DNA of 46,849 bases, taken from assembly GCA_903918885.1 (NCBI GenBank), contig CAIXFY010000077.1, forward strand, positions 1-46,849, read 5' to 3'. The stretch is from an uncultured Verrucomicrobia subdivision 3 bacterium (GTDB taxonomy: Bacteria; Verrucomicrobiota; Verrucomicrobiia; Limisphaerales; UBA11358). Both the position numbers and the translations under genes were made by a program. Positions 1-46,849 of this stretch are shown piece after piece. Numbering within the stretch: position 1 is the stretch's first letter; each line of letters starts with the position of its first letter. The notes below the pieces were generated by a model, which searched no databases, was not told where the DNA came from, and was given only the letters and a program-made list of their open reading frames with translations.

Positions 1-1
1 C

Positions 2-142
2 ACGCTTCTAGTATATGATTGCGTTGATGCAGCAATCGAGGCTGCTGCCCAATCAGGAGTAAAATTTGCCAATCAACAATATGGGGTGAATGGATTTAAT
101 GGAGCTCCACAATATTTGCCATACTATCTTGCGGGTCGGTAG
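2..142 (+). CDS. 3' end of an unrecognised protein gene (partial)
   Basis: An open frame enters from the left edge and stops at TAG 140-142, giving the last 46 residues of a protein (ends PYYLAGR). The tail is rich in Ala, Gln, Asn, Gly and Tyr and ends in a Tyr/Pro-rich stretch. I recognise no family. Codon use is more A/T-ending than in the core genes to the right, which fits DNA of different origin. It is followed by a gene-free repeat block and then ssrA, so it may be the last cargo gene of a mobile element. Coding status is inferred only from the uninterrupted frame. Confidence 0.45.
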   Translation, partial: TLLVYDCVDAAIEAAAQSGVKFANQQYGVNGFNGAPQYLPYYLAGR

Positions 143-672
143 TTACCACTTTCGTGATGTGAGAGTAATAGCGGCCTTCAAGCGAGAGGTGAAACTTCGT
201 AACTTGAAGTTGAACAAGTCGAATTGAGGCTGGTCTGTTTTCTAACCCATATCGTGGCACAAACTTCTTGCCACCTTGGGAATCCTTCGTTTTGTTGGGA
301 TTTCAGCACTTCTTGGTTTTTCAACTTGGTAGTTACAGGCATAATGTGTCAGTGCCCATTTTGGGAGAAAGAATCGGGCTTCCACAAATTTACAGGCATA
401 AGCTGGCACAAACTGCTTTTCTTGAAAACATCACTTTTATTGGGCTTTTTGCAAATCTGTATAAAATTAACCACAAGGCATAATGTGGCAGAAACTACAT
501 GAAAAAAACTTGATGTTGTTGAAATAGCTGTGAATAGGCTATTTTCAGAAGATAGGAAATTCCAAAAGGCGGACTTACAGGCATACCATGTCAGTGCTCA
601 ACTTACAGGCATAAAGTGGCAATCACTGCCACATTATGGGTTAACTCACACGATTCGTCACTATCTTCAAAG
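143..672. repeat. A+T-rich gene-free block with seven copies of a CATA-n2-GTGgCA motif
   Basis: This 530-bp stretch has no credible gene. A 12-bp core with consensus CATAatGTGgCA occurs in plus orientation at 248-259, 340-351, 397-408, 479-490, 582-593 and 610-621, and in minus orientation at 627-638. Four copies (340, 397, 582, 610) are preceded by TTACAGG. Spacing is irregular (92, 57, 82, 103 and 28 bp), and copies become denser and inverted next to ssrA. Several degenerate direct sites in a few hundred bases resemble the multiple transposase-binding sites at ends of Tn7/Tn5053-like or IS21-like elements. The minus strand at 660 begins with TGACGAATCG, a possible terminus. The element identity is inference; the repeats are directly visible. 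Confidence 0.6.
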
Positions 673-1025
673 TGGTGGAGGCGGCGGGAATTGAACCCGC
701 GTCCCAAGTCAACCTACCAGCCGCGACTACATGCTTATCCCAAGTAATTTTTTCTGCTATGCGATGGCGCTTGAGCTCGAGTCGCACTGCCTAGTCCGCA
801 TGATAAGATCTCGATTGCTGACGCGCGGTCTCCGTCCTCAATCATGCCTGCTGTTGCGTCCATCCACCGTAGCAGGTGTCCAATGGCGGACGTCGGGGCC
901 TTAGGCCGCGAGGGCTAGTTCTTCGTTAGCTTTTTGGTTTTGATGCGAATGATTTACGAGGCCAACGCATCGTCCTCGGCATGCCGCCTCTGGCGTGTTC
1001 ACATGGTCGAAACCAGTGCGCCCCC
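673..1025 (-). ncRNA. ssrA: tmRNA (transfer-messenger RNA)
   Basis: Rescues stalled ribosomes by adding a degradation tag. The tRNA-like half is clear on the minus strand: 5' GGGGGCG (1025-1019) pairs with CGCCTCC before A-CCA at the 3' end, with one G-U pair, and the T arm GCGGG-TTCAATT-CCCGC lies at about 684-700. The CCA is encoded (673-675). The tag frame ends at TAA (complement of 901-903). Reading back from it gives ANEELALAA if the resume codon is GCT at 930-928, matching the usual A-N-...-ALAA pattern. Length is 353 nt, normal for a one-piece tmRNA. The resume codon is inferred from the tag. Confidence 0.95.
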
Positions 1026-1039
1026 ATCAATCGGCAACC

Positions 1040-1070
1040 TTATCATCCGCCAATCCTCCCGCCGGGTCAA
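1040..1070 (-). promoter_or_regulatory. Candidate sigma-70 promoter for ssrA
   Basis: On the minus strand TTGACC (1070-1065) is followed after 19 bp by TGATAA (1045-1040), about 14 bp before the mature tmRNA 5' end. The spacer is slightly long and RNase P trims tmRNA precursors, so the start site is not fixed. Found by inspection only. Confidence 0.4.
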
Positions 1071-1140
1071 ATCCAGAATCGTCGGTGAAAAAATTCATAG
1101 CGATTCGGCGAAGTTGTGTGCGGCTGGTTGCCGCTCGCAA

Positions 1141-2466
1141 TCACGGTGATTTGATAAGGTAAAACCTTTTTTGGAAATTGGTCGTGGCAGTTTGGAGAAT
1201 GGCGTTAGTGCTACCGAAGGTGCCGCTGTCCAAGGCGGTCCACGATGTCCGCGGCAAGGCTAAATCATCGGAGGCCAGCACATGATAGGTCTGACCCGGC
1301 GAGCCGGAGAACGTCAACTGCAAGCCACCCCCGCCCGACAGCATCGTTTCCCCCACGACCGTCGGCGTGGATAGAAACAAGTCGCTCAAGTCATTTACCG
1401 TGGCGACGTCGTTGTATCCACTGCCCGAGGCCTTGGTCTCAGTGCCGGGGATTGAATTGCTCAAGTAAACCAGTCCGAAAATCTGCTCCATGGTTTTGAT
1501 GTCAGAGGAATGGTTCAGTTCCACATTGCTGGCGTAGGCGTTGCCTTTGGCCAACGGAGAAACGATGATTTCGCCGATGGTTTGGTTCGTTGTGTCGCCG
1601 CCCTCGGATTCATCCCACCAGATAATGATAACACCCTGATTTTGATACGCGGATGACGCCATGACTTTCGGGACGAGGATGGAAAGAAAATTGTCGCCCT
1701 GAGCGATGGCGGCCTGATCACCGGTGTAACCTACGCCATGATAGGTGAAGCCTGCGCTCAACGCACTGTGCTGGTCGTTAAATTGGTTGGGCGTGATCCA
1801 ATTGTATCGGCCAATCGCATTGTTCGTCAGGTCTTTCAAGAAATTCGTCAGTGCAAATACGTTTTGCGTCTGCGTGTCGTTGTAGAACGCCATCGGGTTG
1901 TGCTTTACGGCATAATCATATTGCGAGGTGCCGTAGTAGGAATTGTTTGCACCGGTGGAACCGGAGGCGTTGTTGGTCGGACTGGCGGCGCGTTCCAAAT
2001 CCTCCTGATAACTTTTCCATGCGACGCCCGCCGCATTCAACTGGCGCGTGAGATGGTTGTTGGTAAAGACATTGTTGTTCGCCGCACGCGGTTCGTTGTC
2101 CGTGTGAATTCCGAAATCCGTTCCGCCTTCGGCCCAGACATAGTTCGGCTCGGACGGATGCACGCCGACGCCGGCGTTGTAATACTTCGCGGCGTAGGAA
2201 ACCTGCACGGCGTTCGAGTTGCCGGGCGTAATCAGGCTGTTGATATAAGGCGCGGCGGGATTGGTGAAAATCTGCTGCGGGCTTGAGGTCGGGGTGGGTT
2301 GCTTGAAGTTATGATTTTCCATCGCAATCACGAACACGGTCTTCACTTGCTGCAAAACCGTCACGGCGTGAGCAGGGATGATTCCCAAGACGACCAGCAG
2401 CACGGCGGCAAACAGGCCCAATCGCCGAACTTGCCGCGCGGAGCAGATGAAACAAGAGTCAACCAT
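1141..2466 (-). CDS. Secreted phosphoesterase (phospholipase C / acid phosphatase family)
   Basis: Likely hydrolyses phosphate esters outside the cytoplasm. The hydrophobic run RLGLFAAVLLVVLGIIPAHA is a signal peptide. The body has the PF04185-type signatures: VIAMENHNF near the start of the mature protein, GVHPSEPNYVWAEGG, and IIIWWDESEGGD followed by HSSDIKTMEQ, which supply metal and active-site ligands in this family. The last ~70 residues (LTFSGSPGQTYHVLASDDL to FYLIKSP) form a separate beta-rich domain common at the C-terminus of exported verrucomicrobial proteins. I chose ATG at 2466; an upstream TTG at 2502 would add 12 residues. It stands alone between ssrA and ftsY. The exact substrate is unknown. 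Confidence 0.85.
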   Translation of the reverse strand: MVDSCFICSARQVRRLGLFAAVLLVVLGIIPAHAVTVLQQVKTVFVIAMENHNFKQPTPTSSPQQIFTNPAAPYINSLITPGNSNAVQVSYAAKYYNAGVGVHPSEPNYVWAEGGTDFGIHTDNEPRAANNNVFTNNHLTRQLNAAGVAWKSYQEDLERAASPTNNASGSTGANNSYYGTSQYDYAVKHNPMAFYNDTQTQNVFALTNFLKDLTNNAIGRYNWITPNQFNDQHSALSAGFTYHGVGYTGDQAAIAQGDNFLSILVPKVMASSAYQNQGVIIIWWDESEGGDTTNQTIGEIIVSPLAKGNAYASNVELNHSSDIKTMEQIFGLVYLSNSIPGTETKASGSGYNDVATVNDLSDLFLSTPTVVGETMLSGGGGLQLTFSGSPGQTYHVLASDDLALPRTSWTALDSGTFGSTNAILQTATTNFQKRFYLIKSP

Positions 2467-2555
2467 CGAAGGCAACGTAGCTGCACCTAGCAAAAGGTTC
2501 AAACGGAAAGGTCCGCCCGCCAGATAAAGATTAACGACGGCTGAATCTAAAATGT

Positions 2556-3467
2556 CTATTCCTCAAACAACGCCTGCGCAAATTGTTTCGCATCGAAGGG
2601 CTGCAAGTCGTCCGGCTGTTCGCCGAGGCCGATGAATTTGATTGGCAGGCCGAGTTCTTTTTGAATCGCCACGACCATGCCGCCTTTGCTCGTGCCGTCC
2701 AGCTTGGTCACGATGAGGCCGGTGAGCGGCACGGCCTTGTGAAATTCGCGCGCCTGGTTCAGCGCATTCATGCCCGTGCTGCCGTCGAGCACTAGCAATA
2801 CTTCATGCGGTGCGCCCGCGAGCTGTTTGCCGATGACGCGATGGAGCTTCTGCAATTCCTGCATCAGATTGTGCTTCGTGTGCAAACGCCCCGCCGTATC
2901 AATGAAAAGATAATCCACCTTGCGCGCGAGGGCGGCGGTCACGGCGTCGTGCGCCACGGAGGCCGCGTCGGAGCCGTAGGCACTGGCGATCACCTCGACC
3001 TTGAGCCGCGCGCCCCAGAGCTTGAGCTGTTCGATGGCGGCGGCGCGAAAGGTATCACACGCGGCGAGCAGCACGGATTTTTTCTGCGTTTGAAAATAAT
3101 GCGCCAGCTTCGCGCTCGTGGTGGTTTTGCCGGTTCCGTTCACACCAACAATCGAAACCACGCAAAGCCCGCCGGGAATTTCTTTGAGCTTGGGATTGTT
3201 TGTCGCAAGACTTTTTCCAATTTCCGCGTGGGCGATAGCGAGATAATCCAAACCCGCCGCGCCTTGCGATTCGTAGGCTTTTTTCACCGCCGTGACAATC
3301 TGCGTGGTCATCGCCATGCCCAGATCGGCGGCGATGAGCGCGTGTTCGATTTCTTCCAGTGACTCGGCGGTGAGTTTGGGCGAACGCGTGACGATGCGCT
3401 TAATTTCGTGCGTGAGCTTGGCGTGCGTCTTGGCGAGGCCGGCTTTGAATTTGGAAAAGAGACCCAT
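2556..3467 (-). CDS. ftsY: Signal recognition particle receptor FtsY
   Basis: GTPase that docks the SRP-ribosome complex at the inner membrane, partner of Ffh (encoded at 45148-46491). At 303 residues it is a compact form with almost no acidic A domain. A short N domain (about 1-95) precedes the NG GTPase: P loop GVNGTGKTT at 108-116, DTFRAAA at 138-144, DTAGR at 190-194 and TKLDG at 254-258. ATG at 3467. The gene is followed by the phosphoesterase and preceded by a 137-bp repeat-rich gap. FtsY rather than Ffh because it lacks a methionine-rich M domain. Confidence 0.96.
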   Translation of the reverse strand: MGLFSKFKAGLAKTHAKLTHEIKRIVTRSPKLTAESLEEIEHALIAADLGMAMTTQIVTAVKKAYESQGAAGLDYLAIAHAEIGKSLATNNPKLKEIPGGLCVVSIVGVNGTGKTTTSAKLAHYFQTQKKSVLLAACDTFRAAAIEQLKLWGARLKVEVIASAYGSDAASVAHDAVTAALARKVDYLFIDTAGRLHTKHNLMQELQKLHRVIGKQLAGAPHEVLLVLDGSTGMNALNQAREFHKAVPLTGLIVTKLDGTSKGGMVVAIQKELGLPIKFIGLGEQPDDLQPFDAKQFAQALFEE

Positions 3468-3476
3468 GAGAAATTT

Positions 3477-3592
3477 AACCGCAGATAACCGCAGATAGAT
3501 GCAGATAAAAAATTAAATCCGCGAATTTCGCCAAATGCCGCGAATTATTTCCGGCCAAGTTTAATTCGTGTAAATTAGCGAAATTCGCGGAT
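3477..3592. repeat. 10-mer tandem repeat and 15-bp inverted repeat between ftsY and the PHP gene
   Basis: The gap contains three near-tandem copies of ACCGCAGATA (about 3478-3507). These are followed by a perfect 15-bp inverted repeat, ATCCGCGAATTTCGC at 3517-3531 and its complement at 3578-3592, separated by 46 bp. Both are directly visible. They resemble other short intergenic repeats in this window and have no evident gene function; the inverted repeat could form a hairpin in the transcript. Confidence 0.6.
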
Positions 3593-3604
3593 AAAAATTC
3601 GGGC

Positions 3605-4453
3605 TTATTTGTGTCCATTCGTAGTTTTAGATTTTCGTTCGGCGACTTTGGCTTTAAGTTTTTCGACGTGGTCGTAAGGTAACTTCACCGTGCCGATAAG
3701 CGGCTGCTTCTTGCTGAAACCGTGGCAGTCGCTGCCGCCCGTGACGAGCAAATCGTATTTCTCGGCAATCTCCAGATAGCGCTCGCTCATCACGGTGGAA
3801 TGTTTCGTGTGAAAACATTCAATACCGTCGAGCCCCGCCTTCACGAGATCAGGAATGATGTCGTCGGTGCGGTTCAAACCCGGATGCGCCATTACCGCGA
3901 GTCCGCCCGCTTGATGAATCAGTTCCACCGCCTCGAGCGCCGACATCTTTGTCTTGGGCACCCAAGCTGGGCGGCCTTTCTTGAGATATTTTTCAAACGC
4001 GTCGTCCAAGTTGCTGATGAGCTTTTCCTTCACCAGCGCGCGGGCGACGTGCGGCCGGCCGGGCGATTTGCAGTTCGCCAGCGCAAATACGGACTCAGCT
4101 TTCAGCGGAATACCGAGTTTGTTCAACGCGGCGCACATCTCGTTGATGCGATTTTGTCGCACAGCTTGAAATTGGCCGATGCGGTCGAGCAGCACGCGGT
4201 TTTTGGTATCGAGAAAATAGCCGAGGACGTGGACTTCCGTGTCCTCATGTTCCGCCGTGAGTTCCGCGCCGGCAATAAATTCCATCTTCACATTCGCGCA
4301 CGCAGCGGAGGCGCGGGCGCAGCCCTCGACCGAATCATGGTCGGTCAACGCGATGCACGCGAGTCCGGCATTTTGTGCGCGCAATACGAGTTCCTCCGGC
4401 GTAAACGTGCCATCAGAAAATTGCGTATGCAGATGGAGATCCGCGAATTTCAT
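3605..4453 (-). CDS. PHP-domain phosphoesterase (RNase AM / nucleoside 3',5'-bisphosphate phosphatase type)
   Basis: A 282-residue PHP-fold metallophosphoesterase related to E. coli YciV/TrpH, which removes 5' or 3' phosphates from nucleotides and trims RNA ends. Metal-binding motifs are DLHLHTQFSDGT at 5-16, ALTDHDSVEG at about 35-45, a GAELTAE segment, VMAHPGL and TGGSDCHG near the C-terminus. The start codon overlaps the nusB stop in an ATGA junction at 4450-4453, so the two genes are probably translationally coupled. Family is secure; the substrate is inferred from relatives. Confidence 0.85.
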   Translation of the reverse strand: MKFADLHLHTQFSDGTFTPEELVLRAQNAGLACIALTDHDSVEGCARASAACANVKMEFIAGAELTAEHEDTEVHVLGYFLDTKNRVLLDRIGQFQAVRQNRINEMCAALNKLGIPLKAESVFALANCKSPGRPHVARALVKEKLISNLDDAFEKYLKKGRPAWVPKTKMSALEAVELIHQAGGLAVMAHPGLNRTDDIIPDLVKAGLDGIECFHTKHSTVMSERYLEIAEKYDLLVTGGSDCHGFSKKQPLIGTVKLPYDHVEKLKAKVAERKSKTTNGHK

Positions 4454-4950
4454 TTCACATTGCGCGCCGGCCGGAGAATTTCCCCGCGCACCTTGTCAAG
4501 AATGCCGTTGACAAACTTGCCGCTGTCCTCGGTGGAAAATTTCTTCGCGATGTCCACGGCTTCGTTGATGCTGACTACCGGTGGAATGTCCTCGCGATGC
4601 AGCATTTCAAAAATCGCCAGCCGCATCACATTGCGATCCACGACGGCGATGCGGTGGAAATCCCAGTTCTTGGCGTGTTTCTTGATGATTTCGTCAATCG
4701 CGTCGCGGTGCTGGAGCACGCCCTTGATGAGCGGCTCGGAAAACAGTCGCAGCTCCGCTTCCTCGACGGTGGGCGGCGGCAGCTCGGTGACTTCGCCCCA
4801 TTTGGCGGCGCCCTTTTCGTCCTCGATGGCGGCGGCGCGCTGGGAATTCCAGAACGTTGCCAGCTCCAGCTCCAAGTCGGCCGGCGGGTTCAGGTCGTGC
4901 TGGAACAAAAATTGCACTGCGCGTTCGCGCGCTTCGCGTCGTTTTCCCAT
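4450..4950 (-). CDS. nusB: Transcription antitermination factor NusB
   Basis: RNA-binding partner of NusE/S10 in rRNA antitermination complexes. At 166 residues it begins MGKRREARERAVQFLFQHD, the usual helical NusB opening, and ends VNGILDKVRGEILRP, matching the conserved FVNGVLDKV region. The frame stays open for 45 codons upstream, but those translate the AAAGTCC-type intergenic repeat, so ATG at 4950 is the sensible start. It is the first gene of a pair with the PHP phosphatase. Confidence 0.92.
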   Translation of the reverse strand: MGKRREARERAVQFLFQHDLNPPADLELELATFWNSQRAAAIEDEKGAAKWGEVTELPPPTVEEAELRLFSEPLIKGVLQHRDAIDEIIKKHAKNWDFHRIAVVDRNVMRLAIFEMLHREDIPPVVSINEAVDIAKKFSTEDSGKFVNGILDKVRGEILRPARNVK

Positions 4951-5042
4951 AAGCCCAAGTCTAAAGTCTAAAGCCCAAAGTCCAAAGCCCAAAGTCGCGT
5001 GATGTGCAGCCAACTTTGGACATTGGACTTTAGACTTTGGAC
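4951..5042. repeat. 7-mer tandem repeat block (AAAGTCY), partly inverted
   Basis: Tandem 7-mers of the type CTAAAGT / CCAAAGY fill 4951-4995, and the complementary series (ACTTTGG, ACTTTAG) fills 5013-5042, so the block can fold on itself. It occupies the whole divergent gap between nusB (start 4950) and gloA (start 5060), where promoters should lie. The same 7-mer family recurs inside tsaC at 32349-32376. Confidence 0.75.
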
Positions 5043-5059
5043 TGATAAATTTCCGCGCC

Positions 5060-5440
5060 ATGAAAGTCGGAAAACTTTTGCACACGCGCTACCGCGTGAA
5101 CGATCTGGAGCGCACGGTGAAATTTTACCGCGACGTCCTCGGCCTCGCCGAGGTCAAGCGCCACAAGTCGCCGCGCGGCTCGGAACTGGTTTTCATGCAG
5201 GCGGACGGCAGCGCGGAACTCATCGAGCTTTGCCATTTTCCCGGCAGTGAACCCGTGAAATGCCAGCCCGACCTCACACATCTGGCGTTCGAGGTGGACA
5301 GTCTCGCGGAATTTGAAAAACACCTCGCCGCGCACGGCCTGAAATTTTCCGATGGCCCGACGACCAGCTCCACCGGCACAACCTTCGCCTTCATTGACGC
5401 GCCCGAAGGCTACGAAATCGAATTAATTCAAAAGAAATAA
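5060..5440 (+). CDS. gloA: Lactoylglutathione lyase (glyoxalase I) family protein
   Basis: Converts the hemithioacetal of methylglyoxal and a thiol to the lactoyl thioester. The 126-residue protein has the two beta-alpha-beta-beta-beta modules of the VOC fold. Likely metal ligands line up with E. coli GloA: His8 (LLHTRYRV), Glu56 (ELIEL), His74 (LTHLAFEV) and Glu121 (YEIELI). It is divergent from nusB across a repeat block and followed by a palindromic repeat. The thiol used by this organism is not known from the sequence. Confidence 0.85.
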   Translation: MKVGKLLHTRYRVNDLERTVKFYRDVLGLAEVKRHKSPRGSELVFMQADGSAELIELCHFPGSEPVKCQPDLTHLAFEVDSLAEFEKHLAAHGLKFSDGPTTSSTGTTFAFIDAPEGYEIELIQKK

Positions 5441-5442
5441 TC

Positions 5443-5491
5443 TGTAGTGGCGGTCTGTGACCGTCGGCGGCGCTCACAGAGCGCCGCTACA
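5443..5491. repeat. REP-like palindrome downstream of gloA
   Basis: Two 21-nt arms (5443-5463 and 5471-5491) are complementary at 18 of 21 positions around a GTCGGCG-type loop. The arms read TGTAGtGGCGgTCTGTGA and its complement. The hairpin starts just after the gloA stop and could act as a transcript end, but it lacks a T run. The form is typical of scattered REP elements. Confidence 0.6.
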
Positions 5492-5516
5492 ACTTAAAAT
5501 TAAAAACTAAATTAAA

Positions 5517-6416
5517 ATGAGCGTTCTCATCGTCGGCACCACCGCACTCGATTCCATCAAAACTCCCACGAAAGAAAACCCGCGTTTGCTCGGCGGTTCG
5601 GCCAGCCATGCCGCGGTCGCGGCCAGCTTTTTCTCGCCGGTGAAACTTGTCGGTGGCGTGGGTGAAGATTTTCCGCCGAAATATATCCAGCTTTACAAGA
5701 AGCACGGCATTGACCTCGCCGGCCTGCAGATTTTGCCGGGCAAAACTTTTCACTGGTCAGGCGAATACGAAGTGAACATGAACAACCGCCGCACGCTGGC
5801 GACCGAACTTGGTGTGATCGAAACCTTTCAGCCAATTCTGCCCGCCGCCTATCAAAACACTCAATTCGTTTTGCTCGGCAACATCGCGCCGGCCTTGCAG
5901 ATTTCCGTGCTCGACCAGATGAAGAAGCCGAAATTCGTCGTCGCCGACTCGATGGATTTGTGGCTCAACATCGCGCTCGCTGATTTGCTCAAGCTGCTCA
6001 AGCGCGTGGATGGTTTCGTGCTCAATGACAGCGAAGCTGAATTGCTGACCAAGGAAGATAACCTGTTCGTCGCGCTGAAAAAAATCCACAAGCTCGGACC
6101 GAAATACGTCATCATCAAAAAAGGTTCGCACGGCTCGATTCTCTCCGGCCCGAAAGGCGTGTTCATCTGCCCCGCGTATCCGCTGCACACCGTCGAAGAC
6201 CCGACCGGCGCGGGCGATTCCTTTGTCGGCGGCCTGATGGGTTATCTCGCCACGGCCAAAGGTTCGATTGATGCGAACATCCGCCGCGCGATGGTTTACG
6301 GCAGCGTCACCGCGTCATTTTGCTGCGAAGGTTTTGGCCTCAACGCCACGACAAAAGCTAAGCGCACAGACATCGAGAAGCGCGTGAAGGAACTGGAGAA
6401 GCTGACGAAGTTTTAG
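5517..6416 (+). CDS. PfkB family carbohydrate or nucleoside kinase
   Basis: Cytoplasmic ATP-dependent sugar/nucleoside kinase of the ribokinase fold, 299 residues. The N-terminal substrate-binding GG lies at 26-27 (LLGGSASHAAVA), and the C-terminal signature DPTGAGDSF spans 228-236, with Asp234 the expected catalytic base. NDSEAELLT at about 170-178 is the usual family motif before the ATP site. The substrate cannot be told from sequence; it could be adenosine, ribose or a related sugar. The next gene, an M23 peptidase, starts 17 bp downstream. Confidence 0.85.
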   Translation: MSVLIVGTTALDSIKTPTKENPRLLGGSASHAAVAASFFSPVKLVGGVGEDFPPKYIQLYKKHGIDLAGLQILPGKTFHWSGEYEVNMNNRRTLATELGVIETFQPILPAAYQNTQFVLLGNIAPALQISVLDQMKKPKFVVADSMDLWLNIALADLLKLLKRVDGFVLNDSEAELLTKEDNLFVALKKIHKLGPKYVIIKKGSHGSILSGPKGVFICPAYPLHTVEDPTGAGDSFVGGLMGYLATAKGSIDANIRRAMVYGSVTASFCCEGFGLNATTKAKRTDIEKRVKELEKLTKF

Positions 6417-6433
6417 CAATCGCAGAAAAACAG

Positions 6434-7405
6434 ATGAATAAACGAGCCAAGAATTTTTTGCTCTGGGGCGGCTGGCTGGTGATTGTTTTTGTTTTGTGCA
6501 AAAACAAAAAATTTCTCGTTACACTTGTTTGGATATTCTCATGGAGTTGGTTTGGTGGCGTTGTTAATTGGTTGTTAAGTCTCAAGAAAAGAAAAAAGAC
6601 CGATAGCGAATGCGTTTCCGAATCCGATCCGCGTTTTGACACGCCAAAAAAAGCCTTCGCCATGCTTTTCAATTACCACATTTCAAATCTGCTTTTCTAT
6701 CTCAACCCATTGCTTGTGACGCAGAGTTTTCTTCAAATAGCCGGAATGATTTCGGAAAAAATCCTTGGTCATCCGGTTCTGGAAGCGGGGCAATACAGGC
6801 AGAAGATGAATTATATTTTGCCGGTTGGAGGCGAGTGGCAGGTGTCTAACGGCGGCGTCACAAAAGAAACCTCTCATTCTTGGGGCAACCCAAGCCAGCG
6901 TTTCGCTTATGACCTTGTGAAATATGGTCCAAACGGGCGTTCGTTTGACGGCGATGGACGTAAACTTGAAGATTATTTTTGTTTTGACGCGCCGATTTTC
7001 GCACCCGCTGACGGCGTGGTAGTCAAGGCACGCGATGGAATCCGCGACGCGCCCCACGTTGGAACATTTTGGATGGATTGGCTGACGCAAAACATCGCGG
7101 GGAATTCCGTGCTCATCAAACACGCGGACGGAGAATTCTGTCTGCTGGCACATTTGAAATGCGGTTCTGTGCAAGTAAAAGCCGGCCAGATAGTGAAGCA
7201 AGGACAGGAAGTCGGCCGTTGCGGACATTCCGGAAATTCAACTGAGCCGCATTTGCATTTTCAATTTCAAGACGGTGAGAGTTTTTATTTCAGCAGCGGC
7301 CTGCCGATTAAATTCAACGGTTTCTCGCTCAAAACCGACGAACAGAAAAATTTTGTTGAACAGGATTATATTTCGAAAAACACATTTGTTTCCTTTGACG
7401 GGTGA
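6434..7405 (+). CDS. Membrane-anchored M23 (LytM-like) peptidase, probably with altered metal site
   Basis: A 323-residue protein with N-terminal hydrophobic segments (LLWGGWLVIVFVLC and LVWIFSWSWFGGVVNWLL) and a C-terminal M23 beta fold. Recognisable are APIFAPADGVVVKARDG, LLAHLKCGSV, VKQGQEVGRCGHSGNS and EPHLHFQF, which carry the C-terminal HxH zinc ligands. The first ligand motif HxxxD reads RFAYD here, so the usual His is Arg. It may be a degenerate or regulatory family member instead of an active endopeptidase. Likely role is peptidoglycan remodelling or its control. Convergent with mqnA, 27 bp apart. Confidence 0.75.
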   Translation: MNKRAKNFLLWGGWLVIVFVLCKNKKFLVTLVWIFSWSWFGGVVNWLLSLKKRKKTDSECVSESDPRFDTPKKAFAMLFNYHISNLLFYLNPLLVTQSFLQIAGMISEKILGHPVLEAGQYRQKMNYILPVGGEWQVSNGGVTKETSHSWGNPSQRFAYDLVKYGPNGRSFDGDGRKLEDYFCFDAPIFAPADGVVVKARDGIRDAPHVGTFWMDWLTQNIAGNSVLIKHADGEFCLLAHLKCGSVQVKAGQIVKQGQEVGRCGHSGNSTEPHLHFQFQDGESFYFSSGLPIKFNGFSLKTDEQKNFVEQDYISKNTFVSFDG

Positions 7406-7432
7406 TTTTCCCCGTCCGCTTCCTTCGGAAAA

Positions 7433-8215
7433 TCAGGCGACAAACTTCGGCTCGAACACCGGGCCGAGGTTGTGTTTGCGGAGCAGTTCGCAGAATTTCG
7501 CGATGGCGCGCTTCTCGTCCTCGCCGAGATGGTATTGGATGTGCCACTCGAAATAATCGCGCCGGAAATCCGCGTCAAACTCCTCACGCGTCTCGATGAT
7601 GTGGTCGAGCGTCTCCATGCCGAAGCGTTTGGCTTGCTTCAGTTCGCTGCGCAATGCCTTGTTCTCAATTCCGCGCCGCAGCGCCCAGACCGCATAAACA
7701 AAGGGCAAATTCGTCAGCTCCGTCCACGCCAGACCGAGGTCGAAAATTTCATGCGAATGCGCCGAACGTTGAAATTCAATCGCCGTGTCGCCGATGAGCA
7801 GGACAAAATCTTTTTCTTTCGCGACCGCGTAATTTTCCAGCGGCTTGAATTCCGGGAACAAGTTTCGCTCCGCGAGCAGAACTTTCAGCAGATTCACGCT
7901 GGTGAGCGACGCGGTGTCACAGAAAATTTCCGTCATTTCCGCAAACGGTTTTTTGTGCGCGAGAATCACGCTGTAAACTTCGCCCAGCGACGCGATGGCG
8001 ATGCCGTCCAAAATATCGTAACGGTCATGCAACAACACTTCGGTGATGCTGACGAGTGCGGCGTCGAGTTCATCGCGGCGCAACATTTCAGCGAGCTTGG
8101 ACGGCGGCGCGAAGATTAGTTCGCCGTCGATGTCGCGCGTGAGCGGCGCGGCGTTGAGATACGGCACGGAGCCGATGCGGAATCTTTTTTGCGCGTCATC
8201 CGCCATGCGGTTCAC
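7433..8215 (-). CDS. mqnA: Chorismate dehydratase MqnA (futalosine menaquinone pathway)
   Basis: Dehydrates chorismate to 3-enolpyruvylbenzoate, the first step of the futalosine route to menaquinone. The 260-residue protein has the periplasmic-binding-like fold, with family signatures RIGSVPYLNAAPL near the start, PPSKLAEMLRRDELDAALVS, and SLGEVYSVIL. The GTG start (8213-8215) overlaps the stop of the upstream TolC-family gene; ATG at 8206 is an alternative. The other mqn genes are not in the window. Confidence 0.85.
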   Translation of the reverse strand: MNRMADDAQKRFRIGSVPYLNAAPLTRDIDGELIFAPPSKLAEMLRRDELDAALVSITEVLLHDRYDILDGIAIASLGEVYSVILAHKKPFAEMTEIFCDTASLTSVNLLKVLLAERNLFPEFKPLENYAVAKEKDFVLLIGDTAIEFQRSAHSHEIFDLGLAWTELTNLPFVYAVWALRRGIENKALRSELKQAKRFGMETLDHIIETREEFDADFRRDYFEWHIQYHLGEDEKRAIAKFCELLRKHNLGPVFEPKFVA

Positions 8216-9711
8216 TTCACCTCGACGTCGAGGTTGTGGCGTTGGAGCGTGCTGCCTTCGGCGGCGGCAAGATTGGCGAGTGCCTGATTATAATTAGCAA
8301 GCGCGCGGATTTCATCAGAGCGCGCTGCGGTCAGATTTTTCTGCAATTGCAGGACGGTGAAAGTGGTGCTTTTGCCAACGGAATATTTTTTCTGCTCGGC
8401 ATCAAGCGCGGCCTCGGCATAGGTGCGCGCGGATTTAGTGGCGTCCGCACTTTCCCAAGCGGATTGCGCGGCTTTAACAGCGTTGTCAATCTGCACGAGG
8501 ACGTTTTGCTCAAGCTGTTTGAGCTTCAGCAACAGTTGATGTTCCGTCGCCTTGTCAGCTTGGTAGGCGTTGCGCGCCTTGGCGTTGCTCAACGGCACAG
8601 AAAACTGCGCGCCGTAGCTGTAATACGGTCGGTTCGCGGTGGCGTATTGGCCAAAGGCGTCACTGAACTCACGACCGGCGCCGTTGTATCCGTAGCTCGC
8701 GGTCAGATCAAGCGACGGAAAAACCTGATTGCGGTCGTATTTCAACTGGATGCCCTGCTGCTCGAGATTTAGTTTCGCCTGCAACAAATCCGGGCGGAGC
8801 GTCATGCCCTTGCTCCAACTGTCCTGAATATCAAGGGCTGCGCGAACGGCTTCGAGCGTGGCGAGCGGCTGGATTTCCTGATCGTGCCACTGGGCGTATT
8901 GGTCGGTGATGAGATTTTTCAGCGCGTTCTGATCCACGGACAGCGTGTTTTGCGCGGCGATTAGATTTGCGCGGCTTTGCGCGGCCTGCGCCTCGTCCTG
9001 CTGCACGTCGAGTGGTGCAAGACTGCCGACTTGCACCCGCTGTTTGTCCTGATCGAGCTGCGTTTGCGCGAGGGCGAGCGCTTCCTGCTGCACCTTCACG
9101 TTTTCGTGCGCATAAATCAGTTCGTAATAGGCGTTCTCGACGGCGGTGACAGTGGTGATGAGTTGCGAGCGCAAACCTTGTTCAGACAATTTTAAATTAT
9201 TTTTGGCCGCGCTGATGGCCAGTCGCGTGGAATCGGACCACAAACCTTTGAGCAACGGCTGCGTCACGCTGACGCCAACTTGGCCGCTGGAATCATCATA
9301 ACCGCCGGTTGAAGAAATATTAGCGGGATAACTTTGTCCGTATTTTTCGGCGACATTGCCATTCAAATCATAAGACATTCCCCACGGCAGCGAACCGGTC
9401 AGGCCGGACTTGAAAGTGTTGCCGTCGGAGATGGAAGGGAATGTGCCAAGTGTGCCGGTCTCAAACCCGGCGTTATTGTGGTCGTGCGTGCCGGACAGGG
9501 AGAAAGTCGGGTCATAGCCGGCATAGGCGGCGTGGAGGTTGAGCAGGGATTTCTGCGGCTCGTAGCGTTCCACGCGCACGTCGAAATTACTTTTCAGCGC
9601 CGCGACAAAGCAATCCTGCAGCGACAGTGGGTGCGCCGTCGGCTGGTTCGTCTGCGCGAACGCAGCCGTAGTGACGACGGCCAAAACCAAACTGGCAGCG
9701 ATTTTTTTCAT
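8212..9711 (-). CDS. TolC-family outer membrane efflux protein
   Basis: Outer-membrane trimeric channel protein of an export system, about 499 residues. The signal peptide is MKKIAASLVLAVVTTAAFA. It contains two OEP repeats rich in long amphipathic helices (ENAYYELIYAHENVKVQQEAL and the C-terminal ALDAEQKKYSVGKSTTFTVLQ), the hallmark of TolC proteins. ATG at 9711 follows a TTG six bases upstream. It lies between tig and mqnA, with no pump genes beside it; the MacAB-like operon at 33018-36545 could use it, but that link is inference. Confidence 0.88.
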   Translation of the reverse strand: MKKIAASLVLAVVTTAAFAQTNQPTAHPLSLQDCFVAALKSNFDVRVERYEPQKSLLNLHAAYAGYDPTFSLSGTHDHNNAGFETGTLGTFPSISDGNTFKSGLTGSLPWGMSYDLNGNVAEKYGQSYPANISSTGGYDDSSGQVGVSVTQPLLKGLWSDSTRLAISAAKNNLKLSEQGLRSQLITTVTAVENAYYELIYAHENVKVQQEALALAQTQLDQDKQRVQVGSLAPLDVQQDEAQAAQSRANLIAAQNTLSVDQNALKNLITDQYAQWHDQEIQPLATLEAVRAALDIQDSWSKGMTLRPDLLQAKLNLEQQGIQLKYDRNQVFPSLDLTASYGYNGAGREFSDAFGQYATANRPYYSYGAQFSVPLSNAKARNAYQADKATEHQLLLKLKQLEQNVLVQIDNAVKAAQSAWESADATKSARTYAEAALDAEQKKYSVGKSTTFTVLQLQKNLTAARSDEIRALANYNQALANLAAAEGSTLQRHNLDVEVK

Positions 9712-9754
9712 TAGCAAACCAGACGCTCACCGCTACCGCAAAGTAACCGATAGA

Positions 9755-11065
9755 TTATTTTGTCGGCGCGGCTTCGGTGATGGCGGCGCTCGACTCGATC
9801 AGCGCCAGCACTTTTTCGTGCATCACCTGCTGATAAAGTTCGTTCACGCCGTCGCGTTTCTGCAAATCCTTGATGAATTGGTCAAACGGCATCTGATACA
9901 TCATCGCGAGCTGCTGCGCGCGTTTGACGACATCTTCCTGCGTGGCCTGAATCTTTTCCTGCGCGGCAATCTTACCGACGAGGAACGCCAGCTTCACGCG
10001 CTCTTTGGCGTTGGTCGCGGCGATGGAATAAATCTCGTCTTTCTGCGTCTCAATCAACTCGCGCGCCATGCCGCGCTGCGTGTTTTGGCGGACGAGATCA
10101 TAGACGACATTGCGCGTTTCGTTGGCGACCGCCGTTTCCGGTAGGTCAAACGTCACCTTGTCCATCAACGCCTTGATGGTCTGGGCGCGCACCGACTTGG
10201 CGCGGGAATGTTTCAATTCATTTTCCAGATCGGTGCGGACGCCGATGGTGAGCTTCTCCACGTTTTCCGCGCCGTATTTTTTGGCAAATTCATCGTTGAG
10301 TTCCGGTAAAACTTTTTCCTTCACCTCGACAAGTTCCACTTCGTAGACGCCCTTCTTGCCCTGCAACTGCGGCGTGACGAAATCGGCGGGGAAGTCAACG
10401 CTTACCGTGCGTTTGTCACCAGCCTTCGCGCCGATGAGTTGCGCAGCGAAACCGGGAATGAACGAACCTTCCGCCGTCTCAATCCAGAAATTTTTCTGCT
10501 CGGTCAAACCCTTCGCCGTCGGTGCAAGTTCCGTGATGGCCTTGCCTTCGCAAGTGCCGGTGTAGTTGACCACCGCGACATCACCGTTGGCGAGCGCACG
10601 GGCTTCCGTGTTGAAAGTCGCCTGCTGACCGCGCAGCAAATCGAGCGCCTTGGTCACATCCGCGTCCGTCACGGACTTGGCTTCGACCGTGGCGGGCAAA
10701 CCTTTGTATTCTGGCAGTTGAAACTCCGGCGCGGTTTCCACCGTGGCGGTGAACTGTAAAGCTTGTCCGCGGCCAAATTGCACTTCCTCGATGTCGGGAT
10801 AGCCGACCACGGAAAGCTTCTGCTCGTCAATCGCCTTGCGGTAAGCGTCGCCGATGAGCTTGCGCTTGGCTTCATCCTTGATTTCGGCGTCGTATTTTTT
10901 CACGACCATGTCGCGCGGCGCCTTGCCGGGACGGAAGCCGGGCAAATTCGCCTGCTTCTGATAATCCTTCGTGACGGCGTCAAACGCAGTGTTCACGGCG
11001 GTTACGTCGAGTTCCACCCGCACGAGCTTTTTGCACGGGGCCAAATTTTCAACGGATATATTCAC
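9755..11065 (-). CDS. tig: Trigger factor
   Basis: Ribosome-bound chaperone and peptidyl-prolyl isomerase for nascent chains, 436 residues, a normal length. The ribosome-docking signature GFRPGKAP is at 43-50. An FKBP-type PPIase domain occupies about 145-250 (VAVVNYTGTCEGK; FIPGFAAQLIGAKAGDKRTV), followed by a long helical C-terminal domain. The start is GTG at 11063-11065. It is divergent from bioD across 46 bp. No clpP or clpX follows, unlike in many bacteria. Confidence 0.95.
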   Translation of the reverse strand: MNISVENLAPCKKLVRVELDVTAVNTAFDAVTKDYQKQANLPGFRPGKAPRDMVVKKYDAEIKDEAKRKLIGDAYRKAIDEQKLSVVGYPDIEEVQFGRGQALQFTATVETAPEFQLPEYKGLPATVEAKSVTDADVTKALDLLRGQQATFNTEARALANGDVAVVNYTGTCEGKAITELAPTAKGLTEQKNFWIETAEGSFIPGFAAQLIGAKAGDKRTVSVDFPADFVTPQLQGKKGVYEVELVEVKEKVLPELNDEFAKKYGAENVEKLTIGVRTDLENELKHSRAKSVRAQTIKALMDKVTFDLPETAVANETRNVVYDLVRQNTQRGMARELIETQKDEIYSIAATNAKERVKLAFLVGKIAAQEKIQATQEDVVKRAQQLAMMYQMPFDQFIKDLQKRDGVNELYQQVMHEKVLALIESSAAITEAAPTK

Positions 11066-11099
11066 AGTAAAAATGAGTTAAACGAGCCGCGCAGAATAA

Positions 11100-13816
<2,717 letters not shown>

Positions 13817-13876
13817 GCGCCTTTTGTAAGCGATTTTGCGGGCGAGGCAAAGCGCGATTCTTCGACGCAAAAAGTT

Positions 13877-13904
13877 TTGCAATTTTCTGCGCTGGCAATG
13901 ATAC
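13877..13904 (+). promoter_or_regulatory. Candidate sigma-70 promoter of the tol-pal operon
   Basis: TTGCAA (13877-13882) and TGATAC (13899-13904) are separated by 16 bp and lie about 80 bp before the tolQ start. No other gene occupies this stretch if the divergent TPR gene starts at 13816. Found by eye. Confidence 0.4.
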
Positions 13905-13982
13905 TTTGCGCGGCGGAAAAATGCTCGGCATTCCGCCACTTGGCCAAACCGGTTCCTCACCTCCAAGTTTAGAATAAATTTT

Positions 13983-14708
13983 ATGAGCGGGTTATCTCAC
14001 GCACTCATCGGGGCGGCGTCCAACCAGACGGAGCTCCTATACATCTGGGACAGGGCGACGGTGGAGGCGAAAGCCATCATCGCGCTGCTGTTTGTTTTTT
14101 CCATCGCCGCGTGGTTTGTGATGATGTCCAAAATCATCCAGATGCGCCGCGCGCGGAAATTAAATTCGCTGTTCGGCGAGGAATTTACTTCGCAGAAGGC
14201 CGTGCTCGAATTGTTTGACCGCAAGTTAAACGTGGAAGGTTGTCCGCTTTACGCCGTGTATCAGGCCGGCTGCGTGCAGCTGGATGCGCGGTTGCGCGGG
14301 CCGAGCGGCGAACGCGCCAAGCAAAACGTCAGCCTGAAAAACATGGAGCACATCAAGCGCGCCATCGAAAACGTCGTCGCCAAGGAATCGCTGAAATTAG
14401 AATCTGGTCTCATCCTGCTCGCCATCGCGGTGAGCGGCGCGCCGTTCATGGGATTGCTGGGAACGGTCTGGGGCGTGATGAGCACCTTCGCGGGCATCGC
14501 GCAGCAAGGTTCCGCTACGATGGCGGCGATGGCGCCGGGCGTGAGCGCCGCGCTCGTCACGACAGTCGCCGGTCTGCTGGTGGCGATTCCCTCGATGTTC
14601 GGCTACAACTGGCTCGTCCACAACTTGCGCGCGTTCACGGTCGAGCTGGACAACTTTGCGCAGGAACTCGTTTCCAAAATGGAAACGGAATTTCTGAAGG
14701 ACGAATAA
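13983..14708 (+). CDS. tolQ: TolQ/ExbB proton channel subunit
   Basis: Inner-membrane proton channel subunit that energises the Tol system with TolR. The 241-residue protein has three predicted membrane segments: AIIALLFVFSIAAWFVMM near the start, and LESGLILLAIAVSGAPFMGLLG and VSAALVTTVAGLLVAIPSM near the end. Between them is the MotA/TolQ/ExbB signature GTVWGVMSTFAGIA. It is the first gene of tolQ-tolR-tolA-like-tolB-pal with very short gaps, so Tol-Pal assignment is favoured over a TonB-dependent ExbB. Confidence 0.9.
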   Translation: MSGLSHALIGAASNQTELLYIWDRATVEAKAIIALLFVFSIAAWFVMMSKIIQMRRARKLNSLFGEEFTSQKAVLELFDRKLNVEGCPLYAVYQAGCVQLDARLRGPSGERAKQNVSLKNMEHIKRAIENVVAKESLKLESGLILLAIAVSGAPFMGLLGTVWGVMSTFAGIAQQGSATMAAMAPGVSAALVTTVAGLLVAIPSMFGYNWLVHNLRAFTVELDNFAQELVSKMETEFLKDE

Positions 14709-14714
14709 TTTTCC

Positions 14715-15131
14715 ATGCGCCGCTTTTCACAACGCAGTCATCTCGTGACGTTGAGCGACATCAACATCACGCCGTTGCTGGACTTGGCGTTCGTGCTGCT
14801 CATCATCTTCGTCATCACCACGCCGTTGCTGGAGCAGAGTATCAACCTGAAATTACCGCACGGCGGCGCGCGCGAAAAACAACTGAACAAATCCGACATC
14901 CGCACCGTCGAAATCTCCAACACGGGCTATTACGCGCTCGACAAAAAACGGTTGCCGCTGCCGCAGATCATTTCGCAGCTCGCTGGCGAGTTCCGGGGAA
15001 ACCAGAATCTCGTCGTCTACATCCGCGCCGACAAGGAGAGCCGTTACGACCTCGTGGCGCAGGTGATTGACGGCTGCCAGAAATACGGCATCACGCGCTA
15101 TTCACTGCGCACCGACCCGACGCCCAAATGA
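14715..15131 (+). CDS. tolR: TolR/ExbD proton channel partner
   Basis: 138 residues with one N-terminal membrane helix. The helix begins DINITPLLDLAFVLLIIF, where the Asp after LL is the conserved proton-carrying residue of TolR/ExbD. The rest is the periplasmic domain, ending RYSLRTDP. Starts 7 bp after tolQ, and its stop overlaps the next start by 4 bp, implying coupled translation. Works with TolQ to drive the TonB-like protein. Confidence 0.9.
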   Translation: MRRFSQRSHLVTLSDINITPLLDLAFVLLIIFVITTPLLEQSINLKLPHGGAREKQLNKSDIRTVEISNTGYYALDKKRLPLPQIISQLAGEFRGNQNLVVYIRADKESRYDLVAQVIDGCQKYGITRYSLRTDPTPK

Positions 15132-16003
15132 GCCGGCTACAAAAAAAATGCCTCATCGCCACGGTGGGTTTTCACCTACTGCTGGTGCTGACGATTTTGT
15201 TTGGCGCGGCCTTTTTCACGAACCATCCCAAGCCGGATGACACGCAGGTGTTGAACGTAATTCCGTCCACGACGATTGACGCGATGTTTAACAGCGGCGT
15301 CAAAAATCCACAGCCGCCTGCGCCCACGCCGATTGTCCAGCCGCCGCAGCCACCACAGCCGCAGGTTCAACCGACTCCACCACCACCGAAACCGGTCGTC
15401 ACGCCACCGGAGCCGGTGAAGCCGGTCGAACCCGTCAAACCACCGGAAAAACTTTCGCCGGACGATTTGAAGCCCATTGAGCCAGTGGAAAAACCGGCCA
15501 AGCCCGCGCCCAAAAAACCGGAAATCAGTTTGACGCCGGTCGTTCGTAAAATTCCAAAAGTGTCGCCGGACACTTCCGAAGCCGATGCCGCGCGTGAAGC
15601 AAAGGAAGCAAAAAGAAAGGCCGCCGCCGCGTTTGCCAAGGCTTTGGCGAGCATCAAAAACAATTCATCCACCGCTACAACCGTCGAAATGCCCGGCACC
15701 GGCAGCGTGTCGTATGCGAATTATGCCTCGGTGGTCAAAAGCATTTACGAGCGCGCATGGACGCCGCCGGACGATACCGCGAGCGACGACGCCATCACCA
15801 AGGTCAGCGTGACCATCGGCAGCGACGGCTCGGTGATTACTTCGCACGTCGTCAATCCGTCCGGCGACGCGCGGGTGGACGCCAGCGTGCAGCGGACGCT
15901 CGACCGCGTGAATTTCGTCGCGCCGTTTCCAGATGGCGCGAAAGAAAAAGAACGGACTTTCATAATCAACTTCAACCTCAAAGCCAAACGGATGCTCGGA
16001 TGA
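15128..16003 (+). CDS. TonB/TolA-like energy transducer
   Basis: 291 residues: a short cytoplasmic start, one membrane helix (ATVGFHLLLVLTILFGAAFF), a long Pro/Lys/Glu-rich spacer (about 55-140), a short Lys/Ala helix, and a C-terminal TonB-like domain (VKSIYERAWTPP; VSVTIGSDGSVITSHVV). It occupies the tolA position but has a proline spacer like TonB and not the long alanine helix of E. coli TolA. Presumably couples TolQR to TolB-Pal. The tolB start overlaps its stop (ATGA at 16000-16003). Confidence 0.85.
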   Translation: MSRLQKKCLIATVGFHLLLVLTILFGAAFFTNHPKPDDTQVLNVIPSTTIDAMFNSGVKNPQPPAPTPIVQPPQPPQPQVQPTPPPPKPVVTPPEPVKPVEPVKPPEKLSPDDLKPIEPVEKPAKPAPKKPEISLTPVVRKIPKVSPDTSEADAAREAKEAKRKAAAAFAKALASIKNNSSTATTVEMPGTGSVSYANYASVVKSIYERAWTPPDDTASDDAITKVSVTIGSDGSVITSHVVNPSGDARVDASVQRTLDRVNFVAPFPDGAKEKERTFIINFNLKAKRMLG

Positions 16004-17175
16004 AAAAAATAATTCTCTCACTCACCATCGCCGTCCTCGCGCTGAATTTTTCGCGTGCGCAGGAAATCAACATTCAAACCGAAATCAACGTGCTCGGTCA
16101 GACAAAACCCATTCCCGTTTGCCTGAGCGGTTTCACCGGTGAGGCGGCGGAGGTTTTGAAGTTTGACCTCTACGTGCAGGGCTTCAGTTTTGTTTCGTCG
16201 GACGCCGCGCAATACGTCATCAGCGGCAGTGACGCGGGCAACGTCACCGGCAACGTCACGGACAAATTTGCCAAGCGCTCGATTTTGTCGCGCACCTACA
16301 ACGGCGCGAGCACGCGGCGGCAGGCGCACGCGTTTGCGGACGACATTGTGCAAGCGATTCAAAACAAGAAGGGCATCGGCCAGACGAAGATCGCTTACAA
16401 ATCGCAGGGCGCGAGCGGGCCGGGGGAAATTTTCGTCGCGGATTTTGACGGTCACGGCGCACAAGCCATCACGACGGACGGCGCGATTGTGGCCAAGCCC
16501 GCGTGGGTTCCAGGCAAGCTGGCGTTGTATTACACGAGCTACGCGCGTGGCAATCCGGACATTTTTTACCACAGCTTGTCTGGGGCATCGGGCGGCCAAC
16601 GGCGCGTGATCGCGGGTTATTCCGGCTTGAACACGAGCGCGGCGGTTTCGCCGGACGGCTCGCGCATCGCTATGGTGTTGAGCAAATCCGGCAGCCCAAA
16701 TGTCTGGGTGTGCAGCGCGGACGGCACGAATTTGAAACGCATCACGACCGGCGTGCAGGATTCCTCGCCGTGCTGGTCGCCAAACGGAGATTGGATTTGT
16801 TTCGCCACGGAACAAAACGGCCGGCGCCGGTTGGCGAAAATTCCAGCGGGCGGCGGCACCGTGCAATCTCTTAACACTGCCGGCGTTTCCAGCCCGACCG
16901 AACCGGACTGGTCACCTGATGGTAAATGGATCGCGTTCACCTCGCAGACACGCGACGATTTCAACATCTGCGTGATGCCGGCGGATGGCAGCGGGTCGCC
17001 GTCGGTGCTGGTCGGCGGCCAAAATCCGTCGTGGGCGGCGAACTCGCGGACGTTGGTGTTCAACCGCGCGATGGGCTATCGCCAAGTGCTGTCTGTGCTT
17101 GACGTTTTCACCAAACAATACAAGGATTGTGGCCGAGCGACCGGAAGCAATTCCCAGCCAGCTTGGGCGAAATGA
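16000..17175 (+). CDS. tolB: TolB periplasmic beta-propeller protein
   Basis: Periplasmic component of Tol-Pal that binds Pal. At 391 residues it has signal peptide MKKIILSLTIAVLALNFSRA, an N-terminal TolB domain (VCLSGFTGEAAEVLKFDLY, FSFVSSDAAQYVISG) and a C-terminal six-blade propeller with repeated SPDGSRIAMV, SPNGDWICFA and SPDGKWIAFT segments. ATG at 16000 is fixed by the signal peptide and the ATGA overlap with the previous gene. Confidence 0.92.
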   Translation: MKKIILSLTIAVLALNFSRAQEINIQTEINVLGQTKPIPVCLSGFTGEAAEVLKFDLYVQGFSFVSSDAAQYVISGSDAGNVTGNVTDKFAKRSILSRTYNGASTRRQAHAFADDIVQAIQNKKGIGQTKIAYKSQGASGPGEIFVADFDGHGAQAITTDGAIVAKPAWVPGKLALYYTSYARGNPDIFYHSLSGASGGQRRVIAGYSGLNTSAAVSPDGSRIAMVLSKSGSPNVWVCSADGTNLKRITTGVQDSSPCWSPNGDWICFATEQNGRRRLAKIPAGGGTVQSLNTAGVSSPTEPDWSPDGKWIAFTSQTRDDFNICVMPADGSGSPSVLVGGQNPSWAANSRTLVFNRAMGYRQVLSVLDVFTKQYKDCGRATGSNSQPAWAK

Positions 17176-17238
17176 CCGAAACCAATTTTCCCTTTCGTCA
17201 CAAAAAATTTAACCGCAACTTTTAAACAAATAAAAAAT

Positions 17239-17835
17239 ATGAAAATGAACCGCCTTGCTCTTCCACTCGTGCTCGCGCTGGCCGCGACGCTGGCCGCCAC
17301 CGGCTGCAAAAAAACGCCCGTCAAAGTCACGCCGATGCCCGGAGCGCAGGCGGGTAACGTGCCTGATAACCAAAGTGCAAACACTTTGCCAAACGCCAAC
17401 ACTCTAAATCCCGACGCTAACCCGAATGTTACGTCAGGCTCTACGCCGACGGCCGGCCTTGATGAATTTGAAGGCATGAAAAAAGATGCGGCGGCGCTCG
17501 CGGCTTACACCATTCATTTCTCGTTCGACAGCGCGGTCATCAAGAAAGCTGAACACGCGAACATTTCCGCCGTGGCTTCCGCGTTGTCCGGCAACCAGAG
17601 CGACAAGCTGCTGATCGAAGGCAACTGCGACGAACGCGGCACGGAAGAATACAACCGCGCCCTCGGCGAACGCCGTGCGCTCGCCGCGCGTGAAGCGCTG
17701 GCCAAGGCGGGCGTCAGCCCGGACCGCATTCGCACGATCAGCTACGGCAAGGACAAGCCGGCGGATCCCGGCCATGATGAAGCGGCTTGGGGCAAGAACC
17801 GCCGCGATGATTTCATCCTGCTCCATCCGAAATGA
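17239..17835 (+). CDS. pal: Peptidoglycan-associated lipoprotein Pal
   Basis: Outer-membrane lipoprotein that ties the outer membrane to peptidoglycan. The signal peptide ends in a lipobox with acceptor Cys23 (LAATGCKK). A low-complexity Asn/Pro/Ala linker follows, then an OmpA-type domain: HFSFDSAVIKK, IEGNCDERGTEEYNRALGE and RISYGKDKP-like strands, with Asp and Arg of the diaminopimelate-binding site present. Last gene of the tol-pal cluster, followed by a strong terminator. A start at the second Met (17245) is also possible. Confidence 0.93.
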   Translation: MKMNRLALPLVLALAATLAATGCKKTPVKVTPMPGAQAGNVPDNQSANTLPNANTLNPDANPNVTSGSTPTAGLDEFEGMKKDAAALAAYTIHFSFDSAVIKKAEHANISAVASALSGNQSDKLLIEGNCDERGTEEYNRALGERRALAAREALAKAGVSPDRIRTISYGKDKPADPGHDEAAWGKNRRDDFILLHPK

Positions 17836-17852
17836 TTTTGACCTGAATTTTC

Positions 17853-17882
17853 AAGGCCGCGCGAGTGCGCGGCCTTTTTTGT
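17853..17882 (+). terminator. Rho-independent terminator after pal
   Basis: The stem GGCCGCGC (17855-17862) and GCGCGGCC (17867-17874) enclose the loop GAGT and are followed by TTTTTTG. It ends the tol-pal operon before tatA. Confidence 0.9.
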
Positions 17883-17936
17883 TGCTTTACTATCCGCAAA
17901 GGCAGGCGTAATTTTGCGGCAGAAGAACGAATTTTT

Positions 17937-18200
17937 ATGAATGCAATGTTGGCCATATTAGGATTGAGCGGAACGGAACTAATCATCGTGCTGGTCGCGA
18001 TTCTCGTGTTGTTTGGGGCAAAGCGGATTCCAGAATTTGCCAAGGGTCTGGGCAAAGGCATCAACGAGTTTAAAAAAGCTTCGCGGGAAGTGACCGACGA
18101 AATTAACAATCCCGCCAACGAGTCCGTTGCGCCCGCTCCGAAATCGCCCCCGGCCAACACCACCCCGCAGTCCGCGCCGACGGAAACCAAAGTGGTCTGA
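17937..18200 (+). CDS. tatA: Twin-arginine translocase subunit TatA/TatE
   Basis: Pore-forming component of the Tat exporter for folded proteins. An 87-residue protein with N-terminal membrane helix (LSGTELIIVLVAILVLFGA) followed by the family hinge and amphipathic helix KRIPEFAKGLGKGINEFKKA, then a Pro/Ala-rich tail. ATG at 17937 gives the standard TatA opening; the frame is open upstream but translates terminator DNA. Paired with tatC 32 bp downstream. Confidence 0.93.
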   Translation: MNAMLAILGLSGTELIIVLVAILVLFGAKRIPEFAKGLGKGINEFKKASREVTDEINNPANESVAPAPKSPPANTTPQSAPTETKVV

Positions 18201-18232
18201 CGTCTGGTGACGTTGCCGTCGCGTAGAAATTC

Positions 18233-19231
18233 ATGGCCGAATTTTCCCCAGAACCGCCGGAGGATGAGGGCGGGCCGGTCAAATCTTTTCTCGACCACCT
18301 GGAAGATTTTCGCTGGCTTATCATCAAGTGCGGTGCGGCGCTATTCGTCAGTCTGGTGGTCTGCCTGTATGCCGTGCCGCAAATCGTAGCCATCCTCAAA
18401 TGGCCGCTGGCTCACGCCGCGCTGGTGCGGGCGAACAGCGAGCATCGCACTCTCGTCCAGTTCGGAAGCAACACGCTGACCACGCTGCGTTCGGCTGACA
18501 ACCAGATTGCCGGCCTTGATCTGGGCACAAATTGGTTCACTGTCTTGAAGCTAGAGCCGGTGCTCGTCGGCAGTAACCTCCTGTTGACCGTCCATGTCGA
18601 AAAAAATCCCGACACGGACACCAAGCTGCAAGGCTCCACTGATCTGATTTATCTTGATCCATCCGCGCCGTTTTTTTCCTCCATGCTGCTGGCATTTTAT
18701 GGCGGACTGTTATTGTCATCGCCATTTATTTTCTTCTTTGTGGCGCAGTTCATTCTGCCCGCATTGAAAATCCGTGAAAAAAAATATGTCCTGCGCTCGG
18801 CTTTCGTTGGGGTAGGACTATTTTTGGCGGGCGTAACGTTCTGCTACTTCTTCGTGCTGGCGCGCGCCTTGAAATTTGCCGAGTGGTGGGCGATCTGGAT
18901 GGGCGTGAAGGTTCCAGACTGGCGGGCGGAAACCTATTTTGGTTTCGTGACAAAATTTTTGATCGGCATGGGGCTGGGCTTTGAACTGCCCGTGGTCATT
19001 TTGGCTTTGGTAAAAATCGGCGTGCTCGACTACCGGAAACTGGTCGCCCTGCGGCGCTACATGATTGTCATCAACCTCGTTCTTGGCGCGCTCCTGACCA
19101 CGCCGGAAGTGTTCACGCAAGTCGTCATGGCCGTGGTCTTGCAAATCCTTTTTGAAATCAGCGTTTGGATTGCCTGGTATTGGGAACGGCGCGACCGAAA
19201 ACGCGCTTTACAAGCCGGTAATTCGGCGTAA
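18233..19231 (+). CDS. tatC: Twin-arginine translocase subunit TatC, with enlarged first periplasmic loop
   Basis: Receptor for twin-arginine signal peptides. The 332-residue protein has six predicted membrane helices. The N-terminal motif reads FLDHLEDFR, with Arg conserved and Asp where E. coli has Glu15; FILPALKIREKKY carries the conserved Glu of the first cytoplasmic loop, and FELPVV matches FEVPV. Between helices 1 and 2 there are roughly 70 extra residues (about 65-140) compared with E. coli TatC. Charged C-terminal tail. Confidence 0.93.
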   Translation: MAEFSPEPPEDEGGPVKSFLDHLEDFRWLIIKCGAALFVSLVVCLYAVPQIVAILKWPLAHAALVRANSEHRTLVQFGSNTLTTLRSADNQIAGLDLGTNWFTVLKLEPVLVGSNLLLTVHVEKNPDTDTKLQGSTDLIYLDPSAPFFSSMLLAFYGGLLLSSPFIFFFVAQFILPALKIREKKYVLRSAFVGVGLFLAGVTFCYFFVLARALKFAEWWAIWMGVKVPDWRAETYFGFVTKFLIGMGLGFELPVVILALVKIGVLDYRKLVALRRYMIVINLVLGALLTTPEVFTQVVMAVVLQILFEISVWIAWYWERRDRKRALQAGNSA

Positions 19232-19257
19232 AGTCACCTCATCAATTTGAAATTCCT

Positions 19258-19695
19258 ATGCGTAAAATTATTTTTCCTCTCGCCGCCGTGCTGACGGCGG
19301 TTCTGTTCACCGGCTGCGCTGGCCCGGAACAAAAACTCGGGCGCGGTCTCTCCAACACCTACGAAATCGTCCGCTTGGGGGAAATGCGCCAGTCTATGGA
19401 GCAATCTGCGGTGTTTGATGCGGATCACGCGGGTTATACCACGGGCGCAATTCATGGCTTCGACCAGACGGTCAAGCGCACTGGACTCGGTTTGCTGGAG
19501 GTGGTCAGCTTTCCCTTCCCGCCGTATACCCGGACGGGTAGCAAAGATCTGCCCGCATATCCGGTTTATCCCGACAGCTACAAACCCGGCCGGATGTCCG
19601 CTGCCACTTTTGATACGGACACCTTCACCGGATTTACCGGTGGCGATATCGCGCCCTTTATTCCCGGTAGCCGCTTCAAGGTATTCGACAACTGA
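19258..19695 (+). CDS. Small lipoprotein, likely exosortase-associated (TIGR04073-like)
   Basis: 145 residues with a lipoprotein signal peptide (MRKIIFPLAAVLTAVLFTGC, acceptor Cys at about 20). The mature part starts AGPEQKLGRGLSNTYEIV and has glycine-rich and Pro/Tyr-rich stretches (SFPFPPYTRTG; YPVYPDSYKPG). The KLGRGLSN opening matches my recollection of the TIGR04073 exosortase-associated family. No exosortase gene is in the window. Follows tatC by 26 bp and is capped by a terminator. Confidence 0.65.
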   Translation: MRKIIFPLAAVLTAVLFTGCAGPEQKLGRGLSNTYEIVRLGEMRQSMEQSAVFDADHAGYTTGAIHGFDQTVKRTGLGLLEVVSFPFPPYTRTGSKDLPAYPVYPDSYKPGRMSAATFDTDTFTGFTGGDIAPFIPGSRFKVFDN

Positions 19696-19711
19696 AATTA
19701 ATTTTTTCCGC

Positions 19712-19742
19712 AACGCGCCAATGCAAATTGGCGCGTTTTTTG
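19712..19742 (+). terminator. Rho-independent terminator after the small lipoprotein gene
   Basis: The stem AACGCGCCAAT (19712-19722) pairs with ATTGGCGCGTT (about 19727-19737) around a 4-nt loop, and a T run follows. Confidence 0.88.
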
Positions 19743-19758
19743 TTTTTGTGAAAAATCT

Positions 19759-19784
19759 TTTTCGTGTCTTTCGTGTCTTTCACG
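19759..19784. repeat. 9-mer tandem repeat (GTGTCTTTC)
   Basis: About two and a half copies of TTTCGTGTC in tandem lie between the terminator and ispE. One of the short intergenic repeat families in this window. Confidence 0.5.
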
Positions 19785-19801
19785 GTTAAAAATATCCGCC
19801 G

Positions 19802-20674
19802 ATGCGCCTCGAAAAAAAATCGCCCTGCAAGGTTAACCTCATTCTGAACATCCTTGGCAAACGCGCCGACGGCTTTCACGAACTCGAAACCGTCATGCAG
19901 CCGGTGAACATCTGCGACGAGATGACATTCGAGCGCGCGGGTGCGAGTTTGCAACTCACTTGCAGCAACCCTGAACTGCCGTGTGATTCAAAAAATCTGG
20001 TGCATCGTGCGGCAACTTTATTTTTGGCCGCCGCAAAAATATCTGACGGCGTCAAAATTCATCTGCAAAAAAAACTACCGCTCGCGGGCGGCATCGGCGG
20101 CGGCAGCGCGAATGCGGCGGTAACTTTTACCGCTTTAAATCAGATCTTTGGTGCGCCTTTGCCGTTGGAGAAATTGCACAAACTTGCCGCCGCGCTTGGT
20201 TCTGACGTTCCATTTTTTCTTTACCACAAACCGGCGTTGGCGACCGGACGTGGTGAAAAAGTGCAAACGCTAGAAACTTTTCCAGCCCTCAAGGGTAAGG
20301 CATTTTTCCTCGCGCATCCCGGCTTTGGCATTTCGACGCCGTGGTCGTATCAGAATCTCGCGCGGTTTCCCAAAGACCAAAACGGCACAGCTGGGCGCGC
20401 GCAAAAACTGGTTTCACTCTTGCAGGCTGGCGATTTGAAAGCGGCGGCGGCGGAAATATATAATTCGCTCGAAGCGCCCGCGTTTGACAAATTCCCCGTG
20501 CTGCAACTCTACAAAGAATTTTTGCGCGAGCACGGCGCACCCGTTTCGCTCATGTCCGGCAGTGGTTCTACGACATTTGCCATTGCGGACAATCTGTCGG
20601 CAGCGGAAAGTTTGTCGGAGAAATTTAAATCGCAATTCGGCGATAACGGCTGGACGGCGACCGTGGCTATTTGA
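19802..20674 (+). CDS. ispE: 4-diphosphocytidyl-2-C-methyl-D-erythritol kinase IspE
   Basis: Phosphorylates CDP-methylerythritol in the MEP isoprenoid pathway. A 290-residue GHMP kinase: substrate-binding opening KSPCKVNLILNILGKRADGFHEL, the ATP loop PLAGGIGGGSANAA at about 96-109, and the C-terminal SGSGSTTFAI motif. The last 8 bp overlap the convergent murJ gene (20667-20674). Confidence 0.95.
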   Translation: MRLEKKSPCKVNLILNILGKRADGFHELETVMQPVNICDEMTFERAGASLQLTCSNPELPCDSKNLVHRAATLFLAAAKISDGVKIHLQKKLPLAGGIGGGSANAAVTFTALNQIFGAPLPLEKLHKLAAALGSDVPFFLYHKPALATGRGEKVQTLETFPALKGKAFFLAHPGFGISTPWSYQNLARFPKDQNGTAGRAQKLVSLLQAGDLKAAAAEIYNSLEAPAFDKFPVLQLYKEFLREHGAPVSLMSGSGSTTFAIADNLSAAESLSEKFKSQFGDNGWTATVAI

Positions 20675-22232
20675 AGCGTTTGAATTTCGCCAGCGCGAAA
20701 TCGGTCATTTCCTTTGCTGCTGGAATTTTGCAGAGCAGGGCGATGAGCCAATAAACTCCGCCCGCAATTCCCGCCGGCACAAATACCGCGCCCAGCTTCA
20801 ATGCGATGCTTGCGTGTCCAAGAGTGCGTTCCCAAAAATTCCAGCCGCACCATGCGATGACGCCCGCCAAAATGGCGGCGAGCGCCAGCGGGCGCAGTGT
20901 TTCGCGTAAAGAATTCATTTCAAGTTTTCCAAGTTTCTTTCGCAGCGCAAACAGCAATAGGCCGGCGTTGCAAGCGGAGGTCATGGTGTTGGCAATGCCG
21001 AGTCCGCCCTGCCGGAGCGGCACGATGAGCAGGGCGGCCAGCACCAGATTCACGACGAGGCAGACGAGGCTGACTCTCATCGGCGTGCGGGTGTCGCCCA
21101 GCGCATAAAAGGCGCGGGCCAGAACATTGACGGTCGAAAAGGCCACCAACCCGGGCGCGAGGCAGACGAGCGCGAATGCCGCCCGCTGCGTCGAGGCGGC
21201 GGTGAATTTGCCGCCATGTTCAAACAGCAGCCGGATGATTGGTTCAGCCAAAACGACGAGCAGAACCGCTGCAATCAGATTGGCGAACAGCAGCGAACCG
21301 ATGCCCTGCCGGAGTGTGGTGCGAAATTTGGGATAATTCTTGTCAATCGCCAACGCGCTCAACGTCGTCAGCAGATACGTCGCGAGCGAGATGCCGAACA
21401 TTCCCTGCGGCAGTTCCATCAACCGCACGGCGTAGTCGAACGAGGCGTTAATCCGGGGATCAATCCAGACCGAGAGCAGCGAGACGACTGTGACATTGAT
21501 TTGAAAAGCCGCCACGCCGATCGTGCCGGGGATCATCCGCGTCACCACGAGCCGGACAGTTTCGTTCTTCCACGGCGAAACCCAGCGGTAGCGAAAACCT
21601 TCGCCCCAGAGCGTTGGCATCTGAAACGCCAGTTGCGCCGCGCCGGCCGCGAGGACGCCGTAGGCCAGCGCGAAAATTTGCTCAGACAGTTCGTGTCCAA
21701 AATGCGGCGCGAGCAGCAGGACGGAGGCAATCATCACAACGTTCAGCATGGTTGCGCCCATCGCGGGAATGAAAAAATGGCCGCGCGCGTTCAGCATGCC
21801 CATTGTCATGGCCGCGAGGCAGACGAGGATCATGTATGGAAACATCACGCGCAGCAGTTGTAGCATCAGCTCGGTCTTCGCGCTGAACTGGTGCGCCGCC
21901 AGTGCAAGGGAGATGCCTAGCATGACCAAGCCGATGATAGCGCTGGCCGCAATGACCAGACCGGAAATCACCGCGTTGGCCGCGCGCCACATTTCGATTT
22001 CGCCGTGTTTTTTTTCTTTCTCCTTAAAAATTGGAATGAACGCAGCGGTCAGCGCGCCTTCGCCGAGCAGACGGCGGAACAGGTTTGGAATCTGGAATGC
22101 GAATTTGAAAATACCCGCCACCGGCGTGTCGCCCATGAATTGCGCATAGACCATCTCGCGCACCATGCCGAGCACGCGGCTGGTGAGCGTTGCGGCGGCC
22201 ATCGCGCCGGAGGCTTTCAACATTTTTGACAC
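20667..22232 (-). CDS. murJ: Lipid II flippase MurJ (MviN)
   Basis: Moves lipid II to the periplasmic side of the inner membrane for peptidoglycan synthesis. About 521 residues with around 14 predicted helices of the MOP fold. Family motifs are ASGAMAAATLTSRVLGMVREMV at the N-terminus (positively charged lumen residues), IPNLFRRLLGEGALTAAFIPIF and PQGMFGISLATYLLTTLS. I chose GTG at 22232 (VSKMLK); ATG at 22223 or TTG at 22250 are alternatives, the last running into a repeat. Divergent from tyrS. Confidence 0.93.
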   Translation of the reverse strand: MSKMLKASGAMAAATLTSRVLGMVREMVYAQFMGDTPVAGIFKFAFQIPNLFRRLLGEGALTAAFIPIFKEKEKKHGEIEMWRAANAVISGLVIAASAIIGLVMLGISLALAAHQFSAKTELMLQLLRVMFPYMILVCLAAMTMGMLNARGHFFIPAMGATMLNVVMIASVLLLAPHFGHELSEQIFALAYGVLAAGAAQLAFQMPTLWGEGFRYRWVSPWKNETVRLVVTRMIPGTIGVAAFQINVTVVSLLSVWIDPRINASFDYAVRLMELPQGMFGISLATYLLTTLSALAIDKNYPKFRTTLRQGIGSLLFANLIAAVLLVVLAEPIIRLLFEHGGKFTAASTQRAAFALVCLAPGLVAFSTVNVLARAFYALGDTRTPMRVSLVCLVVNLVLAALLIVPLRQGGLGIANTMTSACNAGLLLFALRKKLGKLEMNSLRETLRPLALAAILAGVIAWCGWNFWERTLGHASIALKLGAVFVPAGIAGGVYWLIALLCKIPAAKEMTDFALAKFKRFK

Positions 22233-22244
22233 CGGCGGATTCTC

Positions 22245-22268
22245 ACGCAAAGACGCAAAGACGCAAAG
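22245..22268. repeat. 8-mer tandem repeat ACGCAAAG x3
   Basis: Three perfect tandem copies of ACGCAAAG lie directly upstream of murJ. Confidence 0.8.
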
Positions 22269-22281
22269 TTAATTTGCAAGC

Positions 22282-22357
22282 CTGGTGGGGCGAGCGTCCT
22301 CGCGAGCCGCGTAAACCCAAAGCCCACCACGGCTCGCGGGGACGCTCGCCCCACCAG
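22282..22357. repeat. Long REP-like palindrome between murJ and tyrS
   Basis: Arms of 28 nt at 22282-22309 and 22330-22357 match at 27 of 28 positions around a 20-nt loop. The arm starts CTGGTGGGGCGAGCGTCC. It sits in the divergent promoter region and would form a strong hairpin or cruciform. No T run, so it is not a standard terminator. Confidence 0.85.
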
Positions 22358-22360
22358 CGC

Positions 22361-22391
22361 AATTGGAAATTGGCAATTGGAAATTGGCAAT
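22361..22391. repeat. 7-mer tandem repeat AATTGGA/AATTGGC
   Basis: Alternating 7-mers AATTGGA and AATTGGC, four copies plus AAT, lie just upstream of the tyrS start. They follow directly on the palindrome. Confidence 0.8.
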
Positions 22392-22404
22392 CTATCCTGC
22401 CCGC

Positions 22405-23682
22405 GTGAGCATCATTGATGAACTGAAATGGCGCGGCCTCATTGCCGATTGCACCGACGCGGCGGAACTGGAAAAGAAAGTCGCCGCGCCCATCACGCTT
22501 TACTGCGGCTTCGACCCGACGGCGGATTCGTTGCACGTCGGCAATCTTGTGCCGCTGCTCGCGCTGCGCCGGTTTCAATTGCTCGGCCATCATCCCATCG
22601 CCGTCGCGGGCGGTGCGACTGGTTCGATTGGCGATCCGAGCGGTAAAACCGCCGAGCGCCAGCTCCTCACGCAGGAAATTCTCGACCACAACATCGCCAG
22701 CGTAAAAGTGCAATTGGCAAAGCTGCTCGATTTTGAAACGAAACAAAATCCCGCGCGGCTCGTGGACAATGCCTCATGGACAAAGGGGATTTCGTTCCTC
22801 GATTTTTTGCGCGACATCGGGAAACATTTTTCCGTCAACCAGATGGTCGCCAAGGAATCTGTGCGTGCGCGCATGGAAGACCGCGTCGTGGGCATCAGCT
22901 ACACCGAGTTCAGCTACATGCTTTTGCAGGCGTTTGATTTTATGGTGCTGTGCCGCGACGCGAACTGCGAACTCCAGATCGGCGGCAGCGACCAGTGGGG
23001 CAATATCACGGCGGGCATCGAGCTGACGCGCAAGAAAACGGGTAAACACGTATTCGGCCTGACGCTGCCGCTCATCACGAACACCGACGGTTCCAAGTTT
23101 GGTAAGACCGCCGCCGGCGCCATCTGGCTCGATCCGAAGCGCACGAGTGTTTACAAATTTTATCAGTTCTGGATCAACACGGATGACCGCGATGTCATTC
23201 GCTACTTGAAGTATTTTACCTTCTTGTCGCAGACGGAAATTGAAGCGCTGGAAAAGGCCCACACGGAAAATCCCGGCGCACGCGTGGCGCACAAGGCACT
23301 GGCGAAAGCCGTGACGGATTTGATTCATGGAGAAAATACGACGCACGAGGCAATCCGTGCGAGCGAAATTTTATTCGGTGGTGAGTTGAATGGGATTTCT
23401 GAAACGACATTCAACGACATCGTCGGCGAAGTGCCGACGAAAGAAATTGAAAAGTCCAAGCTGGATGGTGTCGGTGTGCCGCTCGTGGAACTGTTGGTTC
23501 ACGCTGGTTTGTGCCACTCAAAAGGCCAGGCGCGAAAAGATATCGAAGGCGGCGGCGTGAACATCAACAACGTCCGCGAAGCCAGCGCAGCGCGTTTGGT
23601 GACGGCCGCTGATTTGCTTTTCGGAAAGCACATCCTGCTCCGCAAAGGCAAAAAGAATTACGTCGTGGTGTCGGCGAAGTAA
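22405..23682 (+). CDS. tyrS: Tyrosyl-tRNA synthetase
   Basis: Charges tRNA-Tyr. A 425-residue class I synthetase with the HIGH-type motif at 33-48 (YCGFDP...LHVGNL), the tyrosine/tRNA pocket QIGGSDQWGNI, the KMSKS-type loop SKFGKTA and a C-terminal S4 domain (VELLVHAGLCHSKGQARKDI). GTG at 22405 is chosen because upstream codons translate the 7-mer repeat. The cognate tRNA-Tyr gene is at 46619 in the same window. Confidence 0.95.
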   Translation: MSIIDELKWRGLIADCTDAAELEKKVAAPITLYCGFDPTADSLHVGNLVPLLALRRFQLLGHHPIAVAGGATGSIGDPSGKTAERQLLTQEILDHNIASVKVQLAKLLDFETKQNPARLVDNASWTKGISFLDFLRDIGKHFSVNQMVAKESVRARMEDRVVGISYTEFSYMLLQAFDFMVLCRDANCELQIGGSDQWGNITAGIELTRKKTGKHVFGLTLPLITNTDGSKFGKTAAGAIWLDPKRTSVYKFYQFWINTDDRDVIRYLKYFTFLSQTEIEALEKAHTENPGARVAHKALAKAVTDLIHGENTTHEAIRASEILFGGELNGISETTFNDIVGEVPTKEIEKSKLDGVGVPLVELLVHAGLCHSKGQARKDIEGGGVNINNVREASAARLVTAADLLFGKHILLRKGKKNYVVVSAK

Positions 23683-23757
23683 GTGATTTAGAACGGGCCA
23701 TGATGATTGAAAAAGGCAGTGGACTTTCATTTTTGATTCGCTAGATTTTTCAGGCTT

Positions 23758-24015
23758 ATGAAATCCGACACGACCACAACTATTTTGAACTTTGTGCTCG
23801 CCGTGCTGGTGATTCTCGGGGTGGTGTTCGCCCTGTTGACAATCACGCGCATGCGCGAGTTCCGGCAATTGACCGGCAACGCCACGCTGGCCAATGCCAC
23901 ACTCATGCGCGCGCAGGGGTTGGCCAACGATGCCGCCGCTTACAACGCGACCGCAAAAAATCCGGATTTGGCTCGTATTCTTCAGTCCATCCAACCCAAA
24001 ACTGCCGCCAAATAA
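23758..24015 (+). CDS. Small single-pass membrane protein A (unknown)
   Basis: 85 residues: short polar N-terminus, one membrane helix (LNFVLAVLVILGVVFALLTI), then an Ala/Asn/Thr-rich helical tail ending NPDLARILQSIQPKTAAK. No known domain. The stop is one base before the next ATG, so the two small proteins are almost certainly co-translated. The partner has the same layout and a similar end, so the pair may have arisen by duplication. I do not recognise a function. Confidence 0.75.
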   Translation: MKSDTTTTILNFVLAVLVILGVVFALLTITRMREFRQLTGNATLANATLMRAQGLANDAAAYNATAKNPDLARILQSIQPKTAAK

Positions 24016-24016
24016 T

Positions 24017-24325
24017 ATGAATCCTGATTCCAATTCTGAAATTTCCGCTTTGCAACGTCAGGTGTTTTCGCTGTTGGTTGCACTGCTGATTGTGAGCGGC
24101 ACTTTGACCACATATCTTTATCGGCAGGCGAGCCTGACCAGCAAGGATCTTGAAGCCATCAAGCCGCAAGCGCAGCAAATTATCGGGGTTTACAACCAGA
24201 ACCAAAAGTTGATGATGGATTTCGTCAGCCAACTGGCAGCTTACGGTCAGACGCATCCGGACTTCCGTCCGGTTTTGGCAAAATACGGCATCGGTGCGCC
24301 GGTGGCTGTGGCTCCGAAGAAGTAA
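24017..24325 (+). CDS. Small single-pass membrane protein B (unknown)
   Basis: 102 residues: cytoplasmic start MNPDSNSEISALQRQ, one membrane helix (VFSLLVALLIVSGTLTTYLY), then a helical outer domain (LEAIKPQAQQIIGVYNQNQ) ending HPDFRPVLAKYGI and a short Ala/Val/Pro tail. The NPDLARIL end of protein A and HPDFRPVLAKY here are alike. Starts one base after its partner. Function unknown; the pair may form a hetero-oligomer in the periplasm. Confidence 0.8.
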   Translation: MNPDSNSEISALQRQVFSLLVALLIVSGTLTTYLYRQASLTSKDLEAIKPQAQQIIGVYNQNQKLMMDFVSQLAAYGQTHPDFRPVLAKYGIGAPVAVAPKK

Positions 24326-24331
24326 AAATCA

Positions 24332-24721
24332 CTAGCCCAGTTTCTCGCCGCAGTGCGGACAGTAGTTCGCCTGCGGCGGATTTTTTTGTCCGCAACCGGA
24401 GCAGATGACGCGCGCGGCTTTGTTTTTCCGGTGAATCATCAGGTTGCGGATGTAGGGAATCCAGGTGAAGGCGTAGGCGAAAATGAAAACAGAATCTTGC
24501 TGGTGCAGCGAGTAGGCTAGCAGCGTGACAGAGCCCACGAGGCTCAGCCACCAGAACGCCTGCGGCACGACGACTTGTTTCTTTTTTTCTGTGGCATACC
24601 ACTGGACGAAAAAGCGCGAGAAGAACACAGCGTTGCCCAGCCAGCCAATGATTTTCCAGATGCTCCAGTCAATGCCGAAGAGTTTGCCATCGTGCCAGAC
24701 GAGGTCCGAGAGTGAGTGCAT
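24332..24721 (-). CDS. LAB_N-domain membrane protein fused to a C-terminal zinc ribbon
   Basis: 129 residues. The LAB_N domain (PF07578 type, seen next to lipid-A-disaccharide synthase and in small membrane proteins) is marked by GWLGNAVFFSRFFVQW at 26-41, with three to four short membrane helices. The tail carries a zinc ribbon with Cys107, Cys110, Cys121 and Cys124 (CSGC...CPHC). The usual free-standing LAB_N proteins lack such a ribbon. A role in lipid A or envelope lipid handling is inference. Confidence 0.8.
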   Translation of the reverse strand: MHSLSDLVWHDGKLFGIDWSIWKIIGWLGNAVFFSRFFVQWYATEKKKQVVVPQAFWWLSLVGSVTLLAYSLHQQDSVFIFAYAFTWIPYIRNLMIHRKNKAARVICSGCGQKNPPQANYCPHCGEKLG

Positions 24722-24757
24722 AATTGAATTAAACCGCCACCGCGTTGCGCTGACAAA

Positions 24758-26002
24758 TCATTTTCCCGCCTCGGTCTTGAGGTAAACCGTCTGCGTCGGG
24801 AAGGCGAACTCGATTTTCTCGGCATCGAACCGTGCCTTAATTTGTAAGTTCAGCTCCTGCATCTCGGCGAAATGCTGTTTTATATCCGTGCCGCTCCAGA
24901 CGTGGACGACGAATAGGTTCAGCGCTGAATCTGCAAATTTGTTGAAACTAATGATCAGTTCGGCGGTCCTGGGATTGGCACGGAAGATTTCTTCGAGCAG
25001 CGCCGTCGCGCGCTTTACCTTTTCCGCCGGCGTGTCGTAGGTCAGGCCAAGGTTCATTTCCGTCTTGATGGTCGGTCGGCGCGTGATGTTGATGATGATG
25101 GCGTTGCCCATCAGCTTGTTTGGAATCGTCACATGATGCCCGTCGAGATTGCGGACGGTGGTGCTGCGCAAGCCGATGGTTTCCAACATGCCCTCCACGC
25201 CTTCGACCTTGATGCGGTCGCCGATGTGAAACGGCTTGTCCAAAAAGATGGCCACCGCGCCGAAGAGATTTGCCACCGTGTCCTGTGCCGCGAGGCCGAG
25301 CGCAAGGCCACCGACGGACAGGCCAGCGAGCAGCGTCTTGATATCGATGTGCAGGTTCTCCGCCGTCAACAGCGTGGCGGCGATGATGATGACGACCTTG
25401 GTGCTTTTGCTGACGAGTGGAATGAGTTGCTCTGCGAAGGCCTTGTCCTGTGGCGTCGCCACTTTTTCACGCCAGACGCCGAGCAACAAATCTACGAATT
25501 TGAGCACCACATAGGTCACCGAGCAGGCCACAATGACAATCAGCCCACGCGCGAGAAAAATTTGTGCGCGTTCTGGCCAATCAAAGACGTTCAGCCCGAT
25601 GTTGAGCAAAACCACAAAGGCCACCACTTTCACCGGCCCGCGCAAAAGCTCCAATAGCAAGTCGTCGTATTTGGTTTCCGTCTTGGCAGCCAGCCGTTTC
25701 AACCAAGTGCTCACGATAAAATCCAGCAGCTTCGCGACATAAAATGCCAGCAGGATATAGATGAGCGACGCGATGTATTTCCATAAGGGCTGGCCGCAGA
25801 ACGGTGTTTCTCGCAGAAATTCCACGCGATCTAGTCCGAAGGTCAGCGCGTGTTCCGGCAGTTTGATTTTTATCAAGACCGGTTGGCTGGTAGCGGCAGT
25901 GATATTTGTGGTTTCTTGCGCGCCCGCCCAAACCGACCAGAAGGCGATGACAAGCAAAATTGCTAATCTCAACCGATACGCCCATGCAAATCTCCAATTC
26001 AT
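24758..26002 (-). CDS. MscS-family mechanosensitive ion channel
   Basis: 414 residues. A signal-like N-terminal hydrophobic segment is followed by an extracytoplasmic stretch, then about four membrane helices. The pore helix is rich in Gly/Ala (LLAGLSVGGLALGLAAQDTVANLFG). The conserved beta domain follows (FHIGDRIKVEGVEGMLETIGLRSTTVRNLDGHHVTIPN, given in parts), then a mixed C-terminal domain. Likely releases solutes on hypo-osmotic shock. Confidence 0.9.
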   Translation of the reverse strand: MNWRFAWAYRLRLAILLVIAFWSVWAGAQETTNITAATSQPVLIKIKLPEHALTFGLDRVEFLRETPFCGQPLWKYIASLIYILLAFYVAKLLDFIVSTWLKRLAAKTETKYDDLLLELLRGPVKVVAFVVLLNIGLNVFDWPERAQIFLARGLIVIVACSVTYVVLKFVDLLLGVWREKVATPQDKAFAEQLIPLVSKSTKVVIIIAATLLTAENLHIDIKTLLAGLSVGGLALGLAAQDTVANLFGAVAIFLDKPFHIGDRIKVEGVEGMLETIGLRSTTVRNLDGHHVTIPNKLMGNAIIINITRRPTIKTEMNLGLTYDTPAEKVKRATALLEEIFRANPRTAELIISFNKFADSALNLFVVHVWSGTDIKQHFAEMQELNLQIKARFDAEKIEFAFPTQTVYLKTEAGK

Positions 26003-26044
26003 TGGTGGAAAATAAAACCCTTTGCGCTGCTTGCCAACTTCAAT

Positions 26045-26248
26045 TCATCCGCCAGCAACAATCTTGACGATTTCCAGATGGTCGCCCATGCGGACTTGGC
26101 GCTGCGAAAATTCCGATGGCGCGACGGCCTCGCCATTGTGCTCTACCACGACGCTGCGCGGCAAAAGATTTTGCGCGACGAGAAATTTCTCCAGTGAACA
26201 CGGCAGTTCCGCTGCAACCGGATTACCGTTGGCGATGACCGAATCCAT
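26045..26248 (-). CDS. thiS: ThiS-like sulfur carrier protein
   Basis: 67 residues with the ubiquitin-like fold (VIANGNPVAAE; SVVVEHNGEAV; GDHLEIVKIVAGG) ending in the Gly-Gly that is adenylated and thiocarboxylated. The frame is open 15 codons upstream, but ATG at 26248 gives the usual ThiS opening. It lies 13 bp downstream of the MoeB-rhodanese gene, its probable activating enzyme. No thiG is in the window, so use in thiamine synthesis is likely but not shown; other sulfur pathways are possible. Confidence 0.8.
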   Translation of the reverse strand: MDSVIANGNPVAAELPCSLEKFLVAQNLLPRSVVVEHNGEAVAPSEFSQRQVRMGDHLEIVKIVAGG

Positions 26249-26261
26249 TTTTGCAGCCGCG

Positions 26262-27407
26262 TCAGTAGCGTGGCACGTTGCGGTCAATTTCATCCGACCA
26301 CGCGGTGATGCCGCCTTTGACGCTCTTCACATACTTGAAGCCTTGTTGCTTCAAAAAGTTCAGCGCCTTCAGCGACCGCACGCCGGCCTTGCAATGCAGA
26401 TAGTATTGCTGGTTCGGGTCAAGCTCGGTGAAACGCTCGTTGAGCTGGCTCAACGGCAGCAACGGCACGCCCGCGACTTTGGCGATTTCGTATTCGTCCG
26501 GCTCGCGCACGTCCACGACCTTGATGTTGAGGCTCGGATTATCGAGCGCCTTCTTCATGTCCTGCACGGTGACTTCGTCCGGGTTGCCGGTGTTTTCCGG
26601 TTCGGGAACGATGCCGCAGAACGTCTCGTAATCAATCAATTCCTTGATGGTCGGATGATCGCCGCAGATCGGGCACGCAGGATCACGGCGCAATTTCAAT
26701 TCGCGGAACTTCATGTCCAGCGCGTTGAACAACAGCAATCGTCCGATTAGCAAATTACCTTTGCCCAACGCGAGCTTCAAAATCTCCGTCGCCTGGATGC
26801 AGCCGATGATGCCCGGCAATACGCCCAGCACGCCACCTTCCGCGCAGCTCGGAACCATTCCCGGCGGCGGCGGTTCGGGATACAGGCAGCGATAGCACGG
26901 CCCGCCCAGATGCGGCGCGAACACGCTGGCCTGACCTTCAAAACGGAAGATGGAGCCGTAAACGTTCGGCTTCTTGAGCAACACGCACGCATCGTTGGTG
27001 AGATAGCGCGTCGGGAAATTATCTGTGCCGTCCACGACGATGTCGTAGGGGCGGATGAGATCGAGCGCGTTTTCGGACGTGATGCGGGTGTTGTGGATGA
27101 CCACTTCGCAATTCGGATTGATGCCGTGAATCGTTTCCTTTGCCGACTCGGCTTTTGAGCGGCCCACGTCGGCGTCGGTGTGGAGAATCTGCCGTTGCAG
27201 ATTGGAATAATCCACGGTGTCGAAATCCACGATACCGATCTTACCGATGCCCGCAGCGGCGAGATACATGGCGATGGGCGAGCCGAGGCCGCCTGCGCCG
27301 ATGCACAGGACGCTCGTGGCTTTGATTTTCTTCTGCCCAGCCAAGCCGACTTCCGGCAAAATTAAATGCCGGGAGTAGCGACGTATCTCTTCATTGTTCA
27401 GTTGCAT
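26262..27407 (-). CDS. moeB: MoeB/ThiF-type adenylyltransferase with rhodanese domain
   Basis: Activates the C-terminal Gly of a sulfur carrier protein and passes sulfur to it. A 381-residue E1-like domain with nucleotide loop GAGGLGSP at 37-44, IVDFDTVDYSNLQRQIL, and zinc-binding CYRC and CPIC pairs. It is joined to a C-terminal rhodanese domain with active-site HCKAGVRS. The next gene encodes a ThiS-like carrier, so ThiS is the likely partner; a MoaD-type carrier elsewhere could also be served. Confidence 0.88.
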   Translation of the reverse strand: MQLNNEEIRRYSRHLILPEVGLAGQKKIKATSVLCIGAGGLGSPIAMYLAAAGIGKIGIVDFDTVDYSNLQRQILHTDADVGRSKAESAKETIHGINPNCEVVIHNTRITSENALDLIRPYDIVVDGTDNFPTRYLTNDACVLLKKPNVYGSIFRFEGQASVFAPHLGGPCYRCLYPEPPPPGMVPSCAEGGVLGVLPGIIGCIQATEILKLALGKGNLLIGRLLLFNALDMKFRELKLRRDPACPICGDHPTIKELIDYETFCGIVPEPENTGNPDEVTVQDMKKALDNPSLNIKVVDVREPDEYEIAKVAGVPLLPLSQLNERFTELDPNQQYYLHCKAGVRSLKALNFLKQQGFKYVKSVKGGITAWSDEIDRNVPRY

Positions 27408-27581
27408 AAATCAAGTCGGCAACAATAGGTCAATTGCGCCAGAAATCAAGCCGCCTTGCGCTGAACGATTCAAATAGCGTGTGATTTCAGAATATTTAAT
27501 TGTGCCATGGAATCTCGTTTAAACGGCTTGACGAAAACTTCCGCTGTGCCATTTTGCTACTTGTTAAGTTAATTTTATTCA

Positions 27582-28823
27582 ATGGCAACGCCCAAATCCA
27601 GTTTTCTCGACAAAGTGCTTGGCCGCATCGGACGGCTGGACACCGAGGGGTTGCAAACCGTGGTCCAACGGCTCGCTCGCGAGCGGAGCTTTCTGGAAAC
27701 GCTGTTCAACACCATCGAGGACGGGGTGGTGGTGGTGGATGAGAATGGGCGCGTAATTTATTTCAATCAGGCGGTCACAGAGCTCATTGGTTTGCAACCG
27801 ACCGAGGAGGAGTTGCATATCGCAAAAATTCTGCCGGAGGTGGACTGGCAGAAAATTTCCCGTGCCGACCATGCTGGGGGCGCTCATGTCGCACGGCACG
27901 AATTTGAAATTTTTTATCCGCGCGAACGTTTTCTCCGGCTTTACGCCGCGCCACTCGATGGTGATTCCAAAGGCAGTTCCGGCGTGGCGCTGATTTTGCA
28001 CGACGCCACCGAGGCGCGGCAGAAAACTTTCGAAGCCATCGAAAGCGAGCGCGTTCAAGCGCTGACCCTGCTTGCCGCGAGCGTGGCGCACGAAATCGGC
28101 AATCCGCTCAACGCGCTACACATTCATTTGCAGCTCATGGAGCGCGAAGTGAAAAAACTGAAAAGCGGTGCGGCGAGCGAAAAATTCGTTTCCGGTCAGC
28201 GTTTAAAAAATCTTTCGGCCGAAGTAGATGCCGTAGCCGTCGGCAAAAAATTGGAACAGTATCTCGATGTGGCCAAAGGCGAGATTAACCGGCTGGATTA
28301 CATCGTCACGCAATTCCTCGGCGCGATTCGGCCGACGCCGGTGCAATTAAAAATTGCTTCGTTGAACGATGTCGTGGAAAAAACCTTGGGGTTGCTCCGC
28401 CCAGAAATAGAAAACCGTGGCATCGCGGTGAAAACCAAGCTGGCACGCTCGCTCACGGCTACACCAATTGACGCCACGCAAATCCAGCAAGTCTTGGTGA
28501 ACCTCGTCAAGAACGCGGCGCAAGCGATGACGACGGGCGGTATGCTGACGTTGCAGACCGGCGAAAATTCTGACGGTGTCTGGGTGAGCGTGGTGGATAC
28601 CGGCGGCGGCATTCCGCAGGAGCAGCTCAACCGGATTTTTGAACCATTTTATACCACCAAGAAAAAAGGCAGCGGTCTTGGTTTGATGATTGTGCAGCGC
28701 ATTGTCCGCGCCCACAACGGCCGCATCGACTTGGAAAGTAATGTGGGTAAAGGCACGACGTTCCGCGTCTGGCTACCGCTGCATGAACGGAAACCGCGCC
28801 TACTCGAAAATAATAAGTCATGA
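27582..28823 (+). CDS. PAS-domain sensor histidine kinase
   Basis: 413-residue soluble two-component kinase with no membrane helix, so it probably senses a cytoplasmic cue or partner. A coiled start is followed by a PAS domain (TIEDGVVVVDENGRVIYFNQA) to about 140, the phosphoacceptor H box VAHEIGNPLNALHIHL, then an ATPase domain with N box NLVKNAAQAM, DTGGGIPQEQLNRIFEPFYT and GSGLGLMIV. Its stop overlaps the response regulator start (28820-28823). Confidence 0.92.
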   Translation: MATPKSSFLDKVLGRIGRLDTEGLQTVVQRLARERSFLETLFNTIEDGVVVVDENGRVIYFNQAVTELIGLQPTEEELHIAKILPEVDWQKISRADHAGGAHVARHEFEIFYPRERFLRLYAAPLDGDSKGSSGVALILHDATEARQKTFEAIESERVQALTLLAASVAHEIGNPLNALHIHLQLMEREVKKLKSGAASEKFVSGQRLKNLSAEVDAVAVGKKLEQYLDVAKGEINRLDYIVTQFLGAIRPTPVQLKIASLNDVVEKTLGLLRPEIENRGIAVKTKLARSLTATPIDATQIQQVLVNLVKNAAQAMTTGGMLTLQTGENSDGVWVSVVDTGGGIPQEQLNRIFEPFYTTKKKGSGLGLMIVQRIVRAHNGRIDLESNVGKGTTFRVWLPLHERKPRLLENNKS

Positions 28824-30178
28824 AACCAACCTTGCTCATCGTGGATGACGAGAAGACGACGCGCGAAGGTTTGCGCGCTGCGCTCGAGGAACGCTACGAC
28901 GTTTACATCGCCGAGGACGCCAAGGCGGCGATGAATCTGCTGGAGGCGGAGGATTTCGACGTGATGCTCACGGATTTCCGGCTGCCGAACGAGGACGGCA
29001 TGAAATTAATTGCGCGCGCCAAGTCGCTGCCAAAGCCGCCGATTTGCATTTTGATGACGGCCTACGGCTCGGAGGAGCTGGCCGTGGACGCGATGAAACG
29101 CGGTGCGGACGACTACATCGCGAAGGGGCGCTTGCAAATTGACGAGTTGGAAATGCGAATTGCTCGCGCGCTCAAGCAGCAGACGCTGGAGGTGGAAAAT
29201 GTTTCACTGCGGAAGCAACTCGATTCCAAGTTTGGTTTGGAAAACATCGTCGGCGAATCGCCGGTGATGAAGGAGATTTTCGACGTGGTGCAGCAAGTTG
29301 CGCCCACGCGGGCGTCCGTGCTGGTGCTGGGCGAAAGCGGGACGGGCAAGGAACTCATCGCGAAGGCGCTGCACCAGTTGAGTCCGCGCGCGAAGCAGCC
29401 GTTCGTGACCGTGCATTGCGCGGCGCTGGCATCGACGTTGCTCGAAAGCGAATTGTTCGGCCACGAGCGCGGCGCGTTCACCGGCGCGCACGAGCGACGC
29501 ATCGGCCGGTTTGAACAGGCGCAGGGCGGAACGCTTTTTCTCGACGAGATTGGCGAGATCGACGCGACAATTCAGGTGAAACTGCTGCGTTTTCTCGGCG
29601 AAAGAACTTTCGAGCGTGTCGGTTCCAACAAAACCATTTCGTCCGACGTTCGCCTCGTCGCGGCGACGAACAAAAATCTGGAAGAACTCGTCAAGGCCGG
29701 GAAGTTCCGCGAGGATTTGTTTTTCCGGCTGCGCGTGGTGGAAATTGAATTGCCGCCGTTGCGCGAGCGGAGCGGCGACATCCCGCTGCTGGCGCAAAAT
29801 TTCCTGCGCGAGTTCGCCAAGGAAAATGGTAAGCCGGTGAACGATTTCACGGTGGACGCGCTCGAAGCGATGCTGAAATTTCATTGGCCAGGCAACGTGC
29901 GCGAGCTGCGCACGGCCATCGAACACGCGGTGGTTTTGTCGCGGAGCGAGCGGATTGCTTTGCGGGATTTGCCGCAGTCCGTGCGGCATGGCGGCGCGGT
30001 GATTGACACACGATTGTTGCAGGGAAAGGATTTGACGATTAAGGATGCGGAGAAACAATTAATCGTCCGCGCGTTGAAAGAGACATCTGGGAACCGCACG
30101 CGTGCGGCGCAAAAAATCGGCATGAGCCGGCGGACATTTCACCGGAAATTGCACGAGTTTCATCTGGAAGGATTTTAA
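28820..30178 (+). CDS. Sigma-54-dependent response regulator (NtrC family)
   Basis: 452 residues. Receiver domain with VDDE near the start and phosphoacceptor Asp in MLTDFRLPNEDG; central AAA+ domain with Walker A GESGTGKE, the sigma-54 contact loop GAFTGA and Walker B LFLDEIGE; C-terminal Fis-type helix-turn-helix (GNRTRAAQKIGMSRRTFHRKL). Controlled by the kinase encoded just upstream. The target promoters are not evident; a large membrane protein gene starts 3 bp downstream. Confidence 0.95.
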   Translation: MKPTLLIVDDEKTTREGLRAALEERYDVYIAEDAKAAMNLLEAEDFDVMLTDFRLPNEDGMKLIARAKSLPKPPICILMTAYGSEELAVDAMKRGADDYIAKGRLQIDELEMRIARALKQQTLEVENVSLRKQLDSKFGLENIVGESPVMKEIFDVVQQVAPTRASVLVLGESGTGKELIAKALHQLSPRAKQPFVTVHCAALASTLLESELFGHERGAFTGAHERRIGRFEQAQGGTLFLDEIGEIDATIQVKLLRFLGERTFERVGSNKTISSDVRLVAATNKNLEELVKAGKFREDLFFRLRVVEIELPPLRERSGDIPLLAQNFLREFAKENGKPVNDFTVDALEAMLKFHWPGNVRELRTAIEHAVVLSRSERIALRDLPQSVRHGGAVIDTRLLQGKDLTIKDAEKQLIVRALKETSGNRTRAAQKIGMSRRTFHRKLHEFHLEGF

Positions 30179-30180
30179 TC

Positions 30181-32004
30181 ATGATTTTTTCCGAGCAGAT
30201 TCAACATGCTATCCACACACTGGAGATGGGGCGGGTGTCGCGCTGGCTACAGGTGATTGCCCTCGCTCTGGCAGTGGTGGCTTTGGCGGTCATTTATGAC
30301 TTGAGCGCTTATCATGGGTTTAATTCTGTGGAGGCTATGGATGCCGCGCAAGTGGCACGCAATATGGCCGAGGGGCGGGGTTATACTACAGATTTCATTC
30401 GGCCTTTCAGTGTGTTTTTGATTCAGAAGCATGCCAAGTCTCAAGCGGGTGAGGTGACAATTGCGAATGGCGCAGACCCAGCCCGGCTTAATGGTTCTCA
30501 TCCCGACTTGGCGAATGCGCCTTTGTATCCAACCGTGTTGGCGGGTCTGTTCAAAATATTTAAACCGGAATGGAAGGCGAACCTACAAGATCCGTTTTGG
30601 TCAATGGGCGGAACATTCTTACGTTTCAAGCCAGAGTTTTTCATCGCCATCTTCAATCAAATCCTGCTGGTGGGGATTGTGGCGTTGACTTTTTTCTTGG
30701 CGCGGATGCTTTTCGACGCGCAGGTAACCTGGCTGGCGGCACTACTAACGTTGGGGGCAGATATGTTGTGGAAATTCAGCATTTCCGGCCAGTCCACGAT
30801 GTTGTTGCTGCTTGTTTTCTTGGGCCTGATTTGGTGTCTGTGCAGAATTGAGCAGACGGGACGGGATACCCAGCCTGATGTTAGCCGTTTATTTTTATTG
30901 GCGTTTTTCACCGGGCTGCTTGTGGGTTTGGGCATGCTCACAAGGTATGCTTTCGGCTGGATTATCATTCCAGTGGTTTTTTTCCTAACTCTCTTCGGCG
31001 GTGTTCGGCGTCCCGCCCTGGCGGTTACGGCATCTTTGACATTTGTTATCGTCGTCGTGCCTTGGGTAGTGCGAAATTTGGCAGTGAGCGGCACTTGGTT
31101 TGGCACGGCTGGTTATGCCGTCGCGGAAAACACGTTTGTTTTTCCACGGGCTGAACTGATGCAATCCATTCACCCGGACATGACCAAGGCCTACTGGGTT
31201 CGCCCCTATTCGCGGAAGCTGCTCGAAAATCTGCGGACGATGTTTCAGAGTGATCTGCTGAAATCGGGCGGTTGGTTGCTGGTTTTATTCTTTGCGAGCT
31301 TGTTGGCTAAGCTGCCGAACCTAGCCACCCGGCGCTTGCGATGGTTTGCCCTAGCCAGCTTGTTAGTCATGCTGGTGGCGCAGGCATTGGGCACGACGCA
31401 GCTTGCAAAATTGACGCCCGAAATCAATTCCGAGAATCTTTTGGTTCTGATGTTGCCACTGCTGGCAATTCTGGCCGTGGGCGGCCTGTTTCAACTGCTT
31501 CGGCAAATGGATTTACCGTCGCCGGAGGCGGCACTGCTGATTGTCGTCGCCACCGTTTTAATTTGCTGCCAGCCACTCATCGCCACGCTGTTGCCACCAA
31601 AGATTTCCACCGTGCCATTTCCGCCTTACAACCCGCCCGAGATCCAGCGATTCGCGGCCTGGATTCAGCCTGAGGAACTTATCATGAGTGACATGCCTTG
31701 GGCCGTTGCGTGGTATGGCGACCGCCAATGCACCTGGCTCACCGTCAACTCCGGCTATGAATTTACGCAGCTCTGCTATTACACCAAGCGCGTCAACGCG
31801 CTCTACCTCACGCCGTTGACCCTCGACAGCCCACTGCTGAGCGAATGCTATGTCGGCTCCCTGGACAGTTGGCCGCGATTTTCGTTGAGTATGCTCGCGC
31901 TGGGCAAACCGCCGGAAAAATTTCCACTGATTTTCTCGCCTTACGGGATGGGAGCGGCCATTTTTCTTTCAGATAAAGTTCGCTGGCCAATCGAATATCC
32001 CTAA
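30181..32004 (+). CDS. Large polytopic membrane protein, GT39 / GT-C glycosyltransferase-like
   Basis: 607 residues with about ten hydrophobic segments. The first outer loop holds SVEAMDAAQVARNMAEGRGY, like the acidic motif before the catalytic Asp/Glu of PMT/ArnT-type glycosyltransferases. LVGLGMLTRYAFGWIIIPV and ILAVGGLFQLLR are typical membrane stretches, and the C-terminal ~120 residues are soluble. It may attach sugars from a lipid carrier to an envelope target. Starts 3 bp after the response regulator, so co-transcription is likely. Ends convergently on tsaC with a 4-bp overlap. Confidence 0.75.
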   Translation: MIFSEQIQHAIHTLEMGRVSRWLQVIALALAVVALAVIYDLSAYHGFNSVEAMDAAQVARNMAEGRGYTTDFIRPFSVFLIQKHAKSQAGEVTIANGADPARLNGSHPDLANAPLYPTVLAGLFKIFKPEWKANLQDPFWSMGGTFLRFKPEFFIAIFNQILLVGIVALTFFLARMLFDAQVTWLAALLTLGADMLWKFSISGQSTMLLLLVFLGLIWCLCRIEQTGRDTQPDVSRLFLLAFFTGLLVGLGMLTRYAFGWIIIPVVFFLTLFGGVRRPALAVTASLTFVIVVVPWVVRNLAVSGTWFGTAGYAVAENTFVFPRAELMQSIHPDMTKAYWVRPYSRKLLENLRTMFQSDLLKSGGWLLVLFFASLLAKLPNLATRRLRWFALASLLVMLVAQALGTTQLAKLTPEINSENLLVLMLPLLAILAVGGLFQLLRQMDLPSPEAALLIVVATVLICCQPLIATLLPPKISTVPFPPYNPPEIQRFAAWIQPEELIMSDMPWAVAWYGDRQCTWLTVNSGYEFTQLCYYTKRVNALYLTPLTLDSPLLSECYVGSLDSWPRFSLSMLALGKPPEKFPLIFSPYGMGAAIFLSDKVRWPIEYP

Positions 32005-33014
32005 GCAGACGCGCGCCGTAAACGATCGGCGATGCCTGACCATTCCGATGCCGATGGGAGCGCTTCCACGACAATCAGTTTCGCGCCCGCTGCGTCGCAG
32101 CGGTGCAGCTCGCCGTAAAGCGCGCGCGCAAACGCCTCCGCATCGTGCGGGATGACGCATACATTTTCCGCCGCGAAGCCTGCCGGGATTTTCGTATGCA
32201 CGATGAGATGAATGACCGAGCGCTGAAACTTGAAGCTGGAAATTTTTGCGCCCAAATCCGCCTCATCCGTCCAATCCATCACGACCAGTTTCGCCTTGGG
32301 CGAATAATGTTTCTCCAACAAACCCGGACTGCGCAGCGCGGAATCCCGACTTTGGACTTTGGAGTTTAGACTTTGGATTTCACCACAGACGGCCGCAAGC
32401 GACTCCTCGTGAATCATCCCTGGCCGCAAAACTCTCGGCGGTGACACCGTCAAGTCCAGCACCGTGGACTCGATGCCCACCTGCGACTGGCCGCCGTCCA
32501 CGATGAGCGAAATTTTTTCTCCGAGTTGCGCGCGGACGTGTGCCGCACTCGTCGGCGAAACTTGGTTGGACAAATTGGCGCTCGGTGCGGCCAGTGGAAA
32601 ACCGCACTCGCGAATGACCGCCTGCATGAACGGATGGCTCGGCCAGCGCACGCCCACGGTTTCGCCGCCAGCAGTGACGAGGTTTGGAATTGTTTCCGCG
32701 CGCGGCAAAACCAAAGTCAGCGGGCCGGGCCAGAATGCTTTTGAAAATCTTTCGGCCAAATTGGGAAAATCTTTTACGCAATCACGCGCCATCTCATTGC
32801 TCGCGACGTGGACGATGATGGGATTGTGTGCGGGTCGGCCTTTGATTTGGAAAATTTTCGCGACAGCGTTTTTATCCAGCGCATTCGCGGCGAGGCCGTA
32901 AACGGTTTCTGTCGGCAAAGCGACGACTTCGCCGGCGCGTAGTAGTTCGGCAGCGCGGCGGACGGCTTTTTGAAAAAGCTCCGACGTGTGGGTTGGAAGG
33001 ATTTCGACAGCCAC
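32001..33014 (-). CDS. tsaC: L-threonylcarbamoyladenylate synthase (Sua5/YwlC type)
   Basis: Makes threonylcarbamoyl-AMP for the t6A modification of tRNAs. 337 residues: a YrdC domain at about 1-205 (EVVALPTETVYGLAANA; KIFQIKGRPAHNPIIVH; GVRWPSHPFMQAVI) and a Sua5 C-terminal domain (LEKHYSPKAKLVVM; EALPSASEWSGIADRLRRA). The linker, about residues 213-222, is encoded by four tandem copies of a 7-mer intergenic repeat (32349-32376) kept in frame. Confidence 0.93.
   Translation of the reverse strand: MAVEILPTHTSELFQKAVRRAAELLRAGEVVALPTETVYGLAANALDKNAVAKIFQIKGRPAHNPIIVHVASNEMARDCVKDFPNLAERFSKAFWPGPLTLVLPRAETIPNLVTAGGETVGVRWPSHPFMQAVIRECGFPLAAPSANLSNQVSPTSAAHVRAQLGEKISLIVDGGQSQVGIESTVLDLTVSPPRVLRPGMIHEESLAAVCGEIQSLNSKVQSRDSALRSPGLLEKHYSPKAKLVVMDWTDEADLGAKISSFKFQRSVIHLIVHTKIPAGFAAENVCVIPHDAEAFARALYGELHRCDAAGAKLIVVEALPSASEWSGIADRLRRASA
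32349..32376. repeat. Four tandem 7-mers inside the tsaC coding sequence
   Basis: On the plus strand: ACTTTGG, ACTTTGG, AGTTTAG, ACTTTGG. Same family as the block at 4951-5042. Total length 28 nt, which is not a multiple of 3, yet the reading frame of tsaC continues through it into the C-terminal domain. Falls in the interdomain linker. Confidence 0.8.
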
Positions 33015-33017
33015 AGC

Positions 33018-34226
33018 CTATTCGTAGCGCAAAGCTTCAATCGGGTCGAGCCGGGAAGCTTTCCACGCGGGATAAAAACCGGACACGATGCCGATGGCCG
33101 CGCTGGAAATACACGCAATGCCGATCCATGTGAACGGCGTCAGCGTCGGCCAGCCGGTGATTTGCGAAGTTATTTTTGCCGCCGTCATGCCCAGCGCAAT
33201 GCCCATGATGCCACCCGCCGCGCTCAGCGTGACCGCTTCAATCAAAAATTGGATCAGGATGTCGCGCCCGCGTGCGCCGACGGCCATGCGGATGCCGATT
33301 TCGCGTGTCCGTTCCGTGACGCTGACCAGCATGATGTTCATGATGCCGATGCCGCCGACGATGAGCGACACACTCGCGATGGCAGCAAGCAGCACCGACA
33401 TGATGCGCGTCGTCGAGGTGGCCATCGCCATCAATTCCAGTTGTGTGCGCACGGTGAAATCCGGTTCCGCGCTTTTGTGCCGGTCACGCATGAGCGTGTT
33501 GATGTCTTCTTGCACTTGGGTGATGGAGTCTTTGCTGGCGGCCTGCACCATGATGGAACTTACAAATGTTCGCTTGGCGATGCGTCGCATGTGGCTCGTG
33601 TAGGGAATAATCACGACATCATCCTGATCCTGACCGAACAAGTTGAAACCTTTAGATTCCAGCACGCCGACGATTTTGAATGGGATGTTGCGCACAATCA
33701 GCGTCTGGCCAACCGGATCTTCGTTAATGAACAACTGATCCACCACCGTTTTGCCGATGACGGCGACTTTTGCAATACTGCGCACATCGGCATCCGTGAA
33801 CATCGCGCCGTCGGCAATGTCCCAGTCGCGGATTTGAGGATAATCCGGCGACTCTCCCTGAATGGCGGTGTTCCAGTTCAAGCCGTTTGCCAAAATCTGC
33901 ATGCGGTCGCGCACTTCTGGGCTGACGGCTACGACATTGGCGACTTCGTTTTTGATGGCGATTGCGTCGTCTACCGTCAAGGTTGGCGCGTTGCCCCAGC
34001 CGCTGCGCGAGCCGCCGCTGCTGAAACTACCGGAGAAAACCGTCACTATATTTTGCCCCAGACTGGCGACCTTGTCCTCGACCTGTTTGGATGCGCCCGT
34101 CGTGATGCTGACCGATGCGATGACCGAGCCAACGCCGATGATGACGCCCAGCATCGTCAGCAGCGAACGCATCTTGTTTCGCCGCAGTGCGCGACCGGCG
34201 AGTCTGAAGGGCGCAAAAAATTTCAT
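33018..34226 (-). CDS. MacB-like ABC transporter permease
   Basis: 402 residues of the MacB/FtsX permease type. The N-terminal helix MRSLLTMLGVIIGVGSVIAS is followed by a large periplasmic core domain (about 45-270), then three helices (LLAAIASVSLIVGGIGIMNIML; SAAGGIMGIALG; IGIACISSAAIGIVSG). It ends PIEALRYE, the usual MacB tail. The start overlaps the stop of the ATPase gene (34223-34226). Works with the ATPase and the MacA-like adaptor to export a substrate; which one is unknown. Confidence 0.9.
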   Translation of the reverse strand: MKFFAPFRLAGRALRRNKMRSLLTMLGVIIGVGSVIASVSITTGASKQVEDKVASLGQNIVTVFSGSFSSGGSRSGWGNAPTLTVDDAIAIKNEVANVVAVSPEVRDRMQILANGLNWNTAIQGESPDYPQIRDWDIADGAMFTDADVRSIAKVAVIGKTVVDQLFINEDPVGQTLIVRNIPFKIVGVLESKGFNLFGQDQDDVVIIPYTSHMRRIAKRTFVSSIMVQAASKDSITQVQEDINTLMRDRHKSAEPDFTVRTQLELMAMATSTTRIMSVLLAAIASVSLIVGGIGIMNIMLVSVTERTREIGIRMAVGARGRDILIQFLIEAVTLSAAGGIMGIALGMTAAKITSQITGWPTLTPFTWIGIACISSAAIGIVSGFYPAWKASRLDPIEALRYE

Positions 34227-34981
34227 GCGAGCTTCACCGCCTCCTGCGCTAGGCGCAATTTTTTCAACTCTGCTTCCGCGTTCAAGCGCGCGGGCACTAT
34301 TTCATCCGTGAGAATTTTCCCATCGCGCAAGATAATCATCCGTTTGGTATAGCGCGCCACGTCTAATTCATGCGTGACCATGACGATGGTGATGCCGGCG
34401 TCGTTCAGCTTCTGGAACACGCCCATGATTTCAATGCTCGTCTGGCTGTCCAAATTTCCCGTCGGCTCATCGGCGAGCAGAAGCGACGGCTGATTCACGA
34501 GCGCGCGGGCGATGGCTACACGCTGCTGCTGGCCGCCGGAAAGTTGATTAGGTTTGTGGTTGGCGCGATCGGCCAAGCCAACGAGTTCTAGTGATCTGGT
34601 GCTACGAATCTTTTGCTCGCCGGGCGAAATGCGCTGGCTGTTGTAAAGCATCGGCATCTCGACGTTTTCCAGCGCAGTCGTGCGTGAAAGCAGGTTAAAA
34701 CCCTGAAATACGAAGCCGATTTTGTCGTTGCGGATTTTCGCCCGCTGGTCGCGGTCGAGCGTGGAAACGTCGAGGCCGTCGAGAAAATAACTTCCGCCCG
34801 TCGGCCGATCAAGGCAGCCGATCATATTCATCAACGTGCTTTTACCGGAGCCGCTGGAACCCATGATGGCCACGAATTCACCCGGCGCGATGTCCAACGT
34901 CACACCACGGACGGCGTGAACATCCACTTCGCCGGTGCGATAAGTCTTGTGGATGTCGGAAAGTTTTATGACAGCATTCAT
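34223..34981 (-). CDS. MacB-like ABC transporter ATPase
   Basis: 252 residues: Walker A GSSGSGKST, Q loop FVFQGFNLL, signature LSGGQQQR, Walker B LLLADEPTGNLD and an H-loop TMVTHE-type segment (IVMVTHELDVA). LolD/MacB family. ATG at 34981 is preferred; the frame is open 19 codons upstream only through a repeat. In a simple operon macA would end just before this start, but the S23 cassette (34989-35307) lies between them. Confidence 0.92.
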   Translation of the reverse strand: MNAVIKLSDIHKTYRTGEVDVHAVRGVTLDIAPGEFVAIMGSSGSGKSTLMNMIGCLDRPTGGSYFLDGLDVSTLDRDQRAKIRNDKIGFVFQGFNLLSRTTALENVEMPMLYNSQRISPGEQKIRSTRSLELVGLADRANHKPNQLSGGQQQRVAIARALVNQPSLLLADEPTGNLDSQTSIEIMGVFQKLNDAGITIVMVTHELDVARYTKRMIILRDGKILTDEIVPARLNAEAELKKLRLAQEAVKLA

Positions 34982-34988
34982 GGAAGGA

Positions 34989-35013
34989 AGAAGTGAGAAT
35001 GCAGAATGCAGAA
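34989..35013 (+). repeat. Left 25-bp inverted repeat of the S23 cassette
   Basis: Begins AGAAGTGAGAATGC and contains two tandem 7-mers AGAATGC. Perfect complement of 35283-35307, separated from it by 269 bp. Confidence 0.92.
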
Positions 35014-35018
35014 GTATG

Positions 35019-35303
35019 TCATGCGTCACCTCTGGCACGTTTGGAAATGGTGGTGAAAATTGCCGCCAGTTCGTCGGCTTCTTTCAGGCAATCGCCGATT
35101 TTTGCCATGAATTCCACCTTCGACCTGCCACGACGTGCTTCACGATAATTTGCCCCGACCGATGTTCCTGACCGCAACAGTTGCTTTCCCAGCACCTGCG
35201 CCACGACATCCGGCTTCGGCAGCGCGCCGTAAAGCCGAATAATCCGCCGCGCAAACATTTTCGTTCGCGGCGCAAGGTTTGTTTCTGCATTCTGCATTCT
35301 CAC
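35019..35303 (-). CDS. Four-helix bundle protein (S23 / 23S rRNA intervening sequence family), internally shortened
   Basis: 94 residues. Signatures are FARRIIRLYGALPK, LLRSGTSVGANYREARRGRSK and EFMAKIGDCLKEADELAAIF. Family members are usually ~115-125 residues; the segment between LKEA and ADEL, which normally supplies a helix (EARETEYWLRLL...), is absent, so about 25-28 residues seem to have been lost in frame, possibly by recombination at two KEA-encoding sites. GTG at 35303 lies in the inverted repeat; ATG at 35297 is an alternative. Function of the family is unknown. Confidence 0.8.
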   Translation of the reverse strand: MRMQNAETNLAPRTKMFARRIIRLYGALPKPDVVAQVLGKQLLRSGTSVGANYREARRGRSKVEFMAKIGDCLKEADELAAIFTTISKRARGDA

Positions 35304-35307
35304 TTCT
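35283..35307 (-). repeat. Right 25-bp inverted repeat of the S23 cassette
   Basis: Perfect complement of 34989-35013. It lies about 9 bp from the stop end of the macA-like gene (35316) and overlaps the S23 ORF start. Confidence 0.92.
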
Positions 35308-35315
35308 GCCTTGTA

Positions 35316-36545
35316 TTAATGCCGCGGGAAGCCGCCGCCAAACGGAGTGGTGCCGGGTGCGGACGCTGAATTTTGTGCATCGGTTTGCACAATGCTCGCA
35401 ACCACCTTGTCACCGTCCTTCAAGCCGTCCGTGATTTCGGTGTTAATGCCGTCAGTGATACCGGTGCGGATTTGCACCGGCTTCAACTGCGGCGCACTGG
35501 CGCTGCCTGCGAGAATGTAGACCGTGCGACCGCCGCGGTTACCCTTGCCTTTATGCGAGCCCTTACCGACGGCAATTGTGTTTGTCGAGGCGATAGGGTT
35601 GGTCAGGACTATCGCGCTATCCGGTGGCCGGAAGCGCAGCACGGCATTCGGCACTTTCAACGCGTCATCCCGTTGCGCGACGATGACGGAGACGTTCGCG
35701 GTCATCCCAGGTTTCAATTTGTAATCTGCGTTCGTCACGCTGATAACGGTGTCGTAGGTGACAACGTTGTTAACGGTGATGGGCGAATTGCGCACCTGCG
35801 CCACTTCGCCGTGAAAAGTGCGCGTCGGATACGCGTCCACCGTAAAATCCACGCTCTGCCCCTCCACCACGCCGCCGATGTCGGCTTCGGCCACGTTAGA
35901 ATCAATCTGCATTTTCGTCAGGTCGTTCGCGATTTGGAAAATTGTCGGTGTGTTGAAACTGGAAGCAACCGTCTGACCCAATTCCACCGCGCGCGAAATC
36001 ACCACACCATCCACGGGCGAAACAATTTTGCAGTAGTTCAAGTTCACCTGTGAATTGCTCAACGAAGCCTGCTTGATTTTCACCGTCGCTTCAGCCGAAT
36101 GCAGCGAGGCGCGGGCAATGTCGTAATCAGAACCGGAAATCAACTTGTTCGTGTAAAGCTCGCTGCTGCGATCAAACTGAACCTGCTGCAACTCAAGATT
36201 TGCCCGCGCGTTCGCGAGGTCAGCGCTGGCCTGCTCGACAGCCGCCTGATACGTCGCCGGATCAATTTCCGCCAGCACTTCGCCCTTCGTCACCGGCGAA
36301 TTGTAATCCACATACAATTTGCTGATGCGGCCCGAAACCTGACTGCCCACCGTCACATTCACCACCGGATTCAACGTGCCAGTCGCCGTGACTGTCGCGG
36401 TCAACTCGCCGCGCGTCACCGCCAAGGTGTTGAAATTCACCACCACGCCGCCGCCATGATGAAAATAAAAATAGGTGCCCGCACCCACCGCAACGATTGC
36501 GAGAATCAAGATCCATTTCCAACTACCGTTGTTTTTTTCAGACAT
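35316..36545 (-). CDS. MacA-like periplasmic efflux adaptor
   Basis: 409-residue membrane-fusion protein: N-terminal anchor helix (WKWILILAIVAVGAGTYFYF), barrel-sandwich/lipoyl halves (VGSQVSGRISKLYVDYNSPV and IVSPVDGVVISRAVELGQTV), a helical hairpin between them, and a beta-barrel domain (KPGMTANVSVIVA). Gly-rich C-terminus (PFGGGFPRH). It should link the MacB-type pump encoded downstream to an outer-membrane TolC protein. First gene of its operon. Confidence 0.9.
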   Translation of the reverse strand: MSEKNNGSWKWILILAIVAVGAGTYFYFHHGGGVVVNFNTLAVTRGELTATVTATGTLNPVVNVTVGSQVSGRISKLYVDYNSPVTKGEVLAEIDPATYQAAVEQASADLANARANLELQQVQFDRSSELYTNKLISGSDYDIARASLHSAEATVKIKQASLSNSQVNLNYCKIVSPVDGVVISRAVELGQTVASSFNTPTIFQIANDLTKMQIDSNVAEADIGGVVEGQSVDFTVDAYPTRTFHGEVAQVRNSPITVNNVVTYDTVISVTNADYKLKPGMTANVSVIVAQRDDALKVPNAVLRFRPPDSAIVLTNPIASTNTIAVGKGSHKGKGNRGGRTVYILAGSASAPQLKPVQIRTGITDGINTEITDGLKDGDKVVASIVQTDAQNSASAPGTTPFGGGFPRH

Positions 36546-36661
36546 AAATATTTGCCGCGTCGCCTCATACAGACCAATTTGGCAAACCTTAAGTTACGAT
36601 AAATCCTCCTGCCGCCGCAATTTCAGTTTGTGCCTTTCGCGTTGCACCGTAAAATCCCCGC

Positions 36662-37699
36662 GTGCTTGAAATGCTCACCCGACAACTTGCCGCCGCGCAA
36701 AACCTGTCCACCGAACAGGTGCGACTCGCCGTCGAGCACTTGACCGATGAAAAAACTCTCGCGTTCGTGAAGGCAGATTTTCTCATCGCGCTGGCCAAAA
36801 AAAGCGAGACACCAGAAGAAATCGCTGCGTTCGCCGCCGCGCTGCGCGAAAAATCCGTGCCTGTGCCGCTCGAAACCAACTGGCGCGAGTCGCAGGAAAT
36901 TCTCGACATCGTCGGCACGGGCGGCGATCGCCTCGGCACTTTCAATATTTCCACGACTAGTGCGATTCTCTGCGCCGCTGCCGGCGTAACCGTTGCCAAG
37001 CACGGCAACCGTGCCGTCACCTCGCAGGCCGGCAGCGCGGATGTTTTGGAAGCGCTCGGCATCCGCATTGATTTGTCGCCCGCCGAAGCCGCGACCGCTT
37101 TGCGTGAAAAGAACTTCGCCTTTTTCTTCGCGCCGAATTTTCATCCCGCATTCAAAAATATTGCCGCCGCGCGCAAGCTCTGCGCCGAACGCGGCCAACG
37201 AACTATTTTTAATTTCCTCGGCCCGCTGCTGAATCCCGCGCGTCCCTCCGCCATGCTCGTCGGCGTGCCGCGCGCGGAATTGTGCGAACCGCTGGCGAAA
37301 GTCTTGCAATCGCTCGGCGTGCGCCGGGGCATGGTCGTCAGCGGCAGCGTCGGCGCGGCGCGTATCGACGAACTTTCGACGCTTGGTGAAAATTTTGTTG
37401 CGGAATTTTATCACGAACGCGGCTTCACCAAGTCCGTCTTGTCGCTGGAAAATTTCCCGTTGCAACCGGTGCGGCTGGAAAATTTGCTTGGCGGCGACAA
37501 GTTTCAGAACGCCGAAACTACCCGGAAAATTTTGCGGGGCACAGATCGCGGTCCGCAACGCGACGCGGTTTTACTGAATGCTGGCGCGGCTTTCTTTGTT
37601 GCTGGGAAAGTGAAATCGCTGGCGGAAGGCTGGGAGCTGGCAGGCGAGACAATCGATTCGGGAGCCGCGAATAAAAAACTCACGGAACTGGCGGGCTGA
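36662..37699 (+). CDS. trpD: Anthranilate phosphoribosyltransferase TrpD
   Basis: Joins anthranilate to PRPP in tryptophan synthesis. 345 residues with the PRPP loop GTGGDRLGTFNISTTSAI, KHGNRAVTSQAGSADVLEALG, and FFFAPNFHPAFKNIAAAR followed by RTIFNFLGPLLNPARP. GTG at 36662; ATG at 36671 also possible. No other trp gene is adjacent. Divergent from the macA-like gene. Confidence 0.95.
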   Translation: MLEMLTRQLAAAQNLSTEQVRLAVEHLTDEKTLAFVKADFLIALAKKSETPEEIAAFAAALREKSVPVPLETNWRESQEILDIVGTGGDRLGTFNISTTSAILCAAAGVTVAKHGNRAVTSQAGSADVLEALGIRIDLSPAEAATALREKNFAFFFAPNFHPAFKNIAAARKLCAERGQRTIFNFLGPLLNPARPSAMLVGVPRAELCEPLAKVLQSLGVRRGMVVSGSVGAARIDELSTLGENFVAEFYHERGFTKSVLSLENFPLQPVRLENLLGGDKFQNAETTRKILRGTDRGPQRDAVLLNAGAAFFVAGKVKSLAEGWELAGETIDSGAANKKLTELAG

Positions 37700-38371
37700 C
37701 TACTCCACCACCTGTCCGGTTTCCGTGGCCGCGTAGTGCAGGCCGAGATTATGCTGGGCGGTTTTATTTCCCTGCCGCGCGGCTTTGATGAACCACTTCA
37801 CGGCTTCGGAACCGCTTTTCGGCACACCGCGACCGGTTTGGTAACAGAGACCGAGATTGCATTGCGCGTCGGCGAGTTCCTGATCTGCGGCGAGGAGATA
37901 CCATTTCGCGGCTTCGGCAAAATCCTGTTCCACCACCTGACCTTGCTCGAAGAAAACGCCGAGATTGAATTGCGCCGCCGGGTAACCGCGTTCCGCCGCC
38001 TCGCGATACCATTTCACCGCCTCGGCATAATTTTGCGGCACGCCCTGACCGGTCTCGTAAAGCATGCCCAGATTGAACTGCGCCGCTGGATCGCCTTGCT
38101 CGGCCGCCTCGCGCAACCACTTGGCGGCTTCGCCGAGTTCCTGCGGCACGCCCTGACCCATCCAATAGCAGACGCCGAGATAACATTGCGCCACGGAATC
38201 GCCCTGATCTGCCGACTTGCGGAACCATTTGACCGCCTCGTGATTGTCCTGCGGCACGCCCTGGCCGTTCTGGAAACAGACGCCAAGATAGCATTGCGCC
38301 TGCGCGTCGCCTTCCTGCGCGGCGGTGCGCATGGCTTCGAAGGTGTCCCAAGATTTGCGGGTGATGGCCAT
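37700..38371 (-). CDS. Sel1-repeat (TPR-like) protein
   Basis: 223 residues made of about six Sel1 repeats, each like AQCYLGVCFQNGQGVPQDN followed by EAVKWFRKSADQG. No signal peptide with ATG at 38371 (MAITRKSW), so probably cytoplasmic; the frame is open further upstream, but that part runs towards the divergent proC start. Such repeats mediate protein contacts. Specific role unknown. Stop lies directly beside the trpD stop. Confidence 0.82.
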   Translation of the reverse strand: MAITRKSWDTFEAMRTAAQEGDAQAQCYLGVCFQNGQGVPQDNHEAVKWFRKSADQGDSVAQCYLGVCYWMGQGVPQELGEAAKWLREAAEQGDPAAQFNLGMLYETGQGVPQNYAEAVKWYREAAERGYPAAQFNLGVFFEQGQVVEQDFAEAAKWYLLAADQELADAQCNLGLCYQTGRGVPKSGSEAVKWFIKAARQGNKTAQHNLGLHYAATETGQVVE

Positions 38372-38475
38372 TTTACGAGCGGGAAGAGCATAGCTTCCAA
38401 CCGGATGAAAACAAGCCGTGAATTCCGCCACCAATTTCACTTCCGCGCCACCGCATTGCCTGATACAAACAGCGC

Positions 38476-39291
38476 ATGGCAAAACCACTGAAAATCGGTT
38501 TCCTCGGCGCGGGCAAAATGGCCACTGCGCTCGCCCGCGGCTTCGTCAACGCGAAACTCGTGACGGCGAAACAACTCATCGCCGCCGATCCGTTTGACGC
38601 CGCGCGGAAACATTTCGCCGCCGAGACCGGCGCGAAAACTGTCGTCGCCAATCTCGAAGTGGCGAAGGCCGCGAACGTTTTGATTCTCGCCACCAAGCCG
38701 GATCAGGTAGCCGTCGCGCTCGCGGAAATTTCCGGCGCGTTCACAAAAAATCATCTACTCATTTCCATCGCGGCGGGCGTGACGCTGGCAAAATTGGAAG
38801 CCGCGCTGCCCGCCGGCGCGCGCGTCATCCGGGTGATGCCCAACACGCCCGCGCTCGTCGGCGCTGGTGCGGCCGGCTTTGCGCTCGGCAAAAACGCCAG
38901 CGTCGCTGACGCCGAGCTGGCGAAGAAACTTTTGTTCGCCGTCGGCATTGCGATGCAAGTGAAGGAAAGTCTGCTCGACGCCGTGACTGGTTTGAGCGGC
39001 AGCGGTCCGGCTTACGTTTATCAATTCATCGAGGCGTTGAGTGACGGCGGCGTGGCGGCGGGATTGCCGCGCGACATCGCAACGAAGCTCGCGGCGCAAA
39101 CCGTTTTGGGCGGCGCGAAAATGGTTTTGGAAACCGGCGTGCATCCCGGCGCGTTGAAGGATCAAGTCACGAGTCCCGGCGGCACGACGATTGAAGGCAT
39201 TCACGAACTGGAAAAAGGCAAGCTACGCGCCACCGTGATGAGCGCCGTCCGCGCCGCAACGGAGAAATCGAAGAAGTTGGGCCAAGGTTGA
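38476..39291 (+). CDS. proC: Pyrroline-5-carboxylate reductase ProC
   Basis: Last step of proline synthesis, NAD(P)H-dependent. 271 residues: Rossmann loop GFLGAGKMATALARGF at the start, VIRVMPNTPALVGAGAAGF, and the C-terminal family signature LSGSGPAYVYQFIEALSDGG with GVHPGALKDQVTSPGGTT. Normal length. Divergent from the Sel1 gene. Confidence 0.95.
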   Translation: MAKPLKIGFLGAGKMATALARGFVNAKLVTAKQLIAADPFDAARKHFAAETGAKTVVANLEVAKAANVLILATKPDQVAVALAEISGAFTKNHLLISIAAGVTLAKLEAALPAGARVIRVMPNTPALVGAGAAGFALGKNASVADAELAKKLLFAVGIAMQVKESLLDAVTGLSGSGPAYVYQFIEALSDGGVAAGLPRDIATKLAAQTVLGGAKMVLETGVHPGALKDQVTSPGGTTIEGIHELEKGKLRATVMSAVRAATEKSKKLGQG

Positions 39292-39342
39292 TTGGAAAAT
39301 CTTCGTGTTCGCCACCGCCGAGTCTGTTAATTTCTCACGCCC

Positions 39343-39951
39343 ATGAACGAATGGAACATTCAGTCCCGCGCGCACGCCTGCGAGGCGTGCAGCCAGCCGT
39401 TTGCCGACAAACAGCCGTATCGCACGATTTTGTCCGACGACGGCAAGGAGCTGCGCCGTTCGGACATTTGCGAGCCATGCGCGCAGAATGCCGGCGATGC
39501 GCGCAGTCGCAACGGATTTATTTCCCAATGGAATGGCGTTTACGAAGCGCCGCCAGCGCAACCAATCGAGGCGATTCAAAAGGAAAATGCCGAATCCGTT
39601 CTGCGCAAACTCATCACGCAAAACGATCCGCGTTACGCGCCCGCCGCCTATATTCTCGCCGTGATGCTCGAACGCAAACGCATCCTCAAGGTGAAGGAGC
39701 AGCTCCACCGCGACGGCCAGCGCATCTTCATTTACGAACAGCCGAAGACCGGCGACATCTTCACGATAGCCGATCCGAACCTGCATCTCAGCCAGCTGGA
39801 ACAAGTCCAGCACGATGTGGCGCAACTACTGGAGCACGGTTTGAATCCGCCCGCATCAGCGGCGGAAACTCCGGCTCCCGCTGACGAACAAAATTCCGTT
39901 CCGCCACTTGAAGCTGCGCCGCCCGCCGAGACTGCCGCGCCAACCAATTAA
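39343..39951 (+). CDS. Conserved-looking hypothetical protein with an N-terminal Cys4 cluster
   Basis: 202 residues. Four cysteines early (CEAC at about 12-15 and CEPC at about 44-47) suggest a zinc-binding treble-clef or ribbon. The middle is helical (ENAESVLRKLITQNDPRYAPAAYILAVMLERKRIL), and the end is Ala/Pro-rich and disordered. No signal peptide. It starts 52 bp after proC and ends 8 bp before rnc, so it may be co-expressed with RNase III. I do not recognise the family. Confidence 0.75.
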   Translation: MNEWNIQSRAHACEACSQPFADKQPYRTILSDDGKELRRSDICEPCAQNAGDARSRNGFISQWNGVYEAPPAQPIEAIQKENAESVLRKLITQNDPRYAPAAYILAVMLERKRILKVKEQLHRDGQRIFIYEQPKTGDIFTIADPNLHLSQLEQVQHDVAQLLEHGLNPPASAAETPAPADEQNSVPPLEAAPPAETAAPTN

Positions 39952-39958
39952 ATTTTCC

Positions 39959-40660
39959 GTGTCCGCTTTAGCCGAACTTCAAAACCGCCTCGGCCATCAA
40001 TTCCGCGACGAAGCGTTGCTGCGTCTCGCGCTCACACATCCATCCGTTGCGCACGACGCCAATGCGCCGTTGCCGCACAATCAGCGTTTGGAATTTCTGG
40101 GCGACTCCGTGCTCGGTCTGATTTTGTCGCGTGAACTTTACGAAAAATTTCCCGACGCGGACGAGGGCATGCTCACCAAGTCGCGCGCCAAGCTGGTGAA
40201 CTCTGGTTCGCTGTCGGCACACGCGCGCCCGCTCGGTCTGGGGGCGCACCTGATTTTGAGTCGTGGCGAGGAAAACACCGGCGGGCGTGAACGGGCTTCG
40301 GCGTTGACCGATGCGTTCGAGGCGGTGCTGGGTGCGATATTTCTCGATGGTGGTTTGGCTGCGGCTCGCGAATTTGTTTTGCGCGAGTTCGCCGCTGAAA
40401 TCGGCGAGCTGGCCTTGCCTTCCGGTATTGAAAATCCGAAGGGCGAATTGCAGGAATTGCTGCAATCAAAATCGCCGACCGCGCCGGTTTACGAACTGGT
40501 TTCTTCCGCTGGGCCGGATCACGAACGGCAATTTCTCTGCGCTGTTTTGCATGACGGCGCGGAATTGGCGCGTGGTTCCGGCACAAGTAAAAAGGCGGCG
40601 GAAAGCGATGCGGCGTTGGCAGCGCTTAAAATTTTACGTGAACAGCAGACATCTGCGTAG
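39959..40660 (+). CDS. rnc: Ribonuclease III
   Basis: Cuts double-stranded RNA in rRNA and mRNA maturation. 233 residues: catalytic signature NQRLEFLGDSVLGLILSREL, second site DAFEAVLGAIFLDGGLAA with the expected Asp/Glu, and a C-terminal dsRNA-binding domain (NPKGELQELLQSKSPTAPVYEL; GSGTSKKAAESDAALAAL). GTG at 39959 is chosen because an upstream ATG lies inside the previous gene. RNase III would be the candidate processor of the S23 cassette stem. Confidence 0.95.
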   Translation: MSALAELQNRLGHQFRDEALLRLALTHPSVAHDANAPLPHNQRLEFLGDSVLGLILSRELYEKFPDADEGMLTKSRAKLVNSGSLSAHARPLGLGAHLILSRGEENTGGRERASALTDAFEAVLGAIFLDGGLAAAREFVLREFAAEIGELALPSGIENPKGELQELLQSKSPTAPVYELVSSAGPDHERQFLCAVLHDGAELARGSGTSKKAAESDAALAALKILREQQTSA

Positions 40661-40726
40661 GTGGTTCAAAACGAAACTTGCCTTGAACGCGGATGCGCCT
40701 AGGATTTGCGGCAACAAAACTTTTCC

Positions 40727-41725
40727 ATGATCCGCTCATTTGCATTCACCACGCAGGGCAAGCTGCACACGAAGGACATCGAGCCGTTCCTGATGCCGAC
40801 GCTGCTGGCGGACACGAATCTTTTTCTGTGGGTTGACCTCGAGAAGCCGACGGCTTTCGAGAACAAGGAAGTGCTGGAACAAATTTTCCATTTTCATCCG
40901 CTGTCCATCGAGGACTGTGTGCAGCCCAGCCCGTCGCCGAAGGTGGAAGAATATTCGCCGAAGGAGGACGACATGTTCACGCCGTATCTCTTCATGGTCA
41001 TTCACGCGGTGGATTATAGCCGCAAGGACGGCTGCTTCGGCACGAGTGAGTTGAATTTCTTTCTCGGCAAAAACTTTCTTGTTACCTATCACGACGAACC
41101 GCTGCGCAGCGTCACCAACATTGAGGAGCGCGCCTTGAATGGTTCAATGAACATTGCGCGCGCACCCGACCGGTTGGCGCATTCGTTGCTCGATAATCTC
41201 GTGGATAATTACAAGCCCGCGCTCGACGAACTGTCGCTGGAGATCGCCGAACTGGAACAACTCGCGTTTCAAAAACCCAGCAAGGATACGCTGAATAAAA
41301 TTTTGCAAGTGAAGAAGGAAGTGTTGCACCTGCGCCAGATCATCGGGCCGCAACGCGAAGTGCTGGGGCGTTTTGCCGCCGGGGAATTCAAGCTCGTGCG
41401 CCCGCATCTCGTGCCGTATTTCCGGGACATTTACGATTCGCTCTTCCACATCGGCGAGCTCGCGCATGGCTATGCGGATTCGCTCACGGGCATTCTGCAG
41501 GTCTATTTGAACATGTCGTCCAACCAAACTGGCGAAGTCGTGAAGCTGCTCACGCTCATCACCGTCATCACCACGCCGCTCATGATGATTGGAACGTGGG
41601 AAGGCATGAACTTTGAGAATATGCACGAGCTGCACACGAAAAACGGTTACCACATCGCCACCGCCGTCATGCTCCTTTCCACGGCGGCGACCTACTGGTA
41701 TTTCAAGAAGAAGAAATGGTTTTGA
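40727..41725 (+). CDS. corA: CorA-type divalent metal (Mg2+) transporter
   Basis: 332 residues. Large N-terminal cytoplasmic alpha/beta domain, long stalk helix, two C-terminal membrane helices with the GMN selectivity motif (MIGTWEGMNFENMHEL) and a short positively charged tail (KKKKWF). ATG at 40727; upstream in-frame Met is less likely. The last 23 bp overlap the convergent flavoprotein gene. Confidence 0.93.
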   Translation: MIRSFAFTTQGKLHTKDIEPFLMPTLLADTNLFLWVDLEKPTAFENKEVLEQIFHFHPLSIEDCVQPSPSPKVEEYSPKEDDMFTPYLFMVIHAVDYSRKDGCFGTSELNFFLGKNFLVTYHDEPLRSVTNIEERALNGSMNIARAPDRLAHSLLDNLVDNYKPALDELSLEIAELEQLAFQKPSKDTLNKILQVKKEVLHLRQIIGPQREVLGRFAAGEFKLVRPHLVPYFRDIYDSLFHIGELAHGYADSLTGILQVYLNMSSNQTGEVVKLLTLITVITTPLMMIGTWEGMNFENMHELHTKNGYHIATAVMLLSTAATYWYFKKKKWF

Positions 41726-42965
41726 AATCGGCCATGGCATTTCCAGCGAGAAATCCGGTCGTCCACGCGTTCTGAAAATTAAAACCGCCGGTGATGCCGT
41801 CCACGTCCAGCACTTCGCCCGCAAAAAAAAGTCCGGGACAAAATTTGCTCCCCATCGTGCGAAAATCCACCTCGTCCCGCCGCACGCCGCCGCAGGTCAC
41901 GAACTCGTCCTTGTTCAGGCTTTTTCCGGTCACGGCAAATTCCCCGCGCCGCAACTGCTGAATCAGCTTGTGCTGCCCCGCGCTGCCGAGTGCCGACCAG
42001 CGCGTGTCTGCCGCAATGCCAGCGGCGGCGACCAGTTGCGTCCAGAGCCGCGCGGACAGCGGCGCGACCGGGAAATTCACGACGAGTTTGGCCGGCTGCG
42101 ATTTCCGGCGCGCGGTAAATTCCGCCATCAATTTGTCGTCGCTCCAAGTCGGCAGCCAGTTCACGAGCAGCGGAAACTGATAATTCTTTTCGGCCAGCCA
42201 TCGCGCGCCCCACGCGGACAAACGCAGAATCGCCGGGCCGCTCAAGCCCCAGTGCGTGAGTAGCACCGGCCCGCGCTCGCGGAGTTTGGCCGGAGCTATG
42301 GAAATCTCCGCGTCTTCCACCGCCACGCCCGCGAGTTGGTTCAGCCACGGGACGGCGATGTGAAAGGTGAACAGCGATGGCACGGGCGTTTCAATCTGAT
42401 GGCCGAGTGAAGCCGCGAGATGCCCCAGCGCCGCCGAGCGGCAACCGCCCGTGGCGAGCAGCAATTGGTCGCAGTCCAGTGTATCGCCGGTGGAAAGTTT
42501 TAGTTCAAAGCCGCCGCTGGATTTTTCAACCACGCTTTCGACGCCGCAATTCGGTTTCAATTTAACGCCAGCTTTTGCCGCCGCATTCGTCAAACAATCA
42601 ATGATTGTCTGCGACGAATTGGTCACGGGAAACATGCGGCCATCGTGTTCCGTTTTTAATTCCACACCGCGCGCCGCGAACCAGTCCACCGTATCGCGTG
42701 CGGAAAATTTCTGGAGCGCCGAAATCAGCGTGTGTTCGCCGCGCGGATAGCGCCGGGCAAATTCGCGCGGCTCGAAACAGGCGTGCGTGACATTACAGCG
42801 CCCGCCGCCGGAGATTTTCACCTTCGCAAGAAAGTGCGCGGTCTTTTCCAGCAGAAGAATTTCCGCACCCGGCGCGGCCTCAGCGCAGGCGATGGCGGCA
42901 AAGAAGCCCGCCGCGCCGCCGCCTGCGATGACGACGCGTTGGGTTTTTTTCGCAGTTGAATTCAT
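41703..42965 (-). CDS. NAD(P)/FAD-dependent oxidoreductase, BaiN/HI0933 (YhiN) family
   Basis: 420-residue flavoprotein: FAD-binding loop VVIAGGGAAGFFAAIACAE, family motif LAKVKISGGGRCNVTHACF, TGGCRSAALG, and the C-terminal CGGVRRDEVDFRTMGSKFCPGLFFAGEVLDVDGITGGFNFQ region (given in parts) that completes the FAD site. Substrate unknown; related proteins include bile-acid and other reductases of uncertain role. Confidence 0.9.
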   Translation of the reverse strand: MNSTAKKTQRVVIAGGGAAGFFAAIACAEAAPGAEILLLEKTAHFLAKVKISGGGRCNVTHACFEPREFARRYPRGEHTLISALQKFSARDTVDWFAARGVELKTEHDGRMFPVTNSSQTIIDCLTNAAAKAGVKLKPNCGVESVVEKSSGGFELKLSTGDTLDCDQLLLATGGCRSAALGHLAASLGHQIETPVPSLFTFHIAVPWLNQLAGVAVEDAEISIAPAKLRERGPVLLTHWGLSGPAILRLSAWGARWLAEKNYQFPLLVNWLPTWSDDKLMAEFTARRKSQPAKLVVNFPVAPLSARLWTQLVAAAGIAADTRWSALGSAGQHKLIQQLRRGEFAVTGKSLNKDEFVTCGGVRRDEVDFRTMGSKFCPGLFFAGEVLDVDGITGGFNFQNAWTTGFLAGNAMADFKTISSS

Positions 42966-42983
42966 TTTATGGTTGGCAAATTT

Positions 42984-43448
42984 TCAAATAAATTCCCAGC
43001 GTGAAAACGTCGCCGCTTGGCCGGCATAATTTCCGCGTTCGTCGAGTAGATTCCAAACCGTCGCTTGTGCGATGCGGAAGCGCCGGCCCGTTTTAGAAAT
43101 GCGGATGCCGGCATAATCGTCAATGAAGCCATTGGCGGTGACGGCGGCCAGAAGTCGGGCGCGTTCCTCGCGGTTCGGCGCTTCGGCGGTCAAACGCGAC
43201 GGCGTGCGCGTGAGTTCGTCCCACGACATTTCCCAGAGTGCAAGCGCGGCGGCGTTGCCATAATTCAAAACCGGGTCAGCCTCCGTGCCATGCGAAACGA
43301 GGACGAACGGCGCTTCAAAAACATTTTTCGCCAGACCGAGCGGATTGAACAAGCCCGGCAGCAACGCGCGTCCGGTCCAGTGATTCAGACTACGGGCGAT
43401 GCGCTGGGTTTGCGCGATGATGGATTCGCTCTGCCAGATTTCGTTCAC
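42984..43448 (-). CDS. MEKHLA-domain protein
   Basis: 154 residues with a PAS-like MEKHLA domain: VLNYGNAAALALWEMSWDEL, then TPSRLTAEAPNREERARLLA and the closing FRIAQATVWNLLDERGNYAGQAATFSRW. It binds no known ligand in the sequence. GTG at 43448 is chosen; longer starts would read through the divergent DUF4337 gene. Divergent neighbours share a ~105-bp gap. Confidence 0.78.
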   Translation of the reverse strand: MNEIWQSESIIAQTQRIARSLNHWTGRALLPGLFNPLGLAKNVFEAPFVLVSHGTEADPVLNYGNAAALALWEMSWDELTRTPSRLTAEAPNREERARLLAAVTANGFIDDYAGIRISKTGRRFRIAQATVWNLLDERGNYAGQAATFSRWEFI

Positions 43449-43553
43449 GCGCTGATGGTGAATTTTCCAGCGGCGAACGGCAATGCGTTTTGCGGGCTGG
43501 CGCAAAATAATTTTCTGTGTAAGCTGGCGTCGACATTCAAATAATCCTGTTTT

Positions 43554-44441
43554 ATGGCTGGAAAAATCGAAATTCCCAACGAACTCAAAAAAGATCTGCC
43601 GCCATCCGCTTGGGGCAAAATCCTCGGCGCGACGCCCATTGTGATGACGGTCATCGCGACGATGCTCGCCGGTCTCGCGTCCAGCGAGATGACCAAGGCG
43701 CAATATGACCGCTCGGCGGCGGCGCAACTTCAGTCCAAGGCGGGCGACCAGTGGAGTTATTTTCAGGCGAAGAAACTTCGCAGTGCCGTGGCGCGCAACA
43801 CGCTCGATTTGCTCGCCGCAACGAGCGAGGTGAATCCGCTCACGGCGGAGGCGTTGCTGGGCGCGGACGCCACGACGGTGGACGCGCTGGTGAAAAATAA
43901 AATTCCCGCCGCCACGCCTGCGAAGTTTGACGACAACGTGAACGCTGCGCTGGTCGCCGTGGAAAATTCCAAACCCGAAAGCGAAGTGACGGCGATGCTG
44001 GCAAAGATCAAGGACGCAACGCTGACGGAATCACTCGTCGCCGCGAAGGACGCCGCGAACGCCTTTGACACCGTCGCCAAGCCCATCAACAAGGCCGCCG
44101 ATAAACTAGACGACGCTCTGATGGCGGGCGACAAAACCGTGTTCCGCAGTTTCAGCGCGGCGCGGCTGCGCTACACCGCCGAGCGTTATGATGCCGAGGC
44201 GAAATTGAATTCGGCCATTGGCGGCATTTTGGAATTGCAGGTTCGTAAGGGCAACATCTCCGCCGAGCATCACCACAAGCGCAGCGCGAAATTTTTCTAC
44301 GGCATGCTGGCGGCACAGATGGCGGTGATTATCGCCACGTTCTCCATCGCGGCGCGCCAGAAGAGTCTGCTCTGGTCGCTCGCGGCTGCCGCTGGGCTCG
44401 CGGCGGTGTCGTTCGCGGCCTACGTTTATTTTTACGTCTGA
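43554..44441 (+). CDS. DUF4337-type membrane protein
   Basis: 295 residues: one N-terminal membrane segment (ILGATPIVMTVIATMLAGLASSEM), a large charged helical domain (DRSAAAQLQSKAGDQWSYFQAKKLR, family motif with WSYFQAK) and two C-terminal membrane helices (FFYGMLAAQMAVIIATFSIAA; LAAAAGLAAVSFAAYVYFYV). This layout matches DUF4337. Function unknown. Followed by a terminator shared with the convergent hsp20 gene. Confidence 0.8.
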   Translation: MAGKIEIPNELKKDLPPSAWGKILGATPIVMTVIATMLAGLASSEMTKAQYDRSAAAQLQSKAGDQWSYFQAKKLRSAVARNTLDLLAATSEVNPLTAEALLGADATTVDALVKNKIPAATPAKFDDNVNAALVAVENSKPESEVTAMLAKIKDATLTESLVAAKDAANAFDTVAKPINKAADKLDDALMAGDKTVFRSFSAARLRYTAERYDAEAKLNSAIGGILELQVRKGNISAEHHHKRSAKFFYGMLAAQMAVIIATFSIAARQKSLLWSLAAAAGLAAVSFAAYVYFYV

Positions 44442-44455
44442 AAAATTGGACGATG

Positions 44456-44492
44456 AAAAAGGCGGGAACCATTCGTGGTTCCCGCCTTTTGT
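44456..44492. terminator. Bidirectional terminator between DUF4337 gene and hsp20
   Basis: GGCGGGAACC (44461-44470) and GGTTCCCGCC (44477-44486) form a perfect 10-bp stem with a 6-nt loop, flanked by AAAAA and TTTT. Suited to end transcription from both sides. Confidence 0.92.
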
Positions 44493-44504
44493 TTTTTGGT
44501 CTGG

Positions 44505-44933
44505 TTATTCGCTGACGGTGATGGCTTTCGGTTTAGCTTCTTCAGCCTTGGGCAACGTGACGGTCAGAATGCCGTCTTTGTATTGCGCCTTCACTTTGTC
44601 GCCGGAAACCGCCGCTGGCAGCGTGAGCGCGCGGGAAAATTTCCCGTAATACCGCTCCTGCCGGTGAACTTCCGTGTCCTCGTGAATCGCCTCCGTTTTG
44701 CGTTCGCCGGAGATGACGAGCGCGCCGTCGTGCAGCGCGACCTCGATGTCCTCGCGCTTCAGGCCGGGCAATTCCACGCGGACGCTGAAGCTGTCCTTGT
44801 CTTCGTGCACGTCGAGCGCGGGCGCCCACGCCGTCAACGGCGCTTCAAACAGGCGATCGAGCTCATCTTGCAAGTTGGTCAGCCGGCCAAATGTCGGCCA
44901 AGCCACGGGACGCGAACATTGTATCAGTTTCAT
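44505..44933 (-). CDS. Hsp20/alpha-crystallin small heat shock protein
   Basis: ATP-independent holdase for unfolding proteins, 142 residues. Alpha-crystallin domain from about 45: ALDVHEDKDSFSVRVELPGL, KREDIEVALHDGALVISGER, YYGKFSRALTLP and the closing GILTVTLPKAE. Clear ribosome-binding site AAAGGA seven bases before ATG (complement of about 44940-44946). The upstream gap holds a palindrome and several TTGGCAC boxes. Confidence 0.93.
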   Translation of the reverse strand: MKLIQCSRPVAWPTFGRLTNLQDELDRLFEAPLTAWAPALDVHEDKDSFSVRVELPGLKREDIEVALHDGALVISGERKTEAIHEDTEVHRQERYYGKFSRALTLPAAVSGDKVKAQYKDGILTVTLPKAEEAKPKAITVSE

Positions 44934-44960
44934 AATTATTTTCCTTTCGGTTGATGGTTA

Positions 44961-45132
44961 AAGTTGTCGGACAACTTCTATTTAGCTTGCGCAGTGCCAA
45001 CCGCCGAAACAGAAATAAAACCAATTAAATCAATGGTTTTTGAAGAATCAGATTCCCCGCGCGAAGATGCATTGGAAAGTTTTGGCACAGAAAATTGTGC
45101 CAACAGGCGTCATGGCTGGCACGGTTGGCACA
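44961..45132 (-). promoter_or_regulatory. hsp20 upstream region: 17-bp palindrome and repeated TTGGCAC boxes
   Basis: AAGTTGTCGGACAACTT (44961-44977) is an 8+1+8 palindrome close to the hsp20 start, operator-like but not CIRCE. TTGGCAC-type boxes occur at 44994-45000 (minus), 45082-45088 (plus), 45097-45103 (minus, forming a hairpin with the previous one) and 45125-45131 (plus), plus CTGGCAC at 45117-45123. Minus-strand 45000-44984 fits GG-N10-GC spacing of a sigma-54 promoter, but the -12 box is weak. Confidence 0.35.
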
Positions 45133-45147
45133 TCCAGCGCGAAGAAA

Positions 45148-46491
45148 TTATTTACGGAACATCCCCGGCATTGCGCCGCCCATTTTGCCCATCATCTTGG
45201 ACATCTTGCCCATCTTTTTCATCATCGTTTGCATCTGGAAAAATTTGTTGAGCATCGTGTTCAGCTCCGTCACCGTCACACCACTGCCGGCGGCGATGCG
45301 GCGGCGGCGGCTCGCGTTGAGCAGAACCGGATTGCGCCGTTCCTTGAGCGTCATCGCGCAGACCATGCCTTCCATGCGTTTGAATTCCTTTTCCTGCTTG
45401 CCGATGTCCATCTGCTTGAGCGCGTCGCTCCCGCCCGGCAGCATTTTCAAAACGCTTTCCAGTGAACCTAGCTTCTTCATCGCGCGCAACTGTTCCAGAA
45501 AATCTTCGAGCGAAAATTCACCTTTGCGCATTTTCTCCTCCATGCGCTTGGCATCTTCCTCGTTGACGGCTTCCGCTGCCTTTTCCACGAGACTGACGAC
45601 GTCGCCCATGCCGAGAATCCGCGACGCCATGCGTTCGGGATGAAACGGCTCAAATTCATCCAGCTTTTCGCCGACGCCCGCGAACTTGATCGGCTTGCCG
45701 GTGACAGACTTCAGGCTCAACGCCGCGCCGCCGCGTGCGTCGCCGTCGAGTTTCGTGAGAATTGAACCCGTGATGCTCAGCGCCTGGTCAAAATGCGTGG
45801 CAACGTTGACGGCTTCCTGACCGGTCGCGGCGTCCAGCACGAGGAGAATTTCCTGCGGCTTCACGAGGTCGCGCAGGCGCACTAATTCCTGCACGAGCGG
45901 CTCGTCGATTTGCAAACGTCCGGCGGTGTCGAAGATGACGACGTTGCAATTATTGACCTTCGCAAAATCCAAAGCCTCGCGCGCGATTTTCAAAACATCC
46001 ATCTCGCCGCGCTTGATGAACACAGGCACTTCGACTTGCTTGCCAAGCGTTTCCAGTTGATCCATCGCCGCCGGACGATACACGTCCGCCGCCACGAGCA
46101 GCGGTGAGCGGCCTTGTTTCTTGAGGAGCTTCGCGAGCTTGCCGGACGAAGTGGTTTTGCCCGCGCCGTGCAAACCAACCATCATGATACAGCTTGGGCT
46201 ACCGGAAAGATTCAGCGCGGCATTCTGTGAGCCGAGCAAGTCGGTGAGTTCGTCGCTGACAAATTTGATGATCTGTTGGCCGGGCTGGACGCTGGTGATG
46301 ACTTCTGCGCCGAGCGATTTGGTTTTGACGCGTTCGATGAAATCGCGGGCGACCTTGAAATTCACATCGGCTTCCAGCAGCGCCATCCGCACCTCGCGCA
46401 AGGCGTCGCCGACGTTGCTCTCGGAGATTTTTCCGAGGCCGCGCAGGTTCTTAAAAGCGTTCTGGAGCTTGGTGCTTAACGAATCGAACAT
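45148..46491 (-). CDS. ffh: Signal recognition particle protein Ffh (SRP54)
   Basis: Binds signal sequences and 4.5S RNA; partner of FtsY (2556-3467). 447 residues: N domain; GTPase with P loop GLHGAGKTTSSGKLA, DTAGRLQ and TKLDGDARGG; then a Met-rich M domain (MKKLGSLESVLKMLPG, SGVTVTELNTMLNKF) ending in a very Met/Lys/Gly-rich helix (MMKKMGKMSKMMGKMGG). Standard length. 4.5S RNA gene not found in the window. Confidence 0.96.
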   Translation of the reverse strand: MFDSLSTKLQNAFKNLRGLGKISESNVGDALREVRMALLEADVNFKVARDFIERVKTKSLGAEVITSVQPGQQIIKFVSDELTDLLGSQNAALNLSGSPSCIMMVGLHGAGKTTSSGKLAKLLKKQGRSPLLVAADVYRPAAMDQLETLGKQVEVPVFIKRGEMDVLKIAREALDFAKVNNCNVVIFDTAGRLQIDEPLVQELVRLRDLVKPQEILLVLDAATGQEAVNVATHFDQALSITGSILTKLDGDARGGAALSLKSVTGKPIKFAGVGEKLDEFEPFHPERMASRILGMGDVVSLVEKAAEAVNEEDAKRMEEKMRKGEFSLEDFLEQLRAMKKLGSLESVLKMLPGGSDALKQMDIGKQEKEFKRMEGMVCAMTLKERRNPVLLNASRRRRIAAGSGVTVTELNTMLNKFFQMQTMMKKMGKMSKMMGKMGGAMPGMFRK

Positions 46492-46574
46492 CCGGCCAAT
46501 TTAAATCAAATTTACCGGCCGCACAATTTCAAAGGGCGAGCGGCGAGGTGTTCTTAATTTTGAAGCCACGTGGA

Positions 46575-46604
46575 TTGACAAGTGCGACCTGACATGGCTT
46601 AATA
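46575..46604 (+). promoter_or_regulatory. Sigma-70 promoter for tRNA-Tyr
   Basis: TTGACA (46575-46580) and TTAATA (46599-46604) are 18 bp apart and lie 14 bp before the tRNA 5' end. Strong match to consensus. Confidence 0.65.
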
Positions 46605-46618
46605 CGCGTCCCTTTCGT

Positions 46619-46704
46619 GGTAGGTTATCCAAGTGGCTAAAGGGTGCAGACTGTAAATCTGTCGGCTTACGCCTTCGATGGTTCGAATCCATCACCTACC
46701 ACCA
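46619..46704 (+). tRNA. tRNA-Tyr (anticodon GUA), CCA encoded
   Basis: Acceptor stem GGTAGGT (46619-46625) pairs with ACCTACC (46694-46700); discriminator A at 46701 and encoded CCA at 46702-46704. The anticodon loop ACTGTAAAT places GTA at 46653-46655. A long variable arm (about 46662-46676) fits a class II bacterial tRNA-Tyr. The T arm reads GATGGTTCGAATCCATC. Confidence 0.97.
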
Positions 46705-46721
46705 CTTTTATTTGCAAGGGA

Positions 46722-46849
46722 TGACGTGACTTCACTTTTTCGGGCCAGTTGATGTGTTAGTCTGGGACGCAAGAAAGGACCAGACGAATGAAAGGCAAAC
46801 GATACACGACGGAAGACAAGATCCGCATCCTGCGCGATGCGGATCGCGG
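46722..46849 (+). mobile_element. Start of an IS3-like insertion sequence (truncated by window end)
   Basis: The sequence immediately downstream of tRNA-Tyr changes character and leads to a transposase-type ORF. The left end may be TGACGTGAC at 46722 or TGACTTCAC at 46727; the other end is outside the window, so the boundary is unproven. Insertion lies 18-22 bp past the tRNA CCA. Confidence 0.55.
46788..46849 (+). CDS. IS3-family OrfA-like transposase, N-terminal fragment (partial)
   Basis: ATG at 46788 with a good AGAAAGGA ribosome-binding site at about 46772-46779. The visible 20 residues, MKGKRYTTEDKIRILRDADR, resemble the opening helix of IS3/IS911-type OrfA helix-turn-helix proteins (typically K-R-Y-T-x-E-x-K). 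The frame is open at the window edge. Confidence 0.75.
   Translation, partial: MKGKRYTTEDKIRILRDADR

Follow-up and report, generated by a model that had tools for sequence, protein, structure and literature searches.

An S23 gene within inverted heptamer arrays between macA and an ATPase gene is probably a degenerate mobile element of operon spacers

S23 genes occur in intervening sequences (IVSs) of 23S rRNA, where the units are removed by RNase III at the stem. The locus described here raises the question of why such a gene should lie between two protein-coding genes of a macA-macB operon. The locus is found on a stretch of 46,849 nucleotides (the window), which is one contig of a draft genome of 2.46 Mb that is 91% complete (the source genome). 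All the genes concerned are on the minus strand. A gene for a macA-type periplasmic adaptor (35316..36545, 409 aa) is followed by an insert of 334 bp between its stop codon and the start of the ATPase gene (34982..35315), then by the gene for a macB-type ATPase (34223..34981, 252 aa from the ATG) and that for a MacB-type permease (33018..34226, 402 aa), the last two overlapping by 4 nt (ATGA). The insert contains an S23/TIGR02436 ORF (35019..35258, 79 aa from the likely ATG), whose open frame reaches a GTG at 35303, equivalent to 94 aa. In the S23 reading direction, the 5′ arm (35283..35307) consists of the tandem heptamers AGAAGTG AGAATGC AGAATGC AGAA, and the 3′ arm (34989..35013) is its exact reverse complement. 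The perfect 25-bp inverted repeat around one ORF reported in the first-pass annotation is thus borne out (25/25 bp), and it covers 40 nt at 90% when extended to 34974 and 35322, with inverted 7/8-bp arrays flanking the ORF on both sides. No transposase was found among the ORFs of the unit, and there are no rRNA family matches in the window; the element sits between macA and the ATPase gene, not in 23S rRNA. The RNA genes matched in the window are a tmRNA gene (673-1025, minus strand) and a tRNA gene (46619-46701).

The proposed kinship of the ORF to the S23/IVS family is upheld by profile scores above the curated cut-offs, namely 53.1 bits for TIGR02436 (NCBIfam, cut-off 24) and 40 for PF05635 (Pfam, cut-off 33.8). 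The product had also been described as a four-helix protein of this family. Here the family assignment stands and the complete bundle does not, since 28 residues of it are missing. The missing part was located by alignment with L003, the second AGAATGC-type copy in the source genome, and L078, a copy at the same macA/ATPase junction in the relative G035. The window ORF is shorter than both by these 28 residues, in frame, with the scar within about 35067-35081, and in L078 the missing stretch has EADE(L) at both of its ends. The full-length L078 protein matches the solved chain 2RLD (E 3.4e-21). The window copy of S23 is probably past function.

To see what this junction looks like elsewhere, 30 MacA loci were read, one per genome. 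In the relative G028, whose MacA is about 85% identical to that of the window, macA and the ATPase gene are 15 bp apart. The junction could be assessed in 29 cases, and in 21 of these there is simply a gap of 3-43 bp. S23 is present in two (the window and G035), shorter remnants in three (G005, G009, and G026), possible scars in two, and an unrelated inverted repeat in one. The suggestion that the unit was inserted between normally adjacent genes, and that related genomes should contain empty sites, is supported. Similarity of the remnants to S23 was detected by tblastn in G009 and by eye in G005 and G026; their inverted repeats are weak, with scores of 6.5-9.5, which is about the control level. 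The same junction in G014 carries an 80-bp inverted GAGGATG-type repeat (L068), at the site occupied elsewhere by S23 elements or their remnants.

The ATPase/permease junction was assessable in 27 genomes, including the source genome, where it is empty. The two genes overlap by 4 nt (ATGA) in 14 genomes and by 1 nt in two, and are separated by 6-10 bp in two more. An S23 insertion of 413-425 bp is present in six, other inverted repeats (133 and 172 bp) in two, and a lone arm (40 bp) in one. On the MacA tree, G026, in which the ATPase/permease junction is filled, has as its sisters G010 and G027, in which the two genes overlap; G012, with S23, is the sister of G032, which retains the arm only. 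Support is good at the forks of G026 and G032, while the bootstrap is unsettled and the deep forks are open. On the S23 tree, a copy at this junction from another family (G058) is nested in a clade of copies from the genus of the source genome, with support of 98/95. Repeated entry at the ATPase/permease junction is the simplest reading, and the same pattern of filled and empty junctions could arise if elements had been lost precisely or the operon had been transferred. A clean target duplication is not provable: ATGA occurs on both sides only in L071, where gene function alone would force it.

The arms of the window element are tandem heptamers and not a unique repeat. An 18-nt heptamer pattern from the arms has 42 matches in the genome (at most two mismatches, overlaps counted); the reversed pattern has none. 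Of these matches, 36 lie away from both S23 ORFs that carry the pattern. Several ORF-less matches of the AGAATGC type form small inverted repeats with the same inward orientation as the window element. A search for repeat-flanked S23 ORFs elsewhere, proposed as a check in the first-pass annotation, found them in many other genomes and also at home: the source genome has six S23 ORFs, all inside inverted arrays, built from five different units, namely AGAATGC (two copies), GAGTGAT, AGAGGTC, AGTTTTT, and GTGAATG (weak). In 708 kb of the source genome (window included, two N stretches removed), there are 26 strong arrays at lag 7, whereas the other lags between 4 and 12 have 0-9 each. Several of the solo heptamer families correspond to no resident S23. 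The window itself contains another inverted repeat made of heptamers, in this case with no S23 (4956-5044, AAAGTCC-type), of a family unlike those at all six resident S23 loci, as well as single heptamer arrays with no clear partner arm at 22358-22392 (AATTGGA/C-type) and 32347-32377 (ACTTTGG-type).

Arrays around S23 genes were then counted more widely. From the genus and order of the source genome, 35 S23 loci were among the matches listed, and 34 were tested (L059, at a contig end, was left out). At least 16/21 matches were found at lag 7 in 26/34 and at lag 8 in 5/34, with 0-1 at other lags, and a level of 15 was reached on both flanks in 20/34, compared to 0/353 pseudo-ORFs. A wider set was composed of the best 80 of 554 confirmed S23 loci in named genomes, of which 79 were tested (L099 has a short flank). 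Its titles include Bacteroidota, Planctomycetes, Acidobacteria, Proteobacteria, Nitrospirae, KSB1, Omnitrophota, SAR324, CPR groups, Firmicutes, and Verrucomicrobia. Here, at least 16/21 matches occur at lag 7 in 46/79 loci and at lag 8 in 18/79, compared to 7.4% and 1.5%, respectively, of 868 controls, with 0-5 loci at other lags. Lag 7 is prominent among lags 3-12 in both sets. When the sets were pooled (113 loci from at least ten phyla, omitting L096, which is on the same contig as L046), a 7/8-bp array was present on one flank or more in 103 loci and on both in 65, leaving 10 that are array-free. The corresponding figures are 128 and 5 for 1,152 pseudo-ORFs, and 6 and 0 for 565 shuffled flanks. 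With one short-flank locus left out, arrays on both sides together with an inverted repeat were found at 67/112 S23 loci but at only 1/71 other genes of the same loci; one-sided arrays are less specific, at 102/112 and 19/71.

The heptamers differ between elements, agree between the two arms of an element, and partly follow the kinship of the S23 proteins. In the 51 loci where both flanks have 7-bp arrays, mean arm similarity is 17.3 within an element and 7.5 between elements, and it tracks protein identity (Mantel r 0.27, reached in 0/1,000 permutations); below 45% protein identity the signal is not convincing (69/1,000 permutations). A search with the L078 protein gave 31 loci that were read, with an inverted repeat scoring at least 15 in 27 of them. 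Within the nearest clade of L078 the unit shifts in both arms together, from AGAATGC by way of AGAATGA and TGAATGA to TGAAGGA, and farther out there are TAAAGGC-like units, in which both arms again change together. On the inward strand, G exceeds C in 86 loci and C exceeds G in 14.

The S23 gene is also constrained in its sequence and in its direction. For S23 pairs with finite dS, dN/dS is 0.05-0.25 (one clade, with dS near saturation), showing purifying selection on S23, with the reading frame kept, in the clade tested. S23 is in the sense direction with respect to both neighboring ORFs in 75/100 loci and antisense to both in 3/100. Orientation was taken from the longest ORF on each side and not from annotation, which is most reliable below 50% GC, where the figures are 40/43 and 0/43. 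Among annotated plasmid copies, 2/7 are antisense to both neighbors. S23 elements are thus mostly in the sense direction in spacers of co-oriented genes, implying that the S23 gene can be transcribed along with the host operon.

On this evidence we consider it likely that the window unit is a degenerate copy of an IVS-type mobile S23 element of operon spacers, which decays to heptamer-rich remnants. Such an element would be an insertion of about 0.33-0.43 kb in which a single S23 gene is enclosed by inverted arrays, the units being of 7 bp or sometimes 8 bp. An S23 oligomer might recognize the heptamer arrays that bound its own element and, together with host enzymes, promote insertion or copying. 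Internal deletions would then remove the ORF from old copies, which would survive as hairpins, single arms, or scars, and these decayed copies may be a main source of the heptamer repeats found between genes. In addition, the stem may be a site of cleavage in the transcript, as it is in 23S rRNA, although this is seemingly not what keeps the arms alike. Mobility is deduced from the distribution, that is, from a common anatomy spread over phyla, from empty, filled, and remnant sites at shared junctions, from the sense bias, and from arm heptamers that change together; no transposition was observed, and no recombinase is encoded. The broader proposal is that an unrecognized, bacteria-wide class of mobile element has S23 genes as its coding part. 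In this class, each protein would be matched to the heptamer at the ends of its own element, entry would be in the sense direction into operon junctions, and decay would be a main source of tandem heptamers, the commonest intergenic repeats. We regard the chances of this proposal as evenly balanced.

The first-pass annotation took a different view, which was that a 23S-type IVS has moved into the operon as an RNA-processing cassette, with a stem in the macA-macB mRNA that RNase III could cut, so that expression of the two genes could be uncoupled. A strong stem is indeed predicted, with the RNA of the window element folding at -152 kcal/mol (z -8.2), as anticipated; the sense bias of 75:3 in 100 loci points to transcription; and the Coxiella IVS is excised by RNase III, according to the accessible text of its description (PMC4990558). 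However, many arms pair imperfectly, and the mismatches between arms in 99 loci include 123 G-U pairs on the sense strand against 162 on the antisense strand. The slight antisense excess is seen at all four score thresholds and comes from T/C against C/T. Selection on an RNA stem was rejected on this count: given that there is no sense-strand G-U excess, the stem does not look to be maintained by pairing in the transcript, and upkeep of the arms looks like a DNA-level or recognition effect, so the putative RNA excision gains no support from the arm mismatches. An origin in rRNA fares no better, because rRNA was matched near 0/79 S23 loci, a result that is weak for any single locus, as rRNA in drafts may be masked or badly assembled. 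We infer that operon spacers are the common home of S23 and that rRNA is a special case. A cassette of this kind is thus unlikely as the explanation; the original observation is confirmed overall, and its interpretation is half right.

The arrays might instead have come first, as products of polymerase slippage and template switching (also a possible cause of their inversion), with S23 genes merely settling there. S23-free arrays are certainly common (26 lag-7 arrays in the roughly 0.7 Mb sampled from the source genome), and one-flank arrays also occur beside pseudo-ORFs (128/1,152) and other genes (19/71). What makes this order of events rather improbable is that, S23 apart, hardly any gene combines an inverted repeat with arrays on both sides (67/112 S23 loci against 1/71 other genes), that S23 similarity is detectable in one macA/ATPase remnant and visible by eye in two more, and that the heptamers partly follow the S23 clade. 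Another suggestion is that the inverted ends are acted on in trans by a DNA transposon or RAYT, with S23 as its passenger, and a search of the source genome for the Y1_Tnp transposase family did give three matches. REPIN/RAYT systems likewise consist of small inverted elements with many solo copies. Here, though, heptamer arrays were found at 0/3 of the Y1_Tnp matches, the two of these genes that were examined for repeats sit among REP-type palindromes of their own, and the 75:3 sense bias is unlike that of a DNA transposon. RAYT was therefore rejected as the driver, and we hold a passenger role to be very unlikely. These two genes (L176 and L177) are RAYT-like Y1 transposase genes that form a separate small-repeat system in the source genome. 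Lastly, retro-mobility by an Avd-like S23 with a reverse transcriptase would suit the sense bias, and Avd of diversity-generating retroelements (4DWL) is homologous to S23 proteins (2GSC), as stated in the part of PMC10053308 that was available. Avd differs in requiring a reverse transcriptase and TR/VR, and no RVT_1 match was found in the source genome (91% complete), so that we give this route the least credence of all.

A mobile S23 element, the reading preferred here, can be compared with repeats that are already known. 23S rRNA IVSs with S23p, as in Coxiella and Leptospira, are similar in that an S23 ORF lies in a hairpin-bounded insert with terminal inverted repeats that can form one stem. 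The elements described here differ in being in operon spacers, with arrays on both sides, heptamers that vary, and several copies per genome. The nearest report in print appears to be that on the Coxiella IVS, the accessible text of which gives GACAGAT heptamers upstream of its one S23p ORF (PMC4990558); priority is not proved. No work joining heptamer arrays to S23 genes in general was found in the accessible open-licence literature. Heptamers are described as the most abundant intergenic tandem repeats, with no clue to their function (PMC6344855, part of the text). Beggiatoaceae TAACTGA repeats are also tandem 7-mers between genes, but are mostly direct and upstream of start codons, and the available part of that paper mentions S23 or four-helix proteins 0 times (PMC4679880). 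If the link between S23 and heptamers holds, 23S rRNA IVSs would be a special case of a larger class, and this class may help to explain the origin of the puzzling 7-letter repeats between bacterial genes.

One such repeat is GGGAATC. In Xanthomonas these heptamers are intergenic and often in convergent pairs, and no general association with mobile elements is reported in the accessible text (PMC4692102), which mentions S23 or intervening sequences 0 times. The same heptamer forms the S23 arms in five genomes of the Luteimonas family, which have 56-514 matches to the heptamer pattern. At the Luteimonas locus L137 the arms consist of GGGAATC, and the genome of this locus has 307 matches to GGGAATCGGGAATC (at most one mismatch) and none to the reversed pattern. 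S23 was found in 29 of 60 genomes of this family. At least 20 GGGAATC matches are present in 15 of the 60, of which 13 have S23 and in two no S23 was found (Fisher p 0.0008), and 16 of the 29 S23-bearing genomes have fewer than 20. For 29 of the 39 matches in the family (L297, a broken match, was left out), the inverted repeat scores at least 13 in 27/29 loci and the lag-7 score is at least 15 on a flank in 24/29, with no separate control set.

A search of a phage collection for S23 gave one weak match. Inverted arrays were present in 8/8 plasmid copies fetched, from 8 of 24 records (seven cyanobacterial and one from Azospirillum; no separate control set). In two cyanobacterial plasmids the S23 gene lies between cas6 and cas4 in a CRISPR operon (L299 and L304). 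Their heptamers are different and the proteins are only 41% identical, so these are apparently separate elements that share a junction. An S23 element also lies between two co-oriented tRNA genes in an Omnitrophota MAG (L151, 2342-3103).
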